60,314 nucleotides of DNA. It comes from Oscillospiraceae bacterium (GTDB taxonomy: Bacteria > Bacillota > Clostridia > Oscillospirales > Ruminococcaceae). Below are positions 1 to 60,314 of the stretch, in pieces. The notes below the pieces were generated by a model. It had not been told where the DNA came from and made no database searches. It worked only from the letters and a program-made list of their open reading frames with translations. Numbering within the stretch: position 1 is the stretch's first letter; every line of letters starts with the position of its first letter. A program made the position numbers and the translations under genes. The stretch spans positions 1 through 60,314 of the forward strand of contig JAFTVU010000048.1 of assembly GCA_017465665.1 (NCBI GenBank), read 5' to 3'.

Positions 1-2
1 CC

Positions 3-302
3 TCTCTGGGTGAGCTCAGCGTTACTGCGGAAAGCAACGGCGCTTATGCGCTCATCCCCGATGTGATATCTGCGGCGCTTGATAAGCTGCCCGATGTTCT
101 GTCCGAAAATATCTCGGAAAACGAGGGTGTGCTCACCATCACAACGGACGTGCTGGGCGAAAAGGCGGTGGTCACTGCGGACAGCAGCGGCAGTCTGCTT
201 TCGCTGAAATGCCCTGCACAGCAGCTTTCCGTCAGGTTTTCGGGGCAGCAGGAAACGGATGTTACCCAGACCGCCGAGACCTTTGAATTCATCATCGAAT
301 AA
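3..302 (+). CDS. C-terminal part of an unidentified protein (5' end outside window)
   Basis: The open frame enters from the left edge and ends at TAA 300-302, leaving about 99 residues. An internal ATG at 63 is in frame, but the coding frame is open without a break back to base 3, so the gene most likely starts upstream. The visible part is mildly acidic and rich in Ser, Thr, Glu and Val, with short beta-prone stretches and no catalytic motif or membrane segment. This composition suits an exported or lipoprotein tail domain, but that is inference. A strong hairpin follows at 306-337. No family was recognised. Confidence 0.7.
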   Translation, partial: SLGELSVTAESNGAYALIPDVISAALDKLPDVLSENISENEGVLTITTDVLGEKAVVTADSSGSLLSLKCPAQQLSVRFSGQQETDVTQTAETFEFIIE

Positions 303-305
303 AAT

Positions 306-337
306 AACGCCGCCGTGGTAAGTACCATGGCGGCGTT
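306..337 (+). terminator. Hairpin downstream of the first gene
   Basis: AACGCCGCC at 306-314 pairs with GGCGGCGTT at 329-337. The stem continues inward through one G-T pair and TGGTA/TACCA to about 14 bp. It has no proper U tract, so termination is probably shared with the next hairpin. Confidence 0.6.
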
Positions 338-355
338 GCTGTTCATAAAGCAAAC

Positions 356-382
356 TACCCGAGAGTTATCTCGGGTAATTTT
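356..382. terminator. Bidirectional terminator between convergent genes
   Basis: TACCCGAGA (356-364) and TCTCGGGTA (369-377) form a perfect 9-bp stem with a 4-nt loop, followed by ATTTTAT on the plus strand. It lies between the convergent plus gene ending at 302 and the minus operon ending at 413. Confidence 0.75.
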
Positions 383-412
383 ATGGATGCCTTTTTTATA
401 GGAGTGTGGAAG

Positions 413-1102
413 TCATTCTTTTTCAATGTTCACCACAAGCAGCTTCTGAGCCGTCTTGTGGGAGATGAACGCAGAGAGCGCGGTCAAAGCAGGGATAGCC
501 ACATAGAATACCAGTCTCAGTGCGTAGACAGGGATGCCGTTATCGCCGATGATGAAGATGACCACTGTAAGCACGATAGTCATTGCGATGATGAGCAGCG
601 CGCTGAGCATATCTGTGAGCTTTGTGCCGAAGCGCAGCGCCAGAGGATATGCTGCGTACAGCGAGGTAAGGCTCATCAGACCGAACACCAAAGGCATCAT
701 CAGCATTATCTCAGCAGAGCCGCCGAAAAGCAGCAGCGCGCCCACGTTCTGGATATAGCAGATGAGCATGAGTATCAGCACCAGTACAGTGCAGCCAAGC
801 AGCTTTGAGGAAACGATGGTGCTCTTGCTCATCGGCATGGTGAGCTGCATTGTAGCCCAGCCTGTGGAAACGTCATCCTTGAGGGTGTTCAGTATCAGCG
901 AGCTGAAGCAGCTCACAGTTACGAAGTTTGTGATACCATAGGGCACATACGCCATTATCTCCATAGTAGTGCCTAAGAACTCTGCCATCATTCCGCCGCC
1001 TGCGAGCAGGAGCAGCAGATTCATGGGCAGCGCCAGCAGCAGCGCAAGGATGAGCTGAAAGCGTGTGCAGTACAGCTCCTTTATAACAAGACCTTTCAAC
1101 AC
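413..1102 (-). CDS. ABC-2 type transporter permease (distal gene of GntR-ABC operon)
   Basis: This 229-residue protein is highly hydrophobic, with about six membrane segments (around residues 15-37, 55-75, 100-120, 130-155, 160-180 and 195-218). It reads as one membrane half of an ABC exporter. Its start overlaps the end of the upstream permease gene by 7 nt, so the two are translationally coupled. The operon order is regulator, ATPase, permease, permease. In GntR/YtrA-linked ABC systems the permeases usually answer cell-wall stress, but nothing in this sequence fixes the substrate. The family call rests on topology and context rather than on a signature motif. Confidence 0.8.
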   Translation of the reverse strand: MLKGLVIKELYCTRFQLILALLLALPMNLLLLLAGGGMMAEFLGTTMEIMAYVPYGITNFVTVSCFSSLILNTLKDDVSTGWATMQLTMPMSKSTIVSSKLLGCTVLVLILMLICYIQNVGALLLFGGSAEIMLMMPLVFGLMSLTSLYAAYPLALRFGTKLTDMLSALLIIAMTIVLTVVIFIIGDNGIPVYALRLVFYVAIPALTALSAFISHKTAQKLLVVNIEKE

Positions 1103-1794
1103 AGGTCACCTCTTTTCATTACTTTATAGAAGATAAGATATCCGAGTGCATACAGCACAGCAGTCGAAGCAACGGCAATGACCATGGTAAGCGGCTCGCC
1201 TACCCAGGAGAGGTCAAGCTCATCGCTGTTATCCAGTGCATATATCATTAAAGGTGTGATTATGAACGCCAGACCGATGCCTATGATAAGACCTGCCTTT
1301 TCCTGGCTCTTCAGCACAGCGGTCATCGGCATTGCCAGCCAGTTTATTATGTTGCCGAGCAGTGCCACCATCACATGTCCCGCGAATATCTCCCAGGTCA
1401 TGGCAGTGGGGTCTGCGATGAGGAACATCAGGTCGCAGAAGCCGATGGCTGCGATAGATACCGCCTGAGTTGCAAGGCTCTTCACAAGCTCGATGTTGCA
1501 GAAGCGTGAGTATGTCATGCCCGAAAAGATGTAGTTCTGAAAGCGGCACTTCACGCTTGCTTCAAGGTCGCGGTTGAGACCCTCGCCCGGGATGATGGCG
1601 CAGATAACAGGGAAGTACATAGTCACCAGTCCTGCCGTAAGGCCGCTCATTGATCTTGCTTCGATGGAAAGTGCTTCGTTGTTGTACAGCAGTATAAGGG
1701 TGCAGCCCAGTGCCGCTATCAACAGGGCGGTTATCGCAGTGCCGATAAGGAAGCCCTTTTTCTGCACCAGATAGGAGTAATAAAGACCTTTCAT
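1096..1794 (-). CDS. ABC-2 type transporter permease (first of two)
   Basis: This 232-residue protein has about six hydrophobic segments, the first right after a short basic N-terminus, as in ABC-2 permeases. The start ATG at 1794 sits after a good GTAAAGGAGG ribosome binding site. The ATPase stop codon lies just upstream, a 1-nt gap. Together with the following permease it probably forms a heterodimeric membrane channel driven by the ATPase at 1796-2638. The tight packing indicates a single transcript from the promoter near 3150. The substrate is unknown; peptide antibiotic or lipid export is a reasonable but unproven guess. Confidence 0.82.
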   Translation of the reverse strand: MKGLYYSYLVQKKGFLIGTAITALLIAALGCTLILLYNNEALSIEARSMSGLTAGLVTMYFPVICAIIPGEGLNRDLEASVKCRFQNYIFSGMTYSRFCNIELVKSLATQAVSIAAIGFCDLMFLIADPTAMTWEIFAGHVMVALLGNIINWLAMPMTAVLKSQEKAGLIIGIGLAFIITPLMIYALDNSDELDLSWVGEPLTMVIAVASTAVLYALGYLIFYKVMKRGDLC

Positions 1795-1795
1795 C

Positions 1796-2638
1796 TTAAG
1801 CCTCCTTTACATAGAACACCATGATATCGTCAATGGAGGGTACATCCGATACGATGTCGGGGTACTTCTCTGCGGCGGTGGTGAGCACCTCGCAGGTGAA
1901 GCGTGTCTTGCGTATGCCTACGATATCCTCCTTGTCGATAAGGGCAAGCTGCTGCTCATCGCACTTCAGGATGCGGTATTTATCACGCATCTCGTTGCGC
2001 TCCTCGGTGAAGATTATCTGTCCCTTGTGTACGAAAGTGATGTAATCCGCAATGTGCTCAAGATCGCTGGTGATATGTGTGGAAAGCAGTATGGAGTGAG
2101 TTTCATCCTGCATGAATTCAAGGAAGATATCCAGTATCTCGCTTCTCATTACGGGGTCAAGACCGCTGGTGGGCTCGTCAAGCACCAGCAGCTGAGGATC
2201 GTGCGAGAGCGCTGTTGCGATGGAAAGGCGCATCTCCATACCACGGGAGAAGCCCTTGAACTTCTTTTTCAGCGGCAGACCGAAGCGGTTGAGATAGCCG
2301 AAGTACTTTTCGCTGTCCCAGTTGTGATAGATGCCTGCCATCACCTTATCAAGCTGCATTGCGTTGAGGTTGTTCGGGAACACCAGCCCATCGAATACCA
2401 CGCCTATCTTAGCCTTTGTCTCGTTGCTGAGCTTCATTGCCTCCTCACCGAGCACCGTAACGCTGCCCGAGTTGGGAGTAAGCAGACCGAGTATCGCCTT
2501 GATGGTGGTGCTCTTGCCTGCGCCGTTCTCACCGATGAAGCCCATCACGCTGCCGCAGGGCACGGTAAGATCTACATTCTTGAGTTCGAACTGGGAGTAC
2601 TTCTTGCAAAGACCCTTGATCTCGATACAGTTTTCCAT
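1796..2638 (-). CDS. ABC transporter ATP-binding protein, YtrB/BcrA-like
   Basis: This 280-residue protein is a complete nucleotide-binding domain. Walker A is GENGAGKST near residue 38. The signature region reads FSRGMEMRL, a variant of LSGGQ common in ABC-2 ATPases. Walker B with the D-loop is LLVLDEPTSGLDP, followed by the switch histidine in LLSTHI. The last 70 residues are an extra domain without obvious motifs, as in BcrA/YtrB relatives. It supplies ATP hydrolysis for the two permeases encoded immediately downstream. It lies 78 bp after the GntR gene, in the same operon. Confidence 0.92.
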   Translation of the reverse strand: MENCIEIKGLCKKYSQFELKNVDLTVPCGSVMGFIGENGAGKSTTIKAILGLLTPNSGSVTVLGEEAMKLSNETKAKIGVVFDGLVFPNNLNAMQLDKVMAGIYHNWDSEKYFGYLNRFGLPLKKKFKGFSRGMEMRLSIATALSHDPQLLVLDEPTSGLDPVMRSEILDIFLEFMQDETHSILLSTHITSDLEHIADYITFVHKGQIIFTEERNEMRDKYRILKCDEQQLALIDKEDIVGIRKTRFTCEVLTTAAEKYPDIVSDVPSIDDIMVFYVKEA

Positions 2639-2716
2639 GATTGATTACCTCCAAATATTACATATATTTACAAAATATTCCTTTAGATGAGCGCAATGTC
2701 CTGTGGGACATACGGC

Positions 2717-3088
2717 TTATTCCTCCAGCAGGAGCAGGATCATTTCCTTTATCTCTTCTGTGGTTATTCCGCTGCGCCTTGCGATATCCGCCGCGGCGGT
2801 GAGGTGCTTTTCTATCTCCCTCAGGTTCTGCTCTCTCAGCAGCTCGGGGTTCTGTGCGGCTATGAAGCTGCCCTTGCCCGTAAAGGATTCTATCAGCCCC
2901 TCGGCTTCAAGTATCTCATACGCGCGCTTTGTGGTTATCACGCTCACCCGCAGATCCTGTGCGAGGTTTCGCATTGAGGGCAGCGCGTCGCCCTCTTTCA
3001 GCTTGCCGTTCATTATCATCGCCTTTATCTGGTCGGCGATCTGTTCATATATCGGCACGCCTGCGCTGTTGGTTATGATTATATTCAT
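2717..3088 (-). CDS. GntR-family transcriptional regulator, YtrA subfamily
   Basis: The product is 123 residues, the size of the short YtrA type. An N-terminal winged helix (about residues 10-75) carries the GntR hallmarks PIYEQIADQI, LPSMRNLAQDL and the wing GKGSFI. The remaining 45 residues form a helical dimerisation tail. The open frame extends further upstream, but the ATG at 3088 directly follows a strong AAAGGAGG site and begins at the normal family N-terminus, so it was chosen. As first gene of the ABC operon it is expected to repress its own operon. An inverted repeat overlapping its promoter at 3124-3164 is the likely operator. Confidence 0.92.
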   Translation of the reverse strand: MNIIITNSAGVPIYEQIADQIKAMIMNGKLKEGDALPSMRNLAQDLRVSVITTKRAYEILEAEGLIESFTGKGSFIAAQNPELLREQNLREIEKHLTAAADIARRSGITTEEIKEMILLLLEE

Positions 3089-3123
3089 ATATCCTCCTTT
3101 CGGAAAGTTAGGTTTGTTGCTAA

Positions 3124-3172
3124 TGTGTATATCCGATATATACAATATATCACTCATATACACATTTGTCAA
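3124..3172 (-). promoter_or_regulatory. Promoter of the GntR-ABC operon with palindromic operator
   Basis: On the minus strand TTGACA (3167-3172) and TATATT (3144-3149) are separated by 17 bp. A perfect inverted repeat, TGTGTATAT (3124-3132) and ATATACACA (3156-3164), brackets the -10 region. This suits autorepression by the GntR protein; the regulator assignment is inferred from position. Confidence 0.75.
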
Positions 3173-3232
3173 TAGTTTTTTCAAAAAAATTTTGAAAAAA
3201 TGCAAAAAATATAAAAATATTTGTTTTTTATA

Positions 3233-3262
3233 TTGACATCTGCAAGTTTCTTGTGATATAAT
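3233..3262 (+). promoter_or_regulatory. Promoter of the sigma-like/XRE/ImmA trio
   Basis: TTGACA (3233-3238) and TATAAT (3257-3262) are 18 bp apart, with an extended TG ahead of the -10. It fires away from the GntR operon. Confidence 0.8.
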
Positions 3263-3304
3263 GTTCATACAACAAGAAAACAATGAACAAAGGAGGCGGC
3301 GAGC

Positions 3305-3730
3305 ATGGCTGATATAATGGCTGTACTTGAAAGAGCACGCGCCTGCGAACAGGAAGCACTAGCGCAGATTGAACACATAGAGCGCCTGCACAGGATAGCT
3401 GCGAGGGCGCTTTCAAGCAGGCAGAGATCGGAGCAGATAGCGGAAAAGCTGGCGGTTCTGGAGGACGCACTGAATGCTCAGATAGACAGAACGGCTGACG
3501 CAAAGCTGGAAGCGCTGGAGTATATAAGCATACTGGAGGGCGAGGAGCGTGCGGTGATAGAGCGTTACTTCATGCTGGCGCAGAGCTGGCAGCAGATAGC
3601 GGACAAGATGTACATGAGCGACAGGCGGGTGTTCCTGCTGAGAAAGAGCGCACTGGAGAAGATGAGAGAGCATTTCGGCGGTGTGGCACGGCGCGGAGAT
3701 CCTCTGCGCCACTGCGCACAGCGTATATAG
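3305..3730 (+). CDS. Sigma-70 region 4-like helix-turn-helix protein, phage-type
   Basis: The product is 141 residues. The first 80 are a charged, Glu/Ala-rich helix that is probably coiled coil. The next 50 resemble the region-4 helix-turn-helix of sigma factors: the run LEGEERAVIERYFM...SWQQIADKMYMS followed by a recognition helix with RRVFLLRKSALEKM. Such short proteins occur as late regulators in phages and integrative elements. The start follows AAAGGAGG. It is the first gene of a three-gene run with an XRE repressor (10-bp gap) and an ImmA-type protease. Without a sigma region 2 it is unlikely to be a stand-alone sigma factor. Confidence 0.75.
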   Translation: MADIMAVLERARACEQEALAQIEHIERLHRIAARALSSRQRSEQIAEKLAVLEDALNAQIDRTADAKLEALEYISILEGEERAVIERYFMLAQSWQQIADKMYMSDRRVFLLRKSALEKMREHFGGVARRGDPLRHCAQRI

Positions 3731-3740
3731 GAGGTATAAC

Positions 3741-4172
3741 ATGGGTATAGGAAGACGTATACGGATATTAAGAGAGCGTGCCTGCCTCACTCAGGAGGAG
3801 CTTGCCGCAAGGATAGGCGTAACTCCGTCATCGGTGGGAAACTACGAGCGCGAGGTCAGCCATCCCCGTGAGGAGGCGCTGTACCGCCTGTTTGACGCGC
3901 TGCAATGCGAGCCTAACGAGCTGTTCGCGGACTGCTACGAGGACGGCTCGGGCGAAAGCGAGCACCTTGAAAAATACCGTGCTCTTGACAGCTACGGCAG
4001 GGAGCTTGTGGACGCCTGCACGGATATCGAATACCGCCGCTGCACAGCAGAGCAGGGTGATATGGTACTGATAGCCGCAAGAAACGGCGGCGCACCGAGA
4101 ATTATAGAGATGAAGAAGCGCAAGGGTGCAGGCAGCATCCTTGACAAGCCCGATTATGACGGAGGAAGATGA
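3741..4172 (+). CDS. XRE-family transcriptional regulator (ImmR-like)
   Basis: This 143-residue protein begins with a classical Cro/CI helix-turn-helix: RIRILRERACLTQEELAARIG, then a recognition helix containing PSSVGNYERE (residues 1-60). The C-terminal half is unassigned and charged. The ATG at 3741 is chosen because it follows AGGAGGTATAAC; the longer open frame upstream overlaps the previous gene and lacks a ribosome binding site. The next gene is an ImmA/IrrE-type peptidase overlapping by 4 nt. In ICEBs1-like systems the ImmA protease cleaves the partner ImmR repressor to induce genes. The same logic is inferred here. Confidence 0.88.
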   Translation: MGIGRRIRILRERACLTQEELAARIGVTPSSVGNYEREVSHPREEALYRLFDALQCEPNELFADCYEDGSGESEHLEKYRALDSYGRELVDACTDIEYRRCTAEQGDMVLIAARNGGAPRIIEMKKRKGAGSILDKPDYDGGR

Positions 4173-4822
4173 TGAACGCAGCAGAGATACTTATTAAAGC
4201 AGGGATAAACTCACTGCCGACAGATTTAAACAAGATAGCCGCCGCATTTAATATAAAAATAGTAAGCTATAAGGACTGTGCCGATTGCTATTCGATGGAT
4301 ATGCAGCGCATGTATGAGGATATAAGCACGCAGGGCTTCAGCTTCTGCGTGGACGGAGCGTTCGTGGCGGCTATCAACGAAAACGCCTGCGGCAGGCTGC
4401 GCAGACACTGGACGATAGCGCATGAGCTTGCACACATCCTGCTGGGGCATGTCACAAAGTATGATACATCGGTCAGCCTGCTGAGAGAGAAGGAGGCTGA
4501 CCGCCTTGCCGCGGAGCTTCTTGCACCGCTTACCGTGCTGCAGTTCTGCTGTGTTTCCTCCGTGGCGGAGACAGAGCGCCTGTGCAGATTATCACGGCAG
4601 GCGGCTGAGATACGCTTTAAGGAGCTTTGCTACGAGCGCAGGAAAGGCTCGGAGGTGTACAGGATGGGCGGTGTGGATATCTTCACGCGCTCAGAGCAGG
4701 ACCGCGCATTGCTTACGCAGTTCCTGCCGTTCATATCGGAGTATATCACACGCAGAGCGCCGCATGACTGCTACGCCATCCATCTCAGCAGGATAAAGGC
4801 GAATAAAATGACCATAGAATGA
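4169..4822 (+). CDS. ImmA/IrrE-family zinc metallopeptidase
   Basis: The product is about 217 residues. The zinc site HELAH is in WTIAHELAHILLGH (about residues 91-104), with the third ligand in the downstream EKEADRLAAELLAP helix, as in ImmA and IrrE. The C-terminal 80 residues are variable. Two adjacent ATG codons (4169 and 4172) are possible starts. The GGAGG at 4161 is better spaced for 4172, but either one overlaps the stop of the XRE gene. The protein probably cleaves the XRE repressor encoded just upstream. No integrase or conjugation gene accompanies the pair in this window. Confidence 0.9.
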   Translation: MMNAAEILIKAGINSLPTDLNKIAAAFNIKIVSYKDCADCYSMDMQRMYEDISTQGFSFCVDGAFVAAINENACGRLRRHWTIAHELAHILLGHVTKYDTSVSLLREKEADRLAAELLAPLTVLQFCCVSSVAETERLCRLSRQAAEIRFKELCYERRKGSEVYRMGGVDIFTRSEQDRALLTQFLPFISEYITRRAPHDCYAIHLSRIKANKMTIE

Positions 4823-4920
4823 GCCTGCGAAAATTTATTTCGGAAAATTTAAATTATTTAAGAAATTCTTTAATATTTGATTTTAGAATGAATACATAAG
4901 ATAAATTTCAGGAGGCCATT

Positions 4921-5844
4921 ATGTCTGAGATAATAATTCAAGCGGAAGCTCTCGAAAAGCAGTTTATGAAGCAGAAAGCCGTCAAGGACGCGAACTTCAC
5001 CGTCACTGAGGGCATGATATGCGGTCTTATCGGCCCTAACGGCGCAGGCAAGACCACTATAATGAAGATGCTGGGCGGACTTGTCATTCCCACGGGCGGC
5101 AGCATAAAGCTGTTCGGCGGCACATCGGAGGAAGAGCACGCAAAGGCTCGCTCGCGCATGAGCTTTATCATCGAAACTCCCTACGCTAAGGAGAAGATGA
5201 CCGCACGTGAGAACCTTGAAAAGCAGCGCATCCAGAAAGGCATCCCCGATAAGAAGCGTGTTGACGAGGTGCTGGAGCTTGTGGGTCTTGCGAACACGGG
5301 CAGAAAGCCTGTAAAGGCGTTCTCGCTCGGTATGAGGCAGCGCCTCGGCATCGCAAACGCACTGCTGACCAAGCCCGAGGTGATGATACTTGACGAGCCC
5401 ACAAACGGTCTTGACCCTCAGGGTATAGTTGAGATACGCGAGCTGCTGCTGAAGCTCAACCGTGAGGAGCACATCACCATCGTGATATCCTCCCACATCT
5501 TAAGCGAGCTTTCTCTGCTGTGTACAGATTACATATTCATCAACAAGGGCGAGATAGAGCAGGCACTCTCCGCGGAGGAGCTCAAGCGCCTGTGCAAGGA
5601 ATATTACCTCGTTGATACCGATAACAACGCGCTTGCGGCGGCAGTGCTTCAGGATAAGCTGGGCATCACGCAGTTCGATGTGGACAAGGACGGCAGCATC
5701 CACCTGTATGAGCGCCTTGACGATATCCGCACCATTTCAAGGACGCTGTTTGAAAACGGTATCATCCCCACAGGTCTTGCCCTGCATGAGGCAAACCTTG
5801 AAAAGTACTATATGAACATGGTAGGCGGTGAGCAGGATGTATAA
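4921..5844 (+). CDS. ABC transporter ATP-binding protein (lantibiotic/bacitracin-protection type)
   Basis: This 307-residue ATPase has Walker A GPNGAGKTT (about residues 39-47), the signature FSLGMRQRL, Walker B VMILDEPTNGLDP and the switch histidine in ISSHIL. The C-terminal 85 residues form an accessory domain like those of BcrA and the lantibiotic-immunity ATPases. The start follows CAGGAGG. It heads a four-gene run with two sister permeases and an S41-like protein, with gaps or overlaps under 20 bp. That layout resembles peptide-antibiotic protection transporters. Substrate specificity is not visible in the sequence. The 98 bp upstream are very AT-rich and hold no convincing consensus promoter. 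Confidence 0.92.
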   Translation: MSEIIIQAEALEKQFMKQKAVKDANFTVTEGMICGLIGPNGAGKTTIMKMLGGLVIPTGGSIKLFGGTSEEEHAKARSRMSFIIETPYAKEKMTARENLEKQRIQKGIPDKKRVDEVLELVGLANTGRKPVKAFSLGMRQRLGIANALLTKPEVMILDEPTNGLDPQGIVEIRELLLKLNREEHITIVISSHILSELSLLCTDYIFINKGEIEQALSAEELKRLCKEYYLVDTDNNALAAAVLQDKLGITQFDVDKDGSIHLYERLDDIRTISRTLFENGIIPTGLALHEANLEKYYMNMVGGEQDV

Positions 5845-6634
5845 TCTGATAAAGGCTCAGAATTATCAGCTCTGGCGTGATAATTATATCATCTATGTGC
5901 TTATCGGCGTTGTGGGAATGACGGTGCTGAATCTTGTGGCGAGCATCCGGAGCATCGTTGATTTGGGCGAGCTGGTGAACGGCGGCTTTTTTACCTCCAT
6001 GGGCGCAACGGCGTATTCCCTTATCTACATGGCACTTGCCCTTGGCTTTTCCGCAAGGATATGCGGCTGGGATTTCAACGATAAGACCCTTAATTACGAG
6101 ATACTTGCAGGACATACCCGCAACGAGGTGTTCTGGAGCAGGGCAGTGCTCAGCCTTATCTGGGTGTTCGCTTTTGCTGTGGCACTTACAGTGCTTCCTT
6201 ACTGCGGAGTTGTCATAGCAGGCGGCTGGGGCATGAATATGTCCTTTGGCGGAGCGCTGGTGAGGTTCGGTCTGGCGTTCCTGATGCTGCTCAGGATCAC
6301 CTGCTTCTTCATCTTCCTGACATTTGTGGTGAAGAACTGCTTCGTTTCGCTGTTCCTGGGCTATATCCTGATGATGATGCCTATGGTGGCGGTGATGATG
6401 ATAAACGAGTTCACAAAGATAGAGATAACCTATCAGCTGACATCCTACGCAATGATGTCAGTGCTGGATTTCAGCAACTATCAGCTTGGCTATGTGGACG
6501 GCGGTGATATCGTGCAGTTCATCACGGATACCGATCCTGAGTTCGTCATCGGCACTGTGGTGATGTCGCTGGTGCTCAGTGCCGTTTACCTGCTGCTGGG
6601 ATATACGATATTCCGCAAATCGGACGTACACTGA
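5837..6634 (+). CDS. ABC-2 type permease, sister of the next gene
   Basis: This 265-residue membrane protein has about six hydrophobic segments. The start ATG at 5837 lies inside the end of the ATPase gene (8-nt overlap). A GTG at 5828 is possible, but starting at 5837 aligns the N-terminus MYNLIKAQNYQL with MKNIMKAQLFQL of the next gene. Both proteins share the later pattern of a short cytoplasmic loop with FNDKTLNYEILAGH versus FTDKTANFELMGGH. They are therefore diverged tandem duplicates forming the two membrane halves of one exporter, like the E and G subunits of lantibiotic-protection ABC systems. Confidence 0.87.
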   Translation: MYNLIKAQNYQLWRDNYIIYVLIGVVGMTVLNLVASIRSIVDLGELVNGGFFTSMGATAYSLIYMALALGFSARICGWDFNDKTLNYEILAGHTRNEVFWSRAVLSLIWVFAFAVALTVLPYCGVVIAGGWGMNMSFGGALVRFGLAFLMLLRITCFFIFLTFVVKNCFVSLFLGYILMMMPMVAVMMINEFTKIEITYQLTSYAMMSVLDFSNYQLGYVDGGDIVQFITDTDPEFVIGTVVMSLVLSAVYLLLGYTIFRKSDVH

Positions 6635-6647
6635 AAGGAGAGCAGAG

Positions 6648-7418
6648 ATGAAAAATATAATGAAAGCTCAGCTCTTCCAGCTTCAAAAAGAGCGCCTGTG
6701 CTTTATAGTCCTTGCGGTGATGCTCATATTTGTTATGTACACCGCATGGTTTGCCGATTACGCGACCTCGGGCGATGTCTCGGGCGGTGAATTCTTTGTT
6801 GAGAACATTTCGATGATACTTCAGCTCATCCAGCTTCCGATACTTATGCTGGTGGGTCAGATGTGCGTGGGCGATTTCACCGACAAGACAGCAAACTTCG
6901 AGCTTATGGGCGGTCATAAGCGCTGTGAGGTGTATCTGGGACGAGCAATACCCGCTATTCTTGTCAACATGCTGCTCTCGCTCATCTCCATCATAATTCC
7001 CCTTGTCTTCATGACCTGTCTTGCAGGCTGGGGCATCGAGGTGATATTCTCACACTTCATTCTGAGATTATCGATGATACTGCTGGTGCAGTTCCGTCTG
7101 ATATGCATGTTCGTTTTCTTCAGCTTCCTTGTGAAGAACCAGTTTGTTGTGATGGGTATAGCTTATCTGTACTTTGCACTGAACCTTTCGGGCATCTTCT
7201 CCGAAACAGCATCTCCCATGCTCACCATCACCAACTTCAACCTGCTGTACGGAATGGGCGGCTGGTACACCTACGGCATCGAGGACAGCGTTAACCTCAC
7301 CTATGATCTCACCATGACAGCGCCCGAGATAGCATGGACAGTCATCGCTTCGCTGGGAGTATCAGCTGTGGCGCTGGCGCTGGGCTATGTGTTCTTCAAG
7401 AACGATGATATGAACTGA
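6648..7418 (+). CDS. ABC-2 type permease, second sister subunit
   Basis: This 256-residue protein has about six membrane segments and shows the same loop motif as its upstream neighbour (DFTDKTANFELMGGHKR near residues 76-92). The ATG at 6648 follows GAAAGGAGAGCAGAG and gives a normal N-terminus; the longer open frame reads back into the preceding gene. It is separated by 13 bp from the first permease and 17 bp from the S41-like gene. The three transport genes and the peptidase-like gene very probably share one mRNA and one physiological task. Confidence 0.87.
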   Translation: MKNIMKAQLFQLQKERLCFIVLAVMLIFVMYTAWFADYATSGDVSGGEFFVENISMILQLIQLPILMLVGQMCVGDFTDKTANFELMGGHKRCEVYLGRAIPAILVNMLLSLISIIIPLVFMTCLAGWGIEVIFSHFILRLSMILLVQFRLICMFVFFSFLVKNQFVVMGIAYLYFALNLSGIFSETASPMLTITNFNLLYGMGGWYTYGIEDSVNLTYDLTMTAPEIAWTVIASLGVSAVALALGYVFFKNDDMN

Positions 7419-7435
7419 GAAACGAGGGCTTACAG

Positions 7436-9088
7436 ATGGAAAGGTTAGATCTTATACTTGCGATCGTTGAGATCGTGATGGCGGCGGCGCTGTTCTTCGT
7501 AGCAGGCTACGCCGCAAAGGCAAAGAGCAACAAATGGAGACTGCTCTACTTCCTGCCTGTACTGGTGTGCCTGCTTGTTACGGGATACACAGGTACTGAT
7601 ATCTGCATGCTGGGCGTTTACGTGGGCTCGGTGCTGACGCTTGTGGGCTTCGCAAGGGATAACGAGCGCATCCGCAAGATAGCCTGCGTGGCAGCGGCAA
7701 TATGCGTTTCGGCTTCAATTCCCGTGTGCTATATCGCTCCCACATACCGTGCGGTGGATTACGTGGAGGATTTCGAGACGGGCTTCCAGTCCATGAAGAT
7801 GCACTATGTTCTTTCCGAGCACAAGGGCATCGACTGGGATGCGCTGTACGATGAATACCTCCCCATGTTCAGAAAGGCAAACGCAGAGCGTGACGAGGTC
7901 GCAAACTGCATTGCGTGGATGAAGTTCACAGCTGAGTTCCATGACGGACACGTGGGATATTCTCCCGCTGATAATGATGTCTCTGAGGCGGCAAATGATA
8001 TCCTCTGCGGCAACGACTACGGTCTTTCGCTCGTGCAGCTTTCGGACGGCAGGGTAGTGGCTGTAAACGTAGAGCCTGAAAGCGCTCTCACCGAGGCAGG
8101 CATCACAGACGGCACTGTAATTACCGCATGGGACGGCATGGATATCCTTGAGGCGGCGGAGAAGTCCGAGGGCTTCGGCGTGCTGCTGAGCCATGCAGAC
8201 CTTGACAACGAGCTGTTCTACAAGGCAATGTACGCGGCAGGCGTGGGCGGAGATACCGTCACAGTTTCGTATATCGCACAGGACGGCAGCGAAAAGCAGA
8301 TAACTCTTGAAAAACTGGGCAGCTATAAATTGCGCCTGCTTGACACGATGGATATACTGCACCGCGGCGTCGATGCAGGAAACCTCTGCTGGGCACAGGT
8401 CAGCGAGGATGCGGCTTGTCTGCGCATCAAATCCATGATGAGCACCACAAAGGAAGAGGAAGACGGCGCGTATGATCCCATGCAGAGGACCATCCGCGAG
8501 AAGATAGCGGAGTACGAGGCTCTGGGCTGTGACAAGCTCATCATCGACCTGCGTGAGAACGGCGGCGGCTCGGGACTTATGGTGAAATCCATTGCGGAGC
8601 TGTTTGCGCCCGTGGGCGAGCATTACTACTGCACCGACGCCCTTTGGGATGAAACAAAGGGCTGCTACGCCACCGATGAGAACGGCAATTACATCAAGGG
8701 CAAGGACAATTACTACACAGGCGAGGATATCTGGGGCGGAAAGCCGATAGTGCTGCTGGTGAATGCCCACAGTGCAAGCGCCGCAGACCATCTCAGTGAT
8801 GTGCTGCGCGGCTTTGACAACGTCACCGTAATGGGATTTACAGAGCCTAACGGCTCGGCGCAGGGCGTGAACGGCGAACACCTCGAAACGGGTACGCTGG
8901 GCTTCTCCTCCGCACTTCTTCTGGATGAGGACGGCGGTATCTTCATCGATGCAGGCACAGACCGCGAGAGCGGAGACGACATCGATGTGCGCGTCCCCTT
9001 TGACGAGGAGGCAGTGCAGGCGCTGTTCGTGAACGATGAGGATTATGTCCTGAACTACGCACTGGATCACATGGCTGATATAGCATGA
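7436..9088 (+). CDS. Membrane-anchored S41 (C-terminal processing/tricorn) peptidase-like protein
   Basis: The product is 550 residues. Residues 1-105 hold about four membrane helices, so the rest lies outside the cell. A PDZ-like stretch follows near 190-260 (VNVEPESALTEAGITDGTVI). The S41 core comes next: KLIIDLRENGGGSG, then LLVNAHSASAADHLSDVL, whose serine (SASAAD) is at the usual nucleophile position. After it comes TVMGFTEPNGSAQG, where active S41 enzymes normally have a catalytic lysine; none is seen, so activity is doubtful. Nisin-resistance proteins are S41 members that sit beside ABC exporters as here. A protective role against peptides is inferred. Confidence 0.82.
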   Translation: MERLDLILAIVEIVMAAALFFVAGYAAKAKSNKWRLLYFLPVLVCLLVTGYTGTDICMLGVYVGSVLTLVGFARDNERIRKIACVAAAICVSASIPVCYIAPTYRAVDYVEDFETGFQSMKMHYVLSEHKGIDWDALYDEYLPMFRKANAERDEVANCIAWMKFTAEFHDGHVGYSPADNDVSEAANDILCGNDYGLSLVQLSDGRVVAVNVEPESALTEAGITDGTVITAWDGMDILEAAEKSEGFGVLLSHADLDNELFYKAMYAAGVGGDTVTVSYIAQDGSEKQITLEKLGSYKLRLLDTMDILHRGVDAGNLCWAQVSEDAACLRIKSMMSTTKEEEDGAYDPMQRTIREKIAEYEALGCDKLIIDLRENGGGSGLMVKSIAELFAPVGEHYYCTDALWDETKGCYATDENGNYIKGKDNYYTGEDIWGGKPIVLLVNAHSASAADHLSDVLRGFDNVTVMGFTEPNGSAQGVNGEHLETGTLGFSSALLLDEDGGIFIDAGTDRESGDDIDVRVPFDEEAVQALFVNDEDYVLNYALDHMADIA

Positions 9089-9094
9089 TAAGAA

Positions 9095-9123
9095 AAAACG
9101 GCGGATGATGTCCGCCGTTTTGT
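9095..9123. terminator. Bidirectional terminator
   Basis: AAAACGGCGGA (9095-9105) pairs with TCCGCCGTTTT (9111-9121) around a 5-nt loop, with A-rich and T-rich flanks. It serves the S41-like gene and the convergent DUF2798 gene. Confidence 0.88.
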
Positions 9124-9126
9124 TGT

Positions 9127-9732
9127 TTATGCGTGCTGTTCCGCCGTTTTTCTTGCGGCGATATCCTTTCTGAACACCAGCCTGAACATCGTGCGTACAA
9201 GGGGCTGGATAAAGAAAAGCTGTGAGAAGAATGCAAACGGGAAGTTGAAGCACACCAGCTTCGCCCAGTTAGCGAGAAGTGTGAGCATGTTAAACTCCAT
9301 CGTGCCGTAGGGATAATAGAGGAATGCTGCGATAAGGCTCATTGCAGGGCACATCAGACCCACAGTGGCGCAGATGATGGCGCTCTCGAACAGCACGGGA
9401 TGAGTTTCGCGCGGATCGAACACCTTGCAGGCAAGCCTGAAAGACAGCGGACTTCCCATCAGCATCTCAAGTGAATATGCAAGTATGAACTCAACCAGCA
9501 CCACCGCCCATATCGGGACGGTAGCGCCGCACAGCTCAACGCCGCCCAGTACGTTTATGGCGTCCAGTACATGGCTTACAGGTGCTCCGCCCTCGTAAGC
9601 CCCCTTTGCGTTAGCCCATGTGATGAAGCTATCGCCGTTGATGACGTACAGGCTGTAGAATACATAGGAATGTACCGTTATAATTACGGTCATGAGGGCG
9701 AAGATGCACCTCTGGAACTGATTTCTTGGCAT
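9127..9732 (-). CDS. DUF2798 family membrane protein
   Basis: The protein is 201 residues with about four hydrophobic helices. It opens with MPRNQFQRCIFALMTVIITV, the recognisable N-terminus of DUF2798 proteins, including the following HSYVFYSLYVING. The family has two repeated units, and the second is visible around FESAIICATVGLMCPAMSL. The ATG at 9732 is chosen because it gives this N-terminus and follows AAAAGGAGACATTTTATC; the longer frame upstream runs into the leader. Function is unknown. The gene is monocistronic, with a strong promoter about 150 bp away and a structured 5' leader. Confidence 0.85.
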   Translation of the reverse strand: MPRNQFQRCIFALMTVIITVHSYVFYSLYVINGDSFITWANAKGAYEGGAPVSHVLDAINVLGGVELCGATVPIWAVVLVEFILAYSLEMLMGSPLSFRLACKVFDPRETHPVLFESAIICATVGLMCPAMSLIAAFLYYPYGTMEFNMLTLLANWAKLVCFNFPFAFFSQLFFIQPLVRTMFRLVFRKDIAARKTAEQHA

Positions 9733-9764
9733 GATAAAATGTCTCCTTTTTCTGTTTACAGCGC

Positions 9765-9872
9765 AAAAAAAGCACACGTCCGCTCAGCCGTACAGTAGAT
9801 CGGATACGCTTGTGCCGTGATCAGATTTACTTACTCGGAGAGTAAAACGTGTGTCGTTTGCGTGCTTATTTA
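9765..9872 (-). promoter_or_regulatory. Structured leader with terminator-like end upstream of the DUF2798 gene
   Basis: The mRNA leader runs from about 9872 down to 9733. Its 5' AAGCAC and CACACG elements (complements of 9862-9867 and 9848-9853) can pair with the CGTGTGCTT close to its 3' end (complement of 9770-9778), which is followed directly by seven U residues. Inside is a perfect TTACTC/GAGTAA hairpin (9831-9845). An alternative pairing of GCACA with TGTGC is also possible. This is the architecture of a transcription attenuator or riboswitch. No known class was recognised. Confidence 0.5.
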
Positions 9873-9879
9873 TGATGTT

Positions 9880-9908
9880 ATTTTAACATACGGGGGAAGA
9901 ATTGTCAA
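9880..9908 (-). promoter_or_regulatory. Promoter of the DUF2798 gene
   Basis: On the minus strand TTGACA (9903-9908) and TAAAAT (9880-9885) are 17 bp apart. Confidence 0.8.
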
Positions 9909-10010
9909 ATGGATTAGGTGTGCTAATCAAAAAATCGTCCTTTTGGATAAATATTTCACGGAATGTTGAAAATGTGTGCATTTTAATATACGTCACATTT
10001 CAAAAAAGCC

Positions 10011-10039
10011 TTGAAAAAAGAGCGATATTGTGTTATACT
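10011..10039 (+). promoter_or_regulatory. Promoter of the radical SAM gene pair
   Basis: TTGAAA (10011-10016) and TATACT (10034-10039) are 17 bp apart, with a TG dinucleotide extending the -10. Confidence 0.72.
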
Positions 10040-10073
10040 TATTTTATATATGTTCATAAAAAGGAGCAACAGA

Positions 10074-11951
10074 ATGTCTGAAAGAAGATACACAGGCGGA
10101 GCCGAGGGCATGAAGATGCTGGACGAGTTCCTGCTGAAGATACAGAAGCCATCCCGCTACATAGGCGGAGAAGTCGGCGCTGTGGTAAAGGATAAGAGCA
10201 AGGTGGACGTGCGCTTTGCGTTCTGCTTTCCCGATACCTATGAGATAGGCATGTCCCATCTCGGAATGAAGATACTTTACGGTCTGAAGAACGCCGTGCC
10301 CAACTACTGGTGTGAGCGCGTGTTCATGCCCCTGCCCGATATGGAGGAGGAGATGCGTAAGCGCGACATCCCTCTGTTTGCACTGGAGAGCCTTGACCCG
10401 ATAAAGGATTTCGATTTCATCGGCTTTACCATCCAGTATGAGATGTGCTACACCAACATCCTGCATATGCTTGACCTTGCAGGACTTCCCGTGCTTGCCT
10501 CCGAGCGTAAGGAGCTTATGCCCATCGTTGTTGGCGGCGGTCCGTGCGTATGCAATGCCGAGCCGCTGGCGGATTTCTTCGATATCTTCATCATCGGCGA
10601 GGGCGAGGAAGTGAACCTCGAGCTGATGGCGCTCATGGAGAAGTGCAAGAAAGAGGGTACGGACAAGCAGGAGTTCCTGCGCCGCGCCGCTCAGATAGAG
10701 GGTATCTATGTGCCCTCGCTCTACGATGTTTCCTACAATGAGGACGGCACTGTGAAGTCGATAGACGCCCGTGAGACCGCCCCTGCGCAGGTAACAAAGC
10801 GCATCATAAAGGATTTTGACAAGGTATACGCACCCGATAAGTTCGTTGTGCCGTTCTGCAATATCGTCCACGACAGAGCCGTTGTTGAGGTGTTGCGCGG
10901 ATGCATCAGAGGCTGCCGCTTCTGTCAGGCGGGCTTTATCTACCGTCCGTTCCGTGAAAAGGGCAAGGATACCATCCTCAGCCAGACAAAGGCGCTCTGC
11001 GAGAACACAGGCTATGACGAGGTATCCCTTTCCTCGCTGTCCACAAGCGATTTCAAGGATATCGAGGGCCTGCTCACAGACCTCACTGAGTACACAAGCG
11101 CAAACGACATCAACCTTTCACTGCCGTCCCTGCGTGTGGATCGCTTCAGCGACGAGGTGCTGAAGAAGATAACCGACGTGCGCAAGAGCGGACTTACCTT
11201 TGCGCCCGAAGCAGGAACACAGCGCCTGCGTGACGTCATCAACAAGAACGTCACAGAGCAGAACGTGCTGGACAGCGTGAAGATAGCCTTTGAGGGCGGC
11301 TATACCAATATCAAGCTGTATTTCATGCTGGGACTTCCCACGGAAACTCTCGAGGATATCGAGGGCATCTATAACCTCGCAAAGGCTGTTATAGAGCAGT
11401 TCTATGCAAATCCCAACCGCAAAAAGGGAAGACCCGTCAGCGTTTCCATATCCCTTTCCACGTTCATTCCGAAGCCGTTCACTCCCTTTGAGTTCGAACC
11501 TCAGCTTGACGAGGAGAGCATAAAGCAGCGCCAGAAGCACCTTATCTCCATTGCCGCAGACAAGAAGATAAGCATAAGCTGGTCGAAGTATAACACATCC
11601 CTGCTGGAGGCAGTGCTTGCCCGTGGCGACCGCCGCTTGGGCAAGGTCATCTATACCGCATGGAAAAAGGGCTGTAAGATGGACAGCTGGGAGGAGTATT
11701 TCGATTTCGGCAAGTGGCAGGAGGCGTTTGACGAGTGCGGACTGGATATGTCGTTCTATGCGAACCGCCGCCGCTCCTATGACGAGGTAGCGCCCTGGAG
11801 CCACATCAACATGCTTGTAAGCCGTGAGTTCTTCATCGAGGAGAACAAGCGCGCCCACGAGGAAGTATGCACACCCAACTGCCGCGAGAAGTGCTCAAAC
11901 TGCGGCGTTACAAAATGCGTAGGAGGTGACATCTGCCGTGCCATCCGTTAA
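10074..11951 (+). CDS. B12-binding-domain radical SAM protein, TIGR03960 family
   Basis: This 625-residue protein has an N-terminal cobalamin-binding-like region (FCFPDTYEIGMSHLG and later VVGGGPCVCNAEPLADFFD). The radical SAM core follows with the cluster motif C-x3-C-x2-C in VLRGCIRGCRFCQAG (about residues 283-297). Its end is Cys-rich (CTPNCREKCSNCGVTKC). This matches the TIGR03960 family, whose reaction is not established. The ATG at 10074 follows AAAAAGGAGCAACAG; the longer frame is 5' untranslated sequence containing the promoter. The next gene, a DUF2344 partner, overlaps its end, and the two are fused into one protein in some bacteria. Confidence 0.92.
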   Translation: MSERRYTGGAEGMKMLDEFLLKIQKPSRYIGGEVGAVVKDKSKVDVRFAFCFPDTYEIGMSHLGMKILYGLKNAVPNYWCERVFMPLPDMEEEMRKRDIPLFALESLDPIKDFDFIGFTIQYEMCYTNILHMLDLAGLPVLASERKELMPIVVGGGPCVCNAEPLADFFDIFIIGEGEEVNLELMALMEKCKKEGTDKQEFLRRAAQIEGIYVPSLYDVSYNEDGTVKSIDARETAPAQVTKRIIKDFDKVYAPDKFVVPFCNIVHDRAVVEVLRGCIRGCRFCQAGFIYRPFREKGKDTILSQTKALCENTGYDEVSLSSLSTSDFKDIEGLLTDLTEYTSANDINLSLPSLRVDRFSDEVLKKITDVRKSGLTFAPEAGTQRLRDVINKNVTEQNVLDSVKIAFEGGYTNIKLYFMLGLPTETLEDIEGIYNLAKAVIEQFYANPNRKKGRPVSVSISLSTFIPKPFTPFEFEPQLDEESIKQRQKHLISIAADKKISISWSKYNTSLLEAVLARGDRRLGKVIYTAWKKGCKMDSWEEYFDFGKWQEAFDECGLDMSFYANRRRSYDEVAPWSHINMLVSREFFIEENKRAHEEVCTPNCREKCSNCGVTKCVGGDICRAIR

Positions 11952-12570
11952 CACACGAGTTTTCTTTTCCAAAATGGACAGGGCGAAGTACATCTCCCAT
12001 CTTGACCTCAACCACTGCGTACAGCGCGCCATGAGGCGCAGTAAGCTCCCCGTATGGCAGACCGAGGGCTTCAATCCGCACACCTATGTGGCGTTCATGC
12101 TGCCGCTTTCACTGGGACAGGAGGGCGTGTGCGAGGCTATGGATTTCCGCCTTACCGAGGACGTAGCGCCCGAGGAGGTAATGCAGAAGCTGAACGATTC
12201 TCTGCCGCCGGATATCCGCGTTATCCGCGTGGCTGAGCCGAAATATAAGAACACGGATATCACCACCGCCGAGTATACAGTGGAATCCGATATCGACGCA
12301 CAGAAGTTCCTGCAGTTCATGCAGTCGGAGAAGATAGAGGTGGAGAAAAAGACCAAGCGCGGCGTTTCCACCGTTGACCTCAAGCCGCTGGTGACAGAGC
12401 TTTCCGCACAGCAGGGCGAGATAAAGCTGAGACTGCCTGCGGGAAATGATTTCAGCATAAATCCGCAGCTGCTTTTCGATGCGTATATGTCAGCCACAGG
12501 CGATAATGTTTCGCGCCTGAGGATAGTCAGAACAAGGGTGTTCTGCGCAGACGGCAACGAATTCTGCTAA
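11938..12570 (+). CDS. TIGR03936/DUF2344 radical SAM-associated protein
   Basis: The product is 210 residues. It starts with VFFSKMDRAKYISHLDLNHCVQRAMRRS and contains EGFNPHTYVAFMLPLSLG, both typical of the DUF2344 domain that follows TIGR03960 proteins. A GTG at 11938 is taken as start because AGGAGGTGA lies 8-11 nt upstream; an upstream GTG at 11926 would overlap that site. The gene begins inside the end of the radical SAM gene, so translation is coupled. A role in tRNA or rRNA modification has been suggested for the pair by genomic context in other bacteria, but the sequence itself does not prove a substrate. Confidence 0.88.
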   Translation: MPSVNTRVFFSKMDRAKYISHLDLNHCVQRAMRRSKLPVWQTEGFNPHTYVAFMLPLSLGQEGVCEAMDFRLTEDVAPEEVMQKLNDSLPPDIRVIRVAEPKYKNTDITTAEYTVESDIDAQKFLQFMQSEKIEVEKKTKRGVSTVDLKPLVTELSAQQGEIKLRLPAGNDFSINPQLLFDAYMSATGDNVSRLRIVRTRVFCADGNEFC

Positions 12571-12608
12571 TTTTCGTATAAAATTCGTATAAAATTTAAA
12601 TAAGTGTA

Positions 12609-12637
12609 TTGCAAAATCCGCATAATTGCAGTATACT
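12609..12637 (+). promoter_or_regulatory. Promoter of the SGNH hydrolase gene
   Basis: TTGCAA (12609-12614) and TATACT (12632-12637) are 17 bp apart. Just upstream, 12573-12595 carries a short direct repeat of TTCGTATAAAA. Confidence 0.7.
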
Positions 12638-12671
12638 GATAATAATTGAAATTTCCGAGGGAGGGATAGAA

Positions 12672-13592
12672 ATGCCCGAGCCTAAGTCTAAGCTCCCGCG
12701 TTCTGTAATAGTTCTTAATGTAATAATGATACTGCTTATCCTGGTGATTTGCGGTCTGGTGTTCAGCCTGACCTACTCCGATGCAGTGCAGGGCGAGCAG
12801 ACCACCACATCCGCTACCACCACTACAGCGTTTGATATCGAAGTAGGCGGTGAAAAGGATACCGCAGAGGCAGAGGTGACCACCACCGCCTCCACAAAGG
12901 CGTCCAGCTCCGTCAGCATGACAAAGCGCACCACAGAGCCTACCGAGCCTGTGGACGAGCCCACAGTGAACAACACCACAGCCCCTGTTGAGGACGAGCC
13001 TGTTCCTGTTATAGATACCGCGTATGACAAGAGCTTCTTTGCAAACGACTTGTTCATAGGCGACAGTATCTCCACAGGCATATACCTCTACAACAAGCTG
13101 GATATGAAGAATGTGGCGGCAACTGTGGGGTATACTCCCTACAAGGCGTACAGCAACGATATCGATCTTCCCGATGGTACCACAGGCACTGCTGTTGACT
13201 ACGCAAAGTCCATGCAGCCCACGCGTATCTTTATAATGCTCGGCTCTAACGGTCTTGCCTCCGCAAGCGCTATGGAGGACAGCTACCGCACCCTTATCGA
13301 CAAGCTGACGGCAGCCTGCCCCGATGCGGCTATCTACTGCATCTCCGTATCTCCCGTCACCGTTGACAGCACAGGTGCAGCAAACGGCGGCATCACCAAT
13401 GATATGGTGGTGAGCTTCAACACCTTTGTGAAGTCCATGTGTACGGATAAGGGCATCAAGTATCTGGATTTCTATTCCGAGATAGTTGATGAGAACGGCT
13501 ATTTCATCGAGGAGTACGCAGAGGCTGACGGTCTGCACTTCAAGGGCATCACTTACGATCGTATGCTGAATTTCATTCAGAACGGCATATAA
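12672..13592 (+). CDS. Membrane-anchored SGNH/GDSL-type hydrolase
   Basis: This 306-residue protein has one N-terminal membrane helix (about residues 12-35) and then a Thr-rich linker to residue 115. The SGNH-fold domain follows. Block I is FIGDSISTG with the nucleophile serine. The block III region reads IMLGSNGL. Block V is the DGLHF (D-x-x-H) near residue 283. It is therefore an extracytoplasmic esterase or acetylhydrolase, perhaps acting on cell-wall or plant polysaccharide acetyl groups; the substrate is inferred only from location. The ATG at 12672 follows GAGGGAGGGATAGAA. A DUF4358 lipoprotein gene follows after 31 bp and may share the transcript. Confidence 0.85.
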   Translation: MPEPKSKLPRSVIVLNVIMILLILVICGLVFSLTYSDAVQGEQTTTSATTTTAFDIEVGGEKDTAEAEVTTTASTKASSSVSMTKRTTEPTEPVDEPTVNNTTAPVEDEPVPVIDTAYDKSFFANDLFIGDSISTGIYLYNKLDMKNVAATVGYTPYKAYSNDIDLPDGTTGTAVDYAKSMQPTRIFIMLGSNGLASASAMEDSYRTLIDKLTAACPDAAIYCISVSPVTVDSTGAANGGITNDMVVSFNTFVKSMCTDKGIKYLDFYSEIVDENGYFIEEYAEADGLHFKGITYDRMLNFIQNGI

Positions 13593-13623
13593 ACAGATAT
13601 AACAGAAAAGAGAGGAAAATATA

Positions 13624-14127
13624 ATGAACAAGCTGAAGATTTTCACAACAGCCCTCACCGCAGCACTGCTTCTGACAGGCTGTAGCGGCAATGATACAAG
13701 CACCGCAGGGGAGAGCAGCAATATCGCAGACGGCTCCACAGAGTCCGCCATCGCTGCAACAGCGGCAGAGCGCACAGCAGAGCTGCTCACCGCAGTTGAG
13801 TTCCCCGGAATGGCAGAGGTAACAGAGGACAGGCTCACCGTATATTACGGCATTGACCCCGCAAAGGTAACTGAGTTCTCCGCTTATGTTGCAGGCGCAG
13901 GCGCATACCCCGATGAGTTCGGCATCTTCGTCGCTGTTGACGAAGCGGCAGCCGCAGAGATCGAAACAGGCCTCAACCAGCGCATTGAAAAGCAGAAGAG
14001 CACCTATGCGGATTATTCTCCCGATGAGATGTACAAGTTCGATGAGAGCTTCGTGATAGCTGACGGCTGTACAGTATACTTCGCGGTATGTGCAGACGGT
14101 GATACAGCGGCTGATATCCTCGGCTGA
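13624..14127 (+). CDS. DUF4358 family lipoprotein
   Basis: The product is 167 residues with a lipoprotein signal, ending in the lipobox LLLTGC (cysteine 21). A short Ser/Ala linker leads to the DUF4358 domain, with the pattern YYGIDPAKVTEFSAYVAGAGAYPDEFGIF and the helix rich in Glu/Lys ending in QRIEKQKSTYADYSPDEMYK. The domain is common in Clostridia. Its function is unknown; it is expected on the outer face of the membrane. RBS GAGAGG lies upstream. It sits between the SGNH hydrolase and a small membrane protein in a probable three-gene operon. Confidence 0.85.
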   Translation: MNKLKIFTTALTAALLLTGCSGNDTSTAGESSNIADGSTESAIAATAAERTAELLTAVEFPGMAEVTEDRLTVYYGIDPAKVTEFSAYVAGAGAYPDEFGIFVAVDEAAAAEIETGLNQRIEKQKSTYADYSPDEMYKFDESFVIADGCTVYFAVCADGDTAADILG

Positions 14128-14161
14128 TAAGCGGCAATAACAGGACAGGAGGGACAGTATC

Positions 14162-14521
14162 ATGGCAATGGAATGCAGCTTTATAATGGTGATATTCATC
14201 CTTATGGCGGCGGTGTTTTTCCGCAAGAAGAGGAAGATATGGGCGCTTGCCACACTTCCGCTGACGCTTGTACCGTTCATGGAGGTGCTGTTTGATTTCG
14301 TTATCCCCGATCTTCTGTCCATCCCCGTAGGACCTTTCGTGCGCATGATCGCGCTGCTTGTGGCTGTTATAGTATCCTGCGTATGGATAGGCTGCGTTTC
14401 CATGAGCATGAAGAGCAGGAAGCGCCGCGTGACATATATTGGCATCACCAACGTTTTCAACCTCGCTCTGGCGATCATCCTCATATACTATATATTGATA
14501 GAGATAGGATACTGGGCGTGA
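14162..14521 (+). CDS. Small membrane protein, four predicted helices, unidentified
   Basis: The protein is 119 residues with four hydrophobic stretches (about residues 3-20, 28-45, 58-78 and 95-115) separated by basic loops such as RKKRK and KSRKRR, so most of it lies in the membrane. ATG codons at 14162 and 14168 are both possible, and GACAGGAGGGACAG precedes the first. It follows the DUF4358 gene by 34 bp and ends just before a strong terminator, so it closes that operon. No known family was recognised. Confidence 0.72.
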   Translation: MAMECSFIMVIFILMAAVFFRKKRKIWALATLPLTLVPFMEVLFDFVIPDLLSIPVGPFVRMIALLVAVIVSCVWIGCVSMSMKSRKRRVTYIGITNVFNLALAIILIYYILIEIGYWA

Positions 14522-14549
14522 TTTGCGCCACATAAGTGAATGATGTGTG

Positions 14550-14596
14550 TAGCTTCCGTAAAAGGAAATCTTTTCCTTTGCGGGAGCTATTGTTTT
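14550..14596 (+). terminator. Terminator of the SGNH/DUF4358 operon
   Basis: TAGCTTCCGTAAAAGGAAA pairs with the complementary arm ending at 14589, giving a long stem with one bulge, followed by TTGTTTT. Confidence 0.75.
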
Positions 14597-14702
14597 GCCC
14601 CGATGCCAATAAACCGCATGGCTATCAATCGTTTGTGTAAGTTTACCAAAAACGGTGCTTGTTTTTCTGTACAGGCTGCATTAAAAATTCTGTCGTTTTT
14701 CC

Positions 14703-14731
14703 TTGACAAATACCTTTTGTGCCTATATAAT
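14703..14731 (+). promoter_or_regulatory. nrdD promoter
   Basis: A consensus TTGACA (14703-14708) and TATAAT (14726-14731) are 17 bp apart, preceding nrdD by 70 bp. Confidence 0.85.
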
Positions 14732-14766
14732 AGACTTAATGGGCAAAAAAATACAATATCTTGTGT
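14720..14766 (+). promoter_or_regulatory. Tandem NrdR-box-like operators
   Basis: The site at 14751-14766 matches the published NrdR consensus (acaCwAtATaTwGtgt) at 14 of 16 positions. A weaker match at 14720-14735 overlaps the -10 element. The two are offset by 31 bp, about three helical turns, which is the usual spacing of NrdR box pairs. NrdR would repress nrdDG when ATP/dATP is high. Confidence 0.65.
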
Positions 14767-14801
14767 CCGAAAAACAGAAAGTACAAGGAGAGTCATTATT
14801 T

Positions 14802-17135
14802 ATGGCAATGATTACAATGATCAAAAAGCGCGATGGCAGACAGGTCGCGTTCAATATCGAAAAGATCGCAGGTGCGATATTCAAGGCTGCACAGGTAGTA
14901 GGCGGCAATGACTACAACGAGTCCATGGAGCTTGCCGATAAGGTGTGCCAGCGCCTTTCCGTTGAGATCATCGGCAGAAATCCCTCTGTTGAAGAGGTAC
15001 AAGATATGGTAGAGAAAGTCCTCGTTGAGGAGGGCCATGCAAAGACCGCAAAGGCATATATCCTGTACCGTGCTGAGCGTACCAGAGTGCGTGAGATGGA
15101 CTCCACACTGATGCGTACCTATGAGGATCTGACATTCAAGTCCGCCAGCGACTGCGATATCAAGCGCGAGAACGCAAATATCGACGGCGATACCGCTATG
15201 GGTACTATGCTGAAGTACGGCTCTGAGGGTGCAAAGCAGTTCAACGAGATGTACGTGCTCGATCCTGCACACTCCGCTGCACATATCAACGGCGATATCC
15301 ACATCCACGATCTGGATTTCCTTACACTTACAACTACATGCTGCCAGATAGACCTGCTGAAGCTGTTCCACGGCGGCTTCTCCACAGGCCACGGTCATCT
15401 GCGCGAGCCTAACGATATCACCAGCTATGCGGCTCTTGCCTGCATCGCTATCCAGTCCAACCAGAACGATCAGCACGGCGGTCAGTCTGTGCCGAACTTC
15501 GATTATGCGATGGCTGAGGGCGTTGCAAAGACATTCCGCCACCTGTATATCCGCAACCTCGCAAAGGCTGTATGCTTCAACGAGGGCAGAACTGATTTCC
15601 TTGAGGCAACAGAGGAATTCAAGAAGCTGTGCGAGCAGGTAGAGGCTGAAACAGGCCTTGTTCCCAAGCTGAATGACAATGATGATTACAAATCCAAGGA
15701 GTGGGAGATCGCCGCAGGCAAATACGGCGAAAAGTTCAACACCCTGCAGGATACCGCTGAAAAGCTGGCAGAGCAGGAGACAGACCGCGCAACATATCAG
15801 GCAATGGAGGCTCTCATCCACAATCTCAACACCATGAACTCCCGTGCAGGTGCGCAGAATCCTTTCTCCTCCATCAACTATGGTACAGATACCTCCGCTG
15901 AGGGACGTATGGTTACCCGCAACGTTATGCTTGCTACAGAAGCAGGTCTCGGCAATGGTGAAACACCCATATTCCCCATCCATATCTTCAAGGTAAAGGA
16001 GGGCGTGAACTACAACGAGGGCGATCCCAACTACGATCTGTTCAAGCTGGCTTGCCGCGTTTCCGCAAAGCGCCTGTTCCCGAACTTCTCCTTTATCGAC
16101 GCTCCGTTCAACCTCCAGTACTACAAGGAGGGTGATTACAACACCGAGGTAGCTTACATGGGCTGCCGTACAAGAGTTATCGGTAACGTACACGATCCCG
16201 AGCGTGAGATCGTTACAGGCAGAGGTAACCTGAGCTTCACCTCCATCAACCTGCCCAGACTCGGTATCGAGGCAGGCGGAGATATCGAAAAGTTCTACCG
16301 CAGCCTTGACGAGAAGATGAACATGGTCATCGATCAGCTTCTGTTCCGCTTCAAGATCCAGTGCGACAAGTATGTAAAGAACTACCCGTTCCTTATGGGA
16401 CAGGGCGTGTGGATAGATTCCGAAAACCTGAGCTACACCGATAATATCGGTGAGGTGCTCAAGCACGGTACTCTTTCCATCGGCTTCATCGGACTTGCCG
16501 AGTGTCTCAAGGCGCTCATCGGCGTTCACCACGGCGAGAGCGAGGAGGCTCAGAAGCTGGGTCTGGAGATCATCACCCACATGAGAAAGCGCCTTGACGA
16601 GGAGTCCGAGAAGACAAAGCTGAACTTCAGCCTGCTTGCAACTCCCGCAGAGGGTCTTTCAGGCCGTTTCGTACGCATGGACAAGAAGAAGTACGGCGAG
16701 ATCGAGGGCGTTACAGACCGCGATTACTATACAAACTCTTTCCACATTCCCGTATATTACAGCCTGAGCGCATTCAGAAAGATCAGACTTGAAGCTCCCT
16801 ATCATGCGCTTACAAACGCAGGTCACATCAGCTATGTGGAGCTTGACGGCGATCCCCTGAAGAACCTTGACGCATTCGAGCAGATAGTCCGCTGCATGAA
16901 AGAGAGCGGCATCGGCTACGGCTCTATCAACCACCCCGTTGACCGTGACCCGATTTGTGGCTTCACAGGTATCATCGATGATGAGTGCCCCTGCTGCCAC
17001 CGCCGCGAGGATGAGGTGAAGTTCGAGCGTATCCGCCGTATCACAGGCTACCTTGTAGGTACACTGGACCGCTTCAACAATGCAAAGCGTGCAGAGGAAT
17101 CGCAGAGAGTAAAGCACGGTATCACTAACGACTAA
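14802..17135 (+). CDS. nrdD: Anaerobic ribonucleoside-triphosphate reductase (class III)
   Basis: This 777-residue enzyme reduces ribonucleoside triphosphates to deoxy forms without oxygen. Residues 1-95 form an ATP-cone allosteric domain (KKRDGRQVAFNIEKI). The large barrel follows with typical segments such as HIHDLDFLTLTTTCCQIDL and RGNLSFTSINLPRLGIEAGG. A zinc site (CGFTGIIDDECPCC) lies near residues 715-730. The glycyl-radical loop RRITGYLVG near the C-terminus puts the radical glycine at about 749. The ATG at 14802 follows ACAAGGAGAG. Its activase nrdG follows after a terminator-like hairpin. Anaerobic growth is implied. Confidence 0.97.
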   Translation: MAMITMIKKRDGRQVAFNIEKIAGAIFKAAQVVGGNDYNESMELADKVCQRLSVEIIGRNPSVEEVQDMVEKVLVEEGHAKTAKAYILYRAERTRVREMDSTLMRTYEDLTFKSASDCDIKRENANIDGDTAMGTMLKYGSEGAKQFNEMYVLDPAHSAAHINGDIHIHDLDFLTLTTTCCQIDLLKLFHGGFSTGHGHLREPNDITSYAALACIAIQSNQNDQHGGQSVPNFDYAMAEGVAKTFRHLYIRNLAKAVCFNEGRTDFLEATEEFKKLCEQVEAETGLVPKLNDNDDYKSKEWEIAAGKYGEKFNTLQDTAEKLAEQETDRATYQAMEALIHNLNTMNSRAGAQNPFSSINYGTDTSAEGRMVTRNVMLATEAGLGNGETPIFPIHIFKVKEGVNYNEGDPNYDLFKLACRVSAKRLFPNFSFIDAPFNLQYYKEGDYNTEVAYMGCRTRVIGNVHDPEREIVTGRGNLSFTSINLPRLGIEAGGDIEKFYRSLDEKMNMVIDQLLFRFKIQCDKYVKNYPFLMGQGVWIDSENLSYTDNIGEVLKHGTLSIGFIGLAECLKALIGVHHGESEEAQKLGLEIITHMRKRLDEESEKTKLNFSLLATPAEGLSGRFVRMDKKKYGEIEGVTDRDYYTNSFHIPVYYSLSAFRKIRLEAPYHALTNAGHISYVELDGDPLKNLDAFEQIVRCMKESGIGYGSINHPVDRDPICGFTGIIDDECPCCHRREDEVKFERIRRITGYLVGTLDRFNNAKRAEESQRVKHGITND

Positions 17136-17173
17136 TTAAGGCTGTCGATACATCGGCATAAAAGTTATCAGCT

Positions 17174-17206
17174 AAGCCGCCGCGGAATATACTGCGGCGG
17201 CTTTTT
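17174..17206 (+). terminator. Intrinsic terminator between nrdD and nrdG
   Basis: AAGCCGCCGC (17174-17183) pairs with GCGGCGGCTT (17194-17203), followed by a T5 tract (17202-17206). The nrdG ribosome binding site follows immediately, so readthrough would control nrdG output. Confidence 0.85.
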
Positions 17207-17220
17207 AAAGGAGTATTTCC

Positions 17221-17724
17221 ATGGAAATAAGAATTGCAGGAACAGTGCAGGATTCCATCGTTGACGGGCCGGGTCTGCGATATGTCGTGTTCACACAGGG
17301 CTGTCCCCACAGATGCGAGGGCTGCCACAACCCCGAGACCCATGATTTCAGCGGCGGTAAGCTCACCGATACGGACAGGCTGTATGAGGAGTGCACAGAA
17401 AATCCGCTCACAAAGGGCGTGACCTTTTCGGGCGGCGAGCCGTTCTGTCAGGCAGAGGCTCTGTACGAGCTGGGCTGCCGTCTCAAAGAGCGCGGCTACC
17501 ACCTGATGTCCTACAGCGGCTGGACCTTTGAGGAGCTGCAGAAAAAGGCAGAGAACGAGGAATACGTGGGCAAGCTGCTGAGTATACTCGATATACTGGT
17601 GGACGGCAGGTTTGAGCTTGCAAACCGCTCTCTCATGCTGACCTACCGCGGCAGCACCAATCAGCGCCTGATAGACGTGCAGAAGAGCCTTGCTGAAAAT
17701 CGTGTGACAGAGGTTGAAATATAA
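17221..17724 (+). CDS. nrdG: Anaerobic ribonucleotide reductase activating protein
   Basis: The product is 167 residues, a compact radical SAM activase. The 4Fe-4S motif C-x3-C-x2-C is in TQGCPHRCEGCHNPET (about residues 28-40), followed by FSGGEPF, the SAM-binding GGE motif. It makes the glycyl radical on NrdD. The start ATG at 17221 follows AAAGGAGTATTTCC. It lies 85 bp downstream of nrdD behind a strong terminator hairpin; no separate promoter is obvious in the gap, so it is probably expressed by partial readthrough. Confidence 0.96.
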   Translation: MEIRIAGTVQDSIVDGPGLRYVVFTQGCPHRCEGCHNPETHDFSGGKLTDTDRLYEECTENPLTKGVTFSGGEPFCQAEALYELGCRLKERGYHLMSYSGWTFEELQKKAENEEYVGKLLSILDILVDGRFELANRSLMLTYRGSTNQRLIDVQKSLAENRVTEVEI

Positions 17725-17745
17725 CGATTTGTGTGATATACTTAT

Positions 17746-17894
17746 AAATTGGAATTTATCGGTGCGTAAATAAATTTGAAACGGTGTAGGGGCGACCTGT
17801 GGTCGCCCGTGATAAATGCGTTATTGCACGGGCGGATATGGAATCCGCCCCTACGATCATCTGTTAATTAGATCGTACCGATAAATTATAATTT
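17746..17894. repeat. MITE-like palindromic repeat element, about 149 bp
   Basis: Terminal inverted repeats at 17746-17766 and 17874-17894 match at 18 of 21 positions (right end read inward: AAATTATAATTTATCGGTAC). Inside, GTAGGGGCG (17786-17794) and CGCCCCTAC (17846-17854) form a second perfect pair, with further hairpins such as CGACCTGTGGTCG. It contains no gene. A related end occurs at 41621-41640 and a related internal hairpin at 22435-22455, which supports a dispersed family. Confidence 0.75.
17864..17892 (+). promoter_or_regulatory. Possible promoter made by the repeat's right end
   Basis: TATAAT (17887-17892) lies within the right terminal repeat, with TTAATT (17864-17869) 17 bp upstream. 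The predicted start point would fall about 15 nt before the TTG start of the next gene. Confidence 0.4.
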
Positions 17895-17913
17895 ACACCA
17901 AAAGGGGAAAGCA

Positions 17914-19539
17914 TTGAAAAGATATAAAAGATTCCTTGCCGCGGCGATGGCGGCATGTATGTGTATAACAACATTCAGCGGCTGCTCTGAGGACGACGGC
18001 AGCGGCGGAATATTCAAATATGATATCTCGTATAATCCAGGCAGCCTTGATCCGCAGACAGCAGCGGACGCAAATTCCGATCTGCTGATATCCAATATCT
18101 ACATGGGTCTGCTTACCGCCAACCCCGATGGAAGTCTGGGCGAGGGCGTTGCGGAGGATTACATAGTTTCCGATGATGGTCTGGTGTATACGTTCAGACT
18201 GCGTCAGGATGTGTTCTGGATAGACAGCGGCGAGTTCGAGGCACAGTGCACGGCGAATGATTTCGTGTTTGCGTTCCAGCGCCTGTTCGACCCTGACACC
18301 CGCGCCGCAAGAGCCTCCGAGTACTACTGCATAAAGAACGCAGAGCAGGTGAACCGCGGCTATATACCCATCGTAAGCGAGATAGGCGTAAGGGCGCTGG
18401 GGGATTTCGAGCTGGAGATAACTCTCAGCTACCCGAATCCGCAGTTCCCGACATTGCTCACAAAATCTCCTGCCATGCCCTGCAATGAGGAGTATTTCAT
18501 CAGGGCACAGGGAAAGTACGGGCTTGACGCGGAAAACACGCCCTCAAACGGGGATTTCTACATCCGCACCTGGGATTACGACCCCTACACCATAACCGAT
18601 AACAACCACATCATCCTGCGCCGCAATTACAAGACCAGCGAGCGTGATCAGGTGTTCCCACAGGGACTCAACTTCTTCATCGTGGATGAAAAGGGCTTCC
18701 TTTCGGATTTCCTCAGCGGCACTACAAGCTGTATCGCAGTGACCGACGAGCAGGCTGAGAGCATCACGGGCGAGTATACCGTAAGCTCCTACAGCAATAT
18801 CTCGGTTGGACTTACATTCAACACCGATTACGAGCTGTTCACAAACACGGGCTTTCGTCAGGCGCTGGCGTGCCTTGTTTCCCACGAGGATATGTCACAG
18901 GCGCTGTCCCATTACGAGCTTTCTGACGGCGTAGTGCCGCAGGAGGTCACCCTGCTGGATAAGTCCTACCGTGAATACGCAGGCGAAAGCGCAAAGTACA
19001 CCTATAACGAGGCCGATGCGAAGAAGTTCTACACCCTTGCAGAGCCCTCCATCGACAAGGAGCAGCTTGTCGGCGCACGCATAATCATGTCCGATGATAC
19101 CACACAGGAAGCTGTTTCCTATATCATGCAGGAGTGGCAGCGCGTGTTCGGATTTTACTGCGTGGTGCAGCAGCTCTCTCAGGAGGAGTACGACAAGCGC
19201 CTGCAGGAGGGTGATTACGAGATAGCCGTTGTGGAGCTTACAGGCGGCTACAACAGCCCCGAAGCCTACCTGAAGCCATTCACACGAAACAGCAGCGAGA
19301 ACGTCACAGGCTACCACAGCACCGATTTCGAGCGGCTGATGACCCGCGCGGGCAGGGCAGTGGAGCTCAGCGAGAGCGCAGACCTCTATGTTCAGGCGGA
19401 GAGGCTACTGCTGAGTGAGGCGATATTCATTCCGCTGTGCTACAAGAATGAGTATTTCTTTATCGAAGAGGACGCCCGTGATATCTACTACAACCCCTTT
19501 ACGAAATCAGTGGATTTCAGCAAGGCAAAGACAGAATAA
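17914..19539 (+). CDS. Oligopeptide/solute ABC transporter substrate-binding lipoprotein (SBP family 5)
   Basis: This 541-residue lipoprotein has lipobox FSGC (cysteine about 24) after a basic signal. It shows OppA-family landmarks: NPGSLDPQTAADANSDLLISNIYMGL near the N-terminus, EGVAEDYIVSDDGLVYTFRLR, TANDFVFAFQR, and the late WQRVFGFY region. It would capture peptides or similar solutes outside the cell. Translation appears to begin at a TTG (17914) because AAAAGGGGAAAGCA sits just ahead and no ATG fits. No permease or ATPase genes are adjacent, so it must work with a transporter encoded elsewhere. Its upstream DNA is a repeat element. Confidence 0.9.
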   Translation: MKRYKRFLAAAMAACMCITTFSGCSEDDGSGGIFKYDISYNPGSLDPQTAADANSDLLISNIYMGLLTANPDGSLGEGVAEDYIVSDDGLVYTFRLRQDVFWIDSGEFEAQCTANDFVFAFQRLFDPDTRAARASEYYCIKNAEQVNRGYIPIVSEIGVRALGDFELEITLSYPNPQFPTLLTKSPAMPCNEEYFIRAQGKYGLDAENTPSNGDFYIRTWDYDPYTITDNNHIILRRNYKTSERDQVFPQGLNFFIVDEKGFLSDFLSGTTSCIAVTDEQAESITGEYTVSSYSNISVGLTFNTDYELFTNTGFRQALACLVSHEDMSQALSHYELSDGVVPQEVTLLDKSYREYAGESAKYTYNEADAKKFYTLAEPSIDKEQLVGARIIMSDDTTQEAVSYIMQEWQRVFGFYCVVQQLSQEEYDKRLQEGDYEIAVVELTGGYNSPEAYLKPFTRNSSENVTGYHSTDFERLMTRAGRAVELSESADLYVQAERLLLSEAIFIPLCYKNEYFFIEEDARDIYYNPFTKSVDFSKAKTE

Positions 19540-19548
19540 GGTGATAAA

Positions 19549-20061
19549 ATGAACGACGCCCTTGAAGCACTTTCAAAGGATGAGCTGATACAGCTTATCG
19601 GTATCTATTCCAAGAACTGGCTCGCCATGGACGGCGTGTGGTTTCAGTCGGTGGAGCAGAAGCTCGGCATGGACGAAGCCATGCACCACGACGCCGAAGC
19701 TTGGCGCAGATTTACCGTTATCGAGGCAAGGCGCATAAAGGAGTTCCTGAAGCTGCCCGAAAACAGCGGCATCGAGGGTCTTGCAAAGGCGCTGAAGCTC
19801 AGGTTTTACGCAAACATCAACGATGACAGGATAGAGATAAACGGCAATACCCTGACCTACACCGCCGTTGACTGCCGTGTTCAGACAGCGCGCAGCCGCA
19901 AGGGTATGGAGCTGCACCCCTGCAAGTCTGTGGGTATCATCGAGTACACGGGCTTTGCACAGGCTATCGACAGCCGCTTCACCTGCGAGTGCGTAAGCTG
20001 CTACCCCGATATCACAGATGACTCCTGCTGCTGCAAGTGGAGGTTCACGCTGAACGAATGA
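19549..20061 (+). CDS. DUF6125 family cytosolic protein
   Basis: The product is 170 residues. The N-terminal helical part contains LSKDELIQLIGIYSKNWLAMDGVWF and the later EARRIKEFLKLPENSGIEGLAKAL. The C-terminal half has conserved cysteines in CRVQTARSRKGMELHPCKSVG, FTCECVSCYPD and CCCKWRF. This combination matches DUF6125, related to the fold of L-2-amino-thiazoline-4-carboxylate hydrolase. The cysteine spacing could hold a metal, which is inference. It has no signal peptide. It lies 9 bp after the SBP gene and overlaps the LRR gene by 4 nt. Confidence 0.75.
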   Translation: MNDALEALSKDELIQLIGIYSKNWLAMDGVWFQSVEQKLGMDEAMHHDAEAWRRFTVIEARRIKEFLKLPENSGIEGLAKALKLRFYANINDDRIEINGNTLTYTAVDCRVQTARSRKGMELHPCKSVGIIEYTGFAQAIDSRFTCECVSCYPDITDDSCCCKWRFTLNE

Positions 20062-20978
20062 ACGCTGAAATGACTTCTCTCATCAATGTGCTGAGAGCCA
20101 TATCCGAAAAGGCAGGAAGCCGCTCGGGCAATGTGTTTCAGGCGGCTGTAAACGGACGTGTCAGGCTGGGAGAGCGCTGGTACGATACCTCTGCTACAAG
20201 TCTGAATCTATATAAAAAGGGGCTGACCGATGAAGACGCTGCAAGGCTGAAGCATTTCCGTCAGCTGCGTGAGCTTAACATCGGCGGCAACGGTATAACG
20301 GATATCTCGTTCGTTAAGGAGCTGCCGCAGCTGCGCTCGCTTTCGATACATAACAACGATATAACAGACCTTTTTCCGCTCAGCGCACTGACAGAGCTTA
20401 CTGAGCTGATAGCAGGCGGAAATCCCGTTAAGCACTACGGCGTTATTTCACAGCTTACTTCGCTGGTGCACCTTAATCTGTACAATGCAGGCGTTGCGGA
20501 TATCCGCTTTATTGCGCCATTGAAGCGCCTGCGGATACTGTACGCGCCCAAAAACGATATCAGCGATATCTCGGTATTGTCGCAGCTGCCGAAGCTAAGG
20601 CAGATAAACCTCGGTTCAAACCGCGTGCGTGATATCTCGGTGCTTTCAGCGCATACAGAGCTTGAGATACTGGAGCTGTACAATTCCTCGCTCCCGACAG
20701 AAAGCACGAATGATATCACAGATATATCGCCGCTGAGGGGGCTTACAAAGCTGAGGAGACTGAATCTGAAATACAATTCCGTATCGGATATATCGGCGCT
20801 GTCTGCCATGACTCAGCTGCATGAGCTTAATCTCAGCCACAATCTGATAACAGATTTTTCGCCGCTTGAGGGAAAGGATATCAGGATACTCTATACCGAT
20901 GGAAATCCAAGATGTGTCCCTCAGCCGCAGAGCGGAACATTTCTGCAAATGCTGAAGAATATCTTCCCGAAGCTATGA
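20058..20978 (+). CDS. Leucine-rich repeat protein, SDS22/internalin-like, cytosolic
   Basis: The product is 306 residues. After about 60 unassigned residues it holds roughly ten LRR units of 20-22 residues with the pattern L-x-x-L-x-x-L-x-L-x-x-N-x-I-x-D-I-S, for example LRELNIGGNGITDISFV, LRQINLGSNRVRDISVL and LHELNLSHNLITDFSPL. There is no signal peptide or wall anchor, so unlike internalins it should remain in the cytosol and bind a protein partner. The start ATG at 20058 overlaps the stop of the DUF6125 gene (ATGA), so the two proteins may act together. A terminator follows directly. Confidence 0.85.
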   Translation: MNAEMTSLINVLRAISEKAGSRSGNVFQAAVNGRVRLGERWYDTSATSLNLYKKGLTDEDAARLKHFRQLRELNIGGNGITDISFVKELPQLRSLSIHNNDITDLFPLSALTELTELIAGGNPVKHYGVISQLTSLVHLNLYNAGVADIRFIAPLKRLRILYAPKNDISDISVLSQLPKLRQINLGSNRVRDISVLSAHTELEILELYNSSLPTESTNDITDISPLRGLTKLRRLNLKYNSVSDISALSAMTQLHELNLSHNLITDFSPLEGKDIRILYTDGNPRCVPQPQSGTFLQMLKNIFPKL

Positions 20979-20986
20979 ATACAAAA

Positions 20987-21019
20987 AGACCTCCGTTTCC
21001 TGCGGAGGTCCTTGTTTTT
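20987..21019. terminator. Bidirectional terminator
   Basis: AGACCTCCG and CGGAGGTCC flank a short loop, with an A5 run on one side and TTGTTTTTT on the other. It separates the convergent LRR gene and the minus-strand ABC importer. Confidence 0.8.
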
Positions 21020-21600
21020 TATACAGTGTCAAGGCGGATTATTTCCTGCGCCAGTCTTTCACATTCAGTGATATCGTGAGTTACCATTATCACCGTCCTG
21101 CCGATGGTCTTTTCCCTTACGCGGCTGATGACCAGCTCCTTTGTGCTTTCGTCCAGACCCTTGAACGGCTCATCCAGAAACAGCACGTCATACTCCGCAA
21201 GCAGCGCTCTCAGCAGAGCAACACGGCGCTTCATGCCCCCGCTCAGCTCCTTTACGGGCTTGTTTTCACAGCCATGAAGACCCAGTGCAGCAAGCTCCGA
21301 ATCTATCTCGGCAGGTGAGAAGCGCCTGCCCGTCACCAGCCTTATGTTGCCGCCTGCCGTGAGGTTCTCACACAGCCTGTTCTCCTGAAACACCGCACTG
21401 CGTCTGAAAGCAGTGGCAGGCTCTATAGCTCCGCTATCGGGAGCAAGCACGCCCATCAGTACGGCAAGAAGCGTGGATTTTCCGCAGCCCGATGGACCCA
21501 TCACCGCCGTAAAGCTGCCATCACTGAATGTATGGGAGAAGTTCACCAGCACCTGCTTTTCGCCGAAGCTCTTGCAGATATCAGTTGCTTTAAGCTCCAT
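21019..21600 (-). CDS. ABC importer ATP-binding subunit (SsuB/TauB/ThiZ type)
   Basis: This 193-residue ATPase has Walker A GPSGCGKST, signature LSGGMKRR, Walker B VLFLDEPFKGLD and the switch MVTHDITECERLA. It is at the short end for the family (usually about 240), because the C-terminus stops soon after the H-loop. The ATG at 21600 follows TAAGGAGGTTGGAC and gives the normal start; the longer frame overlaps the permease. As last gene of a four-gene minus-strand operon it powers the permease and binding lipoprotein encoded upstream. Confidence 0.9.
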   Translation of the reverse strand: MELKATDICKSFGEKQVLVNFSHTFSDGSFTAVMGPSGCGKSTLLAVLMGVLAPDSGAIEPATAFRRSAVFQENRLCENLTAGGNIRLVTGRRFSPAEIDSELAALGLHGCENKPVKELSGGMKRRVALLRALLAEYDVLFLDEPFKGLDESTKELVISRVREKTIGRTVIMVTHDITECERLAQEIIRLDTV

Positions 21601-21611
21601 GTCCAACCTCC

Positions 21612-22373
21612 TTACATCCTCTGCACACGGCGGACTATAACATCCACCAGTGCCATGAACAGCTTCTCGCATATAAAGCTCAGCAGGATTATCACCAGCG
21701 TCCATGCGAAAAGATTGCCCGTTTCAAGGTACACCTTTGACATATACAGCTTCTCACCGATAGAGCCGTCAGGCACGCCGATGACCTCCGCCGCAATGCC
21801 GCTTTTCCAGCACAGACCCATAGCCAGCCTGCACGCCGAGCGGAAATACGGTAGCAGCTGCGAAAGATAAATTCCCACAAAGCGTCTGCCTGCCGGTATC
21901 TCAAACACCTCTGCCATGGTCTTCAGCTTGCCGTCAAGGCTGTCTATGCCCTCAAGCATATTTGAGTATACGATAGGAATTGCGATAAGCACGGATATCA
22001 GCACGGAAAGATTGCGCGAGCTTATCCAGATGAGCGCCAGAATGGTGAAGCTTGCCACGGGAATTGATTTCATCGCGGATATCAGCGGTGAGAAAAGATG
22101 GCGGAAGAACGCTGACTTTCCCGAAAGCGCCGCAAGCGCCGTTCCGATAAGAAGTCCGATGAAGAAGCCGCTCAGTATCCTTATCATGGAAAAGCCGAGG
22201 CTCTTGAGGAATTCCGCGGAGGGTATCAGCTCCCACAGCCTCTGCGCGACCTCAACAGGGGAGGCGAGCAGTATATGCAGATTATCTATCTTTAAGCTCA
22301 GAAGCATCGCAGTGACCTGCCATGCCACCAGCCAGAACAGCACGCAAGCCGCTGTTATCAGCCGTTTTTTCAT
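21612..22373 (-). CDS. ABC importer permease (SsuC/TauC/ThiX type)
   Basis: This 253-residue permease has about six membrane helices and the cytoplasmic coupling loop seen in this family (EVFEIPAGRRFVGIYLSQLLPYF near residues 165-187, an EAA-type loop). The ATG at 22373 is preferred because AAAGGAGG is then spaced 6 nt; an ATG at 22379 directly abuts that site. It is followed at 11 bp by the ATPase. A 120-bp gap upstream, holding a repeat-derived hairpin, separates it from the substrate-binding gene. Confidence 0.9.
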   Translation of the reverse strand: MKKRLITAACVLFWLVAWQVTAMLLSLKIDNLHILLASPVEVAQRLWELIPSAEFLKSLGFSMIRILSGFFIGLLIGTALAALSGKSAFFRHLFSPLISAMKSIPVASFTILALIWISSRNLSVLISVLIAIPIVYSNMLEGIDSLDGKLKTMAEVFEIPAGRRFVGIYLSQLLPYFRSACRLAMGLCWKSGIAAEVIGVPDGSIGEKLYMSKVYLETGNLFAWTLVIILLSFICEKLFMALVDVIVRRVQRM

Positions 22374-22428
22374 GCTCATCCTCCTTTGCTGAAGTGCACT
22401 GACGTATGCGAAGCACCGTCATAAATAC

Positions 22429-22459
22429 GTGCATGGGCGACCAATGGCCGCCCGTACAC
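22429..22459. repeat. GC-rich hairpin related to the 17.8-kb repeat
   Basis: GGGCGACCAATGGCCGCCCGT closely resembles GGGCGACCTGTGGTCGCCCGT inside the element at 17.8 kb and can fold on itself. It lies between the binding-protein and permease genes. Confidence 0.5.
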
Positions 22460-22493
22460 TTGTTCTGTCTGTTTTGTTCAGTTGCTTTTTCTC

Positions 22494-23636
22494 TTATGCG
22501 CCGTAGTAGAAATCATCGGCAGGCAGTGCGCCGCCAACGGATGTGGGTACCTGCTCGAACAAAACGCCGAGATAGCCTGCCAGCTTCTCCTTCATCTCTG
22601 CGCCTGTGATGCATACGATGTTGCACTCGGGGATAGCCTTTTCAGCAACAGCGGCAGGAACGATATCGTACTTGCCTACGAGCTGTGCGCCCTCTGCAAC
22701 GTTTGTTGTAACGTATTCAACGGATTCTGCGTATCTCTCCATGAACTCTGCAACTACCTCAGGGTACTGCTCGATGAAAGCTGTTCTTGCGATAACTGCA
22801 CCTGTAAGGCAAGCGGAGCCGTTGTCCAGCTTCTCCCACTCCTCGGTGATGTCCAGTACAACGTTGATACCCTCGGTCTTCATCTGTGCTGTGGTAACGA
22901 AAGGCTGGGGCAGAAGTGCAACGCTGCCCTCGTTAGCTGTGAGAGCCGCAAGGCACTCGGAGTGCTCGGACTTCCACTCGATGGTAACATCGGTCTCGGG
23001 GTCGATGCCGTTCTGCTTGAGGATATAGTTGAGAGCGTACTCGGGAGTTGCACCCTTACCGCTTGCGTAGATGGTCTTGCCCTTGAGGTCAGCCATGGAA
23101 GCAACGGTAGAGCCGTTCTCGCAGATGTAGAGGATACCAAGTGTGTTGATAGCCAGCACCTGAACGCCGCCATCGGTCTTGTTGTAGAGCACGGAAGCGA
23201 GGTTTGCGGGTACGCACACGATATCTGTCTTGCCCTGGATAACAAGGGGAGCGATCTCGTCAACAGCGGCTGTGATGGAGAACTCGTAGGGATAGCCCTT
23301 TGTCTCGTCCTCGTCCATAAGCTGTGTCATGCCCATTGCTGTAGGGCCTTTCATAGCCAGCACGTTGATGCTTTCGGGATAAGCGATCTCTGTCTCGATC
23401 GTCTCGGGAGCTTCCTCTGTAACGGGAGGCTCGGCTGTAACGATGTCCTCAATGGTAACAGCTGCGTCAGCGGTGGAGTCAGCCTCGGCGGTAGCGTCAA
23501 CAGTGACGATAGCCGCATCGTTTGTGGCAGCCTCGTTTGTAGCGTCAGAGCTTGTATCAGCTCCTGCGCAGCCTGTCAGCAGGGCAGCGCACAGCAGAGC
23601 TGCAACAGCGCCCTTGAGATTTTTCATGATCTTCAT
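22494..23636 (-). CDS. NMT1/SsuA-like ABC substrate-binding lipoprotein
   Basis: The product is 380 residues: a signal with lipobox LLTGC, a long acidic Ala/Thr linker to about residue 85, then a periplasmic-binding type II fold. Recognisable parts are NVLAMKGPTAMGM, KTDIVCVPANLASVLYN and LKGKTIYASGKGATPEYALNYIL. The pattern belongs to the NMT1/SsuA superfamily, which binds thiamine precursors, sulfonates, nitrate and similar small ligands. The exact ligand cannot be read here. The ATG at 23636 follows GAAAGGAACATAGAACT. It lies 45 bp after the TM1266-family gene in one operon. Confidence 0.88.
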   Translation of the reverse strand: MKIMKNLKGAVAALLCAALLTGCAGADTSSDATNEAATNDAAIVTVDATAEADSTADAAVTIEDIVTAEPPVTEEAPETIETEIAYPESINVLAMKGPTAMGMTQLMDEDETKGYPYEFSITAAVDEIAPLVIQGKTDIVCVPANLASVLYNKTDGGVQVLAINTLGILYICENGSTVASMADLKGKTIYASGKGATPEYALNYILKQNGIDPETDVTIEWKSEHSECLAALTANEGSVALLPQPFVTTAQMKTEGINVVLDITEEWEKLDNGSACLTGAVIARTAFIEQYPEVVAEFMERYAESVEYVTTNVAEGAQLVGKYDIVPAAVAEKAIPECNIVCITGAEMKEKLAGYLGVLFEQVPTSVGGALPADDFYYGA

Positions 23637-23681
23637 AGTTCTATGTTCCTTTCTTCGGGGAGGTCTGCCTCCCTCATGTTT

Positions 23682-23945
23682 TCAGGCGTTCTGCGCCTGT
23701 TTTGCGTAAACAGCCTTTGCGGTGACGCCCTGTAATCTGCCCAGCTTGCCCGAAAGCGCGGATATCGCATCAGCGGGAGCGTCCAGCACCACATTGATGA
23801 TGTTCAGCCCCTTTTCACGGTAGGGAACGCCCATCCTGCCGATTATATAGCGGCTGTATTCATGCAGCAGGTCGTTTACCTGCTCTATGCAGCTGCTGTC
23901 GTCGATTATCATTGCAACAGTGGCAACGCGGTTGTTGTTTTCCAT
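23682..23945 (-). CDS. TM1266-family iron-only hydrogenase system putative regulator
   Basis: The protein is 87 residues with an ACT/NikR-C-like ferredoxin fold. The telling stretches are VNDLLHEYSRYIIGRMGVPYREKGLNIINVVLDA and ISALSGKLGRLQGVTAKAVYAK, which match the TM1266 (TIGR03959) family. Members often neighbour hydrogenase maturation genes; here the partner is an ABC importer instead. It is the first gene of the operon, preceded by an intrinsic terminator only about 27 nt upstream, so its expression is probably set by attenuation. The RBS is GGAGAAAGG. Confidence 0.85.
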   Translation of the reverse strand: MENNNRVATVAMIIDDSSCIEQVNDLLHEYSRYIIGRMGVPYREKGLNIINVVLDAPADAISALSGKLGRLQGVTAKAVYAKQAQNA

Positions 23946-23964
23946 TGTGTCTGCCTTTCTCCAA

Positions 23965-23991
23965 ATAAAAAATGCGCCTACGAAAGGCGCA
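23965..23991 (-). terminator. Leader terminator ahead of the TM1266/ABC operon
   Basis: On the minus strand TGCGCCT and AGGCGCA form a 7-bp stem with a 5-nt loop, followed by TTTTTTATTT. The ribosome binding site follows at once, as in attenuators and riboswitch expression platforms. Confidence 0.85.
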
Positions 23992-24131
23992 GTTATTCTC
24001 TATGTTCAGAGCTGCTGCAGTTCTTTCGCGTCAAGTAGGTTTCTGCGTCAGAGCGTGGCTTGTGTCAGATAAGCTCTGTCTTTCACGTCAAGGTGCATTT
24101 CAGTGTCAGAGGAGTTTGTCTGAATATTCAC
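23992..24131 (-). ncRNA. Candidate cis-regulatory leader RNA with repeated TGACRC motifs
   Basis: About 140 nt of untranslated leader lie between the promoter and the terminator. It carries five TGACGC/TGACAC/TGACGT units (complements of 24028-24033, 24045-24050, 24062-24067, 24085-24090 and 24103-24108), 17-23 nt apart, and two GACGYGAAAG stretches. The pattern suggests a conserved sensor RNA or tandem protein sites. It was not matched to a known riboswitch class by eye. Confidence 0.5.
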
Positions 24132-24137
24132 AATCTC

Positions 24138-24166
24138 ATTATAATATATAAAGTCTGATTTGTCAA
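24138..24166 (-). promoter_or_regulatory. Promoter of the TM1266/ABC importer operon
   Basis: On the minus strand TTGACA (24161-24166) and TATAAT (24138-24143) are 17 bp apart, a full consensus. Confidence 0.88.
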
Positions 24167-24256
24167 GTACTTTTGTTTCGTGTAACGTGATTAGCTAATT
24201 TACACATCAAGCTATGGTGAAGTTGCACAAAATTTATTTGAATATTCTTGTTTTTG

Positions 24257-24285
24257 TTGACAAATCGGTTTGTTTATGATACAAT
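24257..24285 (+). promoter_or_regulatory. Promoter of the EAL phosphodiesterase gene
   Basis: TTGACA (24257-24262) and TACAAT (24280-24285) are 17 bp apart, with an extended TG. A weak inverted repeat GTGTAA/TTACAC lies between this and the divergent promoter (24180-24205). The 374-bp gap between the two genes holds only these elements and the minus-strand leader. Confidence 0.82.
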
Positions 24286-24319
24286 TAATAAAGATAATAC
24301 ATTGGAGAGGAGTGTAGGT

Positions 24320-26992
24320 ATGATCGGAGGAAAACGTGTCATAGGTGTTTGTGTAACAAAGATACATGAGCGCTCCCGTGCCGAATTCGTACAAAAGCTC
24401 TTTAAAGCCGCACAGAAGTCTGATACCAAGGTAATGGTGTTCAACAGCGTGCTGGATTTTTACAAGGAAAAGGATGTCGAATGCGGCGCAAAGACTGTTT
24501 ACAGCCTTATAAATTACGATATCGTTGACGCTATCGTTATCTTCTCGCGCCATTTCTACAGCAAGGAGATATTTGACAGCATCGTTTCGGGCGCGCATGA
24601 GCGCAATATCCCTGTTATAGTTGTGGACGAAGTCGTTGAGGGCTGCTATTCCATAATCAAGGATTATACCGCAGCATATAAGCAGGTTATAGATCATGTC
24701 ATCACAGAGCATGGCGTTACCGACAGCTTTTATATTTCGGGCATCAGGGATGATCCCCAGTCGGAGGAGCGTATCGATTGCTACCGTGAGGTGCTGGAGG
24801 CGCATGGTCTCCCGTTCAGCAGGGAGCAGGTCGATTACGGCGAGTTCTGGGATATTCCCACTCAGATAGTCATGAACAAGCTGCTTGAGGACGGTAAGAA
24901 GCCGCCCCGTGCTATCTTCTGCGCGAATGACAGCATGGCTATTACTGTGTGCGAATATCTCCGCAAGGTGGGCTATACTGTTCCCGATGACGTTATCGTC
25001 ACAGGCTTTGACGGTATGCCCGATGCAAGGTATTACAATCCTCGTCTGACCACCTGCCTTGAGGATGTGGATCAGCTCGTGGATCTGTGTGTGGAGCTTG
25101 TGGAGGGCGCTCTTAACGGAACACATCCTGTCGGCGTCTATAAGGAAACGTATACTCCTCTTATCGCGTGCTCCTGCGGCTGTAACGTAGCGGATACCTC
25201 TGTAACAAAGGATGCGCTGGAGCTTTATAATGTAATGCAGAACTCCAACAGCCATGAAATGTATATGTATACATGGATAGACAGGATGATAGACTGCAAC
25301 GATATAGATTCTCTAAGGGAGTATACCCATCATTGTATACTTGCGTGCTCCTGTATGTGTGTAAAGTCCGAGGTCATCACATCCTCCGATTATCTCAACG
25401 GCAGGCTCAGCGTGGACAAGGACGACATGATGTATGCGATTCCCTCGCATAAGTATGATGACGGTATCGTTATGCTCCAGCCTTTCCCGTATGCGGAGAT
25501 GGCTCCTGATCTTGCACGCTGGGCGGATGAGGATAAGATCTATGTGTTCACCAGCGTATACGCGGGCAACGAGCCCTGCGGCTACTATGCTGTAAAGACA
25601 GACGATCTTGATGTTACCTGTCATCAGATAAACCGTCTTTGCAAGATACTTAATATCTCCTTTAACTCCACGCTGAAAACAGTGCGCCAGAACGCGCTGA
25701 GAAGAAAGATAGAGAACGCGTCCCTTATCAATCAGTACACGGGTCTTCCTAATCTTAAGGGACTTTCAAGATGGTTTGAGGATTTCAGCTCCGTGCCCGA
25801 AAACCATAACAGATCTCTTTCCGTATCCATCTACGGCTTGCCGAATTATCGCTTCATCTATGAGAATTACGGCATCAGGGATGTGGAGGAAGCGCTCCAG
25901 CATATCGCAGGTATGCTTCTGAGAGCAAATCCGAAGAACTGTGTGGTGGCGCATATTGCTCAGGAGGAGTTCGTTATTGTAAATTACTATGACGATCCTA
26001 ATGAGATCGGAGATACCATCAACGCCGCCACATCCGCTTACTTTGCGGAACAGAGCACTTACAATGAAAACAGCGGCAAGGATTATTACGTGGAGGTAAA
26101 CTGCGGATGTACGGTCATCAATCCGGGCTGGAACGATCCGCTTGCTACATATATCTCTCTTGCCAGCGGTGAAATGTACGTCAACCGCGTCAAGATGGGC
26201 ATCATCGAGGTTGAAAAGGAAAAGAAAGCTCCTGTTGAGAACTACGATGCTTTCCGCACACTGATAGACAAGAACCTGTTCAGCTATCACTTCCAGCCCA
26301 TCGTTGATGCAAGAACAGGCGATATATACGCTTACGAGGCGCTCATGCGTACAGATAAATCCATCGGCATGAATCCTCTGGAGGTGCTTGAGATAGCCCA
26401 GGCGTACAAGCGCCTATACGATATCGAGCGCGCTACTGTGTTCAACGTAATGGAGCGCTATGCAAAGGATAACGATAAGTTCTGCGGAAGAAAGGTGTTC
26501 ATCAACTCCATTCCGGGCAATATCCTAACCGCAGACGACGATCATGAGCTGTGCGAGAAATACGGCAGCTTTATGAATAATGTGGTATTCGAGATAACAG
26601 AGCAGAACAGCGTATCGGATGATGAGCTTGCTGCTATCAAGAATGTCGGAAATGTTCAGGGCACTAACGATATCGCCATTGATGATTACGGCACGGGTCA
26701 CTCCAATATCGTAAACCTCCTGCGCTATCAGCCGCAGATAATCAAGATAGACCGCTTCCTTATCACGGACGTGGATAAAGACGTGAACAAGCAGATGTTC
26801 GTCCGCAGTACGATAGATTTCGCGCGCATGAACAACATCAAGGTGCTTGCTGAGGGCGTTGAGACCGCAGAGGAACTGAGAACGGTCATCGATTTCGGCG
26901 TTGATTATGTTCAGGGCTACTACACAGGCAGACCTGCTCCCGAGCCTATCGCAGAGATAGCGCCTGAGATCAGAAAGGAATTTATCAGGTAA
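24320..26992 (+). CDS. EAL-domain c-di-GMP phosphodiesterase with LacI-type sensor and degenerate GGDEF domain
   Basis: The protein is 890 residues. Residues 1-300 form a periplasmic-binding-like domain of the LacI regulator type (FCANDSMAITVCEYLRKVGYTVPDDVIVTGFDG) but without a helix-turn-helix, signal or membrane segment. Around 470-630 lies a GGDEF-like fold whose signature reads AQEEF, so it is not expected to make c-di-GMP. Residues 645-885 are an EAL domain with YEALMR (about 672), FINS, FEITE, IDDYGTG, IKIDRF and LAEGVET, all needed for catalysis. It probably lowers c-di-GMP in response to a cytosolic sugar-like ligand. The ATG at 24320 was chosen because it follows GGAGAGGAG. The next gene encodes a giant flagellin. 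Confidence 0.9.
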   Translation: MIGGKRVIGVCVTKIHERSRAEFVQKLFKAAQKSDTKVMVFNSVLDFYKEKDVECGAKTVYSLINYDIVDAIVIFSRHFYSKEIFDSIVSGAHERNIPVIVVDEVVEGCYSIIKDYTAAYKQVIDHVITEHGVTDSFYISGIRDDPQSEERIDCYREVLEAHGLPFSREQVDYGEFWDIPTQIVMNKLLEDGKKPPRAIFCANDSMAITVCEYLRKVGYTVPDDVIVTGFDGMPDARYYNPRLTTCLEDVDQLVDLCVELVEGALNGTHPVGVYKETYTPLIACSCGCNVADTSVTKDALELYNVMQNSNSHEMYMYTWIDRMIDCNDIDSLREYTHHCILACSCMCVKSEVITSSDYLNGRLSVDKDDMMYAIPSHKYDDGIVMLQPFPYAEMAPDLARWADEDKIYVFTSVYAGNEPCGYYAVKTDDLDVTCHQINRLCKILNISFNSTLKTVRQNALRRKIENASLINQYTGLPNLKGLSRWFEDFSSVPENHNRSLSVSIYGLPNYRFIYENYGIRDVEEALQHIAGMLLRANPKNCVVAHIAQEEFVIVNYYDDPNEIGDTINAATSAYFAEQSTYNENSGKDYYVEVNCGCTVINPGWNDPLATYISLASGEMYVNRVKMGIIEVEKEKKAPVENYDAFRTLIDKNLFSYHFQPIVDARTGDIYAYEALMRTDKSIGMNPLEVLEIAQAYKRLYDIERATVFNVMERYAKDNDKFCGRKVFINSIPGNILTADDDHELCEKYGSFMNNVVFEITEQNSVSDDELAAIKNVGNVQGTNDIAIDDYGTGHSNIVNLLRYQPQIIKIDRFLITDVDKDVNKQMFVRSTIDFARMNNIKVLAEGVETAEELRTVIDFGVDYVQGYYTGRPAPEPIAEIAPEIRKEFIR

Positions 26993-27000
26993 TACATACA

Positions 27001-27033
27001 CAGCCGCTTCTTTTACAGGGGCGGCTGTTTTGT
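27001..27033 (+). terminator. Terminator after the EAL gene
   Basis: CAGCCGC (27001-27007) pairs with GCGGCTG (27021-27027), followed by TTTTGTGTG. Confidence 0.75.
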
Positions 27034-27110
27034 GTGCAAACAATTAATGTAAAAAAATGCTAAAGCTGTAAGTTGCGCTTTGTATAATACACCAATTTTT
27101 TGCCATTTAC

Positions 27111-27139
27111 TTGCAATCGGTGTCGGTTTGATGTATAAT
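27111..27139 (+). promoter_or_regulatory. Promoter of the giant flagellin gene (sigma-A type)
   Basis: TTGCAA (27111-27116) and TATAAT (27134-27139) are 17 bp apart. No flagellar sigma-28 consensus (TAAA-N15-GCCGATAA) was found in the gap. Confidence 0.72.
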
Positions 27140-27176
27140 TATTCTGTATTAATATATATTTCAGAGGTGTGTTGTA

Positions 27177-30100
27177 ATGGGTATGGTCATCCAGCACATG
27201 GCTTCCACGCAGATAGCTGTGGATAAGCAGCAGGATTCTCTAAAAAAGCTGAAAAAGGCGTCCGAGCGCCTTTCATCGGGATACAGGATAAACCGCGCGG
27301 CTGACGATGCGGCAGGCCTTGCTGTGTCTGAAAAGCTCCGTTCTATCAGAAGAGGACTTCGCCAGGGTCTGCGTAACATAGAAGATGGCATCGGCTTCGT
27401 ACGTACGGTAGAGGGCGCTTCACAGGAGATACACAATATGCTCCATCGCTTGAAAGAGCTTGCGGTGCAGTCCGCAAACGGCACCTATGACGATGATGTG
27501 GACAGGGAAGCGCTGGACCTTGAGTATCAGCAGATACTTGACGAGATAGATCAGATGACGGATAACGCGGATTTCAACGGTGTTCCGCTGTTTGAAAAGC
27601 ATCTTTCCGCTTTCGAGATGAACGAGGGCGATGTGCGCCATGATTCCGCCATAAAGATAAACAACAAGAACGATACTCTGGTGCTGGGCTACACGATAGA
27701 CGGCGTGGAGAAGCAGATAACCGTTGACATTCCCCACGGTACATATTCCGCAGAGGAGACCGCGGATATCATAGATACATACCTGTTCGAGCACGCGCCT
27801 GAGCTTATCATCGGCGTGAATACCGAGGGTCAGTTCACCATGCAGGCAGAGGGCGGCTCTGTGGATAATATCAGCGGCAATGCGGCTTCGCTGTTCTATA
27901 ATACCGTTGTTGGCTCATCTGACGGCTATCTGATGGGTGTTACATATTTCCCTGACGTACAAAGAGATGAGGTTGAAATATTAGCGAATACCAACGATGT
28001 TATGTCATTCCGTGTCGGAAATACTGACGACACACTCTATTCCGTAACCATCGACCCCGGCTCATATACCCGTGCAGAGCTTATCGACGCTATCAACGCA
28101 AAGATCGGCGCTGCGGGAATCCCCGGAAATGTAAAGGCTGTTGCGTGTGAAAATGACGATGGTCAGCAGATAATCGGTCTTGCCAGTGACAGCACCATAA
28201 CAGGTCTTTCAGGAAACTTCATCAGGCTGGACGGAATAACCTCGCCTATCTACGATATCAGCTTTTACGGTGATATCGATAATACCCCTGCGGAGCTTTC
28301 GGGAGCAAAGCGCATCCCCGACAATATGGTCATCGAGCGCAACAGAAACGATTATTTCGTGCTGAACCTCAAGTATTACGGTGACGATGCGTCACAGAAG
28401 TCAGGCACGATCAGGATAGATCTGCTTTCTCCCGACGAGAACGAGAAAGTCTATGCCACCCCTGCTGATCTTATCAGCACCATCCAGCAGCAGCTTGACG
28501 ATGCAGGCTATCCCTTTACTGCGTCAATAAACGGCAGAGGCGGTATTCAGATCACCTCCGATCAGTTCGGTAAGAAGTGCGAGGTGCGCCTTAACTCCAC
28601 AAATGTTCCCAGTAAGTATATGATATATGATCTGTTTGACGCAGGCTCGCTCAATGTGCTTACGCCGAGAGTATCAGACTCCTCCTATACCAGAGCCAGC
28701 TTCACCGCTTATAAGAAGCTGGGTCCGTCTGTATACGTTCCGCCCACTGAGAATACGCTGTCCTTTAATATTACTGTTTCCGATACCAACAGCTCTCCCG
28801 AGACAAATCACAGGGTAGATGTGGTCATCCCTTCTGGCACATACTCCACTACCGATGCTCTTGTGCAGACTATGAACGATTATCTTGATATAAATTATCC
28901 TGATATCGCAGACAAGCTGCAGTTCAGCATAGACGCCTCAAATACGCTGAAGCTGTACGCAGAGGGCAGTAACAGCAGCAAGATAGAGCGTATCGAGATA
29001 GACCCAACCTCCTCCGCATATTACAGACTTGTCGGCGGAGCAACGTATCACAATGCCTTTGATTTTGAGGACGGCTATGAGGAGCCTTATATCACCTCCT
29101 CCGATCAGATCGGTGGCGGCGGTGGTTCCTCATCGGGACGTAATAATGTAACAATGACTTCGGGTACTACTATACAGGGAACTTCGGAATCTCCCGGATT
29201 AAGTGTTACACAGAATCATCAGCAGGCGCAGCACATCACATATTCTGATATATCGCCTGTACCTGTAAAGGGTACCGCTACCTACAACAAAATAGAGGGC
29301 GTGGGTGGTAAGGGCGAGATCGTCGATCAGTCTCCTGCGACACTGACACTTCCGGGAATACTTACACAGTATACTGAGCCCGGTACATCATCTGAAGCTC
29401 GTACACTGCGCTTCACACTTGTGGACGATACAGGCAGCTACGATTATGAGATAGATATCCCCGCAGGCACAGACCGCAATACTGCCATAAACATGATAGC
29501 TTCCGAAGTCGGCGACAGGGCAACTGTCAGCACAAGCGGCAGCGATCTTACCATCACCACAAAATATGAGGGCGATCTGGCGGAGTTTACCTCGGTAAGC
29601 GGCTCGGCACTCACAAAGGCGAGCGAGAGCAGCCTTGCGCGTAAGTCGGGAGCTGTCATCGACAAGGATGCGAATATGGTGTATTTACCCGCGAAGAGCA
29701 CCATCAGCAACGCGCTTTCGCGTATTCCGTACACCGCGGACGCTTCCAATGACAGGCTCATCATGACCGCAGGTCAGCACAGCTATGACCTGACCCTTAC
29801 ACATAAGACCTATTCAACGCTGCAGGAGCTTGCGGATGAGATAAACGCGCAGATCGCCGCAGCGGACGGCGGCACAGCGGCAACCACCTTTGAGGTAGGC
29901 TCAAACGGAAAATCCCTTGTTATCACAGCTCCGCTCAAGGAAAAGGGCGGTATCAGCATCGATGATGCAAGCACCTGCCGCATTGCGTATACGCTCAACA
30001 AGGTGCCCACATCCACGCCTAACTACAATCCTGCAACTGGCAACGTGGAAAATCCTGCGTCCATGAGGGCGGAGGGTATCAGCACCCACTTCCCAAAGAC

Positions 30101-32339
30101 GGTGGATTCCACGAATAATACTATCACGATGGATTATACCCATCCCGATACCGTTGACCCCACGAGGACTGTCACCGAAACACTGACCATAACCATCCCC
30201 GACGGTACCTACAACAACGCTTCCGAGTTCACGAATGCCGTGAATTCCGCTATCGCGGCTGACCCTGCTCTCAGCGGCAAGATCACTGCAAGCTATGCGG
30301 ATTCGGGAAGCAACAAGGGTCTTACTTTCAAAACGGTGAACGGCGGCGCTGGCTATGAGCTCTCCAACTTAGGCGGTACATTCGGCGCGGATAAATACAT
30401 AGATAAGGCGGATACCACAGGCGGTACTGTTGACGAAGGCGCAAACGTTGTAAAATACCCTGCGAGCGCTTTCAATGAAAAGTACAGCACGCTCTTTACG
30501 GGAAGCGGACTGGAGATAAACGATTCCAACGATCACGTTGCGCTTACCATAAACGGCACTCTGTATGAGTTCGACATCGCTCACGGCACATACAAGGACA
30601 GCGCAGGCAGCACCTCTCTAACAGATCAGATCAGAAACGGACTTTCTGCGGCGGGAGTTACCGTAACGGACAGCGGCGGCACTCTCATGCTGGTCACTGA
30701 TGCTGTGGGCAATGGAACTTCGATACGGCTTGCCGCATCCAACACCGCGCCCTGCTTTATGAGAGCGGAAAACATAAAGGCGCCCGTTTCCGCTGCACGA
30801 GACAGCGAGGCATGCTATATTATCGGCGGTGTGAACTGCAGCTCCATCGAGATCAGGGAAAACCAGACCGATATGAGCTTCGATTACTCTCAGGACGGCA
30901 ACACATACAAGGTCGATGTCAGCGTAAGCACAGGTACATATACCGCGGCTTCTCTGGCACAGGCTATACAGGACAGCATCAATCAGACGCTCCCTGCAGG
31001 CGCTCTTGAGGTATATGTAAACAGCTATAACAATATCGGTATAAAGAGCGGCACGATCACTCCGCTGAGAAGTATATCAAACTTCAGCGGCAATCTGTTC
31101 GATACGGCATTCCAGACCGCAACCTACAGATACATTACACCGCACGATACGATCAAGGGAAGTTCCACTGATAAGTCACGCTCCTACATTATCGGCAGAA
31201 ATGACCTTTCTCCCGAAACAGCAGAGGAGATGTCGTCAGGATCAAACGTTATCATCTATCCTGCGCTGAATGACCAGTTTATATTTGATCTGCAGTATAA
31301 CGGCATCAAATACAAGGTGGAATTTACCATTCCTGCAGGCGAATACGGACCTCAGGAGCTGGCTGCCGCTATTGAGCAGGCGGGCAGGGATACTCTCAAC
31401 AACCTTACTGATCAGAACGGTGATCCGTTCCCTCAGGATGCGTTCAGAGCCACAATAGGACTAAAGGCTATCGGCACTTCAGAGAATAACACATCCATAA
31501 AGAGCGAGGACAAGCTGGTGCTCAGCTTCGGCATACCCGACGACGGTAAGGTGGATGATATGCTGTGCATAATCGACGGTGTGCGCGGCAGCGCTGCTTA
31601 TCGTATCTTCTATGCCGCTACACAGTCGCCTACGCCCTCAAAGGTCATCGGCAAGGCAGACCTTACAAACGGTGTGATGATAACCGCAGGCGAGAACGAT
31701 ACTTTCAGCTACACGCTTGACGGCACGGAATACTCCGTGACCATACCTGAGGACACCTACACCTGCGATGAGCTGTACGAATATCTGAACGGGCAGTACG
31801 AGGCTATGGGCAGTATGGTGCGCTGCACCAACATGGACGGACACCTGATGTTCTATACCATCGAAAACGGTGCGTACGATATCGATGTGTTCAAAGGCAA
31901 TGCGGCTGATACGCTGTTCTACGGCGGAGAAAAGCGCGAATCCGATACCGAGATAGGCATTCACACAGGCAGAAGAACAGATACTTATATCTGGTATCTC
32001 AGGACCCGTGTGGACGACCACCTCATGCGTATAAACACAACAGGCATCACTACCGCGGAACGTGCAATAAAGGCAATGGACAGAGTGGATGCGGCGGTGA
32101 ATTATCTATCACGCTGGCGCGCGCTTTCAGGTGCAAACGAGAACCGCTCCCGTCATACCTACGAAAGAAATACGGAATATATTGCAAACCTTGAATCCGC
32201 TGATGCAGAGCTGCGCGATGCAGATATCGCAAAGGAAGCAGCCGAGCTTGCAAAGCAGCAGATACTCATTCAGGCACAGAATGCGATGATAGAGCAGAGC
32301 AAGCAGCAGCACAGCTCCATAATGGACGTGCTGGCATGA
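27177..32339 (+). CDS. Giant flagellin (1,720 residues) with repeated central modules
   Basis: Residues 1-140 are a standard flagellin N-domain (KKLKKASERLSSGYRINRAADDAAGL, RNIEDGIGFVRTVEGA, LKELAVQSANGTY). The last 85 are the matching C-domain (RNTEYIANLESADAELRDADIAKE, QNAMIEQSKQQ). These helices form the filament core. Between them about 1,450 residues replace the usual short D2/D3 region. They contain about eleven modules spaced 105-140 residues apart, each with a strand ending in I-P-x-G-T-Y, a helix and a second strand; GTY-like sites lie near 188, 295, 424, 554, 762, 876, 1008, 1136, 1251, 1386 and 1524. A Gly/Ser run lies near 646. Ordinary flagellins have 280-550 residues. There is no HExxH, so it is not a flagellinolysin. 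No other flagellar gene is in the window. Confidence 0.93.
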   Translation: MGMVIQHMASTQIAVDKQQDSLKKLKKASERLSSGYRINRAADDAAGLAVSEKLRSIRRGLRQGLRNIEDGIGFVRTVEGASQEIHNMLHRLKELAVQSANGTYDDDVDREALDLEYQQILDEIDQMTDNADFNGVPLFEKHLSAFEMNEGDVRHDSAIKINNKNDTLVLGYTIDGVEKQITVDIPHGTYSAEETADIIDTYLFEHAPELIIGVNTEGQFTMQAEGGSVDNISGNAASLFYNTVVGSSDGYLMGVTYFPDVQRDEVEILANTNDVMSFRVGNTDDTLYSVTIDPGSYTRAELIDAINAKIGAAGIPGNVKAVACENDDGQQIIGLASDSTITGLSGNFIRLDGITSPIYDISFYGDIDNTPAELSGAKRIPDNMVIERNRNDYFVLNLKYYGDDASQKSGTIRIDLLSPDENEKVYATPADLISTIQQQLDDAGYPFTASINGRGGIQITSDQFGKKCEVRLNSTNVPSKYMIYDLFDAGSLNVLTPRVSDSSYTRASFTAYKKLGPSVYVPPTENTLSFNITVSDTNSSPETNHRVDVVIPSGTYSTTDALVQTMNDYLDINYPDIADKLQFSIDASNTLKLYAEGSNSSKIERIEIDPTSSAYYRLVGGATYHNAFDFEDGYEEPYITSSDQIGGGGGSSSGRNNVTMTSGTTIQGTSESPGLSVTQNHQQAQHITYSDISPVPVKGTATYNKIEGVGGKGEIVDQSPATLTLPGILTQYTEPGTSSEARTLRFTLVDDTGSYDYEIDIPAGTDRNTAINMIASEVGDRATVSTSGSDLTITTKYEGDLAEFTSVSGSALTKASESSLARKSGAVIDKDANMVYLPAKSTISNALSRIPYTADASNDRLIMTAGQHSYDLTLTHKTYSTLQELADEINAQIAAADGGTAATTFEVGSNGKSLVITAPLKEKGGISIDDASTCRIAYTLNKVPTSTPNYNPATGNVENPASMRAEGISTHFPKTVDSTNNTITMDYTHPDTVDPTRTVTETLTITIPDGTYNNASEFTNAVNSAIAADPALSGKITASYADSGSNKGLTFKTVNGGAGYELSNLGGTFGADKYIDKADTTGGTVDEGANVVKYPASAFNEKYSTLFTGSGLEINDSNDHVALTINGTLYEFDIAHGTYKDSAGSTSLTDQIRNGLSAAGVTVTDSGGTLMLVTDAVGNGTSIRLAASNTAPCFMRAENIKAPVSAARDSEACYIIGGVNCSSIEIRENQTDMSFDYSQDGNTYKVDVSVSTGTYTAASLAQAIQDSINQTLPAGALEVYVNSYNNIGIKSGTITPLRSISNFSGNLFDTAFQTATYRYITPHDTIKGSSTDKSRSYIIGRNDLSPETAEEMSSGSNVIIYPALNDQFIFDLQYNGIKYKVEFTIPAGEYGPQELAAAIEQAGRDTLNNLTDQNGDPFPQDAFRATIGLKAIGTSENNTSIKSEDKLVLSFGIPDDGKVDDMLCIIDGVRGSAAYRIFYAATQSPTPSKVIGKADLTNGVMITAGENDTFSYTLDGTEYSVTIPEDTYTCDELYEYLNGQYEAMGSMVRCTNMDGHLMFYTIENGAYDIDVFKGNAADTLFYGGEKRESDTEIGIHTGRRTDTYIWYLRTRVDDHLMRINTTGITTAERAIKAMDRVDAAVNYLSRWRALSGANENRSRHTYERNTEYIANLESADAELRDADIAKEAAELAKQQILIQAQNAMIEQSKQQHSSIMDVLA

Positions 32340-32350
32340 TGAAAAGAAAT

Positions 32351-32393
32351 ATCCCCGTGATACGGCATTGCCACGTCACGGGGATGTTGTTTT
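32351..32393. terminator. Bidirectional terminator
   Basis: ATCCCCGTGA (32351-32360) pairs perfectly with TCACGGGGAT (32376-32385), followed by GTTGTTTTA. It separates the flagellin and the convergent flavodoxin-like gene. Confidence 0.82.
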
Positions 32394-32877
32394 ATATCTT
32401 CATCAGCATGAAAGCGATGAGCTCCTGCAGGTACTCCTCGGAAACGAAATCTCCGCCCTCTTTGAACACCTTTATAGCGTCTGCGTATTCGGGCTTGTTC
32501 TCCTTGATGAGGCTGTCACGCACAAGCCCGAGCATCATCTTGTTTATGCCCTTGAGCTTGCTGTTATCAAGTCCGCCCCACATATAGAACAGCGGGATCT
32601 CCAGCTTGTTTGCTTCGCGCACTATCTTAGTGTTCTCGTCCGAGCGCGGATTCATGCCTACTGCGCCTGTAGCAGCAACGTTCCACAGCTTTTTCGCCTT
32701 GTCAAGACCCTGTATCTTGTTTGCAAATACCCAGCCGAGGAACACTATCTCCTCGTCCCTTGCCACCTGCTTTTTCGCCTCGGCAAGAGGATAAGCGGGA
32801 ACTCCTGTCTTTTCGCTCAGTATCTTAGCGTAGCGCTCTGTGAAGCCTGTGTTGGATTCGTATACTATTGCTTTCAT
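32392..32877 (-). CDS. Flavodoxin-domain protein
   Basis: The product is 161 residues. It begins MKAIVYESNTGFTERYAKILSEKTG, where S-N-T-G-F-T is the FMN phosphate-binding loop of flavodoxins. The later part (IVFLGWVFANKIQGL, PLFYMWGGLD) follows the flavodoxin fold. It probably transfers electrons or acts as a small FMN oxidoreductase in the cytosol. The ATG at 32877 gives the family N-terminus and follows GAAAGGAAGATCATT; a longer frame exists upstream but adds only a basic tail. The gene is monocistronic with its own promoter. Confidence 0.82.
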   Translation of the reverse strand: MKAIVYESNTGFTERYAKILSEKTGVPAYPLAEAKKQVARDEEIVFLGWVFANKIQGLDKAKKLWNVAATGAVGMNPRSDENTKIVREANKLEIPLFYMWGGLDNSKLKGINKMMLGLVRDSLIKENKPEYADAIKVFKEGGDFVSEEYLQELIAFMLMKI

Positions 32878-32909
32878 AATGATCTTCCTTTCGTGTGATA
32901 TCTGCTTCA

Positions 32910-32938
32910 ATCATACCATATATCCTGCGGATTGTCAA
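32910..32938 (-). promoter_or_regulatory. Promoter of the flavodoxin-like gene
   Basis: On the minus strand TTGACA (32933-32938) and TATGAT (32910-32915) are 17 bp apart. Confidence 0.78.
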
Positions 32939-33011
32939 ACAGCTTTAGCGCTTTACTGCATTTTAGCCAAAAAATCTTCGGTATGAGCGTGAAAATACGG
33001 TACATATTTCG

Positions 33012-33041
33012 TTGACAATAACAGCGATATTGTGATAGAAT
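33012..33041 (+). promoter_or_regulatory. Promoter of ilvB-ilvN
   Basis: TTGACA (33012-33017) and TAGAAT (33036-33041) are 18 bp apart, with a TG extension. The leader is only about 30 nt, too short for a T-box or a leader-peptide attenuator. Confidence 0.78.
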
Positions 33042-33077
33042 ATATGTGGATAATAATAAAAGAAAGGCAGATAAAAA

Positions 33078-34766
33078 ATGAAATTAAGCGGCTCAGATAT
33101 TATAGTTGAATGCCTGCTGGAGCAGGGTGCGGATACCGTTTTCGGATACCCGGGCGGAGCAGTGCTCAACATTTATGACAGCTTGTACAAATACAGCGAC
33201 AGGATACGTCACGTCATCACCTCCCACGAACAGGGCGCGTGCCACGCGGCGGATGGCTATGCGCGTTCCACAGGCAGAACAGGTGTGGTCATAGCCACAT
33301 CGGGTCCCGGTGCTACTAACCTCATCACAGGTATAGCCACAGCGTATATGGATTCCGTCCCCCTTGTTGCCATTACAGGCAATGTTTCCAGAAACCTGCT
33401 GGGTCTGGACAGCTTTCAGGAGGTGGATATCACAGGTATCACCATGCCTGTTACAAAGCATAACTTCATCGTAAAGGATGTGGAGGATCTTGCGGATACT
33501 CTCCGCCTTGCTTTCAGGATAGCTTCCAGCGGAAGAAAGGGTCCTGTCCTTGTGGATATACCAAAGGATATCACTGCTGCCGTGGCTGAATACGAAAAGC
33601 AGCCTGCGGTAGTTCCGTTCCCAGAGCCTGAGCTGAACGAAAAGGAGCTGGAAAAGGCGCTGAAGCTGATCGAAGAGAGCGAGCGTCCTTATATCTACAC
33701 AGGCGGTGGAGTTATCTCCTCCAATGCCTCTGCGGAGCTTAAAAGGCTTGCCGAGCTGTGCGATGCGCCTGTATCCTCCTCTCTGATGGGTCAGGGCGCT
33801 TATGACGAAACAGACCGCCGCTACATAGGTATGCTCGGTATGCACGGCACAGTAAAAGCAGCGTATGCGCTCAATCATTGCGATCTGCTGATAGGCATAG
33901 GCACACGCTTTTCCGATCGTGTAACGGGCGATACCTCCGTGTTCGGCAAAAACGCTAAGATAATCCATATTGATATAGACCCTGCCGAGTTCAACAAGAA
34001 CATCGATGCTTACGCAACTGTTTCGGGCGATGTTAAGGCGGTGCTCTCCGCACTGTGCGAGAAAGTTCAGCAGAAGCATAATCCCGAATGGTGCGCCGAG
34101 ATACTTGACGGCGATTTCGGAGAGCCTCAGCAGGTGGGCACGCAGGAGCTTCCTGTTACTCCGCAGGCTGTTATACGCAAGCTGGACGAGCTGACGAACG
34201 GCGAGGCTATAATCTCCACCGAGGTCGGACAGAATCAGATGTGGGCGGCGCAGTACTATGATTACAAGCGTCCGCGCAGCTTCGTTTCCTCAGGCGGCCT
34301 CGGAACTATGGGCTTCGGTCTCGGTGCTTCTATCGGCGCAAAGGTGGGCAATCCCGATAAGACCGTTGTGAATATCGCAGGCGACGGCAGCTTTGCGATG
34401 AACCTCAACGAGCTTATAACAGCCGCTACCCACGGTATAAACATCATCCAGCTGGTTATCAATAATCATGTTCTTGGTATGGTGCGCCAGTGGCAGAGAT
34501 TGTTCTATAATAAGCACTTCTCCCAAACAACACTGGATGCGCGTTATATCGATTATGTCAAGCTGGGCGAGGCGTTCAATATCCGCACATTCGTTATCGA
34601 GAAGAACGAGGATATCGAGCCTGTACTGAAGCAGGCGCTGGAGATATCTGAGTCCGCGCCTGTAATGGTAGAGGTGCGTATAGACCGCGATATCAACGTG
34701 CTTCCCATGATACCTGCGGGTCAGCCTGTGGTTGATCCGATCACAACGATAGATCTGGAGGACTGA
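33078..34766 (+). CDS. ilvB: Acetolactate synthase, large (catalytic) subunit
   Basis: This 562-residue enzyme condenses two pyruvates (or pyruvate with 2-oxobutyrate) in valine, leucine and isoleucine synthesis. The N-terminal domain has the catalytic glutamate in SHEQGACHAADGYAR (about residue 51). A middle FAD domain follows, then the thiamine-diphosphate domain with GDGSFAMNLNELITAATHGINIIQLVINN. Length and motif order are standard. The ATG at 33078 follows AAAGGCAGATAAAAA. The regulatory subunit gene starts 3 bp after its stop, so both are co-transcribed and made together. Confidence 0.96.
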   Translation: MKLSGSDIIVECLLEQGADTVFGYPGGAVLNIYDSLYKYSDRIRHVITSHEQGACHAADGYARSTGRTGVVIATSGPGATNLITGIATAYMDSVPLVAITGNVSRNLLGLDSFQEVDITGITMPVTKHNFIVKDVEDLADTLRLAFRIASSGRKGPVLVDIPKDITAAVAEYEKQPAVVPFPEPELNEKELEKALKLIEESERPYIYTGGGVISSNASAELKRLAELCDAPVSSSLMGQGAYDETDRRYIGMLGMHGTVKAAYALNHCDLLIGIGTRFSDRVTGDTSVFGKNAKIIHIDIDPAEFNKNIDAYATVSGDVKAVLSALCEKVQQKHNPEWCAEILDGDFGEPQQVGTQELPVTPQAVIRKLDELTNGEAIISTEVGQNQMWAAQYYDYKRPRSFVSSGGLGTMGFGLGASIGAKVGNPDKTVVNIAGDGSFAMNLNELITAATHGINIIQLVINNHVLGMVRQWQRLFYNKHFSQTTLDARYIDYVKLGEAFNIRTFVIEKNEDIEPVLKQALEISESAPVMVEVRIDRDINVLPMIPAGQPVVDPITTIDLED

Positions 34767-34769
34767 GCT

Positions 34770-35240
34770 ATGCACGAGTATGTATTATCCGTAAAGGTAG
34801 ACAATAACAACGGTGTGCTGCTGCGCGTAGCGAGCCTTTTCAGCAGACGCTTCTTCAACATCAAGAGCCTGAACGTGGCTGAGACCGAGACCCCCGAGAT
34901 CTCCCGAATGACCATCGTTGTGGCAGGCGACAGACGTATCCTTGAGCAGATAAAGAATCAGCTTCTGAAGCTGTACGAGGTGCAGGAGGTAAACATCCTC
35001 GAAAATGCGGTATGCCGTGAGCATATCCTCATCCGCGCAGGCAGGAGCGAGGACGACCGCCACAAGATAATCGAGATAGCAAATCTCTATCGTGCGAAGC
35101 CTGTGGATATCCACCCCGATTCCATCATGCTTGAGCTTACAGGCGAGCCTGCAAAGATAGACAGCTTTATCGATCTTCTCAAGCCATTCGGCATCGTTAA
35201 GATGGTACGCAGCGGTATTTCTGCACTTGAAAGAGACTGA
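34770..35240 (+). CDS. ilvN: Acetolactate synthase, small (regulatory) subunit
   Basis: The product is 156 residues, the normal size for IlvN/IlvH. The first 75 form an ACT domain (VKVDNNNGVLLRVASLFSRRFFNIKSLNVAETETPEISRMTIVV) that binds valine for feedback control. The C-terminal half is the conserved ALS small-subunit domain ending in GIVKMVRSGISALERD. It lies 3 bp after ilvB and is followed at once by a terminator, so the operon has two genes. Confidence 0.96.
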   Translation: MHEYVLSVKVDNNNGVLLRVASLFSRRFFNIKSLNVAETETPEISRMTIVVAGDRRILEQIKNQLLKLYEVQEVNILENAVCREHILIRAGRSEDDRHKIIEIANLYRAKPVDIHPDSIMLELTGEPAKIDSFIDLLKPFGIVKMVRSGISALERD

Positions 35241-35247
35241 ATAAAGA

Positions 35248-35284
35248 AAGCTCCCGAGTTTTATTGCTCGGGAGCTTATTATAT
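35248..35284. terminator. Bidirectional terminator
   Basis: AAGCTCCCGAG (35248-35258) pairs with CTCGGGAGCTT (35267-35277), an 11-bp perfect stem, between convergent ilvN and the AI-2E family gene. Confidence 0.85.
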
Positions 35285-36561
35285 CATCTTCTGTGCTTGT
35301 TTTTCTTCTGCGGATAATTCTTCTTGGGAAGAGGCGCATTCTTTGCGGCAGGCGCAGGCTTCTCGGCAGGAGGAGCAGGCGGCTCTGTCGGAGCTTTATC
35401 CTGCTTCGGCTCAGGCTGTTCGGCGCTTGTAGTTACATTCGCCGCAATGGCAGACTTTTTAGGCTTGTTGAGATCCTCGCGCACCAGTCTGTAGATTATG
35501 GAGGCTACAGGCACTCCCAGCAGTACGCCGAGGATACCGCCGACGCCTGCGCCGATGGTAACAGCGGCAAGCACCCATATTCCTGGCAGACCTACGGAAG
35601 AGCCGACCACCTTAGGATAGATAAGGTTGCCCTCTACCTGCTGCAGAACTACTATGAAGATAAGGAATATAAGCGCCTGAATGGGCGACTGAGTGAGTAT
35701 CAGGAACGCGCCCACCGCACCGCCTATCAGCGGACCTACAACGGGTATCAGCGAGGTAAAGCCTGTAAGCACGCCTATCATGGGCGCATAGGGAAGCTGC
35801 AGTATCAGCATACCTACTGTACACAGCAGACCGAGTATAACAGCCTCTGTGCACTGACCTACGATGAAGTTGTGGAACGAATCATCCGCAACGCTGATGA
35901 GATATCTTGTCTTTTCGTACTTTTCGGGCTTCATGTACTTTTTCATGAGCCTTGTGCACTGTGAGCCAAGCACATCCTTGCCTGCAAGCAGGTACACGGC
36001 GAAAATGATGCCGATAACAACGGAGGTAACAGTGGAAGCCACGGAGGATACTGTATTTATCACGATGTTCATTGCACTGCCGAGACCCGATGTCAGCACC
36101 TTTGCTATATCTCCGAGCTTTGACTGCCAATCGATAGTGGAAAGCGTAGCGATTATGTCCTCGGGCACGATGCCTGTCTTTTCAAGCAGCTCAACGCCCT
36201 TTTCCATAGCCGCAGGGAACCTGTCTATCAGCAGATTGATACACTCGCCCAGCTGAGGGAGCACCAGCCAGAAGATAAGTCCCAATATAGCTATCAGTGT
36301 GATTATCGCAAGCACCAGAGAAAAACCGCGCCGCGTCTTGAGTACGAATTTCTTCTGCGATCTCGGGAAATAATGGCGCTCATAGTAGCTCATGAGTATA
36401 TTCATCGGGTAGGCTATACAGCAGCCGATGATGAGCGGTACGATAGCCGAGAACGCCGATGCAACAAAGCCTGAAACATAAGCCCAGTAATATATGCACA
36501 GATAGACCAGCACAACGCTTACGCCAAGCCTGAAGCAGGTCTTCCAGTTGATAGTACGCAT
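35284..36561 (-). CDS. AI-2E family transporter (PerM/YtvI-like)
   Basis: This 425-residue membrane protein has about eight helices: pairs near 12-30 and 33-55, one near 75-95, a central amphipathic region, and five more between 165 and 350. The late GFTSLIPVVGPLIGGAVGAFL and the preceding region are characteristic of the family. The tail (residues 370-425) is Pro/Ala-rich and ends in a strongly basic stretch, presumably cytosolic. Relatives export autoinducer-2 or act as Na+/H+ antiporters; which applies here cannot be told. The gene is monocistronic. Confidence 0.88.
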   Translation of the reverse strand: MRTINWKTCFRLGVSVVLVYLCIYYWAYVSGFVASAFSAIVPLIIGCCIAYPMNILMSYYERHYFPRSQKKFVLKTRRGFSLVLAIITLIAILGLIFWLVLPQLGECINLLIDRFPAAMEKGVELLEKTGIVPEDIIATLSTIDWQSKLGDIAKVLTSGLGSAMNIVINTVSSVASTVTSVVIGIIFAVYLLAGKDVLGSQCTRLMKKYMKPEKYEKTRYLISVADDSFHNFIVGQCTEAVILGLLCTVGMLILQLPYAPMIGVLTGFTSLIPVVGPLIGGAVGAFLILTQSPIQALIFLIFIVVLQQVEGNLIYPKVVGSSVGLPGIWVLAAVTIGAGVGGILGVLLGVPVASIIYRLVREDLNKPKKSAIAANVTTSAEQPEPKQDKAPTEPPAPPAEKPAPAAKNAPLPKKNYPQKKNKHRR

Positions 36562-36601
36562 GATAAAACACCTTTCATAATTAAATGATATTATATATTA
36601 T

Positions 36602-36630
36602 ATTGTACCCGTATCGCTCGGCTTTGTCAA
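36602..36630 (-). promoter_or_regulatory. Promoter of the AI-2E family gene
   Basis: On the minus strand TTGACA (36625-36630) and TACAAT (36602-36607) are 17 bp apart. Confidence 0.78.
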
Positions 36631-36669
36631 GAAGCACGGGACAAAATTGTCTGCTTTTTTACCATAGTC

Positions 36670-36698
36670 TTGCTTTTTTCGGGTAAAAAGTATATAAT
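36670..36698 (+). promoter_or_regulatory. Promoter of the MBL-fold hydrolase gene
   Basis: TTGCTT (36670-36675) and TATAAT (36693-36698) are 17 bp apart. Confidence 0.65.
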
Positions 36699-36732
36699 AG
36701 TTCATATAAATACAAATTACAGAGGCATTGAC

Positions 36733-37608
36733 ATGACAGGTATTACTATAACAGATGTCCGCGTACAGGCGGGCGACAGCGCTTTTCTTATAGACAACGG
36801 CAGGACCTCAGTCCTGTATGATACGGGCTTCGGCTTCACGGGCTTTGCGGTAGCGGAGAAGATAAAGGCAGCCCTCGGAGAACGCAGCCTTGATTACATT
36901 TTCCTTACCCATTCCCATTACGACCATGCGCTCGGCAGTGCGTATATACTCCATTATTTCCCCGATGCAAAGGTGGTCGCAGGTGAATACGCCGCAGGCG
37001 TCTTTAAGCGTGACGGAGCTAAAAAGGTGATGAAAGAGCTTGACGCGAAGTTCGCTGCAAAGTGCGGTGTGACGGATTACGAGTTCCTCGGTGACGAGCT
37101 GCGCGTGGATATCCCCTGTAAGGACGGTGATATCATCCGCGCAGGCGATATGACCTTTACCGTGCTGGATATGGTTGGGCATACAAGATGCTCTGTTGCG
37201 TTCTACTGCGCGGAGCATAAGCTGTTCCTCGCCAGCGAGACCACGGGCGTTTATGACGGCGGCGAAAGCATAGTACCGTCCTATCTCGTGAGCTACACCG
37301 CCGCTCTCGGTTCAGTCAGGCGCATGACCGCACTGGATATACAGCATGTGGTAGCGCCGCATCTGGGACTTCTGAACGAGGAGCAGACGCGCTTCTATCT
37401 CGATAACGCTTACCGCTGCGCCGAGGAGGCGTGTGATTTCTTTGCACAGCGCATCAGGGCAGGGAAGACGGACGAGGAGATTGTGGAGGATTTCAAGCAG
37501 CGCTACTGGCACGCCTACATCCGTGATATCTACCCCGTAGACGCCATGACGCTCAATACCACCATCATGGCAGGGCTTATCCGCAGGGAGGTCATATCGG
37601 AAAGCTGA
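36733..37608 (+). CDS. MBL-fold metallo-hydrolase
   Basis: This 291-residue protein has the metallo-beta-lactamase fold. The metal motif is THSHYDHALG (about residues 62-71). A further histidine sits in MVGHTRCSVAFYC, an acidic ligand region in LASETTG, and a late histidine in VVAPHLGLL. No signal peptide is present. The last 70 residues are helical with an unassigned role. The substrate is unknown; the superfamily includes thioesterases, lactonases and nucleases. The ATG at 36733 follows CAGAGGCATTGAC, and the longer frame overlaps the promoter. No operon partner is visible. Confidence 0.88.
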   Translation: MTGITITDVRVQAGDSAFLIDNGRTSVLYDTGFGFTGFAVAEKIKAALGERSLDYIFLTHSHYDHALGSAYILHYFPDAKVVAGEYAAGVFKRDGAKKVMKELDAKFAAKCGVTDYEFLGDELRVDIPCKDGDIIRAGDMTFTVLDMVGHTRCSVAFYCAEHKLFLASETTGVYDGGESIVPSYLVSYTAALGSVRRMTALDIQHVVAPHLGLLNEEQTRFYLDNAYRCAEEACDFFAQRIRAGKTDEEIVEDFKQRYWHAYIRDIYPVDAMTLNTTIMAGLIRREVISES

Positions 37609-37668
37609 TGTATATCAGAACCGATACAAAAATTTTAGGTATTTTACTTAAAAATACCGTTTTACCTA

Positions 37669-37697
37669 TTGCAATTGCAGAATAATTAGTGTATAAT
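37669..37697 (+). promoter_or_regulatory. Promoter of the first orphan sugar-binding lipoprotein
   Basis: TTGCAA (37669-37674) and TATAAT (37692-37697) are 17 bp apart, 53 bp before the gene. Confidence 0.78.
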
Positions 37698-37710
37698 AAG
37701 TATTGTTAAG

Positions 37711-37728
37711 CGCGTAAACGATTACGCG
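37711..37728. promoter_or_regulatory. LacI-type operator
   Basis: CGCGTAA (37711-37717), ACGA and TTACGCG (37722-37728) make a perfect palindrome. Its core GTAAACGATTAC has the central CG and flanking spacing of LacI-family operators. It lies just downstream of the -10, where a repressor would block initiation. Confidence 0.7.
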
Positions 37729-37749
37729 AAGGTATGGAGGACATAATTT

Positions 37750-39264
37750 ATGAAAGCAAAGAAATTTCTAAGCTGCTGTCTGGCAGCTATGATGCTTCTG
37801 AGCATCACAGCCTGTGACGAGCAGCCTGTCGGCTCAGATACTGCCGCAGGTACTTCGGGCGGCCCCGGTGTTACAAGCACCACAAACGGCGCAAACACCA
37901 CCACTGATCCTGATGCAAACGCAGCCACCGATGCGGAGATCAAGGATCTGGATACCAGTACATATACCCCTGACGGAAACGCAGGCGTAGTAAAGTATCT
38001 GGGCTATTATGATATCACAGTGGATCAGAAGTGCAAGGAGCAGGTAGCTATCTTCCAGTCCGATGTATACGGCGGTAAGATCGAGTGGATAAGCGCTTCC
38101 TTTGGCGACGGCTACTTCGATAAGCTTGCTACTCTCATCGCTGCGGATGATTCTCCCGATCTGCTCACCTATGAGCTGGAGGCATTCCCGTTCGGCGTAA
38201 GCAAGAATATGTATGAGCCTCTTGATGATATGCTGAATATCGATGATCCGATCTGGGCTGATATGCGTGATCTTATCGATGCATTCGCATACAAGGGCAA
38301 GCATTATTATTTCCCCGACAGAATAGTTACAAGCTACGCGCTGAACTATAACCGCGCTACCATTCAGGAGCACGGACTGCCCGATCCCTATGACCTTTAT
38401 CTCAACGGCGAGTGGACATGGGATGCATGGCGCCAGCTCATGATGGATTTCTGTAACATCTCCGATGATCACATCGGCTACTACTGCACAGATAACACCG
38501 TAAACGCATTCGTGAACACCACAGGAGTTATCGTAGTGGATCTTCTGCCCGATGGCACTATCATCAATAATCTGCAGCACCCCGATGTTACAAGAGCCGT
38601 AGAATACCTCGCTGAGATGGGCAGAAGCGGTCTGCTTTATCCCACAAGCCACCCTCACGGCGACTGGGTATCTCCTCAGGTATTTGCAACTGCAAGTGAT
38701 AAGATCCTGTTCCTCGGCCTTGAGCCCGAGTGGACATACATCGCATCCACAGAAAACATCCAGAACCCCACAGGCGTAGAGAATGATATCCATGATACCA
38801 TTTCTGATTTCGCTTTCGTTCCGTTCCCCAGAGATCCTCAGGCTGACGCTTATTATCAGGCTTCCAGCTGCTACGGCTACATGATCCCCAAGGGCGCGAA
38901 GAACGCAAAGGGCACTATCGATTTCATCATGTGCAACCGTCTGTATGAGACTGATGAGAACATCAAGCAGCAGATCAGGGATGACCACGTTGCACCTGCC
39001 AAGGTTACATACACCGCAGGTAAGTACGAGGGTATGCAGAAGTGGCGCATCACATGGGATCCCACACTGTACGATCTGTGGACAGAGATGAAAGACCCCG
39101 AGAAGTTCTCCTTTGTTATCGAGGATCTGTTCGGCTTCGGCGCAGAGATGAAGTCCTACATCTGTCAGACCACTATTGACTGCACATTCGCAGAGGAATC
39201 CTGGTCTCAGAAAGTGAACGAGGTAGCGCCTATGGTAGAAGCGCTCATCGAAGAGTACGAGTAA
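37750..39264 (+). CDS. Extracellular solute-binding lipoprotein (SBP family 1), carbohydrate type
   Basis: This 504-residue lipoprotein has lipobox SITAC (cysteine about 23) and a Thr/Gly-rich linker to residue 65. The SBP-1 fold follows, with KYLGYYDITVDQKCKEQVAIFQSDVYGGKIEWI, DSPDLLTYE, NGEWTWDAWRQLM and late FVPFPRDPQ. It probably binds an oligosaccharide outside the cell. The same layout and many identical motifs occur in the gene at 49293-50693, a paralogue. No permease genes are adjacent. A LacI-type operator upstream points to sugar control. Confidence 0.9.
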   Translation: MKAKKFLSCCLAAMMLLSITACDEQPVGSDTAAGTSGGPGVTSTTNGANTTTDPDANAATDAEIKDLDTSTYTPDGNAGVVKYLGYYDITVDQKCKEQVAIFQSDVYGGKIEWISASFGDGYFDKLATLIAADDSPDLLTYELEAFPFGVSKNMYEPLDDMLNIDDPIWADMRDLIDAFAYKGKHYYFPDRIVTSYALNYNRATIQEHGLPDPYDLYLNGEWTWDAWRQLMMDFCNISDDHIGYYCTDNTVNAFVNTTGVIVVDLLPDGTIINNLQHPDVTRAVEYLAEMGRSGLLYPTSHPHGDWVSPQVFATASDKILFLGLEPEWTYIASTENIQNPTGVENDIHDTISDFAFVPFPRDPQADAYYQASSCYGYMIPKGAKNAKGTIDFIMCNRLYETDENIKQQIRDDHVAPAKVTYTAGKYEGMQKWRITWDPTLYDLWTEMKDPEKFSFVIEDLFGFGAEMKSYICQTTIDCTFAEESWSQKVNEVAPMVEALIEEYE

Positions 39265-39278
39265 TATATAAACAGCAG

Positions 39279-39300
39279 AGCCGCCCCGTATGGGGCGGCT
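39279..39300 (+). terminator. Terminator hairpin lacking a U tract
   Basis: AGCCGCCCC (39279-39287) and GGGGCGGCT (39292-39300) form a perfect 9-bp stem, but the next bases are CGCAGG, the start of a palindromic element, instead of a U run. Confidence 0.65.
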
Positions 39301-39302
39301 CG

Positions 39303-39408
39303 CAGGCTGTCGAGAAAGCGCCATCTGCGTTGTCACACCGCACTATGACAGGCACAAAGCCTAGTCATAGTGCGGGTTTCTAGCATCTGGCACTTTCTCG
39401 TTCGCCTG
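39303..39408. repeat. 106-bp nested palindromic element
   Basis: Outer arms CAGGC...CGAGAAAG (39303-39318) pair with CTTTCTCG...GCCTG (39393-39408). The core has a perfect 12-bp stem, CCGCACTATGAC (39338-39349) with GTCATAGTGCGG (39364-39375), continued by AGGC/GCCT. It is non-coding and looks like a small mobile or dispersed repeat unit. Confidence 0.7.
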
Positions 39409-39425
39409 AAATGAAAATAAACAGA

Positions 39426-39463
39426 AACGCCTGAGAAGAACATATCCTCTCAGGCGTTGTTAT
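39426..39463. terminator. Bidirectional terminator at the end of the methionyl-tRNA synthetase gene
   Basis: AACGCCTGAGA (39426-39436) pairs with TCTCAGGCGTT (39448-39458), an 11-bp stem. Confidence 0.82.
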
Positions 39464-41487
39464 TATTCTTCGTCCTCGGTGGTGAACTGGCTTTCGTGTC
39501 TTGTGAAGAAGTCTGTTCTGGGAGGCAGGAACTTCAGCTTGTGCTGCTCGCCTGTGAAGAAAGTGAGCGGCTCAAGGATGGTATCCCAGCTCCAGATGCG
39601 CTCATCCACATCAAGGTACTCGCGCAGCTTCTCTGTTCCGAAAGGAGCCATCGGGTGCAGCAGCACGCCTGCAATACGTATCATGTAGAACAGGTTTGCA
39701 AGAGTCTGCTTCAGCTCGTCCTCAGAAAGGGCGTCGGGGTTTGTGAGTGTCTTTGCAACGTATTTGCTTGCGTTTCTGATGTAGCTGTCAAGAACATAAG
39801 TGCACTGGTGGAATGCAAACTTGCTCATGTGGCGCTCGTATTCCAGCACAGCTTTCTTAGCCTCTGCGAGGAACTTCTCCTCAGGCTGAACATCGGGGAG
39901 TATTCCGTCCAGCTTGTTCTGTGTTGTGTAGAACGCGGTACGGATCATGCGGTTGTATACGTTGGAGAGCAGCAGACCGTCCTTGATAACGGGATCCTGC
40001 TCGTTGGGATCAGCGGTGGGATTGTAGGGCTTTGGCATGAAGCTTACAGAGCGCTGTCCCAGACCCAGACCCAGCCAGTGCATACGCAGCTGCTCGGGAG
40101 TATAGTGGTTCAGCAGATCGTCAGCCATGGGCGGCTTGATATCGCCTGAGCTGGATGCTTTCTTGTCTAAGAAGAGGATGTGGTGGTTTGCAACGATAAC
40201 AGGAAGCTGAAGCTCACCCTCGGGAGGATTGGAGCACTTTTCTTCCGCAGCCTGCTGAGCCATCCACATAGCAGGCTCTGCAATGCCGTAGAAATAGATG
40301 TTATCCTGACCGATGAACTGGTAAACTGTAGCGTCCTTGCTGCACCAGTAGTCTTTCCACTCGTCCTTGCCCTTGCCGAGCTGCTCAAGATAAGTCTTTG
40401 TGAAGCTGATGGGCGCCCACAGAGATTCGGGCCATACCCATACGGTGAGATCTTTGCTGTCCTCGTCAAACTCGGGAGCAGGCACGCCCCATTCGATGTT
40501 GCCTGTCAGACGGAAAGGAACGAGGGTCTTACCTGTACGGTAGCGGATGCCGTTTGCTGTCAGTACCTTACAAGCCTCGTCGCAATCGGAGAGCTTGGTA
40601 AATTCAATGGTGAAAGAGGGCTTCTTGGGCTCTTCAAGATAATTATGAGCAGGCATGCTGTCTTTGAGTGCCAGATACTTCTCCTCAAACTCGCGCTTTA
40701 CATAGATAACGGGCGGCTTCAGGAATTCGTCAATGGTCTTCCATACAACGGGACGGATATCCTTGCGCTTCTGCATCTCAGCTACCCATTCCTGCATCAG
40801 CTTCTCATAGTCGCGAAGCTTGAAGTACCAGTTGGTAACGGGCTTCATGGTGGGAGTTTCACCTGTCAGGGTGGACTTGGGATCGATAAGGTTTTCGGGC
40901 ATGTACTGGTGACCCAGATCGCACTCGTCCGCATAGCCCTTGCAGGACTGGCAGTTTTCAACGGGGCACTTACCCTCGACCTGTCTGCCGTTGAGGAATA
41001 CGCCTGCTTTCTCATCAAAGAACTGCATGGTAGTTATCTTATCAAGCTGACCTTTTCTGTGCAGGGAGTTGAGGAATTCCAGTGTGAACTCCGCGTGCAC
41101 CTCCTTGGCGCGGTCAAGACCCGAAGCCGCAAAAAGGTTCGGGGAAACGCCGTAGGATGCGAGAGTAGCTTTCTGCTTGTTGTGGTTGCTTCTTACGAAG
41201 TCCTCGAGAGAGCCCTCAAACTCGCCGTTTGCAACTTTCTTGCGCCAGCCCTCAGCGATAGGGGAGCCGTAGCAGTCAGTACCGCTTACGAAGATGACGT
41301 TCTCCTTGCCGATACGGTCACGCAGGAAGCGCGCGTAGGTATCCGCGAACACCAGCATTCCGCCGACGTGTCCGAAGTGGAGCTCCTTATTGCCGTAAGG
41401 CATACCGCCTGTTACAACGGCACGCTTGGGGAACTCGGGACGGGGGATCTCGAAATTAGGTCTGCCCTCGTTATTGTTCTTAGCCAT
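39463..41487 (-). CDS. metG: Methionyl-tRNA synthetase with atypical KMSKS loop
   Basis: This 674-residue class I synthetase has the HIGH-type motif HFGHVGG in YGNKELHFGHVGGM (about residues 32-45), then FVSGTDCYGSP. A Cys-rich zinc knuckle follows (CPVENCQSCKGYADEC near 175-190). The second half of the Rossmann domain contains QDNIYFYG. At the KMSKS position it reads FLDKKASSSGD, so the second lysine is absent. It ends with a helical anticodon-binding domain and no C-terminal EMAP/tRNA-binding domain. An insert of about 100 residues lies after the knuckle. It is most likely a true MetRS of a divergent clade. The RBS is GAAAGGAATTAAAATT. Confidence 0.85.
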   Translation of the reverse strand: MAKNNNEGRPNFEIPRPEFPKRAVVTGGMPYGNKELHFGHVGGMLVFADTYARFLRDRIGKENVIFVSGTDCYGSPIAEGWRKKVANGEFEGSLEDFVRSNHNKQKATLASYGVSPNLFAASGLDRAKEVHAEFTLEFLNSLHRKGQLDKITTMQFFDEKAGVFLNGRQVEGKCPVENCQSCKGYADECDLGHQYMPENLIDPKSTLTGETPTMKPVTNWYFKLRDYEKLMQEWVAEMQKRKDIRPVVWKTIDEFLKPPVIYVKREFEEKYLALKDSMPAHNYLEEPKKPSFTIEFTKLSDCDEACKVLTANGIRYRTGKTLVPFRLTGNIEWGVPAPEFDEDSKDLTVWVWPESLWAPISFTKTYLEQLGKGKDEWKDYWCSKDATVYQFIGQDNIYFYGIAEPAMWMAQQAAEEKCSNPPEGELQLPVIVANHHILFLDKKASSSGDIKPPMADDLLNHYTPEQLRMHWLGLGLGQRSVSFMPKPYNPTADPNEQDPVIKDGLLLSNVYNRMIRTAFYTTQNKLDGILPDVQPEEKFLAEAKKAVLEYERHMSKFAFHQCTYVLDSYIRNASKYVAKTLTNPDALSEDELKQTLANLFYMIRIAGVLLHPMAPFGTEKLREYLDVDERIWSWDTILEPLTFFTGEQHKLKFLPPRTDFFTRHESQFTTEDEE

Positions 41488-41536
41488 AATTTTAATTCCT
41501 TTCAGAATATAGTTCTTTATAAAAAATCCATCTTAT

Positions 41537-41565
41537 AGTATATCACAATCCTCGGATATTTGCAA
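41537..41565 (-). promoter_or_regulatory. metG promoter
   Basis: On the minus strand TTGCAA (41560-41565) and TATACT (41537-41542) are 17 bp apart with TG extension. The leader is about 45 nt, so there is no room for a T-box. Confidence 0.75.
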
Positions 41566-41620
41566 TAGTTTTTCTTTCTTTGCGGTAAAAATCGTATTGG
41601 AATTTCAAACGGGCACTGCA

Positions 41621-41760
41621 AAATTATAATTTATCGGCACTTAAACAAACCGGAAGCGGTGTGCGATGTACAAAGCTCGCCTGTGGATGACGTCGATCAC
41701 AAGGTTGTCCCCCGGTATATTCTTATTCAAATGTCGCTTTCAAAGCGACCATTTCTGCCG
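41621..41760. repeat. Degenerate copy of the MITE-like repeat
   Basis: 41621-41637 is identical over 17 nt to the inward-read right end of the element at 17.8 kb, and the next 35 nt follow its left side (TAAA-AAA...GAA-CGGTGT). No matching right end was found. Inside lies a perfect small palindrome GTCGCTTT/AAAGCGAC (41733-41749). The 332-bp gap between metG and the VWA gene otherwise holds only the metG promoter. Confidence 0.55.
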
Positions 41761-41819
41761 TGATATATCGTACAATATGGTCGTAAGGAAAAAACACCAT
41801 GTTTCAGGAGGTATATCAC

Positions 41820-42467
41820 ATGAAAAACAACATCACAGAGATCGTATTCATCCTTGACAAGAGCGGCTCTATGAACGGGCTGGAAAAGGACACCATCGGC
41901 GGCTTCAACTCCATGCTGAAGAAGCAGCGCGGAGAAGAGGGTACTGCCTATGTTTCCACAGTGCTCTTCAACGACAGCAGCGAGGTCATCCACGACAGAG
42001 TGCCTATCGGAAAGGTGGAGGAGATGACCGAAAGGGATTATGTGCCCTGCGGCTCTACAGCACTGCTGGACGCCATCGGCTCAGCGATACATCACATCGG
42101 AAACATCCACAAGTACGCAAGAACAGAGGACGTGCCCGAGAACACCATCTTCATCATCACTACGGACGGTATGGAAAATGCGAGCCACCGTTACTCCTCC
42201 CGTAAGGTGAAGAAGATGATAGAGCGTCAGAAAGAAAAGTACGGCTGGGAGTTCCTGTTCTTGGGTGCTAACATAGACGCAGTGGAAACAGCGAACAGCA
42301 TAGGTATCTCACGCGACAGAGCCGCTAATTTCTGCTGCGATGAGGCAGGCACAGAGCTGAACTACTCAGCCGTTGGCGCTGAGATATCTCAGGTGAGATG
42401 CAGCAAGCCGCTCTCCGCAAGCTGGAAGAAGTCCATCGATGAGGATTATCAGAAACGCGGAAGATAA
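41820..42467 (+). CDS. VWA-domain protein (TerY/YegL-like)
   Basis: The product is 215 residues, essentially one von Willebrand factor A domain. The metal-ion site D-x-S-x-S is in FILDKSGSMNGLE, with the conserved threonine and aspartate regions in GSTALLDAIGSAI and TDGMENASHRYS. No signal peptide is present, so it is cytosolic, as in TerY-type proteins, and probably mediates a protein-protein interaction. The ATG at 41820 follows CAGGAGGTATATCAC, which excludes the slightly longer frame. It is flanked by a repeat and a terminator, so it is monocistronic. Confidence 0.88.
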   Translation: MKNNITEIVFILDKSGSMNGLEKDTIGGFNSMLKKQRGEEGTAYVSTVLFNDSSEVIHDRVPIGKVEEMTERDYVPCGSTALLDAIGSAIHHIGNIHKYARTEDVPENTIFIITTDGMENASHRYSSRKVKKMIERQKEKYGWEFLFLGANIDAVETANSIGISRDRAANFCCDEAGTELNYSAVGAEISQVRCSKPLSASWKKSIDEDYQKRGR

Positions 42468-42480
42468 ACATACCGCACTG

Positions 42481-42512
42481 CCGCCGCAGGGAGATATCCT
42501 GCGGCGGTTTTT
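42481..42512 (+). terminator. Terminator of the VWA gene
   Basis: CCGCCGCAGG (42481-42490) pairs with CCTGCGGCGG (42498-42507), followed by TTTTT. Confidence 0.9.
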
Positions 42513-42620
42513 CACAAAAGAGATTTATACGATTTTTCTGACGATATATAATATATTTTTCTGCACAAAAATGCTATACTCTTCATGTATGCAGTATAAC
42601 TATTTCCGAGGCAATATTTT

Positions 42621-44417
42621 ATGAAGAACAAAGAAAAACTCAACTCCTTTGAAGCGGATACCGATGTGATACTCGACAGCTTCCGCCGCAACAAGGACAG
42701 CAAGCTGAAAACGCTGCTTGGTCTGTACAAGGGCAACTATTTCAGGCTGTTCATGGCGGTTGTGCTGTTTGCCGTGAAGCACTGCCCTGTATGGGTGCTT
42801 CCCATTGCTACCGCGAATATAATCAACATAGCTACAGAGCCTGACGAGAATGCGCTCAGGAACATCATAATAAACGTGGCGGTAATGGTGGTGCTGGTGG
42901 CGCAGAACGTGCTTTCAAACTACTTCCATGTATCGTTTTATTCAAAGGCAATACGCAGCGTGGAGGCAGGACTTCGCAGCACCATGGTCACAAAGCTGCA
43001 GAAGCTTTCCATGACATTCCACAACGAGATACAATCGGGTAGACTTCAATCAAAGATAATCCGTGATGTGGAGCAGATAGAGGGCTTATCCTCGCAGATA
43101 TTCATTTCTGTTCTCAGCATCATAATGAACATAATCGTGGCGTTTGCCGTGGTGGTAAGCTCGTCCATGACGGTGTTCCTGTTCTTCCTCGGCACTATCC
43201 CCGTTGCGGTGCTGATACGCACAGTGTTCAGAAGATCCATAAACACCCGCAACCGTGAGCTCCGTAAGGAGATGGAGGAGACCTCCGTCAGTGTTGTGGA
43301 GATGGTGGAGCTTATACCCGTCACCCGCGCACACGCACTTGAAGAGGTAGAAACAAAAAAGCTCAGCAACCAGCTTAAAAAGACAGCGGAAAAGGGCTTC
43401 AGGCTGGATGTTATACAGAGCCTGTTCGGCTCGATAAGCTGGGCTTCGTTCCAGATATTCCAGGTGATATGCCTTGGCTTTACGGGATATCTCGCAGCAA
43501 AGGGCACTATACTCCCCGGTGACGTGGTGATGTACCAGACATACTTCTCCACCATCGTAAATCAGGTAAGCGGTATCATCACGCTGCTGCCTATCATTTC
43601 AAAGGGAATGGAGGCTATCACCTCCGTAGGCGAGGTGCTGCTGAGCGAGGATCTTGAAGAGCCTGAGGAAAAGCCCGATATCGGTGAGGTAAAGGGCAAC
43701 ATAGAGTTCAAAAACGTTACATTCCAGTTCCATGACGCTGATACGCCCGTGCTTAAGGATCTCAGCTTCAGCGTAAAGGCAGGCGAGACCATCGCCTTTG
43801 TAGGAGCTTCGGGCGCAGGAAAGACTACCATACTCAATCTTGTGATAGGCTTCCTCAGGGCGCAGTCGGGTCAGATACTGATAGACGGCAAGAACATCGA
43901 TGAATACAGCAGAAAGAGCTATCGTGAGCATATCGCGGTAGTTCCGCAGAACGCAATAATATTCACAGGCACTATACGCGACAATATAGTTTACGGCAAG
44001 GAGAACGTGGACGAGGCTTTCCTGAACGAGGTGGTGCGCTCCGCAAATCTGGAGGAGCTGATATCCACTCTTCCCGACGGACTGGATACGAAGATAACCG
44101 AGCACGGTGCAAACCTTTCGGGCGGACAGCGTCAGCGTGTTTCCATAGCAAGGGCTTTCATACGCAACCCTAAGATACTTATTCTGGATGAGGCTACATC
44201 CGCACTGGATACGGTATCCGAGCGCAAGATACAGGAGAGCGTTGACAGGCTTGTTCAGGACAGGACGACGCTTATCGTCGCGCACAGGCTCTCTACCATA
44301 AGGAACGCAGACAGGATAGCCGTTATAGGCGACGGCGGTCTGCTGGAGTTCGGCACGTTTGACGAGCTTATGGAGAAAAAGGGCGAATTCTACCACATGA
44401 GGACCTTACAGGGATAA
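42621..44417 (+). CDS. ABC exporter, fused membrane and ATPase domains
   Basis: This 598-residue half-transporter has an N-terminal ABC type-I exporter domain of six helices (residues about 45-330, containing the typical FHNEIQSGRLQSKIIRDVE loop). The ATPase follows with Walker A GASGAGKTT, Q-loop VPQNAIIFTGTI, signature NLSGGQRQR, Walker B ILILDEATSALD and H-loop VAHRLSTI. It should act as a homodimer exporting lipid, peptide or drug. Its stop is 5 bp before the VTC-domain gene, so it heads the probable operon with VTC, DUF4956 and CotH. A clear consensus promoter was not found, although a TATACT lies at 42574. Confidence 0.93.
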   Translation: MKNKEKLNSFEADTDVILDSFRRNKDSKLKTLLGLYKGNYFRLFMAVVLFAVKHCPVWVLPIATANIINIATEPDENALRNIIINVAVMVVLVAQNVLSNYFHVSFYSKAIRSVEAGLRSTMVTKLQKLSMTFHNEIQSGRLQSKIIRDVEQIEGLSSQIFISVLSIIMNIIVAFAVVVSSSMTVFLFFLGTIPVAVLIRTVFRRSINTRNRELRKEMEETSVSVVEMVELIPVTRAHALEEVETKKLSNQLKKTAEKGFRLDVIQSLFGSISWASFQIFQVICLGFTGYLAAKGTILPGDVVMYQTYFSTIVNQVSGIITLLPIISKGMEAITSVGEVLLSEDLEEPEEKPDIGEVKGNIEFKNVTFQFHDADTPVLKDLSFSVKAGETIAFVGASGAGKTTILNLVIGFLRAQSGQILIDGKNIDEYSRKSYREHIAVVPQNAIIFTGTIRDNIVYGKENVDEAFLNEVVRSANLEELISTLPDGLDTKITEHGANLSGGQRQRVSIARAFIRNPKILILDEATSALDTVSERKIQESVDRLVQDRTTLIVAHRLSTIRNADRIAVIGDGGLLEFGTFDELMEKKGEFYHMRTLQG

Positions 44418-44422
44418 TAATT

Positions 44423-45151
44423 ATGAGCTACATACAGAGCTTCCGCAGATATGAAACGAAATATCTGTTAACGGAGGAACAGGCGGAGCGGCTCCTTGCA
44501 CTGACAGGAGAGCTTCTTACACCCGACCGCTACGGTGATTACACCATCTGCAACCTTTACCTTGATACGGATGATTTTTACTTCATTCAGCGCTCGCTGG
44601 ACAAACCGAAGTACAAGGAAAAGCTGAGGCTCCGCAGCTACGGCAATGCAGACGGAGAGCAGCAGGTGTTCCTTGAGATAAAAAAGAAATACCGCGGTGT
44701 GGTGTACAAGCGCAGGATAACGCTTCCATGTAGCGAGGCAATGGAGTATCTGACAAAGGGCGTGAAGCCGCCATCCGTAAACACGCCGATGACAGAGCAG
44801 ATATTCGCGGAGATAGACTTTATCATGCAGCGGTACAGACCGACTCCGAAAGTATATCTCGCATACGACAGGCTTGCGTTCTTCTCGAAGAAGTATCCGC
44901 AGCTGAGAGTTACTCTTGATAACGGCATACGCAGCCGCTGGGAGGATATCACGCTTTCCCGTGACAGCGGCGCAGTTTTTCTTGACACGGGAGTAAACGA
45001 TTACCGACTGATGGAGATAAAATCGGACGGTGCGATACCCCTTGAGCTTGCACGGATACTTTCTCAGCTTGAGATATATCCCACATCATTCTCAAAATAC
45101 GGCAATATCTACATGAACGCTGTCCGCAGCGGAAAGGAAATACTTTTATGA
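44423..45151 (+). CDS. VTC-domain polyphosphate polymerase-like protein
   Basis: This 242-residue cytosolic protein has a VTC tunnel-fold domain. Characteristic strands are RRYETKYLLTEEQAERLL (residues about 8-25), ICNLYLDTDDFYFIQRSLDKPKYKEKLRLRSYG, VFLEIKKKYRGVVYKRRITL, YLAYDRLAF and LMEIKSDGAIP. The alternating Arg/Lys and Glu residues line the tunnel where yeast Vtc4 polymerises ATP gamma-phosphate into polyphosphate. Activity here is inferred. Its stop overlaps the start of the DUF4956 gene by 4 nt. VTC, DUF4956 and CotH genes recur together in Firmicutes. Confidence 0.88.
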   Translation: MSYIQSFRRYETKYLLTEEQAERLLALTGELLTPDRYGDYTICNLYLDTDDFYFIQRSLDKPKYKEKLRLRSYGNADGEQQVFLEIKKKYRGVVYKRRITLPCSEAMEYLTKGVKPPSVNTPMTEQIFAEIDFIMQRYRPTPKVYLAYDRLAFFSKKYPQLRVTLDNGIRSRWEDITLSRDSGAVFLDTGVNDYRLMEIKSDGAIPLELARILSQLEIYPTSFSKYGNIYMNAVRSGKEILL

Positions 45152-45819
45152 CAGAATTCATCTTCAATAAAACAGAAATACTTTCGGGCTTCCCGACAGC
45201 CTTAGCCGCTGTTGGAGTTACGCTGCTGTGCGGTATTATATGTGCCGTAGTGTACAGGCTGGGCGCTGACCGTCCATCAAAATACATGATGATAACATCC
45301 ATCATCATGCCGACCATCGTTGCCTCCGTCATCACTATGGTGAACGGCAGCATCGGCGCAGGCGTGGCTGCGGCAGGTGCGTTCAGTCTTGTGCGTTTCC
45401 GCTCCATCCCGGGCAGCTCCCGTGATATCTGTATGCTGTTCATGGGCATGGCAGCAGGTCTTGTGGCAGGTATGGGATATATCGGCTATGCGCTTGCGCT
45501 TACATTGCTGCTGGGTATCGTGGTAGCGGCAGTGGAAATGCTGCTACCGGGCGGAAAGCACCGCAGGCAGCTCAGGATATCCGTGCCTGAGGACATGGAC
45601 TACAACGGCATCTTTGACGAGGTGCTGAAAGAATACACCTCCTCCTACCGCCTTGACCACGTTAAGACAGTGCGAATGGGAACGATGTACGAGCTGGTGT
45701 ATGAGATATTCATGAAAAAGAGCGCATCCGAAAAGGATATGATAGACAAGCTGCGCTGCCGCAACGGAAACCTGACGATAAGTCTCGGAATGGTTCCCGA
45801 TACCAAGGACGAGCTGTAA
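45148..45819 (+). CDS. DUF4956 membrane protein
   Basis: The product is 223 residues with about four membrane helices in the first 130 (near 12-33, 45-65, 68-90 and 98-125). Between them lies the conserved GAFSLVRFRSIPGSSRDICMLFMGMAAGL, diagnostic of DUF4956. The C-terminal 85 residues are cytosolic and ferredoxin-like (RQLRISVPEDMDYNGIFDEVLKEYT). The function is unknown. Its position between a polyphosphate-polymerase-like protein and a secreted CotH kinase suggests a membrane partner linking the two. The start overlaps the VTC gene stop (ATGA). Confidence 0.88.
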   Translation: MTEFIFNKTEILSGFPTALAAVGVTLLCGIICAVVYRLGADRPSKYMMITSIIMPTIVASVITMVNGSIGAGVAAAGAFSLVRFRSIPGSSRDICMLFMGMAAGLVAGMGYIGYALALTLLLGIVVAAVEMLLPGGKHRRQLRISVPEDMDYNGIFDEVLKEYTSSYRLDHVKTVRMGTMYELVYEIFMKKSASEKDMIDKLRCRNGNLTISLGMVPDTKDEL

Positions 45820-45833
45820 GAAAGGAGCAATAT

Positions 45834-47837
45834 ATGCGTAACAGAAGAATACTTCCGCTCACTTCGCTGCTGCTGGCAGGTATAATTGCGGTAACAGGCT
45901 GCTCTGATACGACTGTATCGGGCGGCATCGAAAACACATCTTCCACCACTTCGGCTGCAACAACGGTGAGCGGTGACGCTGCAACAAGCGACGCTCCCGC
46001 AGCAGAGAGCGCCGAGGCTCAGCCCGAGGAGGAAGCAGAGGTGCTTCCGCCATCCGTTCAACTTTCGCATGACAGCGGCATCTATGCGGAGGAGTTCCGG
46101 CTAACGCTGACAGGACTTGAAAGCGGAACTGTCTACTACACGCTGGACGGCAGCGACCCTGCCGTAAGCTCCACCGCCATTGAATATACAGCGCCCGTAA
46201 GCATAACGGACAGAGCGGACGCCGCCAACGTTGTCTCCGCCGTTGACCCTGTGCTGATAGCAGGCAGCTTCAACAAGCCCAACAAGGAAAGAAACGGCTT
46301 CGTCAGCGAGCTGTACGCTCCCGAGGACGAGGATGTGGATAAATGCACCGTGATACGCACTGCAGTGAAGCTTGCTGACGGCACGTTTGCAGGTGAAGCA
46401 TCCGCCACATATTTCATCGGCACTGCCGAGGAGCACATTGCAGGTCTTGCGGAAAGCTGTGCCGCTGCTGGCGGAAGTCTTGCCGTTATCAGCCTTTCCA
46501 TGAACTATGACGATCTGTTCGGCAGCGAGAGCGGTATCTATGTAAAGGGAGATATCTTCGACAAGGCGCTGGAGGAGTTCCTCATAGAGGAAAAGCGTGT
46601 GCGTGACGGCGAGAAAGCACGCTCACTTGACGCAAACTACAAACAGCGCGGCAGAGAATGGGAACGCGAAGCGGCTATGGTGATGTTCGAGTTTGACGAG
46701 AACGGAGCAACACAGGTGCTCAGCCAGAACTGCGGTGTGAGGATTCAGGGCAACTATTCACGTTCCGATATCCAGAAAGGTCTGCGCCTGTACGCAAGAA
46801 AGGAATACGGCGACAATAACTTCCGCTACGCAGTGTTCGGAGAGGATTACCTCAACGATGAAGGCGATGTGATGGATAAATACAAGACGCTGGTGCTTCG
46901 TGCGGGCGGAAACTGCGCGTTCACAGCGAAGTTCAATGATACCTACTGGCAGTCGCTCCTGCACGACTCAGCGTGTGAGACAAAGCAGTCGCGTCCCTGC
47001 GTGGTGTACCTCAACGGCGAGTACTGGGGTCTTTACGTGCTGGAGGAGGATTATTCCAACGACTTCTTCGAGGATGTGCACGGCGTAAACAAGGACAATG
47101 TGGTGGTATACAAGGGCGACGCTGAGACCTACGCACTCGGCTACAAGCTGGACGAGGGTGATATCCCCGAGGGCGAGGATGAGGACTACTACTTCAGTGA
47201 GCTGACAGCTTTCTTCGATACGCACACCGATCTAAAAGATCAGGCGGCGTATGAGGAGTTCGTGAAGCTTGTCGACCCCGAATCTGTGCGCGATTACTTC
47301 GCAGTGAACGTGTGGATAAACAACAAATGGGACTGGCCGGGCAAGAACTGGTCCATGTGGAAAGTGACCGTGACCGAGGACGGCAACCCCTACGGCGACG
47401 GCAGATGGCGTTTCTGCCTGTATGATATTGAGTTCGGCGGTGTAGGAGGCGGCGGTGAGGCACGCACCAACACCATCAAGGAGGATAACTACAAGCCTAA
47501 CGGTCTGCTGGATATGGATACGAACAACCCCGCAGTTCTGTGCTTTGCTTACCTCATGACCAACGAGGGCTTCCGTACGGATTTCTATGACCGCCTGCTT
47601 GGTCTTTCCGAGGGCGAGTTTGAAAAGACCGCGGCACTGGAAAAGCTCTCCGAGTTCGAGGATATCTACGGTCCTCTGTATGAGCAGTTCTTCACCAGAT
47701 ACCCCGAAACGGGCGATGCAGACGGCGCGCTCAACGGCGGCTACGCAAGCTCTGCGTGCATCAGGGATTTTATCAGCAACAGAAGCGGTAATATCCAGAG
47801 GATGATAGACTGGTGCGAGAAGATACTTAATAAATAA
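45834..47837 (+). CDS. CotH kinase-family lipoprotein with chitobiase-like C-terminal repeat domain
   Basis: This 667-residue lipoprotein has lipobox AVTGC (cysteine about 21) and an acidic linker to residue 70. It then has a CHB_HEX_C-type Ig domain (SGTVYYTLDGSDPAVSSTAIEYTAPV, about 98-125). Residues about 220-630 are the CotH domain: FDENGATQVLSQNCGVRIQGN, KTLVLRAGGN, VVYLNGEYWGLYVLEEDY, then the catalytic region NVWINNKWDWPGKNWSMWK and RFCLYDIEFGG. CotH proteins are atypical secreted protein kinases. Here it would phosphorylate surface proteins. It is the last gene of the VTC operon, 14 bp after DUF4956. Confidence 0.9.
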   Translation: MRNRRILPLTSLLLAGIIAVTGCSDTTVSGGIENTSSTTSAATTVSGDAATSDAPAAESAEAQPEEEAEVLPPSVQLSHDSGIYAEEFRLTLTGLESGTVYYTLDGSDPAVSSTAIEYTAPVSITDRADAANVVSAVDPVLIAGSFNKPNKERNGFVSELYAPEDEDVDKCTVIRTAVKLADGTFAGEASATYFIGTAEEHIAGLAESCAAAGGSLAVISLSMNYDDLFGSESGIYVKGDIFDKALEEFLIEEKRVRDGEKARSLDANYKQRGREWEREAAMVMFEFDENGATQVLSQNCGVRIQGNYSRSDIQKGLRLYARKEYGDNNFRYAVFGEDYLNDEGDVMDKYKTLVLRAGGNCAFTAKFNDTYWQSLLHDSACETKQSRPCVVYLNGEYWGLYVLEEDYSNDFFEDVHGVNKDNVVVYKGDAETYALGYKLDEGDIPEGEDEDYYFSELTAFFDTHTDLKDQAAYEEFVKLVDPESVRDYFAVNVWINNKWDWPGKNWSMWKVTVTEDGNPYGDGRWRFCLYDIEFGGVGGGGEARTNTIKEDNYKPNGLLDMDTNNPAVLCFAYLMTNEGFRTDFYDRLLGLSEGEFEKTAALEKLSEFEDIYGPLYEQFFTRYPETGDADGALNGGYASSACIRDFISNRSGNIQRMIDWCEKILNK

Positions 47838-47856
47838 GCTTAATATATAATAAAGA

Positions 47857-47884
47857 CGGCAGATGTTATCTGCCGCCATTTTTG
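47857..47884 (+). terminator. Terminator of the CotH operon
   Basis: CGGCAGAT (47857-47864) pairs with ATCTGCCG (47868-47875), followed by CCATTTTTG. Confidence 0.75.
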
Positions 47885-48000
47885 TTGAATGTGGATCGTT
47901 TTTGCGTCATTAATTGTGTGGTCGGATAAGCAATTAGGCTGCACTGGTGCATATATGCTGCAATCTTTCTTGAATGCGCCTTTATGTGCAGGATCAGGCA

Positions 48001-49074
48001 TCACGCCCCCAGCAGGTTCTGATCGAAAGCGAACAACGCCTCGTTTATCTCAAAGATGTTATAGTTTCCGCGCTGAATGAAGTATTCCACTATGATATCG
48101 CTCTTGCTGGAGTGCGAGAGGGCATAGCCTGCTTTCATCAGCATATCCTTTGCTTCGTTCAGCGGCAGCTCAAGGGCTATCGCAAAGGCGAGCACTGTCG
48201 GCTTGCTGGGGCGGTAGTGGATATCTCCGCGTATCTTGGAAAACAGCTTTCTGTCTATGTTTGCTTTCTTGTAGCACTGGGCGTCCGTCATGCCCTTTTC
48301 GTCTATCTTTCTCAGCAGCATCTGCGAGAAGCTCTCGTCAAGCTGACCCAGCGCCTCCTCAAGGCTGTTGGCAGCAACAGCGCAAAGGAGCTCGTCGGTA
48401 TCCTCATCGGCGCAGGTGTCCTCCTGAGCCGCCCTGTACATATCCGCAGCCACTTTCTGCTTGACGCTGCGTATCGGCGCGGCAGCGGCGCTGAACATCC
48501 TCGGTAATTCAAGCCTGCGCGAGCGGGCAGTGCTGTCGTCATGCTCCGCTGCGTAGTTGTCGTCTATGTACTGGCTGATATCCCTGAACAGCTTTGAGCC
48601 TATCACGAAGCTGTCCTTGTCGAAGATGACGAGATACACCGTCATGTCATGCTCCGCAAGGAACGAGCTTATGGTATCCACCGCCACGCGGATGGCTTCC
48701 GCTCTGGGGTAGCCGTAGATACCTGCGGATATCAGCGGAAACGCCACGCTCTCGCAGTCGTTCTCAGCGGCAAGCTCCAGTGAGCTGCGGTAGCAGGAGG
48801 TAAGCAGCTCCTTTTCACCGTGAACTCCGCCGTTCCACACAGGTCCGACAGTATGTATGACGTGCCTTGCAGGCAGACGGTAGCCCTTTGTTATTTTTGC
48901 GTCGCCCGTTCCGCATCCGCCGAGCGTCCTGCACTCAGCCAGCAGCTCAGGGCCTGCGGCACGGTGTATAGCTCCGTCCACACCGCCTCCGCCCAGCAGC
49001 GAGCAGTTTGCGGCGTTTACTATGGCGTCCACCTGCATTTTGGTGATATCGTTTCGTACTATTTCAAGAGGCAT
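48001..49074 (-). CDS. Macro-domain protein fused to a C-terminal HTH-like domain
   Basis: The product is 357 residues. Residues 1-170 form an MacroD-type macro domain ([37 protein letters not shown], and later [11 protein letters not shown]), which binds and often hydrolyses ADP-ribose derivatives. A charged linker of about 70 residues follows. Residues about 255-357 are a second domain ([50 protein letters not shown]), an XRE-like helical domain seen as a stand-alone or fused unit in Firmicutes. The RBS is AAAAGGAGTGATAGC. The fusion suggests a regulator responsive to ADP-ribose or a defence-type protein. Confidence 0.88.
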
Positions 49075-49109
49075 GCTATCACTCCTTTTAAGTTGCCTTA
49101 TTTATGTTA

Positions 49110-49138
49110 ATGATAGCATTTTCCTGCGCGGATGTCAA
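49110..49138 (-). promoter_or_regulatory. Promoter of the macro-domain gene
   Basis: On the minus strand TTGACA (49133-49138) and TATCAT (49110-49115) are 17 bp apart. Confidence 0.78.
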
Positions 49139-49188
49139 CTTGCGTTTTTTGAATGTTAAATTCACAAAAATGTGTTCATAATTTTTTA

Positions 49189-49217
49189 TTGATTATTTTC
49201 CCGTAACGTGCTATTAT
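49189..49217 (+). promoter_or_regulatory. Promoter of the second orphan sugar-binding lipoprotein
   Basis: TTGATT (49189-49194) and TATTAT (49212-49217) are 17 bp apart. A 7-bp inverted repeat, ACATCGG (49246-49252) and CCGATGT (49261-49267), lies downstream and may be an operator or a leader hairpin. Confidence 0.65.
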
Positions 49218-49292
49218 ATAGATACAGACAGATTTACAGTAACTGACATCGGGCGGCATTCCGATGTTACGATATATGAAAGGATGGTCAAT

Positions 49293-50693
49293 ATGAATTT
49301 CAAAAGAATATCCGCAGCCGCTCTGTGCGCTGCAATGGTGCTGAGCCTCACAGCCTGTGACGAAGCCCAGCCCCAGCAGGGAGCTGTCACCTCCGATGGC
49401 GGACTTAACACCACCACCTCCGCCACCACCACGACAAACACCCTTGATGATGATATCAACAACCCCGTTGATATCACAGATTTCGTTGAGGCTGCAACCC
49501 TTGAAAACCCCAATCTCGTATATTTTGGTCACTATGATATGCGAGTTGCAGGCGATATCAAGCCGGGCGTAAAGCTGTTCGAGGAGACCTACGGCGGCAA
49601 GATCGATTATCTGCAGTGCGCATGGGGCGAGCGTATCGATAAGCTCCAGACGCTCATTGCCAGCGGCGATTCTCCCGATCTTGTAGACAAGGAGGATCTC
49701 ACATTCCCGAACCTCATCTCCAAGAACGTTTATGAGGACCTTACAGCACATATAGATCTCACACAGCCCCAGTGGGCAGGCTATGATGTACTGGTTGAGC
49801 AGTATGCGTACAACGGCGGTCACTACTACTATCCCTTTACAGCAAACGCACTTCCCAACTGCCTTATCTACAACAAGACAAAGTTTGACGGTCTGGGTCT
49901 GGATGATCCCAAGGCTATGTACGATGCAGGAACATGGACATGGGACAGCTTCAAGAACATCATGATAGACTTCATGGACAGAGATCCTGACGCTGTAGGC
50001 GGCGTATACGGTCTGCTCGGTCATGAGATCATCGTATCCACAGGTACGCCTCTCATAGGAATGCAGGAGGGCAAGGTAGTAAATAACATGAACACCGCAG
50101 AGGTTGAGCGTGCAGCAAATTACCTGACCGATCTCCGTAAGGAGGGTCTTGCAGTGCGCGGCGACGGTATGTGGAGCAACGAATCCGCACCGCTTGTTAC
50201 AGGTAAGGTAGCTTTCCTCGGCGTAGGTCAGTGGAAGATAACAGACTTCTGCAAGCTGTATAAGGAGTACGAGTTCGGCTTCGTTCCTTTCCCTCGTGAC
50301 CCGTCCGCAGACGAATATTACTACAACACCACCTCTTTCGGATACATGGTACCAAAGGGCTCTGAGAACGTTGAGGGCGCTGCCGCATTCATTGATATCA
50401 TGCGCCGCTGCGGTACAGATCCCGAGCTCAAGGCTGTCGTAAAGGAAAGTATCATGAACGATAAGCAGTACAGCGAGGAGCAGTATGAGTTTCTGACATC
50501 CTTTGAAAACATTGCTGAGTATAACATGGTGCTTCCTGTTTCGGGCGGCATCAGCGCAAACCTCACCACCGTTCTTGACGATATGGTGATCAATCTTGCA
50601 TTCGAGCAGGGCGAGAACCAGAAGAGCTGGACACAGCTGCGTACAGAGTATGAGGGCGTGATTGCAAGCGATCTCAGCGTATTCACTGAATAA
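49293..50693 (+). CDS. Extracellular solute-binding lipoprotein (SBP family 1), paralogue of the 37.8-kb gene
   Basis: The product is 466 residues: lipobox SLTAC (cysteine about 21), a Thr-rich linker, then the SBP-1 fold. Shared landmarks with the 37750-39264 protein are YFGHYDMRVAG, EETYGGKIDYLQC, SGDSPDLVDKEDLTFP, AGTWTWDSFKNIMIDF and FGFVPFPRDPSADEYYYNT. The ATG at 49293 is chosen because GAAAGGA is correctly spaced; an ATG at 49284 lies inside that site. No permease or ATPase is adjacent. It probably delivers an oligosaccharide to a shared multi-sugar permease encoded elsewhere. Confidence 0.9.
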   Translation: MNFKRISAAALCAAMVLSLTACDEAQPQQGAVTSDGGLNTTTSATTTTNTLDDDINNPVDITDFVEAATLENPNLVYFGHYDMRVAGDIKPGVKLFEETYGGKIDYLQCAWGERIDKLQTLIASGDSPDLVDKEDLTFPNLISKNVYEDLTAHIDLTQPQWAGYDVLVEQYAYNGGHYYYPFTANALPNCLIYNKTKFDGLGLDDPKAMYDAGTWTWDSFKNIMIDFMDRDPDAVGGVYGLLGHEIIVSTGTPLIGMQEGKVVNNMNTAEVERAANYLTDLRKEGLAVRGDGMWSNESAPLVTGKVAFLGVGQWKITDFCKLYKEYEFGFVPFPRDPSADEYYYNTTSFGYMVPKGSENVEGAAAFIDIMRRCGTDPELKAVVKESIMNDKQYSEEQYEFLTSFENIAEYNMVLPVSGGISANLTTVLDDMVINLAFEQGENQKSWTQLRTEYEGVIASDLSVFTE

Positions 50694-50725
50694 TACATGG
50701 TTATAGATCCTCTCTGATAAAGCAG

Positions 50726-50765
50726 GGACCCGTGAAGAAGCAACTTCGCGGGTCCTTGTGTTTTT
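50726..50765 (+). terminator. Terminator after the second sugar-binding gene
   Basis: GGACCCGTGAAG (50726-50737) pairs with CTTCGCGGGTCC (50744-50755), followed by TTGTGTTTTT. Confidence 0.85.
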
Positions 50766-50901
50766 GTCAATATATGTCACCTGCGGCATCCGCTGCGGGT
50801 TATTTTTTGCTATAAAATGTATGTTCGCTAAAAAAACAGTAAAAAATCATAATTTTAATATTTTTGAAAGAAAAATTTTATGCTTTTTATACAGTTTCGT
50901 G

Positions 50902-50930
50902 TTGACATCGGGGCACATTTATCGTATAAT
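50902..50930 (+). promoter_or_regulatory. Promoter of the nitrilase/tubulin-like genes
   Basis: TTGACA (50902-50907) and TATAAT (50925-50930) are 17 bp apart, a full consensus. The gap from the previous gene is 272 bp and AT-rich, and no gene was seen in it. Confidence 0.85.
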
Positions 50931-50965
50931 ATTAATATATGCAGTTGTGCTGAAAGGTTGATCGT

Positions 50966-51742
50966 ATGAAAGTCTGTCTGGCTCAGTATGATATCGTGTG
51001 GGAGGATAAAGCCGCCAATATGTCCCGCTGCCGCCGTTTTTTTGAGGAGGCTTCACAGCAGGGCGGAGAGCTCATCCTGTTCCCCGAAATGTCGCTGACG
51101 GGCTTTTCTATGGACGCTTCGCTTGCAGAGCCGCCCGATGGCGAGAGCTGCACGTTTTTCGGCGGACTTTCACAGCAGTACGGCATCCCGTGCGTGTTCG
51201 GCTATGCCGAGCGTGACGGAGAAAAACTGTACAACCGCCTTGCTTTCGCAGACAGCAGCGGCGTTATATCCGCACGCTACACGAAGCTGCATCCGTTCTC
51301 TATGGGCGGAGAGAGCTGCTTCACAGCAGGTGAGGAGACTGTGTGCTTTCCTCTCGGCGGCATGGATATCGGGCTTTCGATATGCTATGATCTGCGCTTT
51401 CCCGAGCTGTACCAGCGGCTTTCCATAAGCTGCGGCGCGGTGGTAGTCGCTGCGAATTTTCCTGCTTCGCGCAGGGAGCACTGGCTTACGCTGCTGCGTG
51501 CCAGAGCTATCGAGAACCAGTGCTACATGCTCGGCTGCAACCGAACAGGCTTCGGCGGCGGTATAGAGTATAGCGGAGACAGCGCGGTGTTCGCGCCCGA
51601 CGGTGAGCTTATCTGCACCGCAGAAAGCGCAGAAAAGCTGCTCACAGCAGATATTGACATAAGCGCCGTACAGGAGCTGCGTGCTGCGTTTCCTTTAAAA
51701 AATGACAGAAGAATTGAAATATATCGAAATTTTTATGAATGA
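50966..51742 (+). CDS. Carbon-nitrogen hydrolase (nitrilase superfamily, omega-amidase-like)
   Basis: This 258-residue enzyme has the nitrilase-superfamily triad in order: glutamate in LILFPEMSLTGF, lysine in YTKLHPF, and the nucleophile cysteine in LSICYDLRFPELYQ. The pattern CYDLRFPE is typical of the Nit/omega-amidase branch, which hydrolyses amides such as 2-oxosuccinamate or deaminated glutathione. It is cytosolic. It lies 12 bp before the tubulin-like gene, so they are co-transcribed, though a biochemical link between the two is not evident. Confidence 0.9.
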   Translation: MKVCLAQYDIVWEDKAANMSRCRRFFEEASQQGGELILFPEMSLTGFSMDASLAEPPDGESCTFFGGLSQQYGIPCVFGYAERDGEKLYNRLAFADSSGVISARYTKLHPFSMGGESCFTAGEETVCFPLGGMDIGLSICYDLRFPELYQRLSISCGAVVVAANFPASRREHWLTLLRARAIENQCYMLGCNRTGFGGGIEYSGDSAVFAPDGELICTAESAEKLLTADIDISAVQELRAAFPLKNDRRIEIYRNFYE

Positions 51743-51754
51743 GGTGGGGATTTC

Positions 51755-54046
51755 ATGGAAATTGAAAACAAGATAGAATGGCTTGCTCCTGAGAGAGTTC
51801 TGAAGCTTACCGATAAGCATAAGAGTATGTTCGGTATCAACAGGCTGTTCATCATCGGTCTGGGCAAGAACGGAGTGGATTGCGTGCTCCGCTGCAAGCA
51901 CCTTACCGAAAAGCGCTTCGGTACAGATGAAAAGAAAGTGCGCTTTCTCGGCATCGCAGAGGATAAGTACCTTGAATCCGCAGGCTGCGAGGGCAGTGTG
52001 CTCACAGAGGAAGAGCAGATACCCGTAGTTCCCGAGGAGGCTATCTATAAATATCTCAACAATCCTGCAAGGCTTCCGCAGGCGGCGGTATCCTGGTTTG
52101 ACAACGGTCTGAAGAACTATTCTCCCGCAACTCCCGTTTACGGCATGACAAAGCGTCAGGGCGGACGAATCGCGCTGTTCCATAATATAAAGAACGTAAT
52201 CAAGCGCATCGGTGAGGCTATGAATGCTTTCGCAGGCTCTGACAAGTCGCTTGAGATAGTCATCACAGGCAACATGGGTGATATCTTCTTCGGCGGAATG
52301 TTCATAGACCTTGCGTATATACTCGGCAAGCTGTTCGGGGATTCCGCTTATCCCGTGAAGATAAACTGCTATATGTTCGCGCCCGATACCGCGTCCATGT
52401 TCGAGACAGACCAGCGTGAGATGGGCAACTACTATGCAAACACCATCCTCACCAAGAACGAGCTGGATATGTTCCAGTGCCAGAGACGTCATTTCTCCCA
52501 GCAGTACAGCTCCTCCTTTGAGGTAACATCAGATAAAGTGCCGTTCAATGCGTGCTTTATCGCAAAGGGCGAGAAGAACTACAGCTACACCCTTGACTGC
52601 GCTGCTGAAAAGATACTTAACCGCATGGAGATACTGTTCTCCAAGGACGATGACGCTGAGCGTATCATGTCCTACAATATGCTCAGACCCAACGATTCCC
52701 ATGATTTCCGCTATCTTTCCTACGGAGTGGCGGTCACTGAAGTGCCTCTGGGCAAGATAATGAGCTATCTGTGTATCAAGGTGTTCACACTTATGAATCA
52801 CGCGCTCAATAAGAACAACGTGGGTGAGCGTCTTCTGGGGCATTACTCAAACCTTGTCACTCCCGATGAGCGCTTCCTCGCGCAAAAGGGCGGAGATCTG
52901 CCTGCGCTGGAGTTTGACGAGCGCATAAACCCTGTGTTCTCTGTACGTTCCCTTAAAATGAGCAGCGATAACGCCACCGAATACATAGAAAACTGGCTGA
53001 GCAGGCTTGAAGCCTCTACCGAAAAGGGCGCGGAGATCTGCCTTGACGAAGTTACTGCGAGCATAATCAATGTCTGCGATGAGGCAATGCGCGATTTTTC
53101 CAAGGGCCCGTTCTATGCGGCGGAGCTTGTGAGAAAATGCCTTTCAACTCTGCGTGTGGCTATCGCAAAGGTTAATTCCGAGATCGAGGATATGGCTGAA
53201 CAGAAGCCGCGTTATCTTGATCTCAGCCGCACCGCGTACATGAAAGTAAAGACCTCGCCGCTGTTCGTAGGCAAGGCTGTGGAGCAGTATATCGTTGAGC
53301 TGCGCGAATACGCAAACTGCTGCAATAAGGAGCGCACAGGCACGATACTTGTGAAGTTCTATCAGGATGTCTATGACAAGCTGAACGATTACCTTGAAAA
53401 CACCATCGGCGCTGCAACCTCCGCCTTTGAGAGCGTAGCGGTGAACCGCAAGGCTATCATTGAGCATATCGCGGCAGATAACAGTGATACCACCTGTGCG
53501 TGCGACGCTATATCCCTTTCCGACAGCGCTGTTACAGACAGGCTGGATAAGCTGGTGGAGGAGATACCCGAAGCCACTCTTTCCAAGGCATTCCTTGCAT
53601 CGGGCATACTTGAGCTTCAGGGCGGCGATGAAAGGGAAGTGGCAAAGGCAGTGGTGCAGATAGTGAACAAGTGCTTCGCAGAGCTGCTTGATATGCCTTT
53701 TGGCGAGATGTGCAGCTATTTCGGCAAGAAAGATGTGCTCAGCACAGCTGTTGACTGCAATATCGAAAACGCGGCAGTGCCTGCGCCCATGAACGATGAT
53801 TTCGCGCTCAACAGAATAATCTGCCCGAAGTCCACCAAGCAGGATGAGATAGCAGGCCTCAGAGCCGAATACAAGGGTATGAACTTCATCTGGAACGGCT
53901 CTGTTATGAACTATGCGGCGGCTGTATCGCAGATAAAGGCAGGCGTAAAGCTCAACGAGTTCCCCGATTACGATCAGTGGGAGAATATGCACTACGCCTA
54001 CGTCAACGATTCCCTCAAAAAGCACGGAATCCACATATTCAGATAA
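51755..54046 (+). CDS. Divergent tubulin-like domain protein (tentative)
   Basis: The product is 763 residues with no signal or membrane segment. The N-terminus resembles bacterial tubulin-like (Tubulin_2) proteins: a nucleotide-fold start, NRLFIIGLGKNGVDCVLRCK (about residues 28-47), then VRFLGIAED at the second strand. A Gly-rich loop with a hydrophobic helix follows (ITGNMGDIFFGGMFIDLAYILGKLF, about 170-195) at the place of the GGTGSG tubulin signature loop. That signature is not conserved, so GTP binding is uncertain. Residues 400-763 are helical and unassigned. The start follows GAGGTGGGGATTTC. It lies between a nitrilase and a transglutaminase membrane protein. Confidence 0.55.
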   Translation: MEIENKIEWLAPERVLKLTDKHKSMFGINRLFIIGLGKNGVDCVLRCKHLTEKRFGTDEKKVRFLGIAEDKYLESAGCEGSVLTEEEQIPVVPEEAIYKYLNNPARLPQAAVSWFDNGLKNYSPATPVYGMTKRQGGRIALFHNIKNVIKRIGEAMNAFAGSDKSLEIVITGNMGDIFFGGMFIDLAYILGKLFGDSAYPVKINCYMFAPDTASMFETDQREMGNYYANTILTKNELDMFQCQRRHFSQQYSSSFEVTSDKVPFNACFIAKGEKNYSYTLDCAAEKILNRMEILFSKDDDAERIMSYNMLRPNDSHDFRYLSYGVAVTEVPLGKIMSYLCIKVFTLMNHALNKNNVGERLLGHYSNLVTPDERFLAQKGGDLPALEFDERINPVFSVRSLKMSSDNATEYIENWLSRLEASTEKGAEICLDEVTASIINVCDEAMRDFSKGPFYAAELVRKCLSTLRVAIAKVNSEIEDMAEQKPRYLDLSRTAYMKVKTSPLFVGKAVEQYIVELREYANCCNKERTGTILVKFYQDVYDKLNDYLENTIGAATSAFESVAVNRKAIIEHIAADNSDTTCACDAISLSDSAVTDRLDKLVEEIPEATLSKAFLASGILELQGGDEREVAKAVVQIVNKCFAELLDMPFGEMCSYFGKKDVLSTAVDCNIENAAVPAPMNDDFALNRIICPKSTKQDEIAGLRAEYKGMNFIWNGSVMNYAAAVSQIKAGVKLNEFPDYDQWENMHYAYVNDSLKKHGIHIFR

Positions 54047-54060
54047 GAAGTAATACGGCG

Positions 54061-54091
54061 GCTTCCATCTCCGTTGGGGATGGAGGCTTTT
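54061..54091 (+). terminator. Terminator-like hairpin before the transglutaminase gene
   Basis: A 12-bp stem (54061-54072 with 54076-54087, some G-T pairs) around GTT is followed by TTTT. Expression of the next gene may be reduced relative to the tubulin-like gene. Confidence 0.6.
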
Positions 54092-54114
54092 GCCGTTGTA
54101 TGAGGAAAATATAA

Positions 54115-56715
54115 ATGAAGAAGAACCATCCGTCTGACGGAATTCTGGTCTTTGACCGCTATTACGGAAAAAAGCCGATACCTGCCCTGCTTGCAGTGGG
54201 CAGGGTGCTTTTCTGCGCGCTTTTTTCTGCCGCAGCCATGCTGTATATCTTCTCGCAGTATGAGCTTTCTGTGCCGCAGCTCAATGTGGGATTGTATGCT
54301 GGCATTACCGCAGCGCTTTTTTCTGCGCTGTTCATATTTGTGAAGAAAAGGTATGCGCTGCCTGCGCTTTTTCTTGTAGCAGGTGCGCTGATATGGCTGA
54401 ATTTCGAGGGCTTCTGGGAGCGCTTTTCCTATTTCGTGGATGAAGCCATGCTGCTGGTTGAGGGCCGCTTTCTGTTCCCGCGCCCGTATCTCTTACATGA
54501 TGCAAACAGGCTCAGCCCGTTCAATCCCGTTTACGCGGACGGAATGCTGCTGGGCGCGTTCATACTCTGTGCATTGTACAGCCTGCTTTGCGCCGCTGTG
54601 ATGTCGCGCAGGATACGCACCATCCCCGCTGTGCTGGGATTCATCCTGCTGTGCGTACCCATGCTCCTTTCCGAGCGCCTTGAGATAAACCACTGGTTCA
54701 TCCCCTTTGCGCTCATGACAGCAGCGGCTGTATCCATAGAGATAAACTACCGCGACGGACTTGCTGTGCTGCGCGGCGGCGGTGCTTCTTACCGCTTGCA
54801 GATACGCAACGAGGAAAAGAGCTTCCTGCGTAAGACCGAGGGTGCTTCGTTCCTGAAGCGTGTGGGAATGCGCCTCAGCTATTATTCCAAATACGCGACC
54901 ACAGGCTTTTACTGTGCAGCTATATTCGCACTTGTGTTCTGTATCGGCTTCAACGTATTTGAGGAGGGCAGCAGCATCGATTACAGAGAGCTGTACAAGA
55001 TGGTGACGAGCTTCGGTGAATCTCCCGATGACATGGGTGACGAAAGCTCCGAAAGCCTGGTTTCGGATTACTTCACAGGCGCGGATGATAAGGACGGCCG
55101 CCTTAACATCGCATCTCCCGGCAGCGGCGACGCTGAGATACTCCGTGTGACCTTTACAGGCGATGAGAACATCTACCTGCGCGGCGATATCGGTGTGGAT
55201 TTCATCGATAACAGCTGGACTAGCCCTGTTTCCGACAACTACGAATGGAACAGATCCCAGCTGTCCTCCACCTACCGCGCAGGCGAGCTTCTTATCCTCG
55301 ATGCGCTCATGCAGAGCATCGGAGCCGATGCTGCGACCGAGATCGATATCAGCATCGAATATCTCACCGAGACTGACGTGGTGTTCCTGCCCGCCTACAC
55401 AGCCGATCATTCCTTTTACAGCAACGAAAGTTTCGATATCTACGGCGACTATGTCGTAAGAGTAGGCGACACCGCCGAGAACTATATCAATTCCGTTCAG
55501 TGCAGGGCAGTGATGCCGGATGACTTCACAGCAGACAAGATCTTCGATATACTGAAGATGATGGACGATAACGGCTTTGAGCCTGACAATTATTACAGTG
55601 CTCTGTTCCCCGAGATGGACCGTTACGAGGGGGTGCTTGCGGAGTACAATAAATACGTTCGCGAGCATTATACGTCTGTTCCCGATGATCTCCGTCCGAA
55701 GCTTGAGGAATTTCTGATAAGCAGCGGAATATTACGTCAGACATCCGATGACGGATATGTTCCGGTAACACCTCTGACTCAGGAGGAATGGATGAGTCAG
55801 TACAGCGATTTCATCACTGCGCAGGCTATCTGCGATCATCTGACCGAAAACTACACCTACTCCCTCAGCGGTGAGAACAGGGGAGAGGACATGATAATGC
55901 AGTTCCTCACCGAAACAAAGCGCGGTCACTGCTCGCTGTATGCCTCGGCAATGACTCTGCTCCTGCGTACCGAGGGAATACCTGCGCGCTACTGCACAGG
56001 CTTCAGCATCTATCCCGATTCCGTCAGCGGAAAGACCACTGTCCTGCGTGAGAAGAATCTCCACGCATGGGTGGAGGTGTATATAGATGATCTCGGCTGG
56101 GTGACATTCGATCCCACCAGCGCGGCGGTGAGCAGCATAAACGGCGCAGGCAATACCCAGCAGCGCCCCGACAGGAACGAGACCATCCAGGCGCGTCCCG
56201 AAACTATCGAGTATCCCGATTACGATGAGACCCGCGAGCCGTCTTCCCAACCCAACCCCTCCGAGCCTCCTGCAGAGCCTGACAGTACAGTTCCGACAGG
56301 TCTGATCGTTGCCATTGTCGCTGCTGTTGTGGCGATAGCCGTAATAGCTCTTGCAGTGATAGCGTGGCTAAGACTTACAAAGCGCGCAGAAGCGGCAGTT
56401 GCTTCTGCTGATGAGCGTGAGCCGAAGTCGGTATATGCCTGCATGGTGGATATCCTTGCACTATGCGACTTGAGACCTGCTCAGGGTCAGCTCCCCGTTG
56501 ATTTCTACCGCACCTGCGACGAGCGCTTCGGTACTGCTCTTGAAAGTGTGAGTGGTATATTGGAAGCCGCGGCATTCGGCAGCGGAGCAATGAACGACAG
56601 CGACAGAGAAGCACTGTGCAGGGCGTTTGAGTGCGTGTTCGGCTCAGCGATAAAGCACAGCGGTGCTTTCCGCAGGCTGCGTATACGCCGTCTTGTACTT
56701 AAAGAATTGGGCTGA
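54115..56715 (+). CDS. Transglutaminase-like membrane protein with C-terminal DUF4129 domain
   Basis: The product is 866 residues. About seven helices lie in the first 285 residues, then a large external region. The transglutaminase core has the Cys-His-Asp triad: RGHCSLYASAMTLLLR (cysteine about 605), NLHAWVEVY (histidine about 651) and WVTFDPTSA (aspartate about 666). A Pro/Glu-rich linker leads to another membrane helix (about 728-755) and a cytosolic DUF4129 domain. Such proteins (TgpA type) usually neighbour MoxR ATPase and DUF58 genes. Here the partner is the tubulin-like gene 68 bp upstream, which is unusual. Cell-envelope crosslinking or proteolysis is inferred. Confidence 0.88.
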   Translation: MKKNHPSDGILVFDRYYGKKPIPALLAVGRVLFCALFSAAAMLYIFSQYELSVPQLNVGLYAGITAALFSALFIFVKKRYALPALFLVAGALIWLNFEGFWERFSYFVDEAMLLVEGRFLFPRPYLLHDANRLSPFNPVYADGMLLGAFILCALYSLLCAAVMSRRIRTIPAVLGFILLCVPMLLSERLEINHWFIPFALMTAAAVSIEINYRDGLAVLRGGGASYRLQIRNEEKSFLRKTEGASFLKRVGMRLSYYSKYATTGFYCAAIFALVFCIGFNVFEEGSSIDYRELYKMVTSFGESPDDMGDESSESLVSDYFTGADDKDGRLNIASPGSGDAEILRVTFTGDENIYLRGDIGVDFIDNSWTSPVSDNYEWNRSQLSSTYRAGELLILDALMQSIGADAATEIDISIEYLTETDVVFLPAYTADHSFYSNESFDIYGDYVVRVGDTAENYINSVQCRAVMPDDFTADKIFDILKMMDDNGFEPDNYYSALFPEMDRYEGVLAEYNKYVREHYTSVPDDLRPKLEEFLISSGILRQTSDDGYVPVTPLTQEEWMSQYSDFITAQAICDHLTENYTYSLSGENRGEDMIMQFLTETKRGHCSLYASAMTLLLRTEGIPARYCTGFSIYPDSVSGKTTVLREKNLHAWVEVYIDDLGWVTFDPTSAAVSSINGAGNTQQRPDRNETIQARPETIEYPDYDETREPSSQPNPSEPPAEPDSTVPTGLIVAIVAAVVAIAVIALAVIAWLRLTKRAEAAVASADEREPKSVYACMVDILALCDLRPAQGQLPVDFYRTCDERFGTALESVSGILEAAAFGSGAMNDSDREALCRAFECVFGSAIKHSGAFRRLRIRRLVLKELG

Positions 56716-56771
56716 ATGTGATTTCATTCTGTTACCATGATAAAGTTTTTATAAAAAATTATAAAATCATG

Positions 56772-56800
56772 TTGATTTTTGATTTGTTTTTTGCTATAAT
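56772..56800 (+). promoter_or_regulatory. Promoter of the DHH phosphoesterase gene
   Basis: TTGATT (56772-56777) and TATAAT (56795-56800) are 17 bp apart, with a TG extension. Confidence 0.78.
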
Positions 56801-56874
56801 GGATATATGACATACACTGGATCGTAGATTTTAAAGTATATGTTAGCAAAATATTTTTCAGTGAGGTAATTGCC

Positions 56875-57804
56875 ATGGCTATGAGACTTATAACCCGTTC
56901 CGATTTCGATGGACTTGCCTGCGGTGCACTTCTGCTGTGTGCAGGTGTTATAGACTCCTGGACCTTTGCTCATCCCAAGGATCTGCAGGATGGTCTTGTT
57001 CCCGTAACTGAAAACGACGTTCTTGCCAATGTTCCCTTTGTTGAGGGTTGCGGCCTCTGGTTCGATCATCACTCCAGTGAGGCAGAGCGTGCAAAGTACA
57101 AGGGCAAGTACAAGGGCGAAAGCCGTATAACCCCCAGTGCTGCGCGTATTATTTATGAATATTACGGCGGCAAGGAGCGCTTCCCGAATTTTGACGACCT
57201 CATGGAGGCTGTTGACAAGGTGGACAGCGGCAACCTTACCCGTGATGAGATACTGAACCCCACAGGCTGGATACTCATCGGCTATCTGATGGATCCCAGA
57301 ACAGGTCTCGGACGTTTCAGAAACTTTACGATAAGCAACTATCAGCTGATGGAAAAGCTGCTGAAGTGCTGTGCATATATGTCCACAGAGGAGATACTCG
57401 CTATGCCCGATATCCAGGAGCGTATTGCGCTGTACAATGAGCAGACAGAGCTTTTCAAGGAGATGGTACATAAGTATACCCGTGTTGAGGGTGATGTCAT
57501 CATCACAGATCTGCGCGGTGTATCTCCCATCTACACAGGCAACCGCTTCCTTATCTACAGCCTGTATCCCGAGCAGAACATCTCCTGCTGGATAGTAGAC
57601 GGCAAGGGCGGCCAGGGCTGCTCCTGTGCAGTAGGCTACTCCATCCTGAACAGGACCAGCCGCGTAAATGTCGGCAGCCTTATGCTGAAGTACGGCGGTG
57701 GCGGTCACATGGCTGTAGGCACCTGCCAGTTCACCAGCGAGAACATGGATGAAAAGGTTCCTCAGCTCCTGCATGAGCTTGTGAACTACAACACACTTTA
57801 TTAA
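56875..57804 (+). CDS. DHH/DHHA1-family phosphoesterase
   Basis: This 309-residue protein has the DHH fold: the first metal motif in TRSDFDGLACGALL, the name-giving FDHHSS (residues about 62-67), and the C-terminal DHHA1 signature KYGGGGHMAVGTCQF. Relatives cleave short oligonucleotides, pAp, cyclic dinucleotide products or polyphosphate. The sequence does not choose between them. It could recycle c-di-GMP breakdown products, since two c-di-GMP phosphodiesterase genes are in this window, but that is inference. The start follows GTGAGGTAATTGCC. Confidence 0.88.
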   Translation: MAMRLITRSDFDGLACGALLLCAGVIDSWTFAHPKDLQDGLVPVTENDVLANVPFVEGCGLWFDHHSSEAERAKYKGKYKGESRITPSAARIIYEYYGGKERFPNFDDLMEAVDKVDSGNLTRDEILNPTGWILIGYLMDPRTGLGRFRNFTISNYQLMEKLLKCCAYMSTEEILAMPDIQERIALYNEQTELFKEMVHKYTRVEGDVIITDLRGVSPIYTGNRFLIYSLYPEQNISCWIVDGKGGQGCSCAVGYSILNRTSRVNVGSLMLKYGGGGHMAVGTCQFTSENMDEKVPQLLHELVNYNTLY

Positions 57805-57814
57805 TTGAAAAACG

Positions 57815-57842
57815 GAACGGGCGCTTATGTGCCCGTTCTTTA
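57815..57842 (+). terminator. Terminator of the DHH gene
   Basis: GAACGGGC (57815-57822) pairs with GCCCGTTC (57831-57838), followed by TTTAT. The next gene begins 20 bp later, so some readthrough is possible. Confidence 0.75.
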
Positions 57843-57857
57843 TGAATGAGGTATCAA

Positions 57858-58262
57858 ATGGAACAGCATTACTACACAAAGGAAGAGCTTGAGCTGCTGA
57901 ACACCCCGTCGTCCGAAGCGGAACTACCGTCTGAGCCTGTTCGTTACGCTCCGCAGAATGGCACAGATTCACAGCCGGCGTCCGTACAGTACGAACCTAC
58001 GCAGATGAATACGAAAAGTATCGGGATCGGTAAAGGCTCACAGCTGGTACGCGCTGTCTTTTCTATTGTGTTCGGTCTTGTTTTCATGGGTTTTCCGCTT
58101 ATGATAGGGCTTGCTCTGGTACTGTCAATGAAAGAGACAGGTGATGTTGACAGAGCACTCTTGTTTATTCCGTTAGTTATGGTGAGCATTTTTGTTTTTG
58201 TAGGCGGAAGGATCCTGATAAGTGGTATTATAACGTTAGTGAAATTCATCAAAAAAAGCTGA
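57858..58262 (+). CDS. Small membrane protein, two helices, unidentified
   Basis: The product is 134 residues. The first 60 are polar with a Ser/Pro/Gln-rich stretch (TDSQPASVQYEPTQMNTKS). Two long hydrophobic segments follow (about residues 70-92 and 100-125), and the protein ends in a short basic tail KFIKKS. The ATG at 57858 is better placed than an in-frame ATG at 57846, because GAGG at 57848 can serve as its ribosome binding site. No family was recognised. It lies between a DHH phosphoesterase and a terminator. Confidence 0.7.
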   Translation: MEQHYYTKEELELLNTPSSEAELPSEPVRYAPQNGTDSQPASVQYEPTQMNTKSIGIGKGSQLVRAVFSIVFGLVFMGFPLMIGLALVLSMKETGDVDRALLFIPLVMVSIFVFVGGRILISGIITLVKFIKKS

Positions 58263-58290
58263 TACAAAATAAGAAATGATATTGAATAAC

Positions 58291-58321
58291 AAATGCCCCT
58301 GAAGAACAGGGGCATTTTTAA
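58291..58321. terminator. Bidirectional terminator
   Basis: AAATGCCCCTG (58291-58301) pairs with CAGGGGCATTT (58307-58317), then TTAAT. It separates two convergent genes. Confidence 0.85.
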
Positions 58322-58330
58322 TGATATTAT

Positions 58331-59734
58331 TTATTCGCCTATATTGATCACGCCCTGCTTTATCAGCTTCAGGGTACGGTCTACTATCTCAGGGTCGAAC
58401 TGCTTGCCCTTGTTCTTTACAAGCTCGTCAATGATGACTTCCTTTGTAAGCTTTGGACGGTAGCAGCGGTTGCTGTTCATTGCGTCAAGCGAGTCCGCAA
58501 CGCAGATCATGCGTGCTATGAGCGGTATCTCCTCGCCCTTTAATCCGTGGGGATAGCCCTTGCCGTCATAGCGCTCGTGGTGATAAAGCGCACCCATGCT
58601 CATATCCTTGATGGAGGTGAAATCACGCAGCATCTCTCCGCCTACCGTGGTATGGCGCTTGATGGTCTCATACTCCTCGTCCGTGAGCTTCGCGGGCTTC
58701 TGCAGAATGTTAACGGGGATAGCTATCTTTCCGCAGTCATGCATGAGGGCTATACAGCGTATATTGTTGCATTTCTGCGAATCATAACCCATCTCGTCAG
58801 CCAGAGCGTAGGTGATTTCCGCCACACGCTCGGAGTGACCCTTTGTGTTGGGATCCTTTGCTTCCACAAAGTTGATGAACGTCTTGATGGACTGCTCGAT
58901 TATCTGAGCGTCGTGCTTCTTCTGCTTCAGCAGCTTGAGTACACGTATATGTGACATCACGAGTCCGATAAGAATGACCAGCCAAGCGATATCAAAGCCC
59001 ACAAGCGTGATGAACACAGGATCAGACCAGGCATTTTTCTGCAGATGATAATGGAATACCACATTATCGAACACCGCCGCGTAGTCGAGCCCCTGATCGG
59101 GAATATATACGATGAAGCCGATTATCGCGGAATCATTTACTTCCTCGTTTTCCTTTACGGGGTCCAGCGGAAATTCATTGTCCGCCTTGCTGGGGAGGTA
59201 AACGAATCTGTCGCCCTTTTCAAGGGGTATCATCGGGCCTGTGTGGTCTATGTAATAGTCAAGCTCAATATCAACGCTCTGATACTCACGCAGATCGATC
59301 ATCTGGGTGAGCTCCTTGCCTGTGGTAGTCTGGTGGAATTCCACCTTGCCGTTCCAGCCGTTGTTTATCCACATAAATTCGGGCATATACACATCCGCTG
59401 TCCAGTCGGTGATAACAGCGTCGCTGGTGTTGTTTATGACCATTTCATATATGATACCCACGCTCGCGCCGTGAAGCTCGTTTCCGTCATCGTCAAGGAT
59501 GGGGTCTTTCAGCCATGCGCCCGAATCTCCGCCACGAGGGCCTATCTTTACATCGAAATCGGAAAGGGAGTATATATCACCATTGAAAGCTCCTGAAGAA
59601 AGACTTGCTTCCTTAATATTATTGCTTTCGTTTTTAACAGAGCAATAATACGCTGCGATCACAGCAAAGGTGACAACATACGCAATTGCGGTAAGGATTA
59701 TCGCTATAATATCCTTGCTGATCTTTTTCTTCAT
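58331..59734 (-). CDS. HD-GYP c-di-GMP phosphodiesterase with external sensor domain
   Basis: The product is 467 residues. One N-terminal membrane helix (about 10-30) precedes an external domain of about 200 residues. That domain is beta-rich, with NTSDAVITDWTADVYMPEFMWINNGWNG, and resembles a carbohydrate-binding Ig-like fold. A second helix follows (about 238-260), then the cytosolic HD-GYP domain (275-465): HD in ALMHDCGKIAIP, HH in ALYHHERYDGKGYPHGLKG, and DSLDAM. These are the metal and GYP signatures of c-di-GMP hydrolases. The RBS is GGGAGGCGTGGC. The external domain is likely the signal sensor. Confidence 0.92.
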   Translation of the reverse strand: MKKKISKDIIAIILTAIAYVVTFAVIAAYYCSVKNESNNIKEASLSSGAFNGDIYSLSDFDVKIGPRGGDSGAWLKDPILDDDGNELHGASVGIIYEMVINNTSDAVITDWTADVYMPEFMWINNGWNGKVEFHQTTTGKELTQMIDLREYQSVDIELDYYIDHTGPMIPLEKGDRFVYLPSKADNEFPLDPVKENEEVNDSAIIGFIVYIPDQGLDYAAVFDNVVFHYHLQKNAWSDPVFITLVGFDIAWLVILIGLVMSHIRVLKLLKQKKHDAQIIEQSIKTFINFVEAKDPNTKGHSERVAEITYALADEMGYDSQKCNNIRCIALMHDCGKIAIPVNILQKPAKLTDEEYETIKRHTTVGGEMLRDFTSIKDMSMGALYHHERYDGKGYPHGLKGEEIPLIARMICVADSLDAMNSNRCYRPKLTKEVIIDELVKNKGKQFDPEIVDRTLKLIKQGVINIGE

Positions 59735-59750
59735 GCCACGCCTCCCTGAA

Positions 59751-59795
59751 TATAATCATTAAATTGATTATACCCTATAATTACCATACTGTCAA
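59751..59795 (-). promoter_or_regulatory. HD-GYP gene promoter overlapping a palindrome
   Basis: On the minus strand TTGACA (59790-59795) and TATAAT (59767-59772) are 17 bp apart. A perfect inverted repeat, TATAATCA (59751-59758) and TGATTATA (59765-59772), covers the -10 and the start point, so it may be an operator. Confidence 0.7.
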
Positions 59796-59864
59796 TAGAT
59801 AGAATATCAGGATCACAGAAATGCTCTTTTTGTTTGTATTACAGCGTATTTTTTTGCAAAATAA

Positions 59865-59893
59865 TTGACAAAGCCTCCGCTTAGTAGTATAAT
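59865..59893 (+). promoter_or_regulatory. tRNA-Leu promoter
   Basis: TTGACA (59865-59870) and TATAAT (59888-59893) are 17 bp apart, 15 bp before the tRNA. Confidence 0.85.
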
Positions 59894-59908
59894 ATTTATG
59901 TTATATTT

Positions 59909-59995
59909 GCCGCTGTGGTGGAATAGGCAGACACAAGGGACTTAAAATCCCTCGGAGTAAAATCCGTACCGGTTCGACCCCGGTCAGCGGCACCA
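59909..59995 (+). tRNA. tRNA-Leu (anticodon UAA), CCA encoded
   Basis: The acceptor arms GCCGCTG and CAGCGGC, the GGTTCGACCCC T arm, a long variable arm typical of class II tRNA, and the anticodon stem AGGGA/TCCCT with loop CTTAAAA give anticodon TAA. The 3' CCA is encoded. It has its own promoter and a strong terminator just downstream. Confidence 0.95.
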
Positions 59996-60000
59996 TAGTA

Positions 60001-60027
60001 AAAAACCGTCCACTGGACGGTTTTTTA
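60001..60027 (+). terminator. Terminator after tRNA-Leu
   Basis: AAAAACCGTCC (60001-60011) pairs with GGACGGTTTTT (60015-60025), with a T6 tract. Confidence 0.9.
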
Positions 60028-60045
60028 ATTGCAAAAGCTCGACTT

Positions 60046-60085
60046 GAAATGCCCTTAAGGCATTTCATTTTCGCTTTGCGAAAAT
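60046..60085. repeat. Pair of adjacent small palindromes
   Basis: GAAATGCC/GGCATTTC (60046-60066) and ATTTTCGC/GCGAAAAT (60067-60085) are perfect stems standing side by side between the tRNA terminator and the next gene. They look like extragenic repeat sequence; no gene is present here. Confidence 0.55.
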
Positions 60086-60140
60086 CGCTCACGTTCGCTG
60101 GTGGCTGCCTGATCGTGATGTAGCAGATTATCATGAGAAA

Positions 60141-60168
60141 ACTCATTGCGAAAGTAATGAGTTTTTTT
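60141..60168 (+). terminator. Second terminator-like hairpin
   Basis: ACTCATT (60141-60147) pairs with AATGAGT (60156-60162), followed by TTTTTT. There is no gene between it and the tRNA, so it may belong to lost or inserted DNA. Confidence 0.65.
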
Positions 60169-60235
60169 GCTGTGTCCTCGCTCAGTTAACTTGAAGTTAA
60201 TATTTGTATGATAAATTATACATGGATAACTAAAA

Positions 60236-60261
60236 ACACAAGGGACTTAAGATCCCTCGGA
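60236..60261 (+). repeat. Copy of the tRNA-Leu anticodon arm
   Basis: This 26-nt stretch equals tRNA-Leu positions 59931-59956 at 25 of 26 bases. The single change is G for A just 3' of the anticodon. It lacks acceptor and T arms, so it is not a working tRNA. A duplication centred on an anticodon arm is a typical footprint of site-specific integration. Confidence 0.8.
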
Positions 60262-60291
60262 CATCATATCCCGACAAATAAGGAGGACACT

Positions 60292-60314
60292 ATGAGAAAG
60301 GTAAAGATCATCAC
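60292..60314 (+). CDS. Start of a gene running off the window
   Basis: ATG at 60292 follows AAGGAGGACACT at ideal spacing, and the visible residues are MRKVKII. Too little is present for identification. The basic, hydrophobic beginning could be a signal peptide or an ordinary cytosolic start. The tRNA fragment lies 30 bp upstream, so this may be the first gene of an integrated element or the first chromosomal gene after one. Confidence 0.6.

Follow-up and report, generated by a model that had tools for sequence, protein, structure and literature searches.

Giant flagellins of Oceanospirillales have been described by Thomson et al. (2018), among them those of Bermanella marisrubri (1,020 aa) and Oleibacter marinus (1,190 aa), and the Bermanella protein builds a filament at least 30 nm thick (PMC6248924). 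That paper names a giant flagellin of the Firmicutes in Eubacterium plexicaudatum, and one of its section headings calls the advantage of oversized flagellins unclear. In flagellinolysin, another large flagellin, the insert has gained a further function (PMC7643111). Sheaths formed by outer domains consist of surface domains that touch each other (PMC8931119), and such a contact network is needed for motility in viscous media (PMC10256154). Flagellin diversity and filament structure are reviewed in PMC7018530 and PMC9254593.

The gene described here lies in the window, a stretch of 60,314 nucleotides on contig JAFTVU010000048.1 of an Oscillospiraceae genome assembly (GCA_017465665.1), and encodes a flagellin of 1,720 residues. 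Like the Oceanospirillales giants (PMC6248924), it has core ends round a very large, internally duplicated insert and belongs to a flagellated host. It differs from them in being 1.4-1.7 times as long, in occurring in gut Clostridia, mostly alongside ordinary flagellins, and in its fixed module number: the Oceanospirillales proteins carry one or two DE regions plus a DX insert, whereas the insert here consists of eleven modules of the IN/FliD type. Thick filaments have been demonstrated for the Oceanospirillales giants. Giant flagellins as such are thus already known (PMC6248924). The eleven-module plan, its fixed number, a reversed pattern of conservation and two promoter classes are apparently new, and were not found in the open-licence literature among the matches listed, including the excerpts of PMC6248924, PMC7018530 and PMC9254593.

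The gene and its flagellin ends

The open reading frame comprises 1,720 uninterrupted codons (27177-32339, +). A frameshift check had been set beforehand in the earlier note, and neither a stop nor a frameshift was found; nine colinear full-length orthologues of similar length in other assemblies speak against an assembly artefact, and on these grounds a frameshift or chimera was rejected. Flagellin_N matches residues 6-141 (E 7.9e-33) and Flagellin_C residues 1634-1719 (E 9.3e-11), both above their Pfam cut-offs, which bears out the earlier note's reading of intact N- and C-terminal core domains enclosing an insert. Between residues 141 and 1634, no Pfam family exceeded its cut-off in the window's protein. 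With flagellin ends and a length above 1,000 aa, the protein counts as a giant flagellin.

The best flagellin model scored 152.4 bits against 71.2 for the FlgL model, a lead of 81 bits with both below their full-length cut-offs, and in a tree of the cores a 100/100 branch separated FlgL from the giants and the ordinary flagellins. The giants' cores are divergent, with Flagellin_C scores of 36-57 bits compared with 101-108 in four full-length ordinary C-terminal ends, and the 'AQANQ' stretch of ordinary C-terminal ends is missing from them. Flagellinolysin is matched in the core only: its model NF033876 reached 25.9 bits against a cut-off of 205, confined to residues 113-150. Judged by homology, the two ends, the core tree and the accompanying flagellar genes all identify the protein as a flagellin. 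The features of the locus are as follows.

27111..27139 (+): candidate sigma-A-type promoter TTGCAA-N17-TATAAT (hexamers 27111-27116 and 27134-27139), moderate at 10/12 matches
27163..27169 (+): probable ribosome-binding site AGAGGTG, read by eye, no score
27177..32339 (+): giant flagellin gene, 1,720 aa, from its open frame and Flagellin_N/Flagellin_C
27177..27602 (+): N-terminal flagellin core (D0/D1), residues 1-142, from Flagellin_N at 6-141
27648..27890 (+): module 1, residues 158-238 (for this and all other modules, from hhalign, the module HMM and predicted structure)
27969..28211 (+): module 2, residues 265-345
28368..28610 (+): module 3, residues 398-478, without the IPxGTY motif
28746..28988 (+): module 4, residues 524-604
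29148..29288 (+): segment between modules 4 and 5, residues 658-704, eight short predicted strands in the AlphaFold model
29376..29618 (+): module 5, residues 734-814
29718..29960 (+): module 6, residues 848-928
30114..30356 (+): module 7, residues 980-1060
30495..30737 (+): module 8, residues 1107-1187
30843..31085 (+): module 9, residues 1223-1303
31248..31490 (+): module 10, residues 1358-1438, second half of low confidence in the model
31662..31904 (+): module 11, residues 1496-1576
31938..32075 (+): conserved stem back into D1, residues 1588-1633, 79% mean pairwise identity in ten giants
32076..32336 (+): C-terminal flagellin core (D1/D0), residues 1634-1720, from Flagellin_C
32351..32393 (+): terminator-like hairpin, 10-bp stem and T run, read by eye, no score

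Since the terminator-like hairpin with its T run follows directly on the gene, the giant flagellin is probably transcribed alone. None of 27 scanned neighbours in the window has a flagellar Pfam domain (scanned at E 1 for some and E 1e-8 for others; 6 of the 27 without any match), in agreement with the earlier remark that no other flagellar gene is nearby. The gene immediately upstream (24248-26992, +) combines a LacI-type sugar-sensor domain with GGDEF and EAL domains, and a c-di-GMP link to the giant flagellin through this protein is possible. At locus L011 a LacI-type sensor gene likewise lies upstream of the giant, but in the orientation opposite to the window's. The ORF lists of seven other giant loci, ten of whose proteins were domain-scanned, revealed no common neighbour. 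Further along the window (44423-47837, +), genes for a VTC domain protein, DUF4956 and a CotH kinase stand in series, a cluster of the polyphosphate/spore-coat type.

Eleven modules: repetition, conservation and predicted fold

BLASTP of the giant flagellin against itself returned nothing off the diagonal, though profile comparison was positive for similarity between modules. Eleven windows were placed around the strand/GTY/helix pattern, aligned over eight orthologues apiece and compared by hhalign; 47 of the 55 module pairs scored above the best of 330 column-shuffled controls (24.1); choosing windows by motif favours real pairs somewhat, and column shuffling does not undo this choice. The probability exceeded 90 in 25 pairs, and most of these 25 best alignments were in register. 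An HMM of the module built from six giants included eleven modules in each of those six and also in each of four left-out full-length giants (G092, G111, G190, G199). The 'about eleven' units first proposed can therefore be given as exactly eleven. The I-P-x-G-T-Y motif said to be common to them is exact in modules 1, 4 and 7 only; the others carry variants and module 3 has none. Within the window's protein, the other modules are 14-29% identical to module 11, compared with 42-63% for modules at the same place across ten giants, so the duplications are older than the eleven-module giant family.

The ten giants have a mean pairwise identity of 64% (N core), 53% (insert) and 51% (C core), with the highest value of five regions in the stem (residues 1588-1633, 79%) and the lowest at residues 637-720 (35%). 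The surface part of the giant is thus held about as tightly as its C core. This is the reverse of what 12 ordinary flagellins display (N core 73%, centre 38% over its aligned part only, C core 75%), a set taken from the family or from giant-bearing genomes after 3 of 14 sources had dropped out. By the NG86 method, dN/dS of the insert is 0.078 (G092/G199) and 0.111 (G111/G190), and values of 0.032-0.092 in the cores place both ends under purifying selection.

AlphaFold models of residues 1-655 (mean pLDDT 60, pTM 0.27) and 640-1720 (66, 0.33) have low overall confidence, as does the placing of the modules relative to each other. All eleven modules are nevertheless predicted as strand-strand-(strand)-helix-strand-strand-strand. 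Much of the second half of module 10 falls below pLDDT 50, and the model shows eight short strands at residues 658-704, which belong to the variable region separating modules 4 and 5.

Compared with PDB sequences, the pooled module profile gave FliD of P. aeruginosa as its best match (5fhy, E 1.6e-4), followed by protein S (0.0011), Vibrio flagellin D (0.055) and then weaker, mostly unrelated chains; unlike the pooled profile, the profile of the whole insert found nothing flagellar in the PDB. Foldseek with the model of residues 640-1720 ranked H. pylori FliD first (6iwy, E 4.0e-5). Its best 20 rows hold 14 FliD or cap-complex entries, three Vibrio flagellins and three unrelated chains (ranks 3, 10 and 16), and the matches include the outer domains of Vibrio cholerae and P. 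aeruginosa flagellins (9n8a, 4nx9). TM-scores are low (at most 0.37 by target among the best 50 rows) because the domains are not placed alike. Methods based on sequence and on predicted fold thus both point to the kind of outer domain that is common to FliD and some flagellins. FliD itself is a separate cap protein, and the giant's modules resemble its D2/D3 domains and the flagellin hook IN motif (PF07196). The latter family (Flagellin_IN, cut-off 22.7 bits) is above cut-off in two of six giants (L011, 27.0 bits; L013, 22.8 bits) and below it in L010 and L012; L009 and the window's protein have no match, for the window at E 10. The outer domains of the V. cholerae and P. aeruginosa flagellins are of the same general kind as the modules and lie on the filament surface. 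Vibrio and Pseudomonas flagellins have far fewer of them than eleven; the Vibrio chains are about 377 aa long.

At E 0.01, the module HMM matched neither the ordinary flagellins nor the FliD, FlgK and FlgL of the giant's own MAG. Other long flagellins of the family, at L049 (G215:C183) and L050-L052, with frames of 985-1,312 aa, are also without these modules at E 0.01, which suggests several independent increases in size. A phage family of unknown function, phrog_19400, matches 14 of 66 single modules (best E 1.5e-6) and all six whole inserts. A phage source of the modules was considered and rejected, the insert having no match in phage records or in a scan of viral contigs. The window's module 11 gave nothing below E 0.7 in the phage search, and module 11 of L012 gave weak tail-fibre matches only (E 0.04).

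Flagellar genes, distribution and promoters

The giant's MAG encodes, over NCBIfam cut-offs, FliA, FlgK, FliM, FliQ and a rod protein, and FlhA is also present; FliD and FliS exceed their Pfam cut-offs, while FlgL, FliR and a MotA-like stator stay under theirs. The flagellar export genes that the earlier note proposed to look for elsewhere in the genome were found on other contigs of this MAG. Its FliD (L016 5074-7503, -) has 809 aa with about 400 residues between the N- and C-terminal Pfam domains, and a gene for a DUF6470 protein (L016 8226-8843, -) adjoins FlgL in the flagellar cluster. Another contig carries two ordinary flagellins of 309 and 366 aa. FlhA is present in 10 of 11 giant-bearing genomes tested and was not found in the giant-bearing MAG G396.

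The MAG is 97.92% complete and 8.79% contaminated. A foreign contig in a contaminated MAG is spoken against by tetranucleotide profiles, in which the window's flanks correlate at 0.91-0.93 with the flagellar contigs versus 0.55-0.81 with seven other genomes; G+C, which is higher in the window (0.51) than in the flagellar contigs (0.42-0.48), does not settle the matter. The profile of the giant gene resembles that of its own flanks (0.89-0.90). The contig with the ordinary flagellins (L014, C44) has a G+C of 0.42 against 0.51 in the window, yet a tetranucleotide correlation of 0.92.

Whole ordinary flagellins occur in the same assembly as a giant in G000, G092, G111, G190, G397, G398 and G399. 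We withdrew an initial view of the giant as sole flagellin in four genomes when pieces of ordinary flagellins were found in G254, G396 and G400, leaving G199 (given as 100% complete, 110 contigs), where the giant and FlgL were the only proteins with flagellin ends found; each of the other ten giant-bearing genomes contains at least part of an ordinary flagellin. Because these pieces surfaced only in a Flagellin_C search, two of them at contig ends, the ordinary flagellin of G199 may be missing from its assembly. At the site of G002's flagellin, the neighbours are intact in G199 and the flagellin is absent, as it is there in G342 and G400. A short C-terminal piece of an ordinary flagellin also lies mid-contig at L112 (G254:C224, 819-1007), either as a remnant or as the product of an assembly join.

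The insert was found in 3 of 148 genomes of the same family. An alignment query identified at least 7 of 396 family genomes with a giant (G000, G301, G092, G111, G199, G190, G254) and a flagellin-like match of any kind in at least 113; these counts are lower bounds, two best candidates per genome having been scored. The giant of G254 is broken and present in two pieces. Five named MAGs carry giants, two of them Oscillospiraceae (goat colon and water deer caecum). With the giants of L010 and G301, which have identical HMM scores, counted once, there are ten distinct full-length giants including the window's, of 1,689-1,720 residues with chosen starts; the nine in other genomes have eleven modules each and share 48-51% identity with that of the window. 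Four further species of the same genus as the window that carry flagellins (G180, G240, G333, G371) showed no giant among the matches listed. At E 1e-60, an order-level sample of 394 genomes contained the window's giant only, and a class-level sample of 391 contained one more, G1110, in another family, with a frame of 1,824 aa. This cousin has nine clear modules, two more that match where modules 3 and 5 would be expected but are not significant alone (E 0.35 and 0.12), and in addition two weak fragments. In the core tree it sits with the giants (95/80) on a long branch.

The genealogy of the giants does not follow that of FlhA. In one genus, G199 and G301 have FlhA proteins 91% identical and giants 55% identical, whereas G199 and G092, of two genera, share 87% in both; transfer, or loss of old copies, would explain this pattern.

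Promoter sites were predicted as matches to consensus words. The earlier note described the promoter as sigma-A-like instead of sigma-28, and this fits the window's copy moderately: TTGCAA-N17-TATAAT matches at 10/12, a score reached by 20 of 200 shuffles, and no sigma-28 site was found, the best sigma-28-like candidate (8/12) being reached by 193 of 200. The description does not extend to the family. Six of the ten giants (G301/L010, L011, G092, G111, G199, G190) have a sigma-28-like site at 11-12/12, reached by 0-2 of 200 Markov shuffles, while L009, L012 and L013 have a perfect TTGACA-N17-TATAAT (0/200 shuffles) without a sigma-28 site. The two ordinary flagellins of the giant's MAG have sigma-28-like sites at 10/12 and 11/12 and G1110 has a promoter-like site at 10/12, all three scored without a shuffle control. 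Some flagellin genes use promoters other than sigma-28. In a full-length tree the giants separate without exception according to promoter class (83/86), in agreement with a single promoter switch, but in the core-only tree L011, of the sigma-28 class, groups with L009, L012 and L013 of the sigma-A class at 96/88, and we do not retain a single switch.

A proposed thick filament and its alternatives

We propose that the giant flagellin is probably a filament subunit and that, by itself or together with ordinary flagellin, it builds a thick filament covered by a shell; we infer its export, assembly, shell, thickness and function. By homology, the D0/D1 ends would pack into the filament wall as in any flagellin. 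The chain would leave D1 near residue 145, place its eleven IN/FliD-like modules outside the wall and return through the stem at 1588-1633. That the modules lie on the filament surface, as suggested at the outset, has good support from the core domains, from the similarity between the modules and the outer domains of flagellin and FliD, and from the flagellar genes of the MAG. Adjacent modules may touch and form a thick outer shell, and such contacts would account for an insert that retains its module number, order and sequence. A shell of touching parts, like the outer-domain sheaths of PMC8931119 and the contact network of PMC10256154, agrees with the constant module count and the strong purifying selection. 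The filament may be unusually thick and stiff, and suited to swimming in mucus or digesta.

Flagellar filaments have 11 protofilaments, a 5.2-nm repeat and a core radius of 6.5 nm. From this geometry and 110 Da per residue, rough arithmetic gives an estimated diameter of 26 nm for a solid shell and of 35, 40 and 53 nm at assumed packing of 50, 37 and 20%, respectively. Given the two ordinary flagellins in the MAG, a single filament may contain both kinds of subunit, intermixed or in separate zones, or the cell may change from one type of filament to another. Transcription of the window's gene would depend on the housekeeping sigma factor, and that of six of the ten giants on sigma-28.

In a considerably less probable arrangement the filament consists mostly of ordinary flagellin, and the giant is confined to a short segment, at the base, at the tip or in a late-grown zone, that alters stiffness or stickiness. 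Ordinary flagellins, whole in seven assemblies and as pieces in three, accompany most giants, the giants' cores are divergent, and in the window, L009, L012 and L013 the promoter is of another kind, which would permit a different timing of expression; however, no other flagellin was seen in G199, and the sigma-28-like sites in 6/10 giants make co-expression with ordinary flagellin likely there. We regard as unlikely a secreted or surface-held flagellin-like adhesin that no longer forms filaments and attaches through its modules to mucin, plant fibre or other cells. Adhesins typically carry a long stalk of tandem modules, and this plan, the sigma-A-type promoters in 3-4 of ten giants and the phrog_19400 matches in 14/66 modules are compatible with such a reading, but both core ends are under purifying selection (dN/dS 0.03-0.09) and the best fold matches are flagellar caps and outer domains. 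Moreover, no ligand-binding or anchoring family exceeds its cut-off in the giants: the binding-type matches are all weak (GalBD_like in L009, E 0.018; X25 in the window, E 0.22; CFSR in one member, E 5.2), and the earlier suggestion of fibre or mucin binding, or of adhesion, found no support.

Two further readings are very improbable. The resemblance of the modules to FliD D2/D3 in sequence and fold would suit a cap- or junction-like protein of the FliD/FlgL type with few copies per filament, but the same MAG has separate FliD, FlgK and FlgL genes and the core tree places the giants with flagellins rather than with FlgL. That the window's copy is a decaying or unexpressed relic would agree with the lack of a sigma-28 site, an only moderate sigma-A-like site and the four flagellin-bearing congeners without a giant among the matches listed; against this, the 1,720-codon frame is open and all 11 modules and the conserved positions are kept.

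Beyond a thick filament built by the giant flagellin, we tentatively raise a less likely extension: gut Clostridia may possess a dedicated second type of filament, made of a giant flagellin whose shell is fixed at eleven modules and whose gene has, in some lineages, moved from the sigma-28 regulon to the housekeeping sigma factor. Such a shell would be kept by module contacts and evolve as a structural part of a machine, unlike the hypervariable surface of flagellins. Flagellin centres usually vary fast; here eleven modules stand in order in ten genomes of several genera, and a similar plan recurs in the cousin G1110 of another family. Preservation of the modules in order under strong purifying selection points to a structural role of the whole shell. 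With two promoter classes, giant flagellins that belong to the sigma-28 regulon can be compared naturally with those that do not, and this well-preserved variant is well suited to asking why oversized flagella exist in some bacteria. If a second filament type does exist, cells would be able to alter how stiff or sticky their flagella are, or what surface they present, separately from the normal flagellar programme.
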